The notes below the pieces were generated by a model. That model was given only the letters and a program-made list of their open reading frames with translations, was not told where the DNA came from and did not search any database. Both the position numbers and the translations under genes were made by a program. Below are positions 1 to 41,096 of a stretch of DNA of 41,096 bases, piece after piece. Origin of the DNA: Planctomycetota bacterium. Its GTDB lineage: Bacteria > Planctomycetota > Planctomycetia > JALXBF01. The first letter of the stretch is position 1. Every line of letters begins with the position of its first letter. The DNA lies in assembly GCA_026991575.1 (NCBI GenBank), contig JALXBF010000158.1, positions 1 through 41,096 of the forward strand, in the 5' to 3' direction.

Positions 1-1
1 C

Positions 2-808
2 GTGGGGGTGGGCATCGTCCGGCCCGGCATCATCTCGGCAACGATGGGCACCAGCGGCGTCGTGTTCGCCTTTGCTGATCGTCCCAATGTCGACCCGCTC
101 GGTCGCGTCCACACCTTCTGTCACGCGGTCCGGAACAAGTGGCACGTGATGGGCGTCGTGCTCTGCGCCGGTGGCAGCCTGCAGTGGTTCCGGAACCAGC
201 TTGCCCAGGCGGACGTCAAGGAGGCGAAGCGGCGCAAGATTGACGTGTACGAGATCCTTACCAACGAGGCGTCCGAAGCGCCGCCAGGCTCAGAAGGCCT
301 GTTCTTCCTGCCTTATCTCACCGGCGAACGGACACCGTACGCCGATCCGCATGCCAAGGGCGGCTGGATCGGCTTGAGCGTACGTCACACTCGGGCACAC
401 CTGATCCGGGCGCTTATGGAAGGCGCCACCTTCGCAATGCGCGACTCGTTGGAAATCATCAAAGAGCTCGGCGTCCCGGTGCGCGAGATCCGGCTTTCCG
501 GAGGCGGTGCCCGCAGCGCCGTCTGGCGGCGGATGCAAGCCGACATCTATGGTCAAAACGTCGTGACGGTCAATGCTGAAGAAGGCCCCGCGTACGGAGT
601 GGCCCTTTTGGCGATGGCTGGCACCGGCGCGTACGATAGCGTGGTCGAAGCGTGCGCGGCAACGATCAGCATCGTGAGCCAGACCGCCTGCAGCCGGCGC
701 GAGAAGAAGATCTACGACCAGGCCTATCCCGTCTACCGCGAACTGTATCGCCGCCTCAAGGACGTGTTCCCCACGCTGAGCCGACTTGCCGAGACACAGG
801 CAACCTGA
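2..808 (+). CDS. xylB: Xylulokinase, C-terminal part (cut by left window edge)
   Basis: C-terminal half of an FGGY-family sugar kinase, most like xylulokinase, which converts D-xylulose and ATP to xylulose 5-phosphate in the cytoplasm. About 268 codons are present against roughly 490-510 in the family, so the N-terminal sugar-binding half lies off the window and the apparent GTG at base 2 is not the start. Visible motifs are the phosphate-binding GTSG (fragment residues 16-19), the FGGY block [12 protein letters not shown] (about 104-115) and the ATP-site LSGGGARS (about 165-172). The gene ends in TGA and converges on the DUF1931 gene across about 196 bases, in which I see no convincing terminator. 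Another FGGY kinase specificity (for example gluconate or ribulose) cannot be excluded without the missing half. Confidence 0.85.
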
Positions 809-1004
809 ACCGGATCGCGCCCCCACGCGCCGGTACGCACCACAGCACAGACGCCGCTGCGGGCCGCGACACCGCCAATCGGCCGGTGCGACCGTAGCGC
901 ACCGGAACCGCTAACCCGGGCGTGTGGCCAGCAGATGCCGTGACGGGTAGCCCCTCCGCACGCACCGCTATATCGCCGGCCGCAACGGGAGGACAAGCAT
1001 CCGT

Positions 1005-1454
1005 TCAGAGCGTCAGATCCATCGCCCGTGCGACGCGTTCCCACATCTCCGTGTCCGGGTTGACAACGGAAGGATCCAGGATCTTGACGAGGCGGCCGGC
1101 TACGAGGATCAGGCCGCCGGCAATCTCGGGCAGCTTCTGCTCTACCTCCACGCTCAGCGGCCGCTCCAGTCTGGTGCGCGACGCAAGGTAGTCCAGAATC
1201 GGCTGCAGTTCGATTTCCTCTTCCAGAGCGCGGAACTCGCGAATACTCTCTTGGAGCCCCTTGGTGATTGGCAAGTCGGGTTCCATAATCAAGTCGCGGC
1301 CGTTGTAGCTTGCGTTCCGTGCGCCGATGAGCAACAGGTCGTAGAGCTTGTCGCTCACTAGGTCCAGCAGTCGCTTGACGTCGGACTTGTCGCAGTTGAG
1401 GCCTGCGGTAGCACGCAGTAGCTCTTTCAGCCTTTTTGCTCCGATTACCGCCAT
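1005..1454 (-). CDS. DUF1931 histone-fold protein
   Basis: A 149-residue protein of the DUF1931 family. Seen: N-terminal MAVIGAKRLKELLRATAGL, the block YDLLLIGARNASYNGRD, then DLPITKGLQESIREFR, IELQPILDYLASR and a C-terminal WERVARAMDLTL, the order and length of that family. Known: the Aquifex aeolicus member has a doubled histone fold in one chain, and these proteins are regarded as bacterial pseudodimeric histones; a DNA-binding role here is inferred. I chose ATG 1452-1454 because the family begins at MAVIG and it is preceded by AAGGGAG about 8 bases upstream; an in-frame start at 1526 would add 24 residues with no family similarity. The gene is divergent from the S9 peptidase, with 88 bases between the two starts, so they may share a control region. 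Confidence 0.85.
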   Translation of the reverse strand: MAVIGAKRLKELLRATAGLNCDKSDVKRLLDLVSDKLYDLLLIGARNASYNGRDLIMEPDLPITKGLQESIREFRALEEEIELQPILDYLASRTRLERPLSVEVEQKLPEIAGGLILVAGRLVKILDPSVVNPDTEMWERVARAMDLTL

Positions 1455-1542
1455 CGTGCCGTCTCCCTTCGTTATTCCCGGTCTCACTGGTGCCGCCGGT
1501 GCGTTAAGATCTTCGACCGGTGACACCGTTGGTACCGCGAGG

Positions 1543-3657
1543 ATGGAGCAAACCGTGTTCCGGGAAATCGAGCTGCCTCAGCTACCGTATCGGCCGCCAA
1601 TCGATCTTGATGCCGAGCATCCATTTACGGTCTACGATCTGGTTCGCTGCTTGCGTCTGAGCGATCCGGTTGTCTCGCCCGACGGCACCAAAGTGGTCGT
1701 CGTGGTGGAACACTGGAACGAAGACGACGACAAACTGTCACGCACCCTGTGGCTGGTGCCTCTTACCGGTGGCGAGGCCATTCCGCTGACCGCTGGCCAC
1801 GGAATCCGGGACGAATCGCCCACGTGGTCGCCGGATAGCCGGTTCGTGGCGTTTGTGTCGGACCGGAGCGGTTCACGCCAGATCTGGCTGGCGGACACCG
1901 CTGCGCTCGACGGCAGATTGCGCCGGTTAACGGAGCTGCCCGTAGAGGTCAGTGCCATCCGGTGGTCGCCCGACGGACGGCACATCGCTTTCTCGGCGCG
2001 GGTCTATCCGGGCCTGGATCTGGAGGAGTCGGCACGGCGCGCCGAGCGGGTGGCTCGCAGCCCGGCCAGGGTCCGCTTCTACGATCGGCTGCCGGTCCGA
2101 CACTGGGACCGCTGGCTTGATGGCCGTTACGCGCATCTCTTCGTGCTGCCTGTCTCGGAAGCGTCTGACGGTTGGCACGCGGTCGGTCCGCCGGTGGACC
2201 TGATGCCCGACATCGCTGCCGATTGTCCCAGAGCACCGTTCGGCACGCGGGCCGACTACGACTGGGCACCCGACGGCAGTGAGCTTGCTTACTGCGTGCA
2301 CGAGGGCGACGATCGCGCGTGGACCACAAACGTCAACGTCTACACGGTGTCGGTGGAAGGATCCGAGCGGCGGTGCTGGACTCGGGACAACCCGGCCATT
2401 GACTGCCACCCGCGGTACTCGCCCGACGGTCGGTTCCTGGCGATCCTCTCCACCGTGCGGCCCGGCTTCGAGTCCGACCGGCGTCGCGTGAGGCTCATCG
2501 AGCGAAGCTCCGGTCGGATCACCACGCTGACCGAATCGTGGGACCGTTCGCCCACCTCGTTCTGCTGGGGGCGCCAGAGCGATACGCTCTACCTGGTGGC
2601 TGACTCCGAAGCACGGCGCCGACTGTACCGGCTGCCGATTGATGGGACGGCGAGGGTCGAACCGGAGCCGCTCATTTCGGACGGCTACTGCGATGCGCCC
2701 CAAGCCGCGGCAAACGATACGGTCGTCTGCTTGCACGACACGATGGTGCGCCCCGCAGAACTCATCGCCATCGAACCGGGGGGCAACAGCCGCCCGCGCC
2801 GGCTCACCCGGTTCAATGACCGCCTGCTGGAACCGGTTCGTTTCGGCCGCTACGAGGACTTCTGGTTCGAGGGAGCTGGTGGCGACCGGGTGCATGCATG
2901 GGTGGTGGAGCCACCCGGACGGAAGCCCGGCCAGCGCGTGCCGGTGGCGGTGGTCATTCACGGTGGGCCACAAGGAGTGGTATCCGATCACTTCCACTAC
3001 CGCTGGCACCTGCACGTTTATGCTGGCGCTGGCTACGCGGTGCTGGCGATCAACTTCCACGGATCCGCTGGCTTCGGCCAACGGTTCGTTGATTCGGTGA
3101 GTCGCGATTGGGGGGGCAAGCCGTATGAGGACATCATCGCTGGGCTGGCCGCAGCGCTGCGTCACTATGACTGGATGGACGGTGAGCGGGTGGCGGCGCT
3201 GGGTGCCAGCTACGGAGGCTGGATGGTCAACTGGATCAACGGCCACACGGACCGATTCCGCTGCCTTGTGAATCATGCCGGGCCGTTCGATGAGTTCTAC
3301 GGTTACTTCAGCACGGACGAACTATGGTTTCCAGAATGGGAACACGGCGGAGTACCGTGGGAACAGCCTGAGTTGTTCGAGCGGTTCTCACCAAGTCGCT
3401 ATGTGAGCTCGTGGTCCACGCCCACCCTGGTGCTGCACGGTGGCAGGGACTATCGGGTGCCTGAAACGGATGGACTGGCCACGTTCACGGCCCTGCAACG
3501 GCGGGGGGTGCCGTCCGTGCTGGTGCATTTCCCCGACGAGCATCACTGGATCCTGAAACGTTTGAACTTGATCGTCTGGCACGAAGTGGTGCTGAGCTGG
3601 CTGGATCACCACTGCAAGCCCGCCAACCCGGCGCCAGAGTCCCAGGCACATGCGTGA
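1543..3657 (+). CDS. S9 family peptidase (acylaminoacyl-peptidase / dipeptidyl peptidase type)
   Basis: A serine peptidase of the prolyl oligopeptidase family S9, about 704 residues. The N-terminal two thirds is a beta-propeller with repeated PD40-type blades (VSPDGTKVVVVV, WSPDSRFVAFVSD, WSPDGRHIAFSA, YSPDGRFLAIL), which in this family screens substrates by size. The C-terminal part is an alpha/beta hydrolase with the nucleophile in GASYGGWM (Ser556), acid in HGGRDYRVP (Asp636) and base in PDEHHW (His668), so the triad is intact. No signal peptide is seen, suggesting cytoplasmic peptide hydrolysis. ATG 1543 is chosen because the upstream in-frame extension to 1348 is antisense to the DUF1931 gene and has no family similarity. 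The ribosome binding site is weak, and GTG 1555 is an alternative. Confidence 0.88.
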   Translation: MEQTVFREIELPQLPYRPPIDLDAEHPFTVYDLVRCLRLSDPVVSPDGTKVVVVVEHWNEDDDKLSRTLWLVPLTGGEAIPLTAGHGIRDESPTWSPDSRFVAFVSDRSGSRQIWLADTAALDGRLRRLTELPVEVSAIRWSPDGRHIAFSARVYPGLDLEESARRAERVARSPARVRFYDRLPVRHWDRWLDGRYAHLFVLPVSEASDGWHAVGPPVDLMPDIAADCPRAPFGTRADYDWAPDGSELAYCVHEGDDRAWTTNVNVYTVSVEGSERRCWTRDNPAIDCHPRYSPDGRFLAILSTVRPGFESDRRRVRLIERSSGRITTLTESWDRSPTSFCWGRQSDTLYLVADSEARRRLYRLPIDGTARVEPEPLISDGYCDAPQAAANDTVVCLHDTMVRPAELIAIEPGGNSRPRRLTRFNDRLLEPVRFGRYEDFWFEGAGGDRVHAWVVEPPGRKPGQRVPVAVVIHGGPQGVVSDHFHYRWHLHVYAGAGYAVLAINFHGSAGFGQRFVDSVSRDWGGKPYEDIIAGLAAALRHYDWMDGERVAALGASYGGWMVNWINGHTDRFRCLVNHAGPFDEFYGYFSTDELWFPEWEHGGVPWEQPELFERFSPSRYVSSWSTPTLVLHGGRDYRVPETDGLATFTALQRRGVPSVLVHFPDEHHWILKRLNLIVWHEVVLSWLDHHCKPANPAPESQAHA

Positions 3658-3908
3658 TCGACCCCGGGCGCACCTTGCGGGCGATCGAGCGCGATCGGCT
3701 GTACGGATTGTGTGGCCCGTTGAGACGATCGAGGTCGTGCCGCTCAGGCAGCGGCGGATTGATCGAGTGGGCTCGGTGCGGCCGGAACGGAACTGGGCGT
3801 GTGGCCATGGTACGACGCTCTGAGCTGACCTTGCAGCTTTCGTCCGGTTGAGTTAGAAGGACCGTTACCAGTGAGGTATCAGTCGGGTCAGGAATCACGG
3901 AGGAAGGC

Positions 3909-5009
3909 ATGTTGGGAGCAAGAGGGTTACGGTTGGCGGGCCGAACCGGCGTCGGTGCTGTAGCGGCGCTTGCCGCCGTGATGTTGTTTGCGGAGGCAGC
4001 GTCCGGACAGATCTTTGGCCGGAAGCGCGGCGCGAAACAGACAAGCACACGGGCACCGCTGCAGGAGCCGATCGTGGCACGGGTCAACGGGGAGCCGATC
4101 ACGTGGCGGGAGCTGGCCGAGGAGTGCCTGGCGCGCAAGGGCGTGGAAGTGCTGGAGACGATGATCGCGCGCAAGCTGGTCGAGCAAGAGGCTCGGCGAC
4201 GCGGCATCACGGTCACCGCCGAGGAAATTGACCGTGAGATCACGCGCACAGCGCGCCGAATGAACCTGGACCGAGAGCAGTTCCTGAAGATGATTCAGAA
4301 AGAGCGCGGGATCCCGCCCGATCGTTACGCACGGGACATCGTCTGGCCCGGGCTCGTGCTGAAGAAAATGGCGGCGCCCCATGTTCAGGTCACCGAGGAG
4401 GACATCCAGCGGGCGTACCAGGCGCATTACGGTGAGAAGGTCAAGTGCCGCTGGATCGTGGTCGAGAACCTGCGGATTGCCCAGCGGGTCTGGGAAGAGT
4501 TGCGTAAGCTGGCGCCGCAGGACGGTCCCGTGGTTGTGGATCCGGCCGACTTTGAGCGGATGGTGCGGCAGTGGTCGACCGACGCGGCCAGCCGCTCGCT
4601 GGGCGGCCAGATCCAGCCAATTAGCCGCAACATGGCCCCGCCGTTTGACAAGATCGAGCGTGCCGCGTTCGCGTTAAAGCACGACGGCGAAATCAGCAGC
4701 ATTATCCAGCTTGCCGATGACGCGTACGTGATCCTGATGCGCGAAGGGATCATTCCGGCCGAAGATGTGAAGTTGGAGGACGTCCGCAAGCAGCTGGAGC
4801 GCGAGGTCTACGAAGCCAAGCTGCGTGACATGGTCACCAGGATCTTCCAGGACATCAGAGACAAAGCCCGCGTGGAAAACCTGTTGACCGGCGATATCAA
4901 GCTGCCGCACACCGAGGAAGTCCCCGCCTCGGCAGAAGGGGCGCAGAGCGGTAAGAACGTGGTTCCGGCCGTCGGGGGTGGCCGCTCCGGTAGCAAGATC
5001 CTCCGCTAG
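3909..5009 (+). CDS. SurA-like exported peptidyl-prolyl cis-trans isomerase
   Basis: A 366-residue exported protein of the SurA/PrsA type: signal peptide (residues 1 to about 34, with a hydrophobic VGAVAALAAVMLFAEAASG), a helical chaperone domain (about 55-170, ITWRELAEECLARKG and RMNLDREQFLKMI) and a parvulin-like PpiC domain (about 175-290, from KCRWIVVEN through RSLGGQIQPISRNMAPPFD to AYVILMREG). Such proteins assist folding of exported and outer-membrane proteins and isomerise peptidyl-proline bonds. The C-terminal tail is polar and probably unstructured. The start has a strong AGGAAGG six bases or so before ATG. It is probably monocistronic, since a strong terminator hairpin follows at 5072-5100. 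Only the fold is inferred; the exact client proteins are unknown. Confidence 0.85.
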   Translation: MLGARGLRLAGRTGVGAVAALAAVMLFAEAASGQIFGRKRGAKQTSTRAPLQEPIVARVNGEPITWRELAEECLARKGVEVLETMIARKLVEQEARRRGITVTAEEIDREITRTARRMNLDREQFLKMIQKERGIPPDRYARDIVWPGLVLKKMAAPHVQVTEEDIQRAYQAHYGEKVKCRWIVVENLRIAQRVWEELRKLAPQDGPVVVDPADFERMVRQWSTDAASRSLGGQIQPISRNMAPPFDKIERAAFALKHDGEISSIIQLADDAYVILMREGIIPAEDVKLEDVRKQLEREVYEAKLRDMVTRIFQDIRDKARVENLLTGDIKLPHTEEVPASAEGAQSGKNVVPAVGGGRSGSKILR

Positions 5010-5071
5010 CGGGCTGGGTCCCGGTCGAGTAGCTGAACCGGCAGGGGCAGTCAGGCACATCGGCACGACGA

Positions 5072-5111
5072 CGGCCTGCGGGTGCCCCACCCGCAGGCCG
5101 ACGTCTTTCTT
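5072..5111 (+). terminator. Rho-independent terminator (probably bidirectional)
   Basis: A perfect 13-bp stem: 5072-5084 pairs with 5088-5100 around a CCC loop. It is followed on the plus strand by GTCTTTCTTAAT. It lies 60 bases after the SurA-like gene and 30-40 bases beyond the stop of the convergent gene at 5142, so it probably ends plus-strand transcription and may serve both genes. The T tract is interrupted. Confidence 0.8.
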
Positions 5112-5141
5112 AATACGGCCGCCTGTTCTGGCCGCCCATGC

Positions 5142-5684
5142 TCAGAACGTGATCCCCACCGACCAGTGCTTGCCGCCGAAGAAGATGCCACCGACCGGAA
5201 CCGGCTGCGGCGTGATCAGAACCGGTGGTGCCGGAGCAGGCACCGCGGGTGTGATCACCGGGACGGGAGGCACCGGCGGCGCAGGGACCGGCACCGGCCG
5301 GAAATGGCAACGATGTTCCACCTGCAACGCACGCTGGATGCTACGAGCAGCTGCTTGCAAGTAGGCCCGGTTGTCGGTGAGGCGGTAGTTCCGCAGGTGG
5401 CCGATGGCAACCAGAGTCTCATTACGGGCAATCGGGCTGCAGAGCACCGTGTAGGCCCGCTTCACAAGCACCTCCGCCCGTCGAGCGCCGAGGTGGTAGG
5501 GTGTCGGATTGGTGAACTCGGTGCCGAGCCACTGCAGGGCACGGATCAGATCCGCCTCGCCGTGAAAACCGATCGGCGGCTTAGGCCACACGAACAGGGA
5601 TGGGCCCCCGTGGGCCTGAGCCGACTGGGCCGCAACGGCCAGCATCGAGATCGACAACAGGGACGTGATCGCCTGCCAGCGCAT
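5142..5684 (-). CDS. Small exported proline-rich protein, unknown function
   Basis: I do not recognise a family. The 180-residue product has a signal peptide (MRWQAITSLLSISMLAVAAQ, cleavage probably after the AQSAQA segment near residue 26). A central helical region follows with HLGARRAEVLVKRAY and RNYRLTDNRAYLQAAARS. The last quarter carries a proline/valine-rich linker (PVPAPPVPPVPVITPAVP) and ends in GGIFFGGKHWSVGITF, which could form a terminal beta strand. ATG 5682-5684 is chosen because GGAGG lies about 8 bases upstream and the signal peptide starts there; an upstream in-frame ATG at 5741 would add 19 polar residues ahead of it. The gene converges on the SurA-like gene and shares its terminator region. 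An envelope-associated role is inferred only from the signal peptide and Pro-rich spacer. Confidence 0.65.
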   Translation of the reverse strand: MRWQAITSLLSISMLAVAAQSAQAHGGPSLFVWPKPPIGFHGEADLIRALQWLGTEFTNPTPYHLGARRAEVLVKRAYTVLCSPIARNETLVAIGHLRNYRLTDNRAYLQAAARSIQRALQVEHRCHFRPVPVPAPPVPPVPVITPAVPAPAPPVLITPQPVPVGGIFFGGKHWSVGITF

Positions 5685-6043
5685 CGCCGTAACCTCCGCA
5701 CCCAGGTGGTGCCGTTTCGACCGTTGTTTCTGGCCGTCCACCTCGGACAGCCAACCGCCCAGCTTCCTTTGCTAGCGACGTGCCAAAACGATCAGCTTGT
5801 CCGCGTAGCTCTGTAACATCAACCCTGGTAATGAGTTGTGTAGGTCACGGCGTGACCGACACGCCGCAGCGGGTCCCTGTGTGTAGTCTTATCGATGTCT
5901 CTTGCGATGTCTAAGTGACTGCGCATCGGCCGGGCGGTCGGCGGCGCCGTGGCGGAGCGGATCGGGTAAGCTTTCCGGGACAGGGCACCGGTTCAATCAC
6001 AGCGGCCAAGGCCACGAATCGGACAACCGGAGGCAGCGGAGCG
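5685..6043. promoter_or_regulatory. Divergent intergenic region with inverted and direct repeats
   Basis: About 360 bases between two divergent genes. It holds a 7-bp inverted repeat with a one-base centre (GGTCACG at 5843-5849, CGTGACC at 5851-5857), overlapped by CGGCGT...ACGCCG (5849-5864). It also holds a direct repeat GATGTCT at 5894-5900 and 5906-5912, twelve bases apart. The symmetry suggests operator sites for the creatininase gene or the exported protein. No -35/-10 pair close to consensus was found, and no protein is evident. Confidence 0.35.
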
Positions 6044-6817
6044 ATGAGGTTCTGGCAGATGAACCGTCGTCAGATCGCGGGCATCGACCGCGTCGGTTGC
6101 GTGGTCGTCGCCCCCCTTGGGTCGTGCGAGCAACACGGCCCGCACCTGCCCGTGTTCACCGACAGCTATCTGGTGACAGCCGTGGCGGAGCGGGCCGAGC
6201 AGCGGCGGCCCGACCGGCTGCTGCTGTTGCCGACCTTCTGGCTGGGCGCCAGCGAACACCATCTGCCGTTCGCCGCCACGATTACGCCCGGACCGATCGC
6301 GTACGCTCAGCTGCTGGCCGAGATGTACGAGCCGCTGCTGGTTGACGGCTTTCGTCGCTTCTTGTTCCTGAACGGGCACGGCGGCAACATCGAACCGATG
6401 CGGCTGGCGCTGCGCGAGCTGAAGCGGCGTCACCCGGCGTGCCTGTTGGCCGGCGCTGCCTACTGGGAGCTTGCTGGCGAGCGACTTGCCGCGCTCTGTT
6501 CTGGGCCACTGAAGCGGATCGGGCACGCCGGCGAGATCGAAACATCGCTGATGCTGGCGCTTCACCCGGAGCTTGTCGACCGCACCGCCTCTGCGGACCA
6601 TGCCCCCCGTGAGCCGCTGCCTGGCGTGTACCTGGCGCAGACGCTCGCTGAGCTCAGCAGCCAGGGGGCCGTCGGCTATGCAGCTCATGCGTCGGCCGAG
6701 CGGGGGCGCGAGCTGCTGGAGGCGATCGTGACCGGTGTCGTTGAGACGGTAGATCGGCTGGCAGCCGCGCCGTTACCGGAGAGGATCTGGTCGGACGCGG
6801 CAGTGCTGCGGCCGTAA
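6044..6817 (+). CDS. Creatininase-family amidohydrolase
   Basis: A 257-residue cytoplasmic enzyme of the creatininase superfamily, which hydrolyses cyclic or linear amides with two divalent metals. The metal-ligand pattern is complete: Glu29 and His31 in GSCEQHGPHLP, Asp40 in TDSYL, His112 in LNGHGGN and Glu164 in GHAGEIETS. Length fits the family (240-270). ATG 6044 is preceded by GGAGG about 10 bases upstream; the reading frame extends further 5' to 5915 but that part has no family motif. Substrates differ widely in this family (creatinine, dihydroxyacetone-imine, mycofactocin peptide, FAPy intermediates). The neighbours, a MerR-like regulator downstream and no mycofactocin genes, do not settle it. 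Confidence 0.85.
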   Translation: MRFWQMNRRQIAGIDRVGCVVVAPLGSCEQHGPHLPVFTDSYLVTAVAERAEQRRPDRLLLLPTFWLGASEHHLPFAATITPGPIAYAQLLAEMYEPLLVDGFRRFLFLNGHGGNIEPMRLALRELKRRHPACLLAGAAYWELAGERLAALCSGPLKRIGHAGEIETSLMLALHPELVDRTASADHAPREPLPGVYLAQTLAELSSQGAVGYAAHASAERGRELLEAIVTGVVETVDRLAAAPLPERIWSDAAVLRP

Positions 6818-6900
6818 GATGACGGTGTCGGGACAAGATCCTGTCCGCGAAGCGGGCACCGGAACGGCGCGCACGCGATGCCTGTAGGTGTGGCAGCCAG

Positions 6901-7254
6901 ATGGCGGAACTCCCGGAGCAGACGCGTCCGTTGACGGAGAGCGAACTGGCCGAGGCGCTCGGGGTGAGCGTGCGGATGCTGCGCCGCTACGAGCGTGTCG
7001 GCCTGATCCGTGCCATTCGGGTCGAAGGACAGGTGCTGTACCAGCCAGACCAGGTGCGTCGCGCCTGGAGCGTTGTCACGCTGCACCGCGACCTCGGCAT
7101 CAACCTGCCCGGTGTGGAGGTCATTCTGGCGATGAGCGAGCGGATGCGTGAGATGCAGCGTCAGATGAACGAGCTGGCCCGCTGGTTCAGCGAGCACCGG
7201 GAAACGCTGCGGAGGCTACTGGAAGAAGAACACCCTGGGGCGGATTGGCCGTGA
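6901..7254 (+). CDS. MerR-family regulator, HspR-like
   Basis: A 117-residue MerR-type DNA-binding protein. The N-terminal winged helix is clear: LTESELAEALGVSVRMLRRY (about residues 11-30) then ERVGLIRA and the wing VLYQPDQV. A second block, HRDLGINLPGVEVIL (about 64-78), resembles the HspR/CbpM subgroup, where it follows the helix-turn-helix, and a coiled-coil helix ends the protein (MREMQRQMNELARWFSEHRE). HspR proteins repress chaperone operons and CbpM binds the co-chaperone CbpA; no dnaK, dnaJ or clpB gene is in view, so the target is unknown. No cysteines suitable for metal sensing are present. The gene overlaps the next by four bases (GTGA), so the two are co-translated. Confidence 0.75.
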   Translation: MAELPEQTRPLTESELAEALGVSVRMLRRYERVGLIRAIRVEGQVLYQPDQVRRAWSVVTLHRDLGINLPGVEVILAMSERMREMQRQMNELARWFSEHRETLRRLLEEEHPGADWP

Positions 7255-7520
7255 CCAACTCACAGCACGGGCACCGCAGGCGGGTTGCCCGCCATCTGAC
7301 AACGGCTCTGGCCGGTCTTTCCGCCGTTCTGTTTCTGTTCATCGGCTTTCTTCTGATCGTCTGGATGGTCCGCTATGGGCAGCTGCTGCGGCGGCGCCGT
7401 CGCCGCGACCAGCCACGTGCGCTGAAGGACCTCTGGTTCCTCTCGGACCCGCGCACCGGAGGAGCCGGCAACCGAGAGGGCACGGACGACGAGCCACCAC
7501 GGCCGAGCCGGCCGTCGTGA
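7251..7520 (+). CDS. Small single-pass membrane protein, unknown
   Basis: An 89-residue protein with one strong transmembrane helix (about residues 16-42, LAGLSAVLFLFIGFLLIVWM) between a basic N-terminus (HGHRRRVARH) and a very basic juxtamembrane stretch (LLRRRRRRDQPR), then a polar Pro/Gly/Glu tail. The positive-inside rule gives charges on both flanks, so topology is uncertain. The start is GTG 7251-7253, overlapping the regulator's TGA by four bases; a TTG two codons upstream is also possible. I recognise no family. Translational coupling to the HspR-like gene and the four-base gap to rnpA suggest it is the middle gene of a three-gene transcript. Confidence 0.6.
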   Translation: MTNSQHGHRRRVARHLTTALAGLSAVLFLFIGFLLIVWMVRYGQLLRRRRRRDQPRALKDLWFLSDPRTGGAGNREGTDDEPPRPSRPS

Positions 7521-7524
7521 ACGT

Positions 7525-7908
7525 ATGTCCCGACAGACGTTTCGACCGCACGAGCGACTCAGACGCCGCCGGGACTTTGACCGGGTCTTCCGCGAAGGCT
7601 GGGCGGTTAGCGATCAGGTCCTGGTGGTGCGCGGCGCCCCGAACGGGCTTAGCTACGCTCGCTTGGGAATCCTGGTCAGCCGCAAACTAGGCAAAGCGGT
7701 GCAGCGCAATCGTATCAAGCGGTGGATTCGCGAGGCGTACCGCCGCAACAAGGATCAGCTCCCCAAAGGCCTGGACTTCGTGGTCATTCCCCGCCGCGGC
7801 GCGACGCTCGACTACCACCGAATCGAACGGTCCCTGTTACGACTGGCACGTGACCTGGACCGTAAGAAGAGCCAGAAGCACCGCCGACAGGACCGCGCCT
7901 CAAACTAG
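7525..7908 (+). CDS. rnpA: Ribonuclease P protein component
   Basis: The 127-residue protein subunit of RNase P, which binds the catalytic RNA and helps it remove 5' leaders from pre-tRNAs. Seen: the N-terminal RLRRRRDFDRVFREG, the beta strand ARLGILVSRKLG and the RNR signature GKAVQRNRIKRWIREAYRRN (about residues 56-75), then the DFVVIPRRGA strand. The lysine/arginine-rich C-terminus is longer than usual. The start ATG 7525 follows the previous stop by four bases. In most bacteria rnpA follows rpmH and precedes yidD/yidC; neither neighbour is present here. Instead the RNA subunit lies 750 bases downstream, beyond the ClpS-like gene. Confidence 0.95.
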   Translation: MSRQTFRPHERLRRRRDFDRVFREGWAVSDQVLVVRGAPNGLSYARLGILVSRKLGKAVQRNRIKRWIREAYRRNKDQLPKGLDFVVIPRRGATLDYHRIERSLLRLARDLDRKKSQKHRRQDRASN

Positions 7909-8263
7909 CCGCCCGGACCGATCCATTCGGCCACCGCCTGGGCGTCAGGGGGCCAATTCATCAGCGCCTGCAGCAGGGACCCGCCTACGGTACGGACAGG
8001 AGGACGTCAGCAGTTGCTCAGCGGCGCCAGCCCGAAGAGCCCGGCCGCCAGGACGAACATGCCGCCCGTCGCTGGGAATCGCTATCCTCCCGACGGCCCC
8101 GCGCTACAGATGCTGCTTTGGGCCCTCGTGTCGGGGACATCAATTCAGCTAGGCCTGAGCCGCCAGCCGAAGTTAGAATGGAAACAAGCAGTTCGGGCGT
8201 GTGGCTGTGGAGCTGGTTCGGGTCGTAACCGGTTCACGGGCTTGGGAAACGGGGTGAAGAGGC
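7909..8263. other. Intergenic region before the ClpS-like gene
   Basis: About 355 bases with no credible gene. The only possible signal is AGTTAGAATGG (8171-8181), which contains a -10-like TAGAAT about 85 bases before the clpS-like start. A matching -35 is not visible. A long minus-strand reading frame enters this region from 9055 but is a shadow of the RNase P RNA gene. Confidence 0.4.
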
Positions 8264-8611
8264 ATGGTCTCCAACGCCGACGAGGTCATTGTCACCACAA
8301 GGAAGCCGAAGCCGAGCAAGGAGACCGATACCCGAGAAAAGCACATACCGCGTTACCACGTTGTGCTGCTCGACGATAACGACCACACCTACGAGTACGT
8401 CATCGAGATGCTGGGTGAGCTGTTCGGCTACCCGGTGGAGAAGGCCTTCTTGCTGGCCTGCGAGGTGGATCTCACTGGGCGAGCCATCCTGCTGACAACC
8501 ACTAAAGAGCATGCCGAACTGAAGCAAGAGCAGATCCACGCCTACGGACCCGATCCGCGGATCCCGCGCTGCAAAGGCTCTATGACCTGCATTTTGGAGC
8601 CTGCCGATTAG
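8264..8611 (+). CDS. clpS: ClpS-like adaptor with altered N-degron pocket
   Basis: A 115-residue protein of the ClpS fold. Canonical ClpS sits on the ClpA/ClpC N-domain and delivers proteins with bulky N-terminal residues for degradation. Seen: a disordered basic N-terminal arm (1-29), the core strand YHVVLLDDNDHTYEYVIEML (31-50), the helix EKAFLLACEVDLTGRAIL and a C-terminal strand GSMTCILEPA. By eye alignment with E. coli ClpS, the N-degron-binding His of the VHYxG motif is Asp69 here and the Asn/Asp pair is rearranged to DDND. A linker HAYGPDPRIPRCKG also differs from the usual form. The ATG is preceded by a weak GGGGTGAAG. No clpA or clpC gene is adjacent, and RNase P RNA follows. Confidence 0.75.
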   Translation: MVSNADEVIVTTRKPKPSKETDTREKHIPRYHVVLLDDNDHTYEYVIEMLGELFGYPVEKAFLLACEVDLTGRAILLTTTKEHAELKQEQIHAYGPDPRIPRCKGSMTCILEPAD

Positions 8612-8663
8612 GCGGTCGCCTTTGCTGTCAGGAACGCCCATCCGCGTCGCGTATCGAAACAAG

Positions 8664-9108
8664 AGAGAGCGGTTCGGGAGCGGGCCGGACGGTCGCCCGT
8701 GGTCTTGAGCCGCGGGAGGAAAGTCCGGACTCCACAGGGCATGGTGGTGGGTAACGCCCACCGTGCGAGGGGGCTGCAGCCCCCGAAGCACAGGGAAAGT
8801 GCCACAGAGACCAGACCGCCGAAGGGGAATGCGTGGCCGCTTCGTAGGCGGACCATGGTCCCCTGGCAAGGGTGAAAGGGTGAGGTAAGAGCTCACCGGC
8901 AGGCAGGGTGACCTGTCTGGCCTGGTAAACCCCACCAGGAGCAAGGCCAAATAGGGGAGGATGGGCTGGCCCGGCCCGCTTGACTCCCGGGTAGGCCGCT
9001 TGAGGCGCCGGGCAACCGGCGTCCCAGAGTAATGACCGTCGCCCGCTGGGTCCAAGCGGGTACAGAATCCGGCTTACAGGCCCGCCCCCAGCCGCTCTCT
9101 GCTGTTTT
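8664..9108 (+). ncRNA. rnpB: RNase P RNA (bacterial type A)
   Basis: The catalytic RNA of RNase P. The universally conserved P4 strands are plain: GAGGAAAGTCCGGACTCC from 8716 and ACAGAATCCGGCTTACAGG at 9062-9080. Internal landmarks include CACAGGGAAAGTGCCACAGAGA and GGTAAACCCC. The ends pair through P1: GCGGGCC (8680-8686) with GGCCCGC (9079-9085), extended by AGAGAGCGG (8664-8672) with CCGCTCTCT (9092-9100). TTTTT follows at 9104-9108, so the extended P1 probably also forms the terminator. Exact mature ends are not determinable by eye; the core is 8680-9086. The length, about 400-440 nt, fits type A. Confidence 0.95.
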
Positions 9109-9109
9109 T
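9092..9109 (+). terminator. Terminator at the 3' end of rnpB
   Basis: The distal strand of the extended P1 helix (CCGCTCTCT, 9092-9100) is followed closely by GCTGTTTTTC. The long-range pairing with 8664-8672 together with the T5 run looks like an intrinsic terminator built from the RNA's own closing helix. Confidence 0.55.
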
Positions 9110-9573
9110 CTGCCCTACAGGTTGCTGAAGTCCACTTTCGACCCTTCTCTGGCCAAAGCGTAGATCCGTGTGAGCGGTCGGCCGGCGCAGCCAACAGTCC
9201 GGTCGGACGCCCGTGCCAGCACGTCTTGGCCCGCCGGGCCCAGGCTCAGCTCGATCCGCTGCCTGGCCTAGAACGTCATCCGCTCCTTTCTCTCACGTTC
9301 CCCGCCTGAGGGCCCCAGGCGACGCCGTCCACCCTTCCCCCCGGCTCGCCGCATCTCGGACTGCTGCGGCCGCTTGCACACGCTGCCGACAACAGACTCA
9401 ATTGCCGGCCGCATGGACGGCTCGTGGGACCCGGTCGCGGCCGATCCCAGCGTGTCGCCGATCGGCCGTGACGGATCTTCTGGCCCCCCCTTGGGGAACG
9501 GTACGGAGGACCGGTGGCCCTCGGGGGGACGGCGTCCGGTTAGCGCAAATCGGGATGAAAATGTGCCGGGTTT
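9110..9573. other. Intergenic region, no gene seen
   Basis: About 460 bases between the RNase P RNA gene and the promoter of the oxidoreductase gene. Reading frames here (for example 9213-9656 plus) have arginine/alanine/proline-rich shadow composition and no motif. A short GGCCCGCCGGGCC hairpin occurs near 9230. I see nothing else. Confidence 0.4.
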
Positions 9574-9601
9574 TTGATACAAAAGGGGCAAGGGATATCA
9601 T
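9574..9601 (+). promoter_or_regulatory. Sigma-70-type promoter of the Gfo/Idh gene
   Basis: TTGATA (9574-9579), a 16-base spacer and TATCAT (9596-9601) resemble a housekeeping promoter, in a local AT-rich patch of a GC-rich region. The -10 element lies 33 bases before the ATG at 9634, leaving a short leader that contains the GGAGGA ribosome binding site. Confidence 0.55.
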
Positions 9602-9633
9602 TGGTGTAACCGTGCGTTTGTGGAGGAACGGCC

Positions 9634-10941
9634 ATGAGTGCGATGGGACGGCGTGATTTCCTGCGTGCCGCTGCCGGTAGTGCGGCACTGTTGAGCCTGA
9701 AGCCGGCACGTCGTGTGCTTGGCGCCAATGACGTAATCCGTGTCGGTGTTGTCGGCATCAACGGCCGTGGCGTCGCTCACATCCACGGGTTTCACAATCT
9801 CGACGGCGTCGAAGTGGTTGCGTTGTGCGATTGCGACGAGGCGGTGCTGAACCGCCGGGCTGACGCCTTCGACAAGGCGACCGGCCGAAAGGTCAAGCGC
9901 TACGTCGACCTGCGCAAGATGTTCGAGGACAAGGAAATCGACGTCGTCACCTTCGCCACGCCCAATCACTGGCACGCGCTCGGTGCCATCTGGGCAATGC
10001 AAGCAGGCAAGGACACCTACGTGGAGAAGCCCTGTTCGCACAACGTGTGGGAGGGGCGCCAGCTGGTTCGCTGGGCCCGCAAGCTGGGGCGCATCTGCGG
10101 TCATGGCACGCAGTCTCGCTCGGCTGCGGGCGTGCGGGAAGGGATCGAGAAGCTGCGTGAGGGAGTGATCGGTGAGGTGTACATGGCCAAGGGGCTCTGC
10201 TACAAGTGGCGGCCATCGATTGGCAAGGTCGATGGGCCGCAGCAGCCCCCTGCCAGTGTGCACTACGACCTCTGGCTCGGGCCTGCGCCAAAGAAGCTGC
10301 CGCACCGCAAGCGGTTCCACTACGACTGGCACTGGTTCTGGGACTATGGCAACGGCGACATCGGCAACCAGGGCGTGCATCAGATGGACATCGCCCGTTG
10401 GGGGTTGGGCGTTGGGTTGCCGAAGAAGGTCGAGTCGATGGGCGGCAAGTTCCTCTTTGATGACGACAAGGAAACCCCCAACACCCAGGTTGCTCTTTAC
10501 TGGTATCCTGACGAGAACAAGCTGCTGCAGTTTGAGGTGCGGCACTGGATCACGAACCACGAGGCCGGCGCCGGCAAGGGGGCAAGCAACGAGATCGCCG
10601 TGCTTTTCTTCGGCAGCGAAGGGTACATGGTGATTGCCGGCTCCGGCTACAAGACTTTCTTGGGTCGCAAGCGCGAGCCGGGGCCATCGGGTGGCGGTGG
10701 TGGCAACCACTTCGCCAACTTCATCGAAGCAGTCCGGTCCCGTAATCCGGAGCTCCTGACCGCCGAGATCGAAGAGGGCCATCTCAGCTCGGCTCTCTGC
10801 CACCTGGGTAACGTGGCTTACCGGCTCGGTCGCGCCATCGAATTCGACCCGGAGACCGAGACCTGCCCGGGCGACGAGGAGGCCAACCGGCTGCTGACCC
10901 GCGAGTATCGCAAGCCTTACGTCGTCGAACCCTGCGCATGA
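9634..10941 (+). CDS. Tat-exported Gfo/Idh/MocA family oxidoreductase
   Basis: A 435-residue NAD(P)-dependent oxidoreductase of the Gfo/Idh/MocA family, exported with cofactor by the Tat pathway. The signal carries a twin arginine (GRRDFLRAAAG, residues 5-15) and a hydrophobic core. The Rossmann fold begins at IRVGVVGINGRG (35-46), the EKP motif is at 131-133 (YVEKPCSHN) and the catalytic-loop equivalent GNQGVHQMDIARW is at 244-256. A glycine-rich GPSGGGGGNHFANFIEAVRS sits near the C-terminus. Planctomycetes carry many paralogues, usually acting on sugars or inositols in the periplasm; the substrate is not known. The start has GGAGGA at good spacing and a promoter at 9574-9601. A strong hairpin separates it from the next gene. 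Confidence 0.88.
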   Translation: MSAMGRRDFLRAAAGSAALLSLKPARRVLGANDVIRVGVVGINGRGVAHIHGFHNLDGVEVVALCDCDEAVLNRRADAFDKATGRKVKRYVDLRKMFEDKEIDVVTFATPNHWHALGAIWAMQAGKDTYVEKPCSHNVWEGRQLVRWARKLGRICGHGTQSRSAAGVREGIEKLREGVIGEVYMAKGLCYKWRPSIGKVDGPQQPPASVHYDLWLGPAPKKLPHRKRFHYDWHWFWDYGNGDIGNQGVHQMDIARWGLGVGLPKKVESMGGKFLFDDDKETPNTQVALYWYPDENKLLQFEVRHWITNHEAGAGKGASNEIAVLFFGSEGYMVIAGSGYKTFLGRKREPGPSGGGGGNHFANFIEAVRSRNPELLTAEIEEGHLSSALCHLGNVAYRLGRAIEFDPETETCPGDEEANRLLTREYRKPYVVEPCA

Positions 10942-10957
10942 TCTCATGCAGACCGGA

Positions 10958-10999
10958 CGCGGCGGCGGGCGGTATCTGCTGGAGCCGCCCGCCGTCGCG
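10958..10999 (+). terminator. Strong GC-rich hairpin between two exported-enzyme genes
   Basis: A 15-bp stem with one G-U pair: 10958-10972 pairs with 10985-10999 around a 12-base loop. It lies between the stop at 10941 and the ATG at 11039. No T tract follows, so it may be a U-less terminator, a pause site or an mRNA-stability element. Confidence 0.5.
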
Positions 11000-11038
11000 C
11001 TTCTGCGCCGCCGACCAAGCATCAGCGGAGGATCCACC

Positions 11039-11773
11039 ATGCCCGGTGTGCTTGTGACGTGCTTGCTGACTGCCCTGCTCGTCCCGGCCCAGGCACCCAA
11101 ACAAGACCGCGTTCCGGCCGAGGGGGGGCCGATAACGATCACGGCAATCCGGCACGCAACGTTCGTTCTCCAGCACGGCTCAACGACGATTTACGTCGAC
11201 CCTGTCGGTGGCGCCGGCCGGTTCCAAGGGCTGCCTCGGCCTGACATCATCCTGATCACCGACATCCACGGCGATCACGCCAGCCCCGATACTGTCCGTG
11301 CCGTCCGCAAGGAAACCACCGTCATCGTCTGCCCGCTGGCCGTCGCCGAACGCCTGAAGGGCATCCCGAATGTCCGGGTCCTGCAGAATCACGAAGAGAC
11401 GGTCGTTGGCAAGGTGAAGATCCGAGCCGTCCCCATGTACAACATCACTCCGTCGCGCATGCAGTTTCATCCCAAGGGGCGGGGCAACGGCTACGTGATC
11501 GAGCTTGCAGGCAAGCGGATCTATGTCTCTGGTGACACAGAGGACATCGAAGAAATGCGCAGCCTGCGGCAAATCGATATCGCGTTCGTGTGCATGAACC
11601 TGCCCTTCACGATGACCGTCGAGGCTGCGGCGGACGCGGTGCTGGCATTCAAACCGAAGATTGTCTACCCCTACCACTACCGTGGCCGTGGTGGCATGAG
11701 CGATATCGGGAAGTTCAAGCGGATCGTGGCGCGCGATCCATCCATCGAGGTCCGGTTCCTGGCCTGGTACTAG
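11039..11773 (+). CDS. Exported metallo-beta-lactamase-fold hydrolase (UlaG-like)
   Basis: A 244-residue metal-dependent hydrolase of the metallo-beta-lactamase superfamily, closest by motif to the UlaG/L-ascorbate-6-phosphate lactonase-like group. A short signal peptide is present (VLVTCLLTALLVPAQA). Metal-site motifs are ITDIHGDHAS (HxHGDH type, first position Asp-Ile-His), the middle PMYNITP strand, SGDTEDIEEM and the final histidine in YPYHYRG. Substrate cannot be told from sequence; members act as lactonases, phosphodiesterases or RNases, and the signal peptide argues for a periplasmic small molecule. ATG 11039 is preceded by GGAGG; the frame stays open to 10946, but that part spans the hairpin and has no family similarity. 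Confidence 0.8.
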   Translation: MPGVLVTCLLTALLVPAQAPKQDRVPAEGGPITITAIRHATFVLQHGSTTIYVDPVGGAGRFQGLPRPDIILITDIHGDHASPDTVRAVRKETTVIVCPLAVAERLKGIPNVRVLQNHEETVVGKVKIRAVPMYNITPSRMQFHPKGRGNGYVIELAGKRIYVSGDTEDIEEMRSLRQIDIAFVCMNLPFTMTVEAAADAVLAFKPKIVYPYHYRGRGGMSDIGKFKRIVARDPSIEVRFLAWY

Positions 11774-11872
11774 GGAAGCAGATCACTGCGGTCCCAGCCT
11801 GGGCCCGGAGCGCACCTGCCTGAGGCGTTATCGAAGCATTGCCCCATCCTGTCTGTGCGGAGCGCCCGCTTC

Positions 11873-14398
11873 ATGCTTGCTACCTGCTCGCTCATCGTCA
11901 GCACAGTCCTTCTCGGTGTGGACACGCCGGTCGGACCTGTAGGTCCGTCGATGATGCCGGTTGGCCGGCCCGTCCGATGGGCTTTTGCAAAGGGGGGTCA
12001 TGGCTTCCGGCCGATAGCTGACTGTTCGTTGACCCTCTCCAGGGACGGTCTCGTTGTGCGCACGACGGGTGTGGATCCGAGGTTCCGGTCGCCGCGGATC
12101 GACCCACCGCTGGCAGGACCGGTTCGCGTGCGGCTGAGGCTGCGAACACGCACGCAGCGACACCTGCAACTGTTCTGGGCATCGGTTCGGGAGCCGAGAT
12201 GGCGGCCGAAGCAGTCCGCCGCAACGCGGCTGGTTGCCGATGGCCACTGGCACACGTACGAGCTGCTGCTTGATACGGCCGAGCGGATCGTGGCGCTGCG
12301 CATCGATCCCGGGTCTGGTACCGGTCAGGTAACAATCAGTTGGTTGGAGCTTCAGCCTGTGCGGCCTGCGCCGCTGGAGCTGGTTCAGTTGCGCAGCGAG
12401 CGTGGGGTCATCCGCTGTACCCTGCGGAACGTGACGGACAAACCGATCACGGCCTGCGTGGGGGAGCACAGCGTTTCGATCCCCAGAGGGAAGACCGGCT
12501 CGTTGGCAGTGTCCGTTCCGGTAAAGGGGTATCTGACCCCGTACCATCTGCGCGTCCGCGCCGAGGGGAAAGTGGTCTTACAGCGGCACGTGTTCGTACT
12601 GAACCCGGGTGTCGACACGTCTTGGCTGGAGGTAGCCCGGGGGGCTAGCGTGGTCCGGTTCGCGCCGACAGATGGCGTGATTGAACTGCGGCACGGAAAC
12701 CGGACCGTGGCACTGATCGCGCCTCTGGCGCACCGCCGAGGCCGACCGCTTCGTGTGTCGGTCCATCCGGCTGAGCACGGTTGGCGCCTCAGTGGCGAGC
12801 TAACGGGCATGCTGCAGTTGCTGCGGCCTGGCGAGCTGGAGGTACAGCTGCGCGGCGGGGAACCGTTCGAGGGGCCCGTGGTTCGGCCGCTTGGTACGGT
12901 TGAGCAGGCCCTGCTGGCCGGGGTCGAGTACCTGGGCCGAGGCGAACGGTCGTCGAGCCGGCTGGATATTGAAGGGCCCGAGCACCTGCGCTATCGGCCT
13001 GATGTGCACGATATTACCTGGCCCCTGGCTGTCGTGTGCACGAACGTCGGCTCTACGGCCGTCTTGTGGCAGCGGCCCCAGACGACCCAACCGATCTTTT
13101 CGGTGCCCAATGTGCTCGATGGTCCACGGGGCCATCGGATCGGACTGGAAACGACGCAGCTGCGTGCGACGGTGCGGTTCGGGGAACCGGCCCGGCTGGA
13201 GCGGCTGATCCTCTGGGCCGTACGGCGGCACGGTCTCCCAGCCCTGCCCCCCAAGCGCAGCCTGGCGGACCACCGGGCGCTCTGTCTGAAGGCGTTTCAT
13301 GGGCCGCTGTGGGATGGCCAGGGCTGGGGACACTGTGCCGAGCCGCGCTGGCCCCGTCAGCCGTACGCCGATTTGGCATCCAGCGTTTACTGGCTCCAAG
13401 GGAAACCGCCCGTGTTATCGAGGCTTGTTCCCGGCGGCGGTCATCTGGCAGACCCGACCATCTACTTTGTGACCGGTCGGGCGCGAGAATGGCTCAGGCA
13501 CGTGCGTGCACGAGGGGCCGCAGCATTGAAGCGGCAGCGCGCGGACGGATCGTTCCGCTACAGCGGCCCGATGGCCCGGGGCCATTTTGAGGACACGGCC
13601 AGCGGGTACTGCGCCCGCTTTGCGGTGAATCTGCTCGAGGCCGCCTACTACACGGGCGATCGCCGCACGCTGCGCGCCGGACTGCGGGCACTGGAGTACA
13701 TGAAACGCTTTCGCACGCCCCGAGGGGCACAGACTTGGGAGGTTCCGCTGCATACACCGGACACCCTCGCGTCGGCTCTGCTGGTCAAGGCCTACGTGCT
13801 GGGCTATGAGCTCAGCGGCGACGAGCAGTACCGGGAGCTCGCCGTACGCTGGGCCTTGACCGGCCTACCGTTCGTGTACCTCTGGACCGATCGACCGATC
13901 ATGGCCTACGCCACCATTGCGGTCTTCGGCGCCACGCGCTGGAAGCAGCCCGTGTGGATAGGTCGTCCTGTTCAGTGGTGCGGCCTGGTCTATGCCGATG
14001 CGGTGCGGATGCTGGCAGCACACGATCGCACGGTGAACTGGTTGAAACTAGCCGAGGGCATCCTGCGATGTGCCGAGCAGATGCAGTACACCGATGGGCC
14101 GTACGTGGGGTGCTTACCGGACAGTCTCATCGTGGCCACTCAGGAACGTTTTGGGCCGTCGATCAACCCGTCGGCGATCGTAGCGCTGCGCCGTAGGCTG
14201 GCCGGTGAGCCCGACGGTGCCTATGTCATCCGCACCCGGTTCGGTCCGGTGGTTGCGCCGTTCCCGATGGAACGCGCCGGCGAGGGGCGCATCGTCGTCC
14301 GCTCGCTAGCCGGGGTAGGTTACGAGGTGATCCTGCCGGGGGGAGAGACCAAGCGCATCAGCGGCACGGGCGCAGACGTCGTCACACTGGGGCAGTGA
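11873..14398 (+). CDS. Large exported protein, possible (alpha/alpha)-barrel carbohydrate-active enzyme, unknown
   Basis: I do not recognise a named family. The 841-residue product has a signal peptide (MLATCSLIVSTVLLG), then a beta-rich N-terminal half (about 30-440) that looks like one or more beta-sandwich modules, including a carbohydrate-binding-like stretch (VRVRLRLRTRTQRHLQLFWA). The second half is mainly helical (about 470-770): RGAAALKRQRADGSFRYSG, FAVNLLEAAYYTGDRRTL and LLVKAYVLGYELSGDEQY are spaced like helix pairs of an (alpha/alpha)6 toroid, as in many glycosidases and polysaccharide lyases. A short beta tail ends it. ATG 11873 follows GGAG at 10 bases; GTG 11855 is an alternative. 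It follows the metallo-hydrolase gene by about 100 bases and is convergent with the anti-sigma gene. Function is inferred from overall architecture only. Confidence 0.6.
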   Translation: MLATCSLIVSTVLLGVDTPVGPVGPSMMPVGRPVRWAFAKGGHGFRPIADCSLTLSRDGLVVRTTGVDPRFRSPRIDPPLAGPVRVRLRLRTRTQRHLQLFWASVREPRWRPKQSAATRLVADGHWHTYELLLDTAERIVALRIDPGSGTGQVTISWLELQPVRPAPLELVQLRSERGVIRCTLRNVTDKPITACVGEHSVSIPRGKTGSLAVSVPVKGYLTPYHLRVRAEGKVVLQRHVFVLNPGVDTSWLEVARGASVVRFAPTDGVIELRHGNRTVALIAPLAHRRGRPLRVSVHPAEHGWRLSGELTGMLQLLRPGELEVQLRGGEPFEGPVVRPLGTVEQALLAGVEYLGRGERSSSRLDIEGPEHLRYRPDVHDITWPLAVVCTNVGSTAVLWQRPQTTQPIFSVPNVLDGPRGHRIGLETTQLRATVRFGEPARLERLILWAVRRHGLPALPPKRSLADHRALCLKAFHGPLWDGQGWGHCAEPRWPRQPYADLASSVYWLQGKPPVLSRLVPGGGHLADPTIYFVTGRAREWLRHVRARGAAALKRQRADGSFRYSGPMARGHFEDTASGYCARFAVNLLEAAYYTGDRRTLRAGLRALEYMKRFRTPRGAQTWEVPLHTPDTLASALLVKAYVLGYELSGDEQYRELAVRWALTGLPFVYLWTDRPIMAYATIAVFGATRWKQPVWIGRPVQWCGLVYADAVRMLAAHDRTVNWLKLAEGILRCAEQMQYTDGPYVGCLPDSLIVATQERFGPSINPSAIVALRRRLAGEPDGAYVIRTRFGPVVAPFPMERAGEGRIVVRSLAGVGYEVILPGGETKRISGTGADVVTLGQ

Positions 14399-14412
14399 CG
14401 GCAAGGCGACTT

Positions 14413-14442
14413 GGCCGCCGCTGCCCGCTGCCGTCGGCGGCC
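14413..14442. terminator. Hairpin between convergent genes
   Basis: A perfect 8-bp GC stem: GGCCGCCG (14413-14420) pairs with CGGCGGCC (14435-14442), with a 14-base loop. It sits between the stops of convergent genes (14398 plus, 14453 minus). There is no T run on either side, so termination efficiency is uncertain. Confidence 0.4.
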
Positions 14443-14452
14443 CGATCCGAGA

Positions 14453-15553
14453 TCAGAACAGTTCCTGTTCCTCTGCTGCGTTCGCGCTGAGTGCCAGCGG
14501 GCCTTCCGGCAGGACGTCACCAGGGGCCAGCGAGATGTCGTCCCAGGCCAGTGAGGCGCCTAGGCGGTTGGCTCGGTTGGCGTAGATGCTATCGCGCGAC
14601 GCGAGTGCTTCAGGCGTAACCAGGAAGCCGACGTGCAAGTCGGCGTAAAGGGCATTCTGACCCTGGCCGCCATGGTTGTGGGAATTGGCGGTGGGCAGCC
14701 AGGCACCGGTCAGGTCCATCGGCGGCCGGTCTGCCACCAACACCTGGGCCGATGCGGCCTTCAACGTTGGCCCGTAGTAGGTGCCGTCGACCAAGTACCC
14801 GGTGGAGAACGCATAGCTGCCTGCCGCTGCCCGCAGCAGTTTGCGGAGCTTCTCACCGTCGGCACTGGCCCTGGCGGTGCGCAGTTGGTCTGTCGTCACG
14901 GCCAGAGGGGGGCCGGAGTCGCGATCACCCGGGCAGTACAGCGCCAGGCGGTCGCCAAGATAGCCGTGTTCAATCAGTGCCACCGGCTGGATGGCCGCCG
15001 GTGCTCCGAGGCCGCCGGACCAGGTCGTCTGGGGCAGCGCGCCGTTGAACTGATCGGCGTACACGGCCAGCGCAAGGCCGACCTGGCGCAGGTTCTCGCG
15101 GCAAGCCGCCTGCCGGTAGTACTCCCGCACGCGGGTGATGGCCGGAAACAGCAGCGCGCTAACAACGAATGCCAGGACGAGGGCGACGGCCAGATCGAGC
15201 AAGCGAAACCGGGTATGTGTCAGGCGGGATCGGGTGGCGAACGAGGGCGAGTAGGGGAAAGCACACCGATCGGCCGCGTCCCGCATGTACACCGTCGCGA
15301 TCGTGCGATGAAGCAGGCGCTCCGGAGGCGGCACCTCCGGATCGGCCTCGAAGAGACTCATGATCTGCAGAGTGCGGTCGAGCGACGCCAGCAACTCCGG
15401 GTTGCTCGCGACCGCTTCACGCACCCGCTTGGCCTCCTTTTCCGGAAGCCAACCGGCGGCGTACGCGGTAATGTCCTCCTCGGTTACCGGCTGAGCTGCT
15501 GGCGCGGGCCGCTGGTTGCCGGGGTCATTCGCAGGCTTCTTCCAGTTGGTCAT
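14453..15553 (-). CDS. Transmembrane anti-sigma factor fused to a prepilin-like (DUF1559-type) domain
   Basis: A 366-residue fusion. Residues 24-90 read like a zinc-less anti-sigma domain (EEDITAYAAGWLPEKEAKRV). Residues 114-165 carry one transmembrane helix whose sequence copies a type II pseudopilin N-terminus: RFRLLDLAVALVLAFVVSAL stands where [20 protein letters not shown] is usual, followed by FPAITRVREYYRQAACRENL and RQVGLALAVYADQFNGALP. The C-terminal domain continues like DUF1559 with a degenerate H-x-DG-type end (NALYADLHVGFL). Asp120 replaces the pilin Glu5 and the prepilin cleavage Gly is absent, so it should stay membrane-anchored. The gene overlaps its ECF sigma gene by 29 bases. 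Inferred role: N-terminus binds the sigma factor in the cytoplasm and the pilin-like part senses outside the membrane. Confidence 0.75.
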   Translation of the reverse strand: MTNWKKPANDPGNQRPAPAAQPVTEEDITAYAAGWLPEKEAKRVREAVASNPELLASLDRTLQIMSLFEADPEVPPPERLLHRTIATVYMRDAADRCAFPYSPSFATRSRLTHTRFRLLDLAVALVLAFVVSALLFPAITRVREYYRQAACRENLRQVGLALAVYADQFNGALPQTTWSGGLGAPAAIQPVALIEHGYLGDRLALYCPGDRDSGPPLAVTTDQLRTARASADGEKLRKLLRAAAGSYAFSTGYLVDGTYYGPTLKAASAQVLVADRPPMDLTGAWLPTANSHNHGGQGQNALYADLHVGFLVTPEALASRDSIYANRANRLGASLAWDDISLAPGDVLPEGPLALSANAAEEQELF

Positions 15554-16205
15554 CGCCTGACCGCTCCTCAGCAGCCTGGATCTCTTCGGACGCGCCGTGT
15601 TCGGCTTGCCACATCTGCCCCAGGCGCTGGACGGCCGCGTGCAGGCGGGACTTGACCGTCCCCACCGGGATATTCAGTGCCTCGGCAATCTCGCGCTGCT
15701 TCAGCCCCTGGTGATACGCCATGATGACCACGGCACGCAGATGGCCGGGCAGCCGCTGCACGGCAGCGCGCAGCCAGAGGCGTCGCTCTTCCTGGTAGAG
15801 GTTCCCCAGCGGGTCGGTCGGTTCCGCGACCAGCGAAGCAGCAAACGAGGTGGCGTTTCCGTCGCCATCCTTGATGTCTGCATCCAGGCTGGCCGCGTTG
15901 TGCCGCTTCTGACGCCTTAGCAGATCGATCGCCTGGTTGGTGGCGATCGTGTACAGCCATGGTCGCAGCGGGCGTCCTTCCTGGTAGAGGTGCTTCTTCA
16001 CGTGCAATTGCAGGAATGTTTGCTGGAAGGCATCCTCCGCCAGGACCGGATCGCCGATGTAGCGTCTCAGGTAGTTGTATAGCTCGCAGCCGAAGCGTGC
16101 GACCAGTTCGTCGAAGGCGGCTCGTTGACCGTCACGATACGCCAGGAACAACGCCTCGTCGCTGAGCGACGCGAACCGTTGCCGATCTTCGCCTGGGTGC
16201 GCCAT
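15525..16205 (-). CDS. ECF RNA polymerase sigma factor
   Basis: A 226-residue extracytoplasmic-function sigma factor that would direct RNA polymerase to a specific regulon. Region 2 is clear (FDELVARFGCELYNYLRRYI, DAFQQTFLQLHVKKHLY, RPWLYTIATNQAIDLLRRQK), followed by a linker of about 45 residues and region 4 with a helix-turn-helix (LPGHLRAVVIMAYHQGLKQR then EIAEALNIPVGTVKSRLHAA). A short acidic tail (SGDDQLEEACE) is added at the C-terminus. The fused anti-sigma gene overlaps its 3' end, so the two are co-translated and the downstream protein is its likely inhibitor. Such genes often drive their own promoter; the upstream region contains two copies of GATAACGC. The start at 16205 has a weak AGGGCG. 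Confidence 0.9.
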   Translation of the reverse strand: MAHPGEDRQRFASLSDEALFLAYRDGQRAAFDELVARFGCELYNYLRRYIGDPVLAEDAFQQTFLQLHVKKHLYQEGRPLRPWLYTIATNQAIDLLRRQKRHNAASLDADIKDGDGNATSFAASLVAEPTDPLGNLYQEERRLWLRAAVQRLPGHLRAVVIMAYHQGLKQREIAEALNIPVGTVKSRLHAAVQRLGQMWQAEHGASEEIQAAEERSGDDQLEEACE

Positions 16206-16537
16206 GGTATACGCCCTGCCTTGTCGATAAGTTCAACCAGACAACCCTGCCGGATAACGCCTGGCAAGAACCGAAGCCGAATAACCGGAAGACGATAACG
16301 CAATCACTTTAGATTGTCCTCGCTCGGCCACCGCGCGTCAAGCGAGTTGCTCGATTGGAGCCCCGGACCTGAGACGGGTTGCGCGCCGTCAGCGCGGCGG
16401 CCGTCGATCCGCGTCGGAACGTCCTGATGGCGGAACATAGAGCTTCCCAAGCCCAGCGCCGGACGGCGTGGGGCGTGTGAAGTGATGCCAATCTTAGGTG
16501 GGGACGGTGGGCGTGCAGTTGGCCGCGGTGCAGCCGC
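16206..16537. promoter_or_regulatory. Upstream region of the ECF sigma gene with a direct repeat
   Basis: About 330 bases with no gene. Two copies of GATAACGC, read on the plus strand, lie at 16253-16260 and 16294-16301, 41 bases apart (close to four helical turns) and within 100 bases of the sigma start. They could be regulator or ECF-promoter elements. No clear -35/-10 pair could be assigned. Confidence 0.35.
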
Positions 16538-18325
16538 TTACGTGACCACGCGGCCCCAGCGCAAGTTGCGGGCCAGCTTTCGGCGCGCGAATGCCTCGAT
16601 GGCGCGCCACCATCGCTTCCACTCGTCGTCGGCCAGCCCCTGGGGCAAGTACGCCCGCAAGAACCTCAACGCCTCGGTTGATGTCACGTTCGCCACCGCC
16701 CGGGCGCTGAGCAGCAGGCGCGCGATGTTCTGCACACGACGGCGGTGGGGCAGGTGCCGCCAGACCTGGAGCCCGGCCAGATCAATGACGTAGAGCTCAG
16801 CGATCTTACCGCCCTCGCCTGCGACCACGATCCAGTTCGGAAACTTCAGGTCCCGGTGCGACAGGCAGCAGCGGTGCAGGCGTGCAACTACTCGGCCAAG
16901 GCGCTCTGCGAGCTCCCAGCGCCGCTGCGCGGTTGCCTTCGGATCGAGTTTACTCAGCGTTCCTTGCACGTACTCCACCAGCGTCTCCGCACCCTCGATG
17001 AACTCCGTCATCAGGTACCCTTCGTCGGGGATTCCCCACCGCCTCGTCTCCAGGAACAGCAACGGGCGCGGCGTCGCAATGCCCCGGATGCGCAGGGCAT
17101 TTGCCCCGCGCCAGGACCTCAGTCCGGGGCTCCGGTACAGCAGTGCACGCAGGCGGTCCAAGGGCTTCGAGCATCGGAACCGCTTCCACAGCACGCTCAT
17201 CCGCTGGCCATCGGCCAGCATGACCTCGGTGCGGACGACCGTTGACGAGGGGGAGCTCTTCAGTGTCTGTCCCTGTGTCAGGAGCCGATCCGGTTGCGCC
17301 ATCAGCTCACGGACCACCGACGGGGGCAGATCCCGCGCAGCGTGCGCGTGCACCTTGCGGGAATACATGAAGTAGAAGCGGCGGTTCTCACCGACGCACT
17401 GTTCGTCGCGCTTCCACCAGCAGTATCGAGCGTACTGCCAGAGGCGTTCCTCTAGCCAGGCGGCGGTCTCCTCGGGCCGGCGGCCAAGTTCCGGGCGGGC
17501 TGCCAGGTAGCCGGCTAGGAACGCGTACCGCTCCGCTGCCGTCGTGTACTTCAGGACAGAAACACCCAGCTGCAGCAGGTTCCGCACCGTTGCCGACCAG
17601 GGCAGTGGGCCACGTCGCCACCGTGTGCTTAACAGGTCGATTAGGAAGACGTCGCAGTCAGCGGGGCCGAGGCGAACCAGGAGGTTCCCGGCATGCAGGT
17701 CGCGGTGGTCCAGACCGGCACGGTGAGCTTGGGCGAGCAATTCGACGACCTTGCCCAGCACCAGCCGGCGCAGCCTTGGCCGGTGAGCGGACGGGCCCGC
17801 CAACAGGGCATCCAGCTGGCATGTGTCGGGCTCTTCGAGCGTGACCAGGTAGCTGTCGGCTCGGACCGGTCCGAGTTGTCGCCAGCCTACGGCCACGGGA
17901 ACCAGCGTGCGCACGCCTGCCTGCAGCGCCCAGTACAGCCGATGCCATTCACGGACGGCGCGCGGGCCGAGCAGATTCGCGTTCAGCCACGCACGGATAT
18001 CCGCTGCCCGGTAGTGCTTCACGTAGTAGCCGGTTGGCCCACAGCTGACCCGGTACACGGAGCGGTGGCGACCGTGTTTGATTCGGATCACGCCTGCTCG
18101 GTCGGGCGCGATCAGGGCTGGCACCACTGCTTCGCGGACCAGTTGCTCGAAGCCGCTGCGGATCAACCAGCGCATCCCGTAGTGGTCGGCCTGCACTGTT
18201 TCGACCGATTGGTCGGGTCGGTGCAACCGCAGGTGCGTCCTGCCCCGTGTGGCGGTGAGTTCCCTGGGGCCCGGCGGCGCGTCCTGGTCAGGCAGCTTGT
18301 GTCTGTGGGTTGCGGGTGTTGGCAT
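16538..18325 (-). CDS. Tandem lipopolysaccharide-kinase-like protein (two kinase domains)
   Basis: A protein of about 595 residues with two eukaryotic-kinase-fold domains of the Kdo/WaaP (RIO-like) lipopolysaccharide kinase type. Domain 1 (about residues 60-320) has GRHRSVYRVSCG, the lysine in YYVKHYR, the catalytic loop HRDLHAGNLLV and the metal-binding VFLIDLL. Domain 2 (about 360-595) has the lysine in VLWKRFR, the loop HRDLKFPNWIV and YVIDLAG. Both sets of catalytic residues look intact. Such kinases phosphorylate lipid A core sugars at the inner membrane. The start is uncertain: ATG 18325 overlaps the upstream glycosyltransferase gene by 38 bases, and ATG 18175 (MRWLIRSGF) is an alternative. 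The overlap implies co-translation in envelope polysaccharide synthesis. Confidence 0.75.
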   Translation of the reverse strand: MPTPATHRHKLPDQDAPPGPRELTATRGRTHLRLHRPDQSVETVQADHYGMRWLIRSGFEQLVREAVVPALIAPDRAGVIRIKHGRHRSVYRVSCGPTGYYVKHYRAADIRAWLNANLLGPRAVREWHRLYWALQAGVRTLVPVAVGWRQLGPVRADSYLVTLEEPDTCQLDALLAGPSAHRPRLRRLVLGKVVELLAQAHRAGLDHRDLHAGNLLVRLGPADCDVFLIDLLSTRWRRGPLPWSATVRNLLQLGVSVLKYTTAAERYAFLAGYLAARPELGRRPEETAAWLEERLWQYARYCWWKRDEQCVGENRRFYFMYSRKVHAHAARDLPPSVVRELMAQPDRLLTQGQTLKSSPSSTVVRTEVMLADGQRMSVLWKRFRCSKPLDRLRALLYRSPGLRSWRGANALRIRGIATPRPLLFLETRRWGIPDEGYLMTEFIEGAETLVEYVQGTLSKLDPKATAQRRWELAERLGRVVARLHRCCLSHRDLKFPNWIVVAGEGGKIAELYVIDLAGLQVWRHLPHRRRVQNIARLLLSARAVANVTSTEALRFLRAYLPQGLADDEWKRWWRAIEAFARRKLARNLRWGRVVT

Positions 18326-19322
18326 GGTCCGTCTCGAGCAGAACCCGGGCCAGCGGTTCGGCCCACGTGTGCACGTCGTAGTCACGCAGGCAGCGGAGTC
18401 GGCCGGCGCGTCCAAGCTGCTGGCGCAGGGACGGGTGGGCGATCAGGTGGGCGAGGGCGTCGACCCATTCGCGCAGCGTGCGCGCGTGAAAGCCGCTCTG
18501 CCCATCAACCACCATCTCTCGCTGCACGCCCACCGGCGTTGCGACCACGGGCAGGCCGGCGGCCATGTACTGCAGCACCTTCAGGCCACATTTGCCTCGG
18601 GTCCAGCGATCGTCCGCCAGCGGCGCGATGCCGATGTCGGCCTCAACCAGCGCGCGCACCTCCGTGGACTCGCTCCAGTCGATCCGCTCCATCGGCACGC
18701 CGTGCCAGTCCGGGAACGCGTCGCAGATGACGCGCAGCAGCCACCGGTCCGGCACTGCGCGGGCGAGCCACTCAAAGACCGGCCGCAGTGGCATCAGGTA
18801 GCGAAGCGTGCTGCGGCTGCCGATCCAGGCAATCCGCACCCGCCCGCCGTCAACACGCCGGCGCGTCACGGCCATGTATCGGCGGACATCGACACAGGTC
18901 GGGATCACGGCCACCTGCCGGGCTCCGGCTTCCAGCGCCAGCCCGGCCAGGTAGCTGTTGCCTGCTATGACGACGTCGGCCAGTTCGACGGTGCGTCGGA
19001 AGCGGCGCAGCCGCTGTCGGGAGAAGCTGCTCTTGCCACCCCCCCCGTCACGATACGCGACCGCGTCGTCGATGTCGAAGATCAGCCGCCGTGACAGCTT
19101 GCGAACGGTCGCCAGGCTGAGTCGGTCCAGCAGGCGGCGCTGCAGGATTGCCGCCTCCAGCCGCGGCAGGCCCCGGAGCCGCCGCCACCGGCTAAACACG
19201 CCGGAGCCCAAGACGATTGGTCGAAAATAGATCCCGTATGAGGCCAGCAGCGGGAGGAACTGCAGGATCCGGTACCGGTAGCAAACGTGCCGGGCGGCTT
19301 GGATGAAGGCGTACGCTTCCAT
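18288..19322 (-). CDS. Glycosyltransferase, GT4-like
   Basis: A 344-residue GT-B fold glycosyltransferase resembling family 4. The nucleotide-sugar half is recognisable: VRIAWIGSRSTLRYL, the block VEADIGIAPLADDRWTRGKC, GLKVLQYMAAGLPVVATPVG and VVDGQSGFHA, the Glu-containing segment replaced here by KCGLKVLQY. The N-terminal half contains LIFDIDDAVAYRDGG and an ELADVVIAGNSYLAGLA acceptor-side helix. It probably adds a sugar to a lipid-linked or LPS core acceptor on the cytoplasmic face. The overlap with the following double-kinase gene supports a role in lipopolysaccharide core assembly. ATG 19322 has GGAAGG at about ten bases. It is divergent from larE across 170 bases. Confidence 0.82.
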   Translation of the reverse strand: MEAYAFIQAARHVCYRYRILQFLPLLASYGIYFRPIVLGSGVFSRWRRLRGLPRLEAAILQRRLLDRLSLATVRKLSRRLIFDIDDAVAYRDGGGGKSSFSRQRLRRFRRTVELADVVIAGNSYLAGLALEAGARQVAVIPTCVDVRRYMAVTRRRVDGGRVRIAWIGSRSTLRYLMPLRPVFEWLARAVPDRWLLRVICDAFPDWHGVPMERIDWSESTEVRALVEADIGIAPLADDRWTRGKCGLKVLQYMAAGLPVVATPVGVQREMVVDGQSGFHARTLREWVDALAHLIAHPSLRQQLGRAGRLRCLRDYDVHTWAEPLARVLLETDHANTRNPQTQAA

Positions 19323-19492
19323 GCCGTAGTGCCTTCCGCTGCTGGCAGCGCGTGCGCGCAGAGAAGCGACAACCGGCCAGGTGCGGTCCGTACACTTCGT
19401 TGGCGTCGGTCTCGGAGCAGCGCGATTGTAACCGTCCTGGGTCGTTGCGACAATGGAAGTACGGCGTGAGTCCGTTCTGGAGGGACCGCCCC

Positions 19493-20347
19493 ATGGCTGG
19501 CGAACTCTCGGCTGAGCTGGCGGCCAAGAAAAGCAAACTCCTCGATGTGCTCCGCTCTTACGGCAGTGTTGCCGTCGCGTACTCGGGCGGGGTCGATTCG
19601 GCCGTCGTGGCCAAGGCGGCGCAGGTTGCGCTGGGCACGCGCGCCGTTGCCGTCACGGCAGTGAGCCCCAGCCTGGCCAGCGGCGAGCTGCAGGAAGCGC
19701 AGCGCGTTGCGGAACTGATCGGAATCCGCCACATAGTGATCCGTACCGATGAGTTCGATCGCGACGACTACCGGCGGAATGCTCCGGACCGGTGCTACTA
19801 CTGCAAGACGGAGCTGTATAGCCGGATGGAGCGGATGCTCCCGGAGCTGGGGGTCGAGGTCATCGCCAACGGAGCCAACCTCGACGATCGCGGCGACTGG
19901 CGGCCCGGCATGATCGCCGCCGGCGAGCATCGGGTGCGGAGCCCGCTGATTGAGGCGGGCTTGAGCAAAGCAGACGTCCGTGCGTTGGCACGCCACTGGG
20001 GACTGCCGGTCTGGGACAAGCCCGCGATGCCCTGCCTGGCAAGCCGGATTGCCTACGGGCTGGAGGTGACGCCGGAGCGGGTACGGAAGGTGGACCGGGC
20101 TGAGCAAGTGCTTCGCCAGCTGGGCTTCCGCCAGCTGCGGGTTCGCTTGCCCCAGCCGGACGTGGCCCGGATCGAGGTTCCGCTCGAGGACCTGCCCCGT
20201 CTGGTCGAGCCAGCGGTGCGCGACATCGTGGTCCGGGAGCTGAAAGCGATCGGCTTCAAGTTCGTCACCGTGGACCTGGAGGGGTTCCGCTCCGGTAGCC
20301 TGAACGTCCTCGTCGGGAAGATTGGCAGCATTCGACCTGGGACCTGA
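19493..20347 (+). CDS. larE: ATP-dependent sulfur transferase LarE (three-cysteine type)
   Basis: A 284-residue PP-loop enzyme of the LarE family, which inserts sulfur into pyridinium carboxylate mononucleotide to build the nickel-pincer cofactor of lactate racemase-like enzymes. The PP-loop SGGVDSAVVAKAA lies near residue 31. Cys181, in PAMPCLASRIAYG, matches the sulfur-donating cysteine of Lactobacillus LarE. Cys101 and Cys104 (RCYYCK) complete the three-cysteine pattern reported for [4Fe-4S]-dependent LarE, which is not sacrificial. ATG 19493 is preceded by GGAGGGA. The frame is open to 19352, but that part has no similarity. No larA, larB or larC gene is in view. The next gene starts seven bases after the stop. 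Confidence 0.88.
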   Translation: MAGELSAELAAKKSKLLDVLRSYGSVAVAYSGGVDSAVVAKAAQVALGTRAVAVTAVSPSLASGELQEAQRVAELIGIRHIVIRTDEFDRDDYRRNAPDRCYYCKTELYSRMERMLPELGVEVIANGANLDDRGDWRPGMIAAGEHRVRSPLIEAGLSKADVRALARHWGLPVWDKPAMPCLASRIAYGLEVTPERVRKVDRAEQVLRQLGFRQLRVRLPQPDVARIEVPLEDLPRLVEPAVRDIVVRELKAIGFKFVTVDLEGFRSGSLNVLVGKIGSIRPGT

Positions 20348-20354
20348 AGCTCCG

Positions 20355-23222
20355 ATGTACCGAGACGCATCCTGCGGCTGGAGCGTGCACCGCATAGCCT
20401 GCCTCACCGCCTGCCTATTCCTCCAACTCACCGTCGCCTCGTCTGCGTCAGACGGTCTACCTCCCGGCTTTCCACCTCCCTCTTCACCGGCCCGTACCCT
20501 GGCCGGAATGAAGCTGGCCGATCCGGAACTCGAGGTGACACTCTACGCGGCAGAGCCCCTGGTGCAGGATCCGGTCTGCCTGGCCTGGGATGAGTCCGGC
20601 CGTGTATACGTGGTGGAAATGGCCGACTACCCGACCGGCCCCCCGGCCGGCCGCATCAAGCTGCTGGAGGATAGCAACGCCGACGGACTGCCCGACCGGG
20701 CGACCGTGTTTGCCGAAGTTCCCTTCCCCACAGGCGTTTTCCCTTGGCGAGGGGGGGTGTTCGTCACCGCTGCGCCCGACCTGCTGTACCTGAAAGACAC
20801 CGACGGGGACGGCCGGGCGGACCGACGAGTGGTCGTATTCACCGGGTTTACGCCCGGGAATCAGCAGCACCGTGTCAACGGTCTGATCTGGGGCCCCGAC
20901 GGTTGGATCTGGGGTGCAAACGGTGACAGCGGTGGCCAGGTGCGCCGGCCTGGCAGCAGCGTGACCGTCAACATCCGTGGTCGTGACTTCCGGTTCGACC
21001 CGCTTACGTTTCGCTTCGAGGCCGTGCCCGGGCAGTGCCAGTACGGTGACACCTTCGATGCGTTTGGCCACCGGTACATCTGTAACAACAGCGATCACAT
21101 CCGCTACGTCGTCTTCGACTCGGCCACACTTGCGTTGAACCCCTACGTCGATATTCCCTTTGCTGCGCTGTCCATCGCCCGGCACGGCGGCAAGGGGCGG
21201 ATCTATCCGATCAGTCCGGTGTTGCCCCGGTTCAATATGCCTCTGGATGCGGGCCGGTTCTCCGGAGCCTGCGGCGTCTTTGCCTATCGCGGTGGCATTT
21301 TGCCCGAACGGTACCGGGACAGCACGTTTGTCTGCGACTGCGTCGCCAACCTGGTCCATCGGGATGTGATCCGCTGGCAGGACGGCATGCCGGTGGCAGT
21401 GCGGGCGGCCGAGGAACAGAAGCAGGAATTCTTTGCGGCGGCCGATCCGTGGGTGCGGCCCGTGTACGTGACGGTTGGCCCAGACGGGGCGCTGTACGTC
21501 TGCGACATGTACCGGGCGGTGATCGAGCATCCGGAATGGATTCCCGATTCGCTCGAAGCGGGGCTCGACCTGCGTGCCGGTGCCGATCGCGGTCGGATTT
21601 ACCGCATTGCCCCGCGGGGCTGCCGGCCGCAGCCTGTGAAGGTCGTGACCGATGATCTCCAGCAGTTGGTCAGGCTGATTGCCGGACCGATGCCCTGGCA
21701 GCAGGATACGGCGTACCGGCTGCTGGTAGAGCGGCCGGCGCGGTGGCCGGAGGCTGCCGAGGCGGTTCAGGCCGCTGCCCGGAAGCTTGGCGGCGCAGAG
21801 GACGATCTCGCCAGGCTGCGGCTGGCATTCGTGCTCACGCGCCTGGGGGCGTTCCAGCCGGAGATGGTGGCCAGGTTGCTGGCCAGTCGCGATCCTCGCG
21901 TGCGCGCAGCGGCCCTGCGGCTCATGCGCGCCGTGCCCAGCGAGCAGCTAGGCCAGACCTTGATCGAGCGACTGGCCGCTGCTACGAACGATGACGATCT
22001 GTTGGTACAGCGGGAAGCGGCCGCGACGATCGGCATCCACGGAGACGCTGTGCCGGAGCGGGCGCGGCTGCTGGCGGGGCTGCTGGGGCGATCGGGCAAG
22101 TATGTTGAGTTACGCACGGCGGTGTTGCTGGCGTCTCATGGCTGCGAGGCGGAAGTGTTGGCTGAACTGGTGACAGCGTCCTCGGCAGCGCGTCCAGCGG
22201 GCTGGGCTGCGGACGCAGTCCGTCAGCTTGCCCGGGCCGCTGCGCGCAGGGGCCAAGAGCAGCGGTTGCGCGCGCTTGTCAGGACGCTGCCGGAGACGCG
22301 GCTTGTGTGGCTTCTGGAGCTGCTGGCCGGTTGGGCAGAGGCTCAGCCCGGGGCGTTGCAGGATGACGAGCAGTTGCGCCGGCGGCTCGTTAAGCTTGCC
22401 CGCCGGGCCGACGCTCCGCCACGGCAACGCACGCTCGCAGTACGCTCACTGCGTCTGTGGCAGCCGTGGAATGGCATGGCTGAGCTCATCCAGGGGCTGT
22501 TCTCCTCGGACAGTCCTCCACAGCTGCGCGTGGCTGCGGTGGAGCTGGCTGGCGGTATCGATGACCCGAAGCTGCTTGAAGCGCTGTTGGCACGCTGGTC
22601 GGAGGAGACCCCTGCCGTGCGGCGGGCCCTGCTAAGGCTGGGACTGGCCAGCGATCACGGCCGCCGCACGCTACTGCACCTGGCGCGGGCCGGCCGCGTC
22701 GCGCCTCGAGAGCTCATGACCCTCTGGCCCGAAGCACGCAAGCAGCTGGCCGATCTGCTCGACCGGTCCAGCCGCGCGGCGGTCGTGGCGAAGTATCGCT
22801 ACGTGCTGGACTTGCCTACGGACCGGGAACGTGGCCGTAAAGCGTTCGAAAAGCACTGCCAGAAGTGCCACACGGTCGAGGGGGTGGGTTCCCGCGTCGG
22901 TCCGGAATTGCTAGGCGTTCGCAAACGCTCACCGGAAGCGCTCCTGAGCGACATTCTCGATCCCAATGCCGCCGTCGACCCGGCGTACGTCAACCACGTT
23001 GTGCTCACCAAGGACGGTCAGGTCTTCTCGGGCATCGTGATTGCAGAAACCGCCGGCGCCATCACGCTACGCTCCGCCGAGGGCGAACAACGCACAATTC
23101 CGCGTGAAGACATCGAAGCGATCCGTGCCACCGGCCAGTCGCTGATGCCCGAGGGGCTCGAAGAGCAGCTGACGCCGCAAGAACTGGCCGACATCATCCG
23201 CTACCTCCGCGAGATCCAGTAG
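20355..23222 (+). CDS. Exported PVC-type dehydrogenase with HEAT repeats and cytochrome c domain
   Basis: A 955-residue exported protein typical of Planctomycetes and Verrucomicrobia. The order is: signal peptide (1 to about 34); a membrane-bound-dehydrogenase beta-propeller (about 45-425, with PVCLAWDESGRVYVVEMADY, QQHRVNGLIWGPDGW and VGPDGALYVCDMYRAVIEHP); HEAT-like helices (about 430-790); and a cytochrome c domain with heme motif CQKCH (835-839) and probable axial Met931. The family is thought to oxidise sugars or alcohols in the periplasm and pass electrons to the covalently bound heme; cofactor and substrate are unknown. ATG 20355 is used because it begins the signal peptide. Seven bases separate it from larE. 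Confidence 0.85.
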   Translation: MYRDASCGWSVHRIACLTACLFLQLTVASSASDGLPPGFPPPSSPARTLAGMKLADPELEVTLYAAEPLVQDPVCLAWDESGRVYVVEMADYPTGPPAGRIKLLEDSNADGLPDRATVFAEVPFPTGVFPWRGGVFVTAAPDLLYLKDTDGDGRADRRVVVFTGFTPGNQQHRVNGLIWGPDGWIWGANGDSGGQVRRPGSSVTVNIRGRDFRFDPLTFRFEAVPGQCQYGDTFDAFGHRYICNNSDHIRYVVFDSATLALNPYVDIPFAALSIARHGGKGRIYPISPVLPRFNMPLDAGRFSGACGVFAYRGGILPERYRDSTFVCDCVANLVHRDVIRWQDGMPVAVRAAEEQKQEFFAAADPWVRPVYVTVGPDGALYVCDMYRAVIEHPEWIPDSLEAGLDLRAGADRGRIYRIAPRGCRPQPVKVVTDDLQQLVRLIAGPMPWQQDTAYRLLVERPARWPEAAEAVQAAARKLGGAEDDLARLRLAFVLTRLGAFQPEMVARLLASRDPRVRAAALRLMRAVPSEQLGQTLIERLAAATNDDDLLVQREAAATIGIHGDAVPERARLLAGLLGRSGKYVELRTAVLLASHGCEAEVLAELVTASSAARPAGWAADAVRQLARAAARRGQEQRLRALVRTLPETRLVWLLELLAGWAEAQPGALQDDEQLRRRLVKLARRADAPPRQRTLAVRSLRLWQPWNGMAELIQGLFSSDSPPQLRVAAVELAGGIDDPKLLEALLARWSEETPAVRRALLRLGLASDHGRRTLLHLARAGRVAPRELMTLWPEARKQLADLLDRSSRAAVVAKYRYVLDLPTDRERGRKAFEKHCQKCHTVEGVGSRVGPELLGVRKRSPEALLSDILDPNAAVDPAYVNHVVLTKDGQVFSGIVIAETAGAITLRSAEGEQRTIPREDIEAIRATGQSLMPEGLEEQLTPQELADIIRYLREIQ

Positions 23223-23246
23223 CGCTCCGTCGGAACGGACCATTCA

Positions 23247-24143
23247 ATGAGCCGCATCGTACGCGTGGCAGTAACCCAGTTTGCTGCCGAACAACAACCG
23301 AGCCGGAACGTGGACCGTGCGGTCGCTCTGATCGAGCAAGCCGTGGAGGCGGGTGCCGAGATCGTCTGCCTGCAGGAACTGTTCACCACGCGGTACTTCT
23401 GTCAGGCAGAGGTGCATGAGCACTTCGATCTTGCCGAACCGATCCCGGGCCCGACCACGGAGCGGATCGCCTCGGTGGCCCGCCGTTGCAAAGTCTCAGT
23501 CATCTGTCCGCTCTTTGAGCGGGCCGGGCCGGGGGTGTACTTCAACGCGGCGGCCGTCATTGACCGCTGCGGCACCCTGGTCGGGCATTACCGCAAGATG
23601 CATATTCCCGACGACCCGCTGTACTACGAGAAGTTCTACTTCGCGCCGGGCGATCTGGGTTTCTCCGTGGTATCGCTCGACGGCCGTGTCCGCGTAGGTG
23701 TGCTGATCTGCTGGGACCAATGGTTTCCGGAAGCAGCGCGGATCGCAGCGTTGAAGGGTGCTGAGCTCCTCGTCTACCCGACTGCCATCGGGTGGCACGA
23801 CCATGAGCGGGCCGAGTTTGGCCAGGAACAGCTGGACGCGTGGCTTACCGTGCAACGTGCCCACGCCGTTGCTAATGGCGTGTTCGTGGCGGCCGCGAAC
23901 CGGGTCGGCCGCGAGGGAACGGTCCAGTTCTGGGGCAACTCCTTCGTGTGTGCTCCGTTTGGCAGGATCCTGGTCCGGGCCCCGACCGATGAGGAGGGCT
24001 TCTGGATCGCAGAATGCGATCTGGACCAGGTCGAAGCGGTCCGGCGGCACTGGCCCTTTTTCCGCGACCGGCGCATCGACGCGTACGGTCCCCTGCTTCG
24101 CCGCTACGGCGACGGCGGCGCGCGGCCCGGTGAGGAAGGATGA
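23247..24143 (+). CDS. aguB: N-carbamoylputrescine amidase-like nitrilase
   Basis: A 298-residue carbon-nitrogen hydrolase. The catalytic triad is complete: Glu44 (CLQELF), Lys117 (YRKMHIPDD) and Cys155 (LICWDQW). The run YRKMHIPDDPLYYEKFYFAP and WDQWFPEAARI fit N-carbamoylputrescine amidase, which hydrolyses N-carbamoylputrescine to putrescine, CO2 and ammonia. Agmatine deiminase (aguA), the usual partner, is not in the window, so polyamine synthesis is inferred from family alone, and a related omega-amidase or beta-ureidopropionase activity is possible. The gene starts 24 bases after the dehydrogenase stop and overlaps the next start by four bases (ATGA), suggesting one transcript from larE through the nucleotide-sugar genes. 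Confidence 0.85.
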   Translation: MSRIVRVAVTQFAAEQQPSRNVDRAVALIEQAVEAGAEIVCLQELFTTRYFCQAEVHEHFDLAEPIPGPTTERIASVARRCKVSVICPLFERAGPGVYFNAAAVIDRCGTLVGHYRKMHIPDDPLYYEKFYFAPGDLGFSVVSLDGRVRVGVLICWDQWFPEAARIAALKGAELLVYPTAIGWHDHERAEFGQEQLDAWLTVQRAHAVANGVFVAAANRVGREGTVQFWGNSFVCAPFGRILVRAPTDEEGFWIAECDLDQVEAVRRHWPFFRDRRIDAYGPLLRRYGDGGARPGEEG

Positions 24144-25159
24144 CTGCTGACCCGGTTAGCTGGCGTGGAGCAGCGAGCGTGCGAGTACTGATCACCGGCG
24201 GCTATGGCTGTATCGGCGCATGGGTGGTGCGCAAGCTGATTGACCGGGGCCTGGATGAGATCTGGGTCTACGACCTTGCTTACCAGCCGAGACGGCTGGC
24301 CCTGCTGCTTGATCAGACGGAACTGGCCCGCGTGCGCCACATCGACGGTGACGTCACGGACCTGGATCGCCTGGTAGGCGTGCTGCGGGAGTATCGCGTG
24401 GAGCGCATTCTGCATCTGGCCGCGCTTCAGGTGCCGTTTTGCCAGGCGGATCCGGTGGCCGGGGCCCGAGTCAATGTCGTTGGCACGATCACGGTCTTCG
24501 AGGCGGTGCGCCGGCTCATGCCTCAGCTCAAGCAGGTCGTGTACGCCAGCTCGGTGGCCGTGTACGGACCTCAGGAACGCTACGCAGACCGGCCTGTGCC
24601 CGAGCACGTGCCACTGTTGCCGGCGACGTTGTACGGTGGCTACAAGGTGTGCAACGAGCTGAACGCACGCGTGTACTGGCAGGACCATGGCATCGCCTCG
24701 GTAGGCTTGCGGCCGTGGGCCGTGTACGGCGTTGGTCGCGACCAGGGTCTGACGTCCGGGCCGACGAAGGCGATCAAGGCGGCGGCGGTCGGCCGGTCGT
24801 ATCGCGTCGGCTATGGCGGTTGGCAGGCGCTGCAGTATGCGGGTGACGTGGCGGAGCTATTCGTGCGGTTTCTGCTGGCGGAGCTGCAGGGAGCAGCGGT
24901 CTACAACCTGCGCGGCAGCGTGGTAACGATGGATCAGTTCCTGGAGGTGCTAACCCGGCTAGAGCCGCGTGCTCGGGAGTTGATCAGCTACGAGCCGGTC
25001 CAACTGGCGATAGCGTACGATCTGGACGACCGAGCACTCTGCACCGCTCTGCCCGACTTTGCGTACACACCTCTTGAGGTTGGCGTCCGGGAGACGTTTG
25101 AGCGATTCCGGGCATTGCATGCAGCGGGCCGTTTATCGTTGGAGGATTTGGACCGTTGA
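24140..25159 (+). CDS. NAD-dependent epimerase/dehydratase (extended SDR)
   Basis: A 339-residue extended short-chain dehydrogenase that probably epimerises or dehydrates a nucleotide sugar. The cofactor motif is ITGGYGCIGAW (residues 18-28), an unusual variant of GGxGxIG; the catalytic serine lies in VVYASSVAVYG and the active-site pair is Tyr165/Lys169 in YGGYK. The usual nucleotide-sugar C-terminal helices follow, and PWAVYGVGRDQG lines the substrate pocket. Only four bases overlap both the nitrilase stop and the next start. With the neighbouring SDR and thymidylyltransferase it would build an activated sugar for the cell envelope. The exact sugar is not predictable. Confidence 0.82.
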   Translation: MTADPVSWRGAASVRVLITGGYGCIGAWVVRKLIDRGLDEIWVYDLAYQPRRLALLLDQTELARVRHIDGDVTDLDRLVGVLREYRVERILHLAALQVPFCQADPVAGARVNVVGTITVFEAVRRLMPQLKQVVYASSVAVYGPQERYADRPVPEHVPLLPATLYGGYKVCNELNARVYWQDHGIASVGLRPWAVYGVGRDQGLTSGPTKAIKAAAVGRSYRVGYGGWQALQYAGDVAELFVRFLLAELQGAAVYNLRGSVVTMDQFLEVLTRLEPRARELISYEPVQLAIAYDLDDRALCTALPDFAYTPLEVGVRETFERFRALHAAGRLSLEDLDR

Positions 25160-26202
25160 CCGAGCCAGTGTCTGTCGGGTCCAGACGCCCGATTGATCCG
25201 GCGCAAGTGTGCTACGAGGGACGTACGTGTCTGATCACTGGGGGGGCTGGTTTCATCGGCAGTCATCTAGCCGAGGAGCTCTTGCGCCGCGGCGCCCGCG
25301 TGCTTGTCCTGGACGATCTATCGACGGGATCGGTTGCGAACATCGCGGCGTTGCGTGGCCAGGAACGGTTCGAGTTCTACGAGGGATCTGTGGCGGACTG
25401 GCCGGGCCTGGAGGAGTTGGTCGAACGCTGTGACGAGGTCTACCACTTAGCGGCCGCGGTCGGTGTGGATTATGTCGTGAAGTACCCGATCGAGACGGTG
25501 ACGCGGAACATTTTCCCGACGGAGCGGGTGCTGCAGCTGGCGGCTGCCAGCAGGTGTCGCGTGTTCGTTGCCAGCTCCAGCGAGGTCTACGGCCGCGGCT
25601 CGGCGGCGCCGATGCGTGAGGAGGACGACACAGTGCTGGGCGCCCCGGACAAGACGCGCTACATCTACGCGCTGACGAAGCTCGTCGACGAGTACCTGGC
25701 ACTGGCCTACCACCGGCAGCGCGGCCTGGCGGTCGTGATCGGCCGGTTCTTCAATGTGGTCGGACCGCGCCAGAGCGGCCGCTATGGCATGGTGATCCCG
25801 CGGTTCGTGTCCCAGGCGCTGCGTGGTGGGCCGATCGTTGTGCACGACGACGGCAACCAGATCCGCTGTTTCATGCACGTCCGTGATGCGGTGCAGGTGA
25901 TGATCGGCCTGATGAACAATCCGGACGCCTACGGGCAGATTGTCAACATCGGCAGCGACGTGGCCATCACGATCCGGCAGCTCGCCGAGCGGGTTCGGGA
26001 GGCGGTGGGCAATTCGGTGCCGATCAAACACATCAGCTACGAGCAGGCCTTCGGACCGGGTTTCGAAGACGTTCGTTGCCGCATCCCCTCTCTTGCGAAA
26101 CTACGCTCGCTCGTTAAGCTAGAGAACCCTAGGGACCTTGCCGCCATCCTGCGCGATGTCATCGCGTTCGAGGCGAGTCGATCGAACACGGAGGAGCCAT
26201 GA
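25156..26202 (+). CDS. Nucleotide-sugar epimerase/decarboxylase (extended SDR)
   Basis: A 348-residue extended SDR of the GalE/RmlB/UDP-xylose-synthase group. Seen: ITGGAGFIGSHLAEELL (residues 27-43), DDLSTGS after the second strand as in UDP-sugar enzymes, FVASSSEVYGRG for the catalytic serine, Tyr171/Lys175 in YALTK, GRFFNVVGPRQSGRYGMVIP and RCFMHVRDAVQ. The last two motifs resemble UDP-glucuronate decarboxylase and UDP-glucose 4-epimerase. The start is TTG 25156, overlapping the previous stop by four bases and preceded by GGAGG ten bases upstream; GTG 25168 is an alternative. Together with the preceding SDR and the RmlA-like enzyme it forms a nucleotide-sugar module. Confidence 0.82.
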   Translation: MTEPVSVGSRRPIDPAQVCYEGRTCLITGGAGFIGSHLAEELLRRGARVLVLDDLSTGSVANIAALRGQERFEFYEGSVADWPGLEELVERCDEVYHLAAAVGVDYVVKYPIETVTRNIFPTERVLQLAAASRCRVFVASSSEVYGRGSAAPMREEDDTVLGAPDKTRYIYALTKLVDEYLALAYHRQRGLAVVIGRFFNVVGPRQSGRYGMVIPRFVSQALRGGPIVVHDDGNQIRCFMHVRDAVQVMIGLMNNPDAYGQIVNIGSDVAITIRQLAERVREAVGNSVPIKHISYEQAFGPGFEDVRCRIPSLAKLRSLVKLENPRDLAAILRDVIAFEASRSNTEEP

Positions 26203-26942
26203 AAGGTGTGATCCTGGCAGGTGGTCTGGGTACCCGCCTCTACCCGCTGACGAAGGTGACCAACAAACACCTGCTGCCGGTCTACGACAAGCCGATGATC
26301 TACTACCCGATCCAAACGCTGGTCGACAGCGGCGTGACCGACATCATGATCGTCACCGGCGGCAACAACGCGGGCGATTTCCTGAGGCTACTGGGCAGCG
26401 GCAAGGAATTCGGACTGAAGCACCTGAACTACGCCTACCAGGAAGGGGAGGGTGGCATCGCTGAGGCACTGAGTCTGGCCGAGCACTTCGTGGGCAACGA
26501 TCCCGTGCTGTTGATGCTGGGCGACAACTTTCTGGAGAAGCCGATCACGGACGCCGTCCGCCGCTTCCGTGAGAATCCCCATGGGGCGGTGATTTTCGTC
26601 ACGGAAGTGGAGCACCCGGAGTGGTACGGGGTCGTGGAAATGGATGGCGATCGCGTGGTGCGGATCATCGAGAAGCCGAAGGATCCGCCATCGAATCTGG
26701 TGGCGATTGGCGTGTACATGTACGACAGCCGCGTCTTCGACATGATCCGGCAGCTGAAGCCGTCGGCCCGGGGTGAGTTGGAGATCACGGACGTGAACAA
26801 CATGTACCTGGAGCGCGGCGAGCTGCGGTGCGAGCGGATCGAGGGCTGGTGGGCCGACGCGGGCGAAAGCATCGAGATGTACCTGAGGGCCAACTTGCTG
26901 GCCGCCCGTCTCAACGGCGTCGAGATCAAGTTGCCTTTCTGA
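26199..26942 (+). CDS. Sugar-1-phosphate nucleotidyltransferase (RmlA/RfbA-like)
   Basis: A 247-residue nucleotidyltransferase that joins a sugar 1-phosphate to an NTP, most like short glucose-1-phosphate thymidylyltransferase. The N-terminal signature LAGGLGTRLYPLTKVTNKHL (residues 6-25) and PVYDKPMIYYPIQTL are near-canonical, as are LGDNF with its metal-binding Asp, YGVVEMD, EKPKDPPSNLVAIGVYM and RGELEITDVNN. The length is that of thermophile- and archaea-type enzymes rather than the 290-residue RmlA. ATG 26199 overlaps the previous stop (ATGA) and has GGAGGAG. No RmlB/C/D set is adjacent, so the product need not be dTDP-rhamnose; the two upstream SDR enzymes would modify it. A 600-base gap ends the operon. 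Confidence 0.85.
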   Translation: MKGVILAGGLGTRLYPLTKVTNKHLLPVYDKPMIYYPIQTLVDSGVTDIMIVTGGNNAGDFLRLLGSGKEFGLKHLNYAYQEGEGGIAEALSLAEHFVGNDPVLLMLGDNFLEKPITDAVRRFRENPHGAVIFVTEVEHPEWYGVVEMDGDRVVRIIEKPKDPPSNLVAIGVYMYDSRVFDMIRQLKPSARGELEITDVNNMYLERGELRCERIEGWWADAGESIEMYLRANLLAARLNGVEIKLPF

Positions 26943-27212
26943 GGCAACGTGTGCAACCGGACAGCCCCGGCCAGCGCTGCGGCGTGCCGCGTGGCCATCG
27001 CTTTGATCGCAGCGTCTGGTGACATGGGACGACCCATGGCGGCCAATAGCGGTCGCATGGTCGGGTGCCGCTCAGGGGGGTGCGCGATCGGCATCAGGGA
27101 CCTCACCTGTAGCGCGGTGTGAGTGGGGTCGCGGCACGCGGGGGCTGTTGGAGCGGCATGGGCGGCGTTTCCGGTGGGTGCTGCTAGCTTGGCGGTTCAG
27201 TGGCCGCCGCGA

Positions 27213-27240
27213 TTGCCACTTGTGACGAACGTGCTATAAT
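27213..27240 (+). promoter_or_regulatory. Strong promoter of the rho operon
   Basis: TTGCCA (27213-27218), a 16-base spacer and a perfect TATAAT (27235-27240), with TG one base upstream of the -10 (extended -10 form). The -35 differs from TTGACA at one base. The expected start is near 27247, giving a leader of about 297 nt. Confidence 0.75.
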
Positions 27241-27375
27241 TGCGGCGCACCTGATGGGCAGTATCTGGCGGTCATGCCCGGCCACCCAGTGCGGCTCTTG
27301 GACTGACTCGAACCGCTCACGGTTCACGCCCACAAGCACGTAACATCTGCACAGACTGCTTACCGGAGTGGAAGC

Positions 27376-27426
27376 GATGTCGCCAGCAACGTACCTACCG
27401 TCTTCCCGGCTAACGCGTTCGCCTTA
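27376..27426 (+). CDS. Possible leader peptide upstream of rho
   Basis: A 16-codon frame, MSPATYLPSSRLTRSP then TAG, starts with ATG eight bases after GGAG and ends 117 bases before the rho start. It lies inside the predicted rho transcript and just upstream of the C-rich stretch. The E. coli rho leader also has a small ORF (rhoL); no sequence similarity is claimed. It might be chance. Confidence 0.3.
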
Positions 27427-27543
27427 GACCCGTGTCGACTCGGCTACCGATCGCGTCGCTACGACCAGAGCTAGGCTAGGATCCAACCGTAACCTGCCTA
27501 AACCGATCCCCATATCCGGGCTACTCCCTTGGAGGAAACGCAC

Positions 27544-28989
27544 ATGGCTGAGCAGCGCGGTTCCCGCTACCAGTCCCGTTCCGGTCGGTATCGTGACCGT
27601 GGTCGCCGCGGCCAGGACCACACCGACTACCGTGCGTACACCGGCCCCGCGCTGGACATCGACGATGCGGACGTTAAGCCGTTCGACGATGAGGTGCACA
27701 ACCGCTACGAGCAGATCAAGCGGAGTGATTTGTATCTGAGCGAGCTGCAGAAGATGAGCATGCAGCAGCTCATTGAGAAGGCGCGCGAGGCCGGGATCGA
27801 GGACTACGAGGGGCTGAGCAAACAAGATCTGGTGTTCCGTCTGCTGAAGGAACGCGTGCGGCAGAACGGGCTGATGTATGGCGAGGGGACGCTGGAGATT
27901 CTGCCGGAAGGATTCGGCTTCTTGCGCAGCGCCGACTACAACTACCTCCCCTGCCCGGACGACATCTATGTCTCGCCCAGCCAGATCCGTCGCTTTGGTC
28001 TCCGCACGGGCCTGGTGGTCTCCGGTCAGATCCGGCCGCCGAAAGAGAACGAGCGGTACTTTGCGCTGCTGCGTGTGGAGGCGATCAACTACGAAGATCC
28101 GGATCGGGCCGCTCAGTTGGTACCGTTCGACGAGCTGACGCCGGTTCATCCGTACGAGCGGCTGCGGATGGAGACGGACAGCGACGAGATCAACACGCGG
28201 ATCGTCGACCTGATCACGCCGATTGGCAAGGGACAGCGTGGGCTGATCGTCTCACCGCCGCGTGCCGGCAAGACCATCCTTCTTCAGAAGATGGCCCGGG
28301 CTGTGCTGCAGAACCACCCAGAGTGCTACGTCATCGTGCTGCTCATCGACGAACGCCCGGAAGAGGTGACCGAGATGGAGCGGCAGGTCAAAGGTGAGCA
28401 GGCTGAGGTGATCAGCTCGACGTTCGACGAGCCGACCAGCCGGCACACGCAAGTGTCGGAGATGGTGCTGGAGAAGGCGAAGCGGATGGTCGAATACGGT
28501 CGGGACGTCGTGATCTTCCTCGATTCGATCACCAGGTTGGCCCGTGCTTGGAACGCAGAGTGTCCGCATTCGGGCAAGATTCTCACGGGTGGTATCGACG
28601 CCAATGCCTTGCAGAAGCCGAAGCGGTTCTTTGGTGCGGCGCGCAAGATCGACGAAGGTGGCTCGCTGACAATCATCGCTACCGCGTTGATCGACACCGG
28701 CAGCCGGATGGACGAGGTCATCTTCGAAGAGTTCAAGGGCACCGGGAACATGGAGATCCATCTGGACCGGCGGATGGTGGAGAAGCGGGTCTGGCCAGCG
28801 ATCGACGTCAACCGCTCCGGGACGCGGCGCGAGGAGCTGTTGTTGAAGCCGGATGAGCTGCAGAAGGTGTGGCTGTTGCGCCGCGTGCTGAACGACATGA
28901 ACCCGGTCGAGGCCATGGACCTGCTGGTCAATAAGATGCGGCGCACGAAGAGCAATGCCGAGTTCCTGGCGACACTGAACGTCAGCTGA
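27544..28989 (+). CDS. rho: Transcription termination factor Rho
   Basis: A 481-residue Rho, the hexameric RNA-dependent ATPase that ends transcription. The N-terminus is basic and Arg/Gly-rich (about 1-45). It is followed by a helical N-terminal domain ([20 protein letters not shown]), the cold-shock-type RNA-binding domain ([40 protein letters not shown]-type), and the ATPase: Walker A PPRAGKT with Lys243, [33 protein letters not shown] and the C-terminal DLLVNKM. The ATG has GGAGG at eight bases. Its promoter and leader suggest autoregulation. Downstream are ribH (26 bases), nusB and ftsY, so a termination and an antitermination factor share one transcript. Confidence 0.96.
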
Positions 28990-29015
28990 CCAGCTGGCGG
29001 CCCGGAGGGACGGCA

Positions 29016-29552
29016 ATGGCCCGCGAATTCAAGCCGGCACCGGCGCCCCCCGCTGCTGGTCGAGTCGCCCTGGTCGTCTCCGAGACCAACCGGCTCATCA
29101 CCGAGCGGCTCCTCAACGGGGCGCTCGATGAGCTGGCCGGTTGCGGCGTCTCGGACGATCAGGTGGACGTGATCTGGGTGCCGGGTAGCTTCGAGCTGCC
29201 GGCAGCCGTGGCGGCAGCTCTGGAGACGAACCGCTACGGGGCGATCGTCGCGCTGGGCTGTTTGATCCGGGGCGAAACCGACCACTATTACCTGGTCAGC
29301 ATGCGGGCTGCCGCCGGCCTGGCCGAACTGGCCCGTCAGCATCGGGTCGGTTTCGGCTTCGGGCTGCTAGGCTGCGACACCGTCGAGCAGGCCCTGAGGC
29401 GGAGCGGTTCGGAGCACAACCTGGGACGCGATGCAGCGAAGGCGGCGCTGGCCATGTGCCAGCTGATCCGGCACGTCCAGGCGGACGAGCCGACCGGAGA
29501 GTATCACCGCCGGGAACCGCAGCCGCGGCCTGAAGCGTCGACATTAGGATGA
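29016..29552 (+). CDS. ribH: 6,7-dimethyl-8-ribityllumazine synthase
   Basis: The 178-residue lumazine synthase, which condenses 5-amino-6-ribitylaminouracil with 3,4-dihydroxy-2-butanone 4-phosphate in riboflavin synthesis; the protein assembles as pentamers or capsids. Seen: [33 protein letters not shown] (substrate loop), [17 protein letters not shown] with the catalytic His90, and [17 protein letters not shown]. The basic, Pro-rich tail of about 20 residues ([17 protein letters not shown]) is longer than usual and overlaps the nusB start by four bases. ATG 29016 follows GGAGGGA. No other riboflavin genes are present. The ribH-nusB pairing is common among bacteria. Confidence 0.93.
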
Positions 29553-30022
29553 CAACGCGCAGAAGGGCTCGAGAAGTCGCGTTTCAGTTGCTCTACGAGC
29601 TGGAGCTCAATCCCAGGGTGCCCGAGCAACGCCGCACCGAGTACATCCGGGAACATATCCGCGACCCGGAGGGGCGTCTCTACGCCCAGACGCTCCTGGA
29701 TGGCGTGCGTAGCAAGCGGTCGCAACTGGATGAGATGATTCGCCGGCTCCTGGCGCACTGGTCGCTGGAGCGTATCGGGGTCGTAGAGCGGGTGCTGCTG
29801 CGCATCGGGCTGTTTGAGATGCTGTTCCAGCCGGACGTGCCGCCCGCAGTCGCGATCGCCGAAGCGATCCGGTTGGCCAAGCGCTACGGCGACCAGGAGT
29901 CACACCGCTTCGTCAACGGCGTACTGGACGCTGCCCGCCGGCGGTTCCTCGAGCCGGCCAGAGTGGCCGAAACGCCGGAGCATAGCTCAGGAGGTGGAGC
30001 TGTTGCTGAAGAAACTCTTTAG
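29549..30022 (+). CDS. nusB: Transcription antitermination protein NusB
   Basis: The 157-residue RNA-binding protein that with NusE (S10) recognises boxA on rRNA and assembles the antitermination complex. The helical fold is evident: [20 protein letters not shown] at the N-terminus, then YAQTLLDGVRSKRSQLDEMI, WSLERIGVVERVLLRIGLFE and VAIAEAIRLAKRYGDQESHR with FVNGVLD. Residues after about 130 (FLEPARVAETPEHSSGGGAV) form a short extension that seems to exist mainly because the ftsY ribosome binding site lies within it. The start ATG overlaps ribH by four bases. The C-terminus overlaps ftsY by 20 bases. Confidence 0.93.
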   Translation: MTTRRRAREVAFQLLYELELNPRVPEQRRTEYIREHIRDPEGRLYAQTLLDGVRSKRSQLDEMIRRLLAHWSLERIGVVERVLLRIGLFEMLFQPDVPPAVAIAEAIRLAKRYGDQESHRFVNGVLDAARRRFLEPARVAETPEHSSGGGAVAEETL

Positions 30023-30950
30023 CCGAATCCGCGACGGTCTGGCGAAGACCCGCAAGGTCTTTGCCGGCATGTTCCGGTTTGGGCGCCGTGTCGATGAGGA
30101 GTTCCTCCAGGAGCTGGAAGCGAAGCTGATCCAGGCAGACGTCGGCGTCCACACCGCCATGGCCCTGGTCGACCGCGTGCGGGAAGCCTACCGGAACCGG
30201 GAGGTGGACGAGAACCTGCTGGAGTTCCTGAAGAAGGAACTCAAGCAGTTGATGGCTCTGGAGAACGACTCGATTGCCGCCGTTGAGGAAAGTGACGCGG
30301 AACCGATCAACTTCGCGCCCAGCGGCCCGACCGTGGTCATGGTCACCGGAGTGAACGGATCGGGCAAGACCACCTCGATTGCCAAACTGGCCTACCGCTT
30401 CAAGAACCAGGGCAAGAAGGTGCTCCTGGTCGCTGCCGATACGTTCCGCGCCGGTGCTGTGAACCAGCTTGGTATCTGGGCCGAGCGCATTGGCTGCGAC
30501 ATCGTGCGGGCACCACAAAGCGCGGCCGGATCGCCCGCCGATCCTGCCTCGGTTGCCCATGACGGCTGCGAGAAAGCGGTCGCTCGCGGCTACGACCTGG
30601 TCATCATCGACACGGCAGGCCGGCTGCACACGCAGCAAAACCTGATGCGCGAGCTGGAGAAGATCCGCAGGGTGGTCGGCAAGAAGATCGAGGGGGCGCC
30701 ACATGAAGTGCTGCTTGTGCTCGATGCGACCACCGGGCAGAACGCGCTGCAGCAAGCGCGCAAGTTTGCCGAGGTCGTGCAGTGCACTGGGATCATCCTG
30801 GCGAAGCTGGACGGCACGGCAAAGGGCGGAGCCGTGATCGCCATCCGCCGCGAGCTTGGCCTGCCTGTGAAGTACGTCGGCGTGGGTGAGAAGGCCCCGG
30901 ACCTGGAGCGCTTCAGCGCGGACGCCTTCGTCGAAGGTCTCTTCCAATAA
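30003..30950 (+). CDS. ftsY: Signal recognition particle receptor FtsY
   Basis: A 315-residue SRP GTPase that docks ribosome-SRP complexes at the inner membrane. A short basic N-terminus (MLKKLFSRIRDGLAKTRKVF) probably binds lipid and replaces the long acidic domain of E. coli FtsY. The N domain (EEFLQELEAKLIQADVGVHT) and G domain are complete: GVNGSGKTTSIAKLA with Lys122, VAADTFRAGAVNQL, IIDTAGRLHTQQNLM, LDGTAKGGAV and a final GEKAPDLERFSADAF. The start chosen is TTG 30003, because AGGAGG (29989-29994) lies eight bases upstream; the in-frame GTG at 29994 overlaps that sequence and cannot use it. The gene overlaps nusB by 20 bases. Confidence 0.92.
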   Translation: MLKKLFSRIRDGLAKTRKVFAGMFRFGRRVDEEFLQELEAKLIQADVGVHTAMALVDRVREAYRNREVDENLLEFLKKELKQLMALENDSIAAVEESDAEPINFAPSGPTVVMVTGVNGSGKTTSIAKLAYRFKNQGKKVLLVAADTFRAGAVNQLGIWAERIGCDIVRAPQSAAGSPADPASVAHDGCEKAVARGYDLVIIDTAGRLHTQQNLMRELEKIRRVVGKKIEGAPHEVLLVLDATTGQNALQQARKFAEVVQCTGIILAKLDGTAKGGAVIAIRRELGLPVKYVGVGEKAPDLERFSADAFVEGLFQ

Positions 30951-31145
30951 GCCGATCCCTGTCCCGGTTGCGTAGTCCGCGTCATGCGCGATCATGACCG
31001 TCGGCCGGCACCAGAGGTACCCCCTTCCCAACCAGCACGTCCTCCAACGGCAATAGCACGCGCCTGGTCGCCGTCCTGGCAACACGGCGTGCGCAGTTGA
31101 GATGCCGGCTCCGAACACCGCTGGTGGCCGACCCGGAACGTGACG

Positions 31146-31169
31146 CGGATCCCCTAAGATGGGGATCCG
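31146..31169. promoter_or_regulatory. Perfect inverted repeat before the glycerate kinase gene
   Basis: CGGATCCCC (31146-31154) and GGGGATCCG (31161-31169) form a perfect 9-bp inverted repeat around TAAGAT, which itself resembles a -10 element. It ends 39 bases before ATG 31209. It could be an operator that hides the -10 box, or an RNA hairpin in the leader. Confidence 0.4.
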
Positions 31170-31208
31170 GACTGCGTGCGGGTCGGGCCAGTGCAGGAGC
31201 TAACCGTG

Positions 31209-32582
31209 ATGCCGAAGGGTAGTACGAGAACGGAGCGGTCGCTACGTCGCGACGCCGAACAGATCTGGCGGGCAGCCCTCGGGGCCGTGGACGCATACAC
31301 GCTGGTCCGCGAAAGCCTTTCCCACAGCCGCGGCGTGCTACGCGTCGGCGACGGGCACAGGATACGGCTGGGGGAGAATGCCAGCGTGATCGTCGTCGGC
31401 GCCGGCAAGGCCGGTGCTGCGATGGCCCGGGCCGTCGAGGACGCGCTAGTCGATCTCGTGCGCAGTGGCCGACTCACCGGGTGGGTGAACGTACCGGACA
31501 ACCAAGTGGAGCAACTGCGTGCGATCCGGCTGCACCCGGCTCGCCCGGCAGGCAAGAACGAGCCGACGGCAGCCGGGGTCTTCGGCTCAGAACGGATTGA
31601 GCGACTGCTAATGGAAGCCGGACGAGCGGACGTGGCGCTCTGTCTGATATCAGGTGGCGGGTCGGCACTATTGCCGGCGCCGGTCGCAGCGATTTCACTT
31701 GAAGAAAAACAGCGGGTGACGGCACTGTTACATCGAGCCGGTGCGACGATCGAAGAGATGAACGCTGTACGCAAGCACCTGTCGCGGCTGAAGGGGGGCC
31801 GACTGGCTCAGCGGTTCCGTGGCCGTCTCCTGTTGAGCCTGATCATCTCCGACGTCGTGGGTGACCCGCTGGACGTGATCGCCTCCGGGCCGACGGCTCC
31901 GGATCCGACCACGTTTGCCGACGCCCTGGACGTGCTGAAGCGGTATGACTTGTTGGACGAAGTTCCCCCCGCGGTGGTTCAATTCCTTAAGGATGGCATT
32001 GCCGGAAGGGTGCCTGAGACCCCGAAGAAGCTGCCGCGTCGCGTGCACAACCTGGTCATCGGCAACAACCGTACGGCGTTGGACGCAGCCGCCCGGGAAG
32101 CGCGCCGGCTGGGCTACCGCGTGGTCGATCTCGGCGCATTCATTGAGGGTGAGACGCGCGAGGTGGCGCGCGCGTTTGCCGGCATCGTTCGCTCGCTGCT
32201 GCGCGATCGCAAGCCTGCCACATCGCCCGTCTGTCTGCTCAGTGGTGGCGAGACAACCGTTACCCTAACGCCGCACCACGGTCTTGGCGGCCGCAACCAG
32301 GAATTCGCGCTGGCCGTGGCTCACTTCCTGGGCGAGCAGCTGATGCGGAGGGGGGTCGTATGTCTTGCAGCAGGCACGGACGGCGAAGACGGGCCAACGG
32401 ACGCCGCGGGGGGACTGGTCTCTGCCGGGGTGCTGCGGCGAGCCGCCCGGCTGGGGCTCAGTGCCCAGGAGGCACTGGCTCGTCACGACAGCTACCATTG
32501 GCTGGCGCAGAGCCGGGGCCTATTCGTCACGGGCCCAACAGGAACCAACGTCACGGACGTGCGCGTGATCCTCGTAGCCTAG
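31209..32582 (+). CDS. Glycerate 2-kinase (GckA/TtuD type, MOFRL)
   Basis: A 457-residue kinase that phosphorylates D-glycerate to 2-phosphoglycerate. The two-domain form is clear: an N-terminal GCK domain with VIVVGAGKAGAAMARAVEDA, the glycine-rich SGGGSALLPAPV (about residues 148-159), HLSRLKGGRLAQRFRG and SDVVGDPLDVIASGPTAPDP. The C-terminal MOFRL domain has LLSGGETTVTLT, GGRNQEFALAVAHFL, AAGTDGEDGPTDAAGGLV and TGPTGTNVTDV. ATG 31209 has AGGAG nine bases upstream; a GTG at 31176 would add 11 residues. It could serve serine, glycolate or tartrate use. Its 3' end abuts or overlaps the convergent NYN gene depending on the frame read there. Confidence 0.9.
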   Translation: MPKGSTRTERSLRRDAEQIWRAALGAVDAYTLVRESLSHSRGVLRVGDGHRIRLGENASVIVVGAGKAGAAMARAVEDALVDLVRSGRLTGWVNVPDNQVEQLRAIRLHPARPAGKNEPTAAGVFGSERIERLLMEAGRADVALCLISGGGSALLPAPVAAISLEEKQRVTALLHRAGATIEEMNAVRKHLSRLKGGRLAQRFRGRLLLSLIISDVVGDPLDVIASGPTAPDPTTFADALDVLKRYDLLDEVPPAVVQFLKDGIAGRVPETPKKLPRRVHNLVIGNNRTALDAAAREARRLGYRVVDLGAFIEGETREVARAFAGIVRSLLRDRKPATSPVCLLSGGETTVTLTPHHGLGGRNQEFALAVAHFLGEQLMRRGVVCLAAGTDGEDGPTDAAGGLVSAGVLRRAARLGLSAQEALARHDSYHWLAQSRGLFVTGPTGTNVTDVRVILVA

Positions 32583-33470
32583 GACCGGCGCTTCTTCCGC
32601 GCCTTTTTCTGGCTCTTCTTTTTCTTCTTGCTCTTCTTTTTTTTTCTTCTTCTTGCTTTTCCTCTTCGTCTTGCTCGTCCTCTTCGCCTTGGCCTTCTTC
32701 TTCTGTTTCTTGGCCTTCTTCCCTTTCGGGCCTGACGCAGGTTTTGCTTCGTGTTGCTTCTTCGAGCCGGGCTGCGGGTTGGTCTTGACCTGGGGAGCGA
32801 CTCCTTCCACAGGGTCGCCCGCCGTCCGGTACGGGGTCGGCCTGCTGGGTTGCTTCTCTGAAGGCGATTCCTCGGCCGAGTCCGGTTCCTCGCTGTCGCG
32901 CTGCGAGACGTCTGCCGTTGCGCTCGGCCGGTCCCCGGCTGTCTCGTCCGGTGGCATGCCGCCTGTGTCAGGCTGGCGGTAGAGGTTCATGTAGCGGTCG
33001 ATTTCCGCCTTAGTGAACGGGCCTTCGGGCTTTTCCGCTTCGCTCAGTTCCTGATCCACGCCGCCGGTCTGCGCGCCGCTCCGCAGCTGGCGCACGAACT
33101 CCTGGCTGGTGCACACCTTGGCCTTTCTTCGCCGCGCCACATCGCGGATCCGTCGGTCTGAGCTGACGACCACCAGGTGGCGGGGGGCGCTATCCTGCTG
33201 AATCAACTGGATGATGACGTCGTCTGCTTCCGGAGCATCGATTGCGTTGATGATGTGCAGGCCGTAGCGTTGCTCGCGCCGCGGAGCCCACAGCGGTCGC
33301 TGGCGGGCGTCAAAGACGACTGTGACGCGGCCCGTCTGGCATCGGCGGAGTGCCCCGGAGAGTGTCTGCAGGAACCGGTCCAGCTCCTGGTCGTCGGGAG
33401 GCTGGTCCCGGCCTGTCCGGCGCGGCATCATGACAAAGAACAGGTTGAAGCCATCGATCAGATAACGCAC
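32520..33470 (-). CDS. NYN/YacP-like nuclease with Lys-rich tail; probable frameshift at an A9 run
   Basis: A NYN-domain (PIN-like) ribonuclease of the YacP type: MRYLIDGFNLFFVMMP with a metal-binding Asp6, RVTVVFDARQRP, GLHIINAIDAPEADDVIIQL and HLVVVSSDRRIRDVARRRKA (residues 1 to about 125). YacP proteins are thought to cleave mRNA or rRNA. The C-terminal part is acidic then very Lys/Arg-rich (KAKAKRTSKTKRKSKKKK). As written, the frame runs through nine A residues (minus strand, 32637-32645) into an acidic tail overlapping the glycerate kinase gene by 63 bases, giving 316 residues. With one A fewer it continues as a lysine tail (KKSKKKKKSQKKARKKRRS) and stops at 32579-32581, one base before the neighbour's end. 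That version is more plausible. Confidence 0.8.
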   Translation of the reverse strand: MRYLIDGFNLFFVMMPRRTGRDQPPDDQELDRFLQTLSGALRRCQTGRVTVVFDARQRPLWAPRREQRYGLHIINAIDAPEADDVIIQLIQQDSAPRHLVVVSSDRRIRDVARRRKAKVCTSQEFVRQLRSGAQTGGVDQELSEAEKPEGPFTKAEIDRYMNLYRQPDTGGMPPDETAGDRPSATADVSQRDSEEPDSAEESPSEKQPSRPTPYRTAGDPVEGVAPQVKTNPQPGSKKQHEAKPASGPKGKKAKKQKKKAKAKRTSKTKRKSKKKKKKEEQEEKEEPEKGAEEAPVLGYEDHAHVRDVGSCWARDE

Positions 33471-33584
33471 GCCTCGTTAACCACGCCGATAGATCCGTCC
33501 CCGGTCACGCGGACCGCCGTGAGAGCCAAGGGCTGAGACGCACCGAGTTCGTGCGGAAGTTCCCTGAACTGCAGACAACACGAC

Positions 33585-34748
33585 CTACAGCCCCGCGTCA
33601 TGCTTGGCCACCAGCTCATCGTCCACTTCCACGCCGGTGCCTGGCGCATCGGGCAGGATAAGCCAGCCCTTTTCGACGTGGGGCCGTTTCCTCAAATAGC
33701 CGCTGCCGACAAACTGCCGACCGTTCAGGTCACACGGTGCCGTGATCCCGAAGGCTGCGAACAGGTGGGCTCCCGTGCACATGCCCAGGTCCGTCTCGCA
33801 GAGCCCGGAACCCAATAGCTGGATGCCGGCAGCTTCGGCAAGCTGGCATTGTTGGCGAGCGGGCCAGAGTCCGCCGCACCGCTGCACCTTTGCGATGGCA
33901 ATGTCCAGCGCGTCGTTGCGGATGTATTCCAGCAGGTCCGTGACCGAAACGATGGACTCATCCACCGCGATCGGCACGGCCCCCAGCGACACGAGCCGGC
34001 GGAACTGGCTCGGGGCGTTGCCCCGCAGGGGCTGCTCAAAGGCAGCCACACCGAAGTCGGCCAATCTTCGCGCCTGTCTCATGGCTACGTCCAGCGTGTA
34101 GCCCTGATTGGCGTCGACCCAGAGAAACCGGTTACCGATTTCGTCTCGGACCGCGTGCACAATCGCCAGGTCGGTTTCCTCGCCGGCAAAGCCAATCTTG
34201 ACCTTGAATGCTTCATAGCCCAGCGCCAGCCCCTTGCGCGCTTCTTCGGCGGCTTCGTCGGGAGTGGTAGCGGAGATCAAGTAGCTGAGCTGGATGCGCT
34301 CTGCCCGGCGTGCACCGAGCAGGACGTAGAGCGGCACGTTGAGGCTGCGGGCGATCAGGTCGTGGATGGCGACGTCAATGCCGCTCTTGGCCAACGGCTG
34401 GCCGGTGCTTGTGCCGGGATTGATCGCGCTACCCATCTTGCGATGCAGACCGTCCACGTCCCAGACGGGATGTCCGAGCAGGGCCGGGCCGAGGTAGTGG
34501 CGGATGGTTGTCAGGATGGTCTCGGTCGTCTCATAGGTCCAAGTCGGGCAAGGCGTCACCTCGCCAAAGCCCCGCACGCCGTTGCTGCCTCGGACTTCCA
34601 CCAGCACACGGATCGTGGGCTCGCCCTGCACTGAGAACGTGCCGCCGGCCAGATGGAACGTCCCGGTTGCCGGCAACGCTAGGGCCGTGGCCTTGATGAC
34701 ATCGATCGTAACGTCCTTCAGGCAGTCTCTTACCAGTTCCCCACTCAT
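33585..34748 (-). CDS. Mandelate racemase/muconate-lactonizing enzyme family protein
   Basis: A 387-residue member of the enolase superfamily, muconate cycloisomerase or dipeptide epimerase subgroup. The catalytic pattern is complete: Lys182/Lys184 (FKVKIG), metal ligands Asp212 (VDANQGY), Glu238 (FEQPL) and Asp263 (VDESI), and Lys287 (AKVQRCGG). The capping region PGTSTGQPLAKSGIDVAIHD precedes the barrel. The fold removes a proton alpha to a carboxylate; substrates cannot be told by eye (N-acylamino acids, L-Ala-L-Glu or an acid sugar). ATG 34748 has GGAG nine bases upstream. It follows mgtE by 39 bases in what may be one transcript with the RraA-like gene. Confidence 0.85.
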   Translation of the reverse strand: MSGELVRDCLKDVTIDVIKATALALPATGTFHLAGGTFSVQGEPTIRVLVEVRGSNGVRGFGEVTPCPTWTYETTETILTTIRHYLGPALLGHPVWDVDGLHRKMGSAINPGTSTGQPLAKSGIDVAIHDLIARSLNVPLYVLLGARRAERIQLSYLISATTPDEAAEEARKGLALGYEAFKVKIGFAGEETDLAIVHAVRDEIGNRFLWVDANQGYTLDVAMRQARRLADFGVAAFEQPLRGNAPSQFRRLVSLGAVPIAVDESIVSVTDLLEYIRNDALDIAIAKVQRCGGLWPARQQCQLAEAAGIQLLGSGLCETDLGMCTGAHLFAAFGITAPCDLNGRQFVGSGYLRKRPHVEKGWLILPDAPGTGVEVDDELVAKHDAGL

Positions 34749-34787
34749 TGTGCGGCTCCGTGATGATACCTGCCCCGCCCAGCCCGA

Positions 34788-36137
34788 TCATGCAAGCAGC
34801 AGCCACCGGGCGCATTCTAGACAAATGAAAAAGCCGAATATGTCCGTCAGCGTGGTAAGCACCGGGTTGGCAGCCAGGGCCGGATCGACACCGAAACGGA
34901 GCATGACCAGCGGTAGGGCAGAGCCAACCAAGACGGCCCACACCGTGTTGGCGAACAGAGCGATGGCGAAGACCAGGCCCACGGCGGCGTCCCCTTGCCA
35001 GAGCCACGCGACGGTAAAGCCGAAGGCCGCCAGGAACAGACCGGTGAGCAGGCCAAGCGGCAGTTCACGGGACCAGACAAACGGAACGTCGCGTTCTCCC
35101 ACGAGGCCCAGGGCCATCTCGCGAATCGTAACCGCCAGCGACTGGGAGCCGGAGTTCCCACCCATGTCGGAGATGATGGGCAGGAAGACGGCCAGGGTGA
35201 TGAACGAGGTGAGCACATCCTGGTAGAGGGCGATCACCGAGGCGGCGGCAACGTCGAGCAGCAGGTTTGCCGCCAGCCACATGGATCGACCACCGAGCCG
35301 GCGGGGCAGCGGGTCGGTACGCAGCTCTTCGCCGCCTGCGATTCCGAAGAACCGCAGCAGCGTGCGACCGGCCTCGGCCTCAGCCGCCTCCTCAATGTCT
35401 GCCCGCCTTACCACGCCGACCAGCCGGCCGTGGTCGTCGACGACCGGAAAGCCAAAGAAGCTGCGGCTCCGGGCCAGCTCGAACAGCTCGCGGAGCGGCG
35501 TCCACGTGTACACGAACTCCGGGTCCTCGACCATGATGTCTCGGATCGGCGCCGCACCTGGCGCCAACAGCAGGTCACGCATCCGGAGCACACCGACCAG
35601 TCGCCCGTTTCGATCGACGACGTAAGCGTACTGAACGTCATAGCGCGCGTACTTCTCGGCGTGTCGCCGCAGGTCCTCGAGCACTTCATCGACCCTGGCC
35701 GTGTCCGGGTACGAGAGAAACTCGGTGATCATCAGGCCACCGGCCGTGTCCGGTGCGAAGGCGACCAGCTTCTCGGCTTCCTCCGCGTCCTCAGGACTCA
35801 TGGCCGCCAGCAGCTGCGCTTCGCGCTGGTCGGTGAGGCGAGCCAGCAGGTCCGCCTGGCGGTCGTGCGGCAACTCGTCCAGCAGCTCGGCGGCCTGTTC
35901 CAGCGGCAGGTCCGTGAGGACTTGGGCACTGACGTGATCGGGGAGCTGTTCCAGGAGGCGCGCAGCGGGCTGAATTGGCAGGTGCCGGACGAGCTCCACT
36001 CGGCTCTCTGGATCGAGCCGCAGCACGAAGCGAAGTAGGTCGTGGTGCTCGGCCCGGTCCAGTTCCTCCGCCAGACGGTGCCACTGGCGGGATTCGAACA
36101 GTTCGCGGAGTTGCTCCTCGGAGGCACGAGGCTTCAT
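34788..36137 (-). CDS. mgtE: Magnesium transporter MgtE
   Basis: A 449-residue homodimeric Mg2+ channel. The order is the MgtE N-domain with helical repeats (EHHDLLRFVLRLDPESRVEL, DLPLEQAAELLDELP, DRQADLLARL), two CBS domains (about 135-255, including YAYVVDRNGRLVGVLRMRDL and FPVVDDHGRLVGVVRRADIE), the linking plug helix, and five transmembrane helices from about residue 285. The pore signature PIISDMGGNSGSQSLAV is intact, and PALAANPVLTTLTDIFGF ends the membrane domain. In the known structure the CBS/N-domains sense cytoplasmic Mg2+ and close the pore. The start has AGGAG and overlaps the RraA-like stop by four bases. Confidence 0.95.
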   Translation of the reverse strand: MKPRASEEQLRELFESRQWHRLAEELDRAEHHDLLRFVLRLDPESRVELVRHLPIQPAARLLEQLPDHVSAQVLTDLPLEQAAELLDELPHDRQADLLARLTDQREAQLLAAMSPEDAEEAEKLVAFAPDTAGGLMITEFLSYPDTARVDEVLEDLRRHAEKYARYDVQYAYVVDRNGRLVGVLRMRDLLLAPGAAPIRDIMVEDPEFVYTWTPLRELFELARSRSFFGFPVVDDHGRLVGVVRRADIEEAAEAEAGRTLLRFFGIAGGEELRTDPLPRRLGGRSMWLAANLLLDVAAASVIALYQDVLTSFITLAVFLPIISDMGGNSGSQSLAVTIREMALGLVGERDVPFVWSRELPLGLLTGLFLAAFGFTVAWLWQGDAAVGLVFAIALFANTVWAVLVGSALPLVMLRFGVDPALAANPVLTTLTDIFGFFICLECARWLLLA

Positions 36138-36886
36138 GTTGAACTCCTTGGTTCGGTTCGCTTGAGCCGGTCGGCTAATTCTCGAATGCGCCGTTGCATC
36201 TCGGCGCGCGCCCGCCGATAACCCTCAAGCGTGACGCTGCCTGAGCGAGCGTAGTCGATGACCACGGCCTCCGCTTCCATGAATGCCTGGCAGGCCCGGG
36301 CGACGGCAGCAGCGATCTCAGCCGGAATCGTGGTCACGCCATTGGCGTCGCCGTGGATCAGGTCCCCGGGGTGGACGGTGACACCGCCGACGCGAACTGG
36401 GACGTTGATCTCCGGGAAGTGGCAGTATCCGTGCGAGCAAATGGTGCCGGTCGTGAAGACGGGAAACTCCAGGGCTCGAACCTGGGGTAGGTCCCGGCCC
36501 GCACCTGAAGTGACCAGCCCCACGGCTCCGAACGCTTTGTAGCTAGTACACATGACCTCGCCGAACACGGCAGCTACAGGCGGGTCGTCCAGATCCTGGA
36601 TCACGACAACCGCGGGGCCGGGCAGTTGTTGGATGAGCGCCAGTTGTTGCTCGAGACCTGCGTAGGACGCTCCGGCAGGTGGCGGCGCAGCGGCGCGGAA
36701 CGTCGCGGTGACGGCGTATCCGACCATGGGGGGTAGCTCGGGGAAGCATGCTTTGATGCGGGCGTCCATGTAGCCGACGTTCCGAGGTCGCACGTCGAAG
36801 AGCTCGATGACGTTGCAGATCGTCGGCGTATCAAACCGGCGCAGTAGCTCGAAATCCTCGGCAGTGAGCGGTTGAATTCTGGCCAT
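36134..36886 (-). CDS. RraA-like / HMG aldolase-family protein
   Basis: A 250-residue member of the RraA/4-hydroxy-4-methyl-2-oxoglutarate aldolase family. Seen: LRRFDTPTICNVIELFDVRP at the N-terminus, GYAVTATFRA, VVIQDLDDPPVAAVFGEV, the active-site LVTSGAGRDLPQV and VTVHPGDLIHGDANGV for metal binding. Family members include class II aldolases, oxaloacetate decarboxylases and the RNase E inhibitor RraA; the complete G-x-x-R-D/metal pattern favours a lyase. I take ATG 36886, with GGGAG eight bases upstream; the frame is open to 37024 but the extra 46 residues have no similarity. It overlaps mgtE by four bases, heading a three-gene minus-strand operon. Confidence 0.82.
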   Translation of the reverse strand: MARIQPLTAEDFELLRRFDTPTICNVIELFDVRPRNVGYMDARIKACFPELPPMVGYAVTATFRAAAPPPAGASYAGLEQQLALIQQLPGPAVVVIQDLDDPPVAAVFGEVMCTSYKAFGAVGLVTSGAGRDLPQVRALEFPVFTTGTICSHGYCHFPEINVPVRVGGVTVHPGDLIHGDANGVTTIPAEIAAAVARACQAFMEAEAVVIDYARSGSVTLEGYRRARAEMQRRIRELADRLKRTEPRSST

Positions 36887-37301
36887 GGCATAGCTCCCAC
36901 TGGGACCGGCACCAGCATTCGCCTGGGGCGATGAAGCGGTCACATCCCACAGAGCCCACGGGCCGGCCACGGACCGCAGCAATGCCCGTGGCGTTCCCTG
37001 ACGGCAGGCGCTAACTTGCCGCACGGCATTATTTCCGGTACGCGGCTGCTGGCGGCCGCCGATGTAACCGCATCAGCCTGGCGGCAACGTGTTCAGTTCG
37101 GCGGTCCGGAGCTGCCCGCACCAGGTGCCGGCGACTGCCTTCGGAGATGTCGGGCGGTTGTCCGAGAAGAGCGGACCCGTCAAAATGCTGAAAGTGCGTC
37201 GGCCGGAGAGCGGACGGCGGCTGTCCGCTGCCGAGACGGGTGGCAGCAGATGCAACGCTAGCGGGCAGAACGGCCTCGATCCAGGGACCTACGGAGTACT
37301 G
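36887..37301. other. Divergent intergenic region
   Basis: About 415 bases between the RraA-like gene and the helicase gene, which diverge. In the second half a 7-bp inverted repeat (AGCGGAC 37209-37215, GTCCGCT 37223-37229) lies in the helicase leader. Both genes have open upstream extensions here that look spurious. No clear promoter pair was found. Confidence 0.35.
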
Positions 37302-39791
37302 ATGCATCGGAACATGCCAGAACCGGGGCAGCGCTGGCTGCGGGTGCTGCAGCAGGTCGACGGCGCGGACCGCTGCCTGGTGCATGTCGAGGTGCTGCCG
37401 GCGCGTGAGGCCGTCTACCGCGAGCCTGCCGTGCCGTTACCGCCGCCACTGCGCCGGGCACTGGCACGGCTCGGGATTGAGCGTCTCTATGAGCATCAGG
37501 CGGTGGCGGTTGACCGAGTCCGTGATGGCCGGAACGTGGTTGTCGTCACGGGCACGGCTAGCGGCAAGACGCTCTGCTACAACCTGCCCGTACTAGAGGC
37601 CGTACTGCAGGACCACCAGGCCTGCGCGCTCTATCTGTATCCCACCAAGGCGCTCTGCCAGGACCAGTTCGCCGGCCTCCAGGACCTGATCCAGCCCGAG
37701 CCCAGACTCGTCTCCGCCGCACGGGCCGGCATCTACGACGGGGACACCCCGGTACCGGAACGCAAGAAGATTCGCGCCGAGGCCAATCTGGTGTTCACCA
37801 ACCCCGACATGCTGCATCGGGCATTCTTGCCTCATCATGCGCGGTGGGCACGACTGTTCGAACGGCTGCGGTACGTCATTCTTGATGAGCTGCACACGTA
37901 TCGCGGCATTTTCGGGGCCAATGTCGGCTGCCTGCTGCGCCGCCTGCGGCGCATCTGCCAGCACTACGGCTCTTCCCCACGGTTCATTGCCACCAGCGCG
38001 ACCATTGGCAATCCCGCGGAGCTGGCTGAGCGACTCGTCGGGTTGCCGTTCGAACTGATCGACCGCGACGGTTCACCCCGCGGCCGCCGCTTCTTCTGCT
38101 TCTGGAACCCCCCCGTCGTCGACTATGCTAGGGCCGTGCGTCGGCACGCCAACCGCGATGCGGTCAAGCTGTTAGCGGCGCTGATCAGCCACGGGGCCCA
38201 AGCCATTGCCTTCGGCCAGTCGCGCATGGGCGTGGAGCTGCTTTACCGGGAATTGAAGGAGGCTCTGGGGCGTGTGGGCGCGTCACTGGCGGATCGGGTC
38301 AAGGCATACCGGGGCGGTTATCTGCCGAATGAGCGGCGAGAGATCGAGCGTGCGCTGTTCAACGGCCGGTTGAAAGCCGTTGTGAGCACGAACGCGCTGG
38401 AACTTGGCATCGACGTCGGCAGCCTGGATGTGGCGGTGCTAGTGGGCTACCCCGGCACCATCGCCAGCACGTGGCAGCAGGCGGGGCGCGCGGGCCGGAC
38501 TCGCGAAGACAGTCTCGCCGTGCTCATCGCCCGCGATGACCCGATCGATCAGTTTCTCGTACGGCATCCCCGGTATTTTTTCGGCAACTCCCCCGAGCAC
38601 GCCGTCATCGACCCGGAGAATGTCTACATTCTCGTCCGCCACCTGGCGTGCGCCGCGTACGAGCTGCCGCTCGATGCGGAAAGCGACCCGAAGATCTTCG
38701 GGCAACGGACTCACCAACTGCTGGCCGCGCTGGAGGCGGAAGGCGTCTGCTCGCGGGTCGGCCAACGGTACCACTTCCGCCAGCAGGACAGCCCGGCTGC
38801 CCGCATCAGCCTGCGCCAGCTATGTGATCACACGGTCAGCATCGTGGAACGGTCGTCTTCCGGGGAACGCGACGGCGAGGTGATCGCGACGGTCGATGAG
38901 TTCAGCGCCGATCAGATCGTCTACCCTCAGGCCGTCTACATGCACGACGGCAAGACCTACGTGGTGACCGAGTATGACGTCCAGAAGCGGATTGCCTACG
39001 TTGAACGCCAGGACACGGGCTACTACACGCAGGCGATCGTGGACACGCAGGTGAGGATCCTGCGCGAGGAGAAGCACCATCTGATCGAGCTGGTTCTGGA
39101 AGCGATGGACGGTCCTGCGGCCGGCCAAGTCCGCGAACCGGATCGATACCGCGCTATGGTGCGGGCGGCCTTTGGACTGCCCAAGCCTCCCCCGCAGCAC
39201 AGCATCAACGGTGCCGCTACGCTGCGTGCCGCGACCGGAGATCTGAATGTGTCATGGACCACGATCTTCTTTAAGAAGATCCGGTTCAAGACGTACGAGA
39301 ACCTGGGTATGGGACCGGTGCACCTGCCTCGGCGCGAGTTCGACACGCAGGGGCTGTGGCTCACGCCATCGCCGTCGCTGCTTGCGCGGGCCGGTGCCGA
39401 ATCGGGAACGGTAGCGGCCGAAGCGCTGCTCGGCCTGTTGAATCTCTTGCTGCGCGCCGTGCCGTTCGTGTCGCTGGCCGAGCAGGCCGACATTGGCGGT
39501 ACGATCGACGCAGCCAACCTCGGCCAGCTCACCGTGTTCCTCTGGGATCGTTACCCCGGAGGGCTCGGCTACTGTGAACGCGCCTACAGCCGGCTGGATG
39601 AAGTGCTTAGGATCGCGCTGGAAATCGTCCGCGATTGCCCGTGTGCAAGCGGCTGCCCGAGCTGTGTGGGGGTTAGCCGCAGGCTGGGCATCTACGTGGA
39701 TCCAGACCTGGCCGGCCGCAACCCAATGCCCAACAAGCTCGCCGCACACCGGTTGTTGCAGCTACTATGCGTATCGAACCGCCGGCGGTGA
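37302..39791 (+). CDS. DEAH-type superfamily 2 helicase with DUF1998-like cysteine cluster (MrfA/YprA-like)
   Basis: An 829-residue DNA helicase of the MrfA/YprA/Hrq1-like group. RecA domain 1 has the Q-motif region GIERLYEHQ, Walker A GTASGKT (Lys89), PTKALCQDQ, the DELH box (from residue 195) and SATI. Domain 2 has STNALELGIDVGSLDVAVL and QQAGRAGRTR (from 392). A long middle and C-terminal part ends in four cysteines, CPCASGCPSC (779-788), expected to bind zinc as in the Bacillus member MrfA, which acts in repair of mitomycin-type crosslinks. The DNA-repair role is inferred. ATG 37302 with GGAG is chosen; the frame is open to 37089 without similarity there. The gene ends 25 bases before the convergent PD40 gene. 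Confidence 0.85.
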   Translation: MHRNMPEPGQRWLRVLQQVDGADRCLVHVEVLPAREAVYREPAVPLPPPLRRALARLGIERLYEHQAVAVDRVRDGRNVVVVTGTASGKTLCYNLPVLEAVLQDHQACALYLYPTKALCQDQFAGLQDLIQPEPRLVSAARAGIYDGDTPVPERKKIRAEANLVFTNPDMLHRAFLPHHARWARLFERLRYVILDELHTYRGIFGANVGCLLRRLRRICQHYGSSPRFIATSATIGNPAELAERLVGLPFELIDRDGSPRGRRFFCFWNPPVVDYARAVRRHANRDAVKLLAALISHGAQAIAFGQSRMGVELLYRELKEALGRVGASLADRVKAYRGGYLPNERREIERALFNGRLKAVVSTNALELGIDVGSLDVAVLVGYPGTIASTWQQAGRAGRTREDSLAVLIARDDPIDQFLVRHPRYFFGNSPEHAVIDPENVYILVRHLACAAYELPLDAESDPKIFGQRTHQLLAALEAEGVCSRVGQRYHFRQQDSPAARISLRQLCDHTVSIVERSSSGERDGEVIATVDEFSADQIVYPQAVYMHDGKTYVVTEYDVQKRIAYVERQDTGYYTQAIVDTQVRILREEKHHLIELVLEAMDGPAAGQVREPDRYRAMVRAAFGLPKPPPQHSINGAATLRAATGDLNVSWTTIFFKKIRFKTYENLGMGPVHLPRREFDTQGLWLTPSPSLLARAGAESGTVAAEALLGLLNLLLRAVPFVSLAEQADIGGTIDAANLGQLTVFLWDRYPGGLGYCERAYSRLDEVLRIALEIVRDCPCASGCPSCVGVSRRLGIYVDPDLAGRNPMPNKLAAHRLLQLLCVSNRRR

Positions 39792-39816
39792 GGCTGCCGA
39801 ACAGGGACGTCGCCTC

Positions 39817-40905
39817 CTAGGGAAGCAGAGAGTCGTTGAAGTCGGCCAGAAACAGTTGACTTTCCACGGTTCCGTTGCGGCCCTTCGACGTCCACATCAG
39901 CTTCTTGCCGTCGGGGCTGAAGACCGGCAACACATCGGCTGCCGGCGCGTACGTGACGCGAGCCATCGCGCCGGTTTCGACGTTCAGCACGTACAGGTCG
40001 AAGTTCGGCCGCCGACGTGGGTTGCTGTAGTCAGCGTAAGCGAAGACAACGTGTTTGCCGTTGGGATGCCAGTACGGTGCCCATGCTACCCCGGGCAGAT
40101 TCGTCAGCTTTCGCTCACCGCTGCCGTCGACGTTGATCACATAGATCTGCAGATAGCCCTCCCTGTCCCGGTCAGACCGGAAGATGATGCGTTTGCCCTC
40201 GGGGGAGAAGAACGGGCCACCGTCATAGCCGGGGGCGTTGGTAAGCTGGCGAACGTTCGAACCATCAGCGTCCATGATGTACAGGTCGGGATCCCCGTCG
40301 CGCGTCGAGCAGAAGACGATCTTGCTGCCGTCGGGCGAGTAGGCGCACTCAGCGTCGTAACCGGGGGAATTGGTCAGGTTTCGCAGGTTGGAACCGTCGC
40401 GGTTTGCTTCGAAGATTTCCATGTGCGGATCAAACGTCCACTCGTAACGCCGACGCCGCTTCGCCGGGTTTCGCCGCGCTTCCTCCAGGCGACGTCGCTC
40501 GGCGGCCTCCGTCTCGAGCACATCCGGATCCAGGTGACTGGAAGCGAAGATGATCTTGCGGCCACTGGGGTGGTAGAACGCACACGTGCACCGGCCCCGA
40601 CCGGTAGAAACCAGCCTGGGGATGCCGTCGTCCAACCTCATGGTGTAGATCTGGTAGAACGGATTCGGCCCACGGATTGCCTGGAAGATGATTTCCTGCT
40701 GGTCGGGCGAGAAGTAGGCCTCGCCCGCGGCCACAAAGTAGCGGGCTCCGGCCCGAGGATCCTCCACGTCGAACGTTAGCTGGCGGATGTTGCTCAGCCA
40801 GCGTGCTTCTTGTTCCTGCCAGCTCGGTTCTGGGTTCGCTGCAGCAAGCCAGCTCAAGGCCGTCAGGCCGACCAGTGTGGCAAGCAGGGGGAGCAAGCGT
40901 GACAT
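39817..40905 (-). CDS. Exported PD40 (TolB-like) beta-propeller protein
   Basis: A 362-residue exported protein. The signal peptide is MSRLLPLLATLVGLTALSWL and AAANPEP, and the rest is a six-bladed PD40 propeller: FSPDQQEIIF, YHPSGRKIIFASS, YSPDGSKIVFCSTRDGDP, FSPEGKRIIFRSDRDR, WHPNGKHVVFAY and FSPDGKKLMWTS. Between blades two and three is a charged helical insertion (ETEAAERRRLEEARRNPAKR) not typical of TolB. TolB itself binds Pal and needs its own N-terminal domain, which is absent here, so this is a TolB-like sensor or scaffold rather than TolB. The start at 40905 has a weak GGGAA. It is divergent from the cobalamin adenosyltransferase gene and convergent with the helicase gene. Confidence 0.82.
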   Translation of the reverse strand: MSRLLPLLATLVGLTALSWLAAANPEPSWQEQEARWLSNIRQLTFDVEDPRAGARYFVAAGEAYFSPDQQEIIFQAIRGPNPFYQIYTMRLDDGIPRLVSTGRGRCTCAFYHPSGRKIIFASSHLDPDVLETEAAERRRLEEARRNPAKRRRRYEWTFDPHMEIFEANRDGSNLRNLTNSPGYDAECAYSPDGSKIVFCSTRDGDPDLYIMDADGSNVRQLTNAPGYDGGPFFSPEGKRIIFRSDRDREGYLQIYVINVDGSGERKLTNLPGVAWAPYWHPNGKHVVFAYADYSNPRRRPNFDLYVLNVETGAMARVTYAPAADVLPVFSPDGKKLMWTSKGRNGTVESQLFLADFNDSLLP

Positions 40906-41013
40906 CGGACGGTTCCCGCAGGCGATTGCGTTGGAGTGGAAGGCACCGTCAGCGCGGTTAGCTGCTTGTGTATTCTACTTGTGCTACGGGAGTCCCTGGC
41001 CGGAGGACAAGGC

Positions 41014-41096
41014 GTGGCGAAGGCACGAATCTACACTGGCACAGGCGATGACGGCACGACCGGACTGATCGGCAGGACACGCGTCTCGAAGAGCGA
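41014..41096 (+). CDS. PduO-type cob(I)alamin adenosyltransferase, N-terminal fragment (cut by right edge)
   Basis: Only 27 complete codons are present before the window ends, but they are diagnostic: V/M-AKARIYTGTGDDGTTGLIG then RTRVSKS. The PduO/MMAB family begins with IYTxTGDxGTTxL(F/I)G, an ATP-binding loop, and continues xRVSK. These enzymes transfer the 5'-deoxyadenosyl group from ATP to cob(I)alamin to make coenzyme B12. The start is GTG 41014, seven bases after GGAGGA. It lies 108 bases from the divergent PD40 gene. No cobalamin riboswitch is seen in that gap. The rest of the gene cannot be checked. Confidence 0.8.
   Translation, partial: MAKARIYTGTGDDGTTGLIGRTRVSKS

Follow-up and report, generated by a model that had tools for sequence, protein, structure and literature searches.

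Runs of adenines within bacterial genes are known to give rise to more than one product. In Thermus thermophilus, transcriptional slippage occurs at a run of nine A residues (A9) in the dnaX gene (PMC1088944, PMC5009743). Homopolymer frameshifts in Blochmannia and Buchnera are possibly rescued by slippage (PMC3017870), and indels in an 8A repeat can be bypassed (PMC3812077). A further system of relevance here is the Bacillus subtilis protein Rae1, also called YacP, which is a translation-dependent endoribonuclease (PMC10100781).

Here we describe an A9 tract in a gene for a YacP-like NYN-domain protein (the NYN protein) from a planctomycete, located within a stretch of 41,096 nucleotides that is referred to below as the window. 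The tract lies in a repetitive, Lys-rich coding tail, at the point where the Lys reading is left, and, judged by its sequence, the site resembles a mutable tract whose length has changed by one base.

Results

The NYN gene and its three possible tails

The NYN gene converges on a glycerate 2-kinase-like gene. The features of the region, in window coordinates, are as follows.

31176-32582, plus strand: convergent glycerate 2-kinase-like gene (DUF4147 and MOFRL, from profile matches), with its stop TAG at 32580-32582
32520-33470, minus strand: NYN (YacP-like) ORF as written, 316 residues, with a GTG start at 33470 and an acidic C-terminus
32579-32581, minus strand: stop TAG of the Lys frame, having two bases in common with the kinase TAG
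32582-32636, minus strand: remainder of the Lys-tail coding sequence if the run has one A fewer, ending one base before the stop, GC3 17/19
32607-32641, minus strand: 18-nucleotide tandem repeat downstream of the tract, 1.9 copies (Tandem Repeats Finder), AGC at 32632 and 32614
32637-32645, minus strand: A9 tract as read from the sequence, exit point from the Lys reading and candidate slippage site, one of three A9 runs in 4.96 Mb
32645-32691, minus strand: 18-nucleotide tandem repeat upstream of the tract, 2.6 copies (Tandem Repeats Finder), AGC at 32675 and 32657

The coding strand of the NYN gene is the minus strand, and the nine A residues at 32637-32645 thus appear as nine T on the plus strand. 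In the encoded protein, a YacP-type NYN domain leads through a low-complexity linker into a tail rich in Lys. Its residues 4-147 match the NYN_YacP profile, PF05991, with E = 7e-13 and a score of 49.3 bits (gathering cut-off 24.6). Membership of the YacP family suggests that the protein is a ribonuclease, and the Lys tail may aid the binding of RNA or the ribosome. A search of PDB sequences with the NYN protein gave weak matches, mostly to flavivirus NS5 (best E = 0.017), which were taken as chance.

With the run as written, the protein has 316 residues and the tail turns from Lys-rich to acidic after the tract, ending KKKKKKEEQEEKEEPEKGAEEAPVLGYEDHAHVRDVGSCWARDE; the ORF then shares 63 bases with that of the kinase. 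Removing one A shortens the protein to 296 residues with a Lys-rich C-terminus, KKKKKKKSKKKKKSQKKARKKRRS. Both outcomes had been pointed out in the initial annotation and are confirmed by the sequence and its ORFs, as is the TAG at 32579-32581 that ends the shorter form and leaves only the stop codons overlapping. The shorter tail had also been described there as purely Lys/Arg; it is indeed rich in Lys, but it is not pure, since S, Q and A are present. One A more gives a third form, absent from that annotation, with 306 residues, an Arg-rich tail and a stop at 32551. In the convergent kinase, residues 352-461 cover positions 1-106 of the 106 in the MOFRL profile, a full-length match implying that the 3' end of this gene is intact.

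The ancestral frame of the tail

Which of these frames did the tail originally follow? The Lys-rich tail is an 18-nucleotide tandem array (window 32607-32718, minus strand) with units that read roughly KKSKKK. The AGC triplets within it are spaced by 18, 25 and 18 bases, and it is the interval of 25 that spans the A9. When 18-mers upstream of the tract were compared with those downstream, the twelve best pairs all lay at phase offset 1, where the mean identity was 9.5/18, as against 6.3 and 4.9 in the other phases. Repeat copies that appear once to have been in mutual frame are now one base out of frame across the A9, and this loss of register, unlike the occurrence of the A9 itself, does not look like chance.

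In the genes sampled from this genome the median GC3 is near 0.77, and AAG accounts for 78% of Lys codons. Beyond the tract, the Lys frame has a GC3 of 17/19, the written frame 9/21 and the third frame 6/21; the corresponding synonymous-codon scores, over about 20 codons, are +9.6, -4.2 and -28.7 bits. The repeat and GC3 arguments are partly dependent, since AAG repeats always place G third in the Lys frame. Furthermore, an A run that has G at either end and lies within Lys codons can only have a length of 3n+2, so that A9 is impossible in an unbroken Lys reading. A fourth-order coding model that includes amino-acid composition gave 8.5 versus 8.4, and because it is neutral between the Lys frame and the frame as written it was left out as support for the former. 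The stop of the Lys frame abuts that of the kinase. The 63-base overlap of the written form is the third-largest among 67 convergent overlaps sampled, three of which reach at least 60 bases; these statistics favour the Lys frame but are only suggestive.

The Lys frame is very probably the ancestral continuation of the NYN tail. This was the first part of the proposal made in the initial annotation, and it is well supported by the repeat phase, GC3 and the run-length argument. By repeat phase and GC3, the frame differs across the run by the one base of the indel, as in a homopolymer frameshift.

Homologues of the NYN protein

The NYN homologues were compared at the level of the class, the window's genome being the sole member of its order among the genomes compared. 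These class-level homologues have just the NYN domain in common with the NYN protein. None of the 54 ends in a Lys-rich stretch (the final 30 residues contain no more than 10 K/R), the longest A run in their tails is 7, and the 18-nucleotide tail array was not seen in those examined. No close relatives in which the tract length could be compared were found in scans of GTDB contigs with the NYN protein or in scans of viral contigs, and a scan with the kinase gave matches of at most 46% identity. Of the signs by which slippage sites are recognised, the NYN gene has a run of about nine or more A/T in coding sequence, in the A9 at 32637-32645; conservation of the A run in orthologues was not seen among the 54 class homologues.

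A9 runs in the genome and the dnaX site

The assembly (4.96 Mb, 191 contigs) contains three A9 runs and none longer, compared with about 1.8 expected under a first-order model, which is no clear excess over chance. One of the three lies in the dnaX gene of the same genome (contig C36, positions 16117-16125, within the dnaX ORF 14846-16558; locus L060, G000:C36:6500-26000). Read literally, this gene encodes a tau-like protein of 570 residues, and a shift either way at the A9 brings in a stop after no more than about six codons, so that gamma-like proteins of 428-429 residues result. Across the dnaX genes of the class, taken from 49 other genomes and this one (loci L145-L194), A9 or A10 is found at the same linker position in 34 of 50; for 27 of these 34, each of the two shifted frames reaches a stop within ten codons. 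This conserved A9/A10 is likely to be a slippage site that yields a gamma-like subunit. The available passages of PMC3711429, the match among the papers searched on dnaX, transcriptional slippage and planctomycetes, contain no description of this site.

The remaining 16 of the 50 dnaX genes have no A9 or A10 in the linker (L155, L157, L160-L163, L168, L173, L175, L178, L179, L187 and L191-L194), implying that the site has been lost or replaced in places. Every sampled member of genus g6 (three) and three of the four of genus g12 belong to this set, in which L191 has A8 and L157 has A7. The third A9 of the genome, at C185:8388-8396 on the minus strand (L061), is located downstream of a transposase-like reading frame. 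Since none of the frames that cross it has a good coding score, it was rejected as a slippage gene.

The conservation of the dnaX tract, together with the nearby stops in its shifted frames, suggests slippage by RNA polymerase at A9 in this group. The likeness to Thermus dnaX that the initial annotation had drawn is strengthened by this A9 in the genome's own dnaX, with stops close by in both shifts and conservation in the class. Slippage at the NYN A9 is plausible by analogy, and a polymerase that slips at A9 would produce a mixture from the NYN tract whatever its origin.

Assembly quality

When 678 kb of the same genome was scanned for frame switches, no internal frameshift linked to a homopolymer came to light. 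Of 60 deletions planted as a control, the scan recovered 51, although only 27 of the 60 also passed a stricter criterion on stops. A candidate at L112, by a run of seven, reads as two overlapping genes and was rejected as a frameshift. At the scan's default switch cost, the NYN site itself gave no frame-switch call. The clean scan argues against a generally indel-prone assembly, although it does not settle the case of one individual site belonging to so rare a class.

Discussion

The explanation that we favour, with a probability of about one half, is that an ordinary one-base indel in an A8-like tract is real and that all three tails leak from the gene by slippage. The NYN tail would have evolved as a Lys-rich, 18-nucleotide repetitive extension that passed through an A run of length 3n+2, such as A8. 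The gain of one base, most simply by replication slippage, would then have turned this run into A9 in the present genome, with the result that its literal reading would depart from the Lys frame into an acidic tail overlapping the convergent kinase. NYN transcripts of mixed length would be expected, since A9 is long enough for RNA polymerase slippage and the lineage apparently uses A9/A10 in dnaX. The Lys tail would be encoded by transcripts that have lost one A or gained two, the Arg tail by those that have gained one, and the acidic tail by those with A9. The sequence itself shows the tract, its three frames, the repeat that is out of phase, the codon bias and the dnaX site; we infer that the DNA truly contains the extra base, that slippage takes place at the NYN site, and that the cell tolerates the mixture without making use of it. 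Indel and slippage, between which the initial annotation had offered a choice, are compatible and non-exclusive readings. The A9 slippage it envisaged is plausible, but a programmed or functional use in the NYN gene is not borne out, none of the 54 class homologues having the tail or the tract.

Could the extra base instead be an artefact of sequencing or assembly? The real run would then keep the Lys frame, the consensus would be one base too long, and a single Lys-tailed protein of 296 residues would be made. Every argument for the Lys frame, whether from repeat phase or codon bias, applies equally to such an error, for which homopolymers within low-complexity repeats are the likeliest spot, and the assembly is in 191 contigs from an unstated sequencing platform. 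Against this, the 678 kb scanned contain no other homopolymer-linked internal frameshift and the dnaX A9 stays in frame, although runs so long are too rare in the genome to settle the matter; we regard an artefact as possible, if somewhat unlikely. It is doubtful that the acidic tail is the native and sole product, the Lys frame being a mere look given by shifted AAG-rich DNA. This is the literal reading of the sequence, the composition-aware coding score does not disfavour the acidic frame, and many class homologues have an acidic C-terminus (a comparison of acidity made without alignment); the repeat phase and GC3, however, point to the Lys frame, and a convergent overlap as large as 63 bases is unusual.

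Programmed transcriptional slippage, in which selection keeps the A9 so that one NYN gene gives Lys-, acidic- and Arg-tailed forms, would find a precedent in the conserved dnaX tract of the lineage, and dnaX and NYN hold the only two A9 runs of the genome that lie within recognisable genes. The number of A9 runs is nevertheless near chance, and the class homologues have neither the Lys tail nor an A run of this length. Moreover, the acidic form ends in residues encoded antisense to the coding 3' end of the kinase, which leaves selection little freedom to act on them, and we consider this explanation improbable. The mixture might also be made by ribosomes sliding or frameshifting on AAA codons, rather than by RNA polymerase. 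E. coli ribosomes do slide on iterated AAA codons, but the minimum run reported in an E. coli cell-free system is 11 A (PMC4363877), and a simple -1 shift at the NYN A9 would lead to the Arg tail, not the Lys tail; sliding of this kind thus seems very improbable here.

A real indel would make the NYN gene a case, in a GC-rich genome of 5 Mb, of a frameshifted gene that could be partly rescued by polymerase slippage; the best-described cases of this kind come from AT-rich endosymbionts. If there is an assembly error only, the annotated C-terminus of the NYN protein is wrong. Should programmed slippage prove true, tails of opposite charge might set how much of the protein binds RNA or ribosomes. 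Because most of the genomes sampled from the class have A9/A10 in dnaX, slippage can be tested directly in this group.

The known systems resemble the NYN locus in different respects. With B. subtilis Rae1/YacP it shares the YacP-type NYN domain of family PF05991, by profile match, and from this its activity is predicted. With T. thermophilus dnaX it shares a sense-strand A9 late in the coding sequence, from which each frame leads to a different product. The shifted dnaX frames truncate the protein, however, whereas a shift in the NYN gene exchanges one tail chemistry for another. It is the dnaX gene of this same genome that has a layout like that described for T. thermophilus (PMC1088944), and the A9/A10 of dnaX is conserved in the class, in contrast to the NYN tract. 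The homopolymer frameshifts of Buchnera and Blochmannia occur in AT-rich, reduced genomes with more than 100 long A tracts, compared with three A9 runs and a GC content of 65% here. Beside them the rescue at the NYN site is putative, and the likeness lies in the event itself: a one-base change in the length of a poly(A) tract, within an otherwise intact gene, that could potentially be corrected in some of the mRNAs (PMC3017870).
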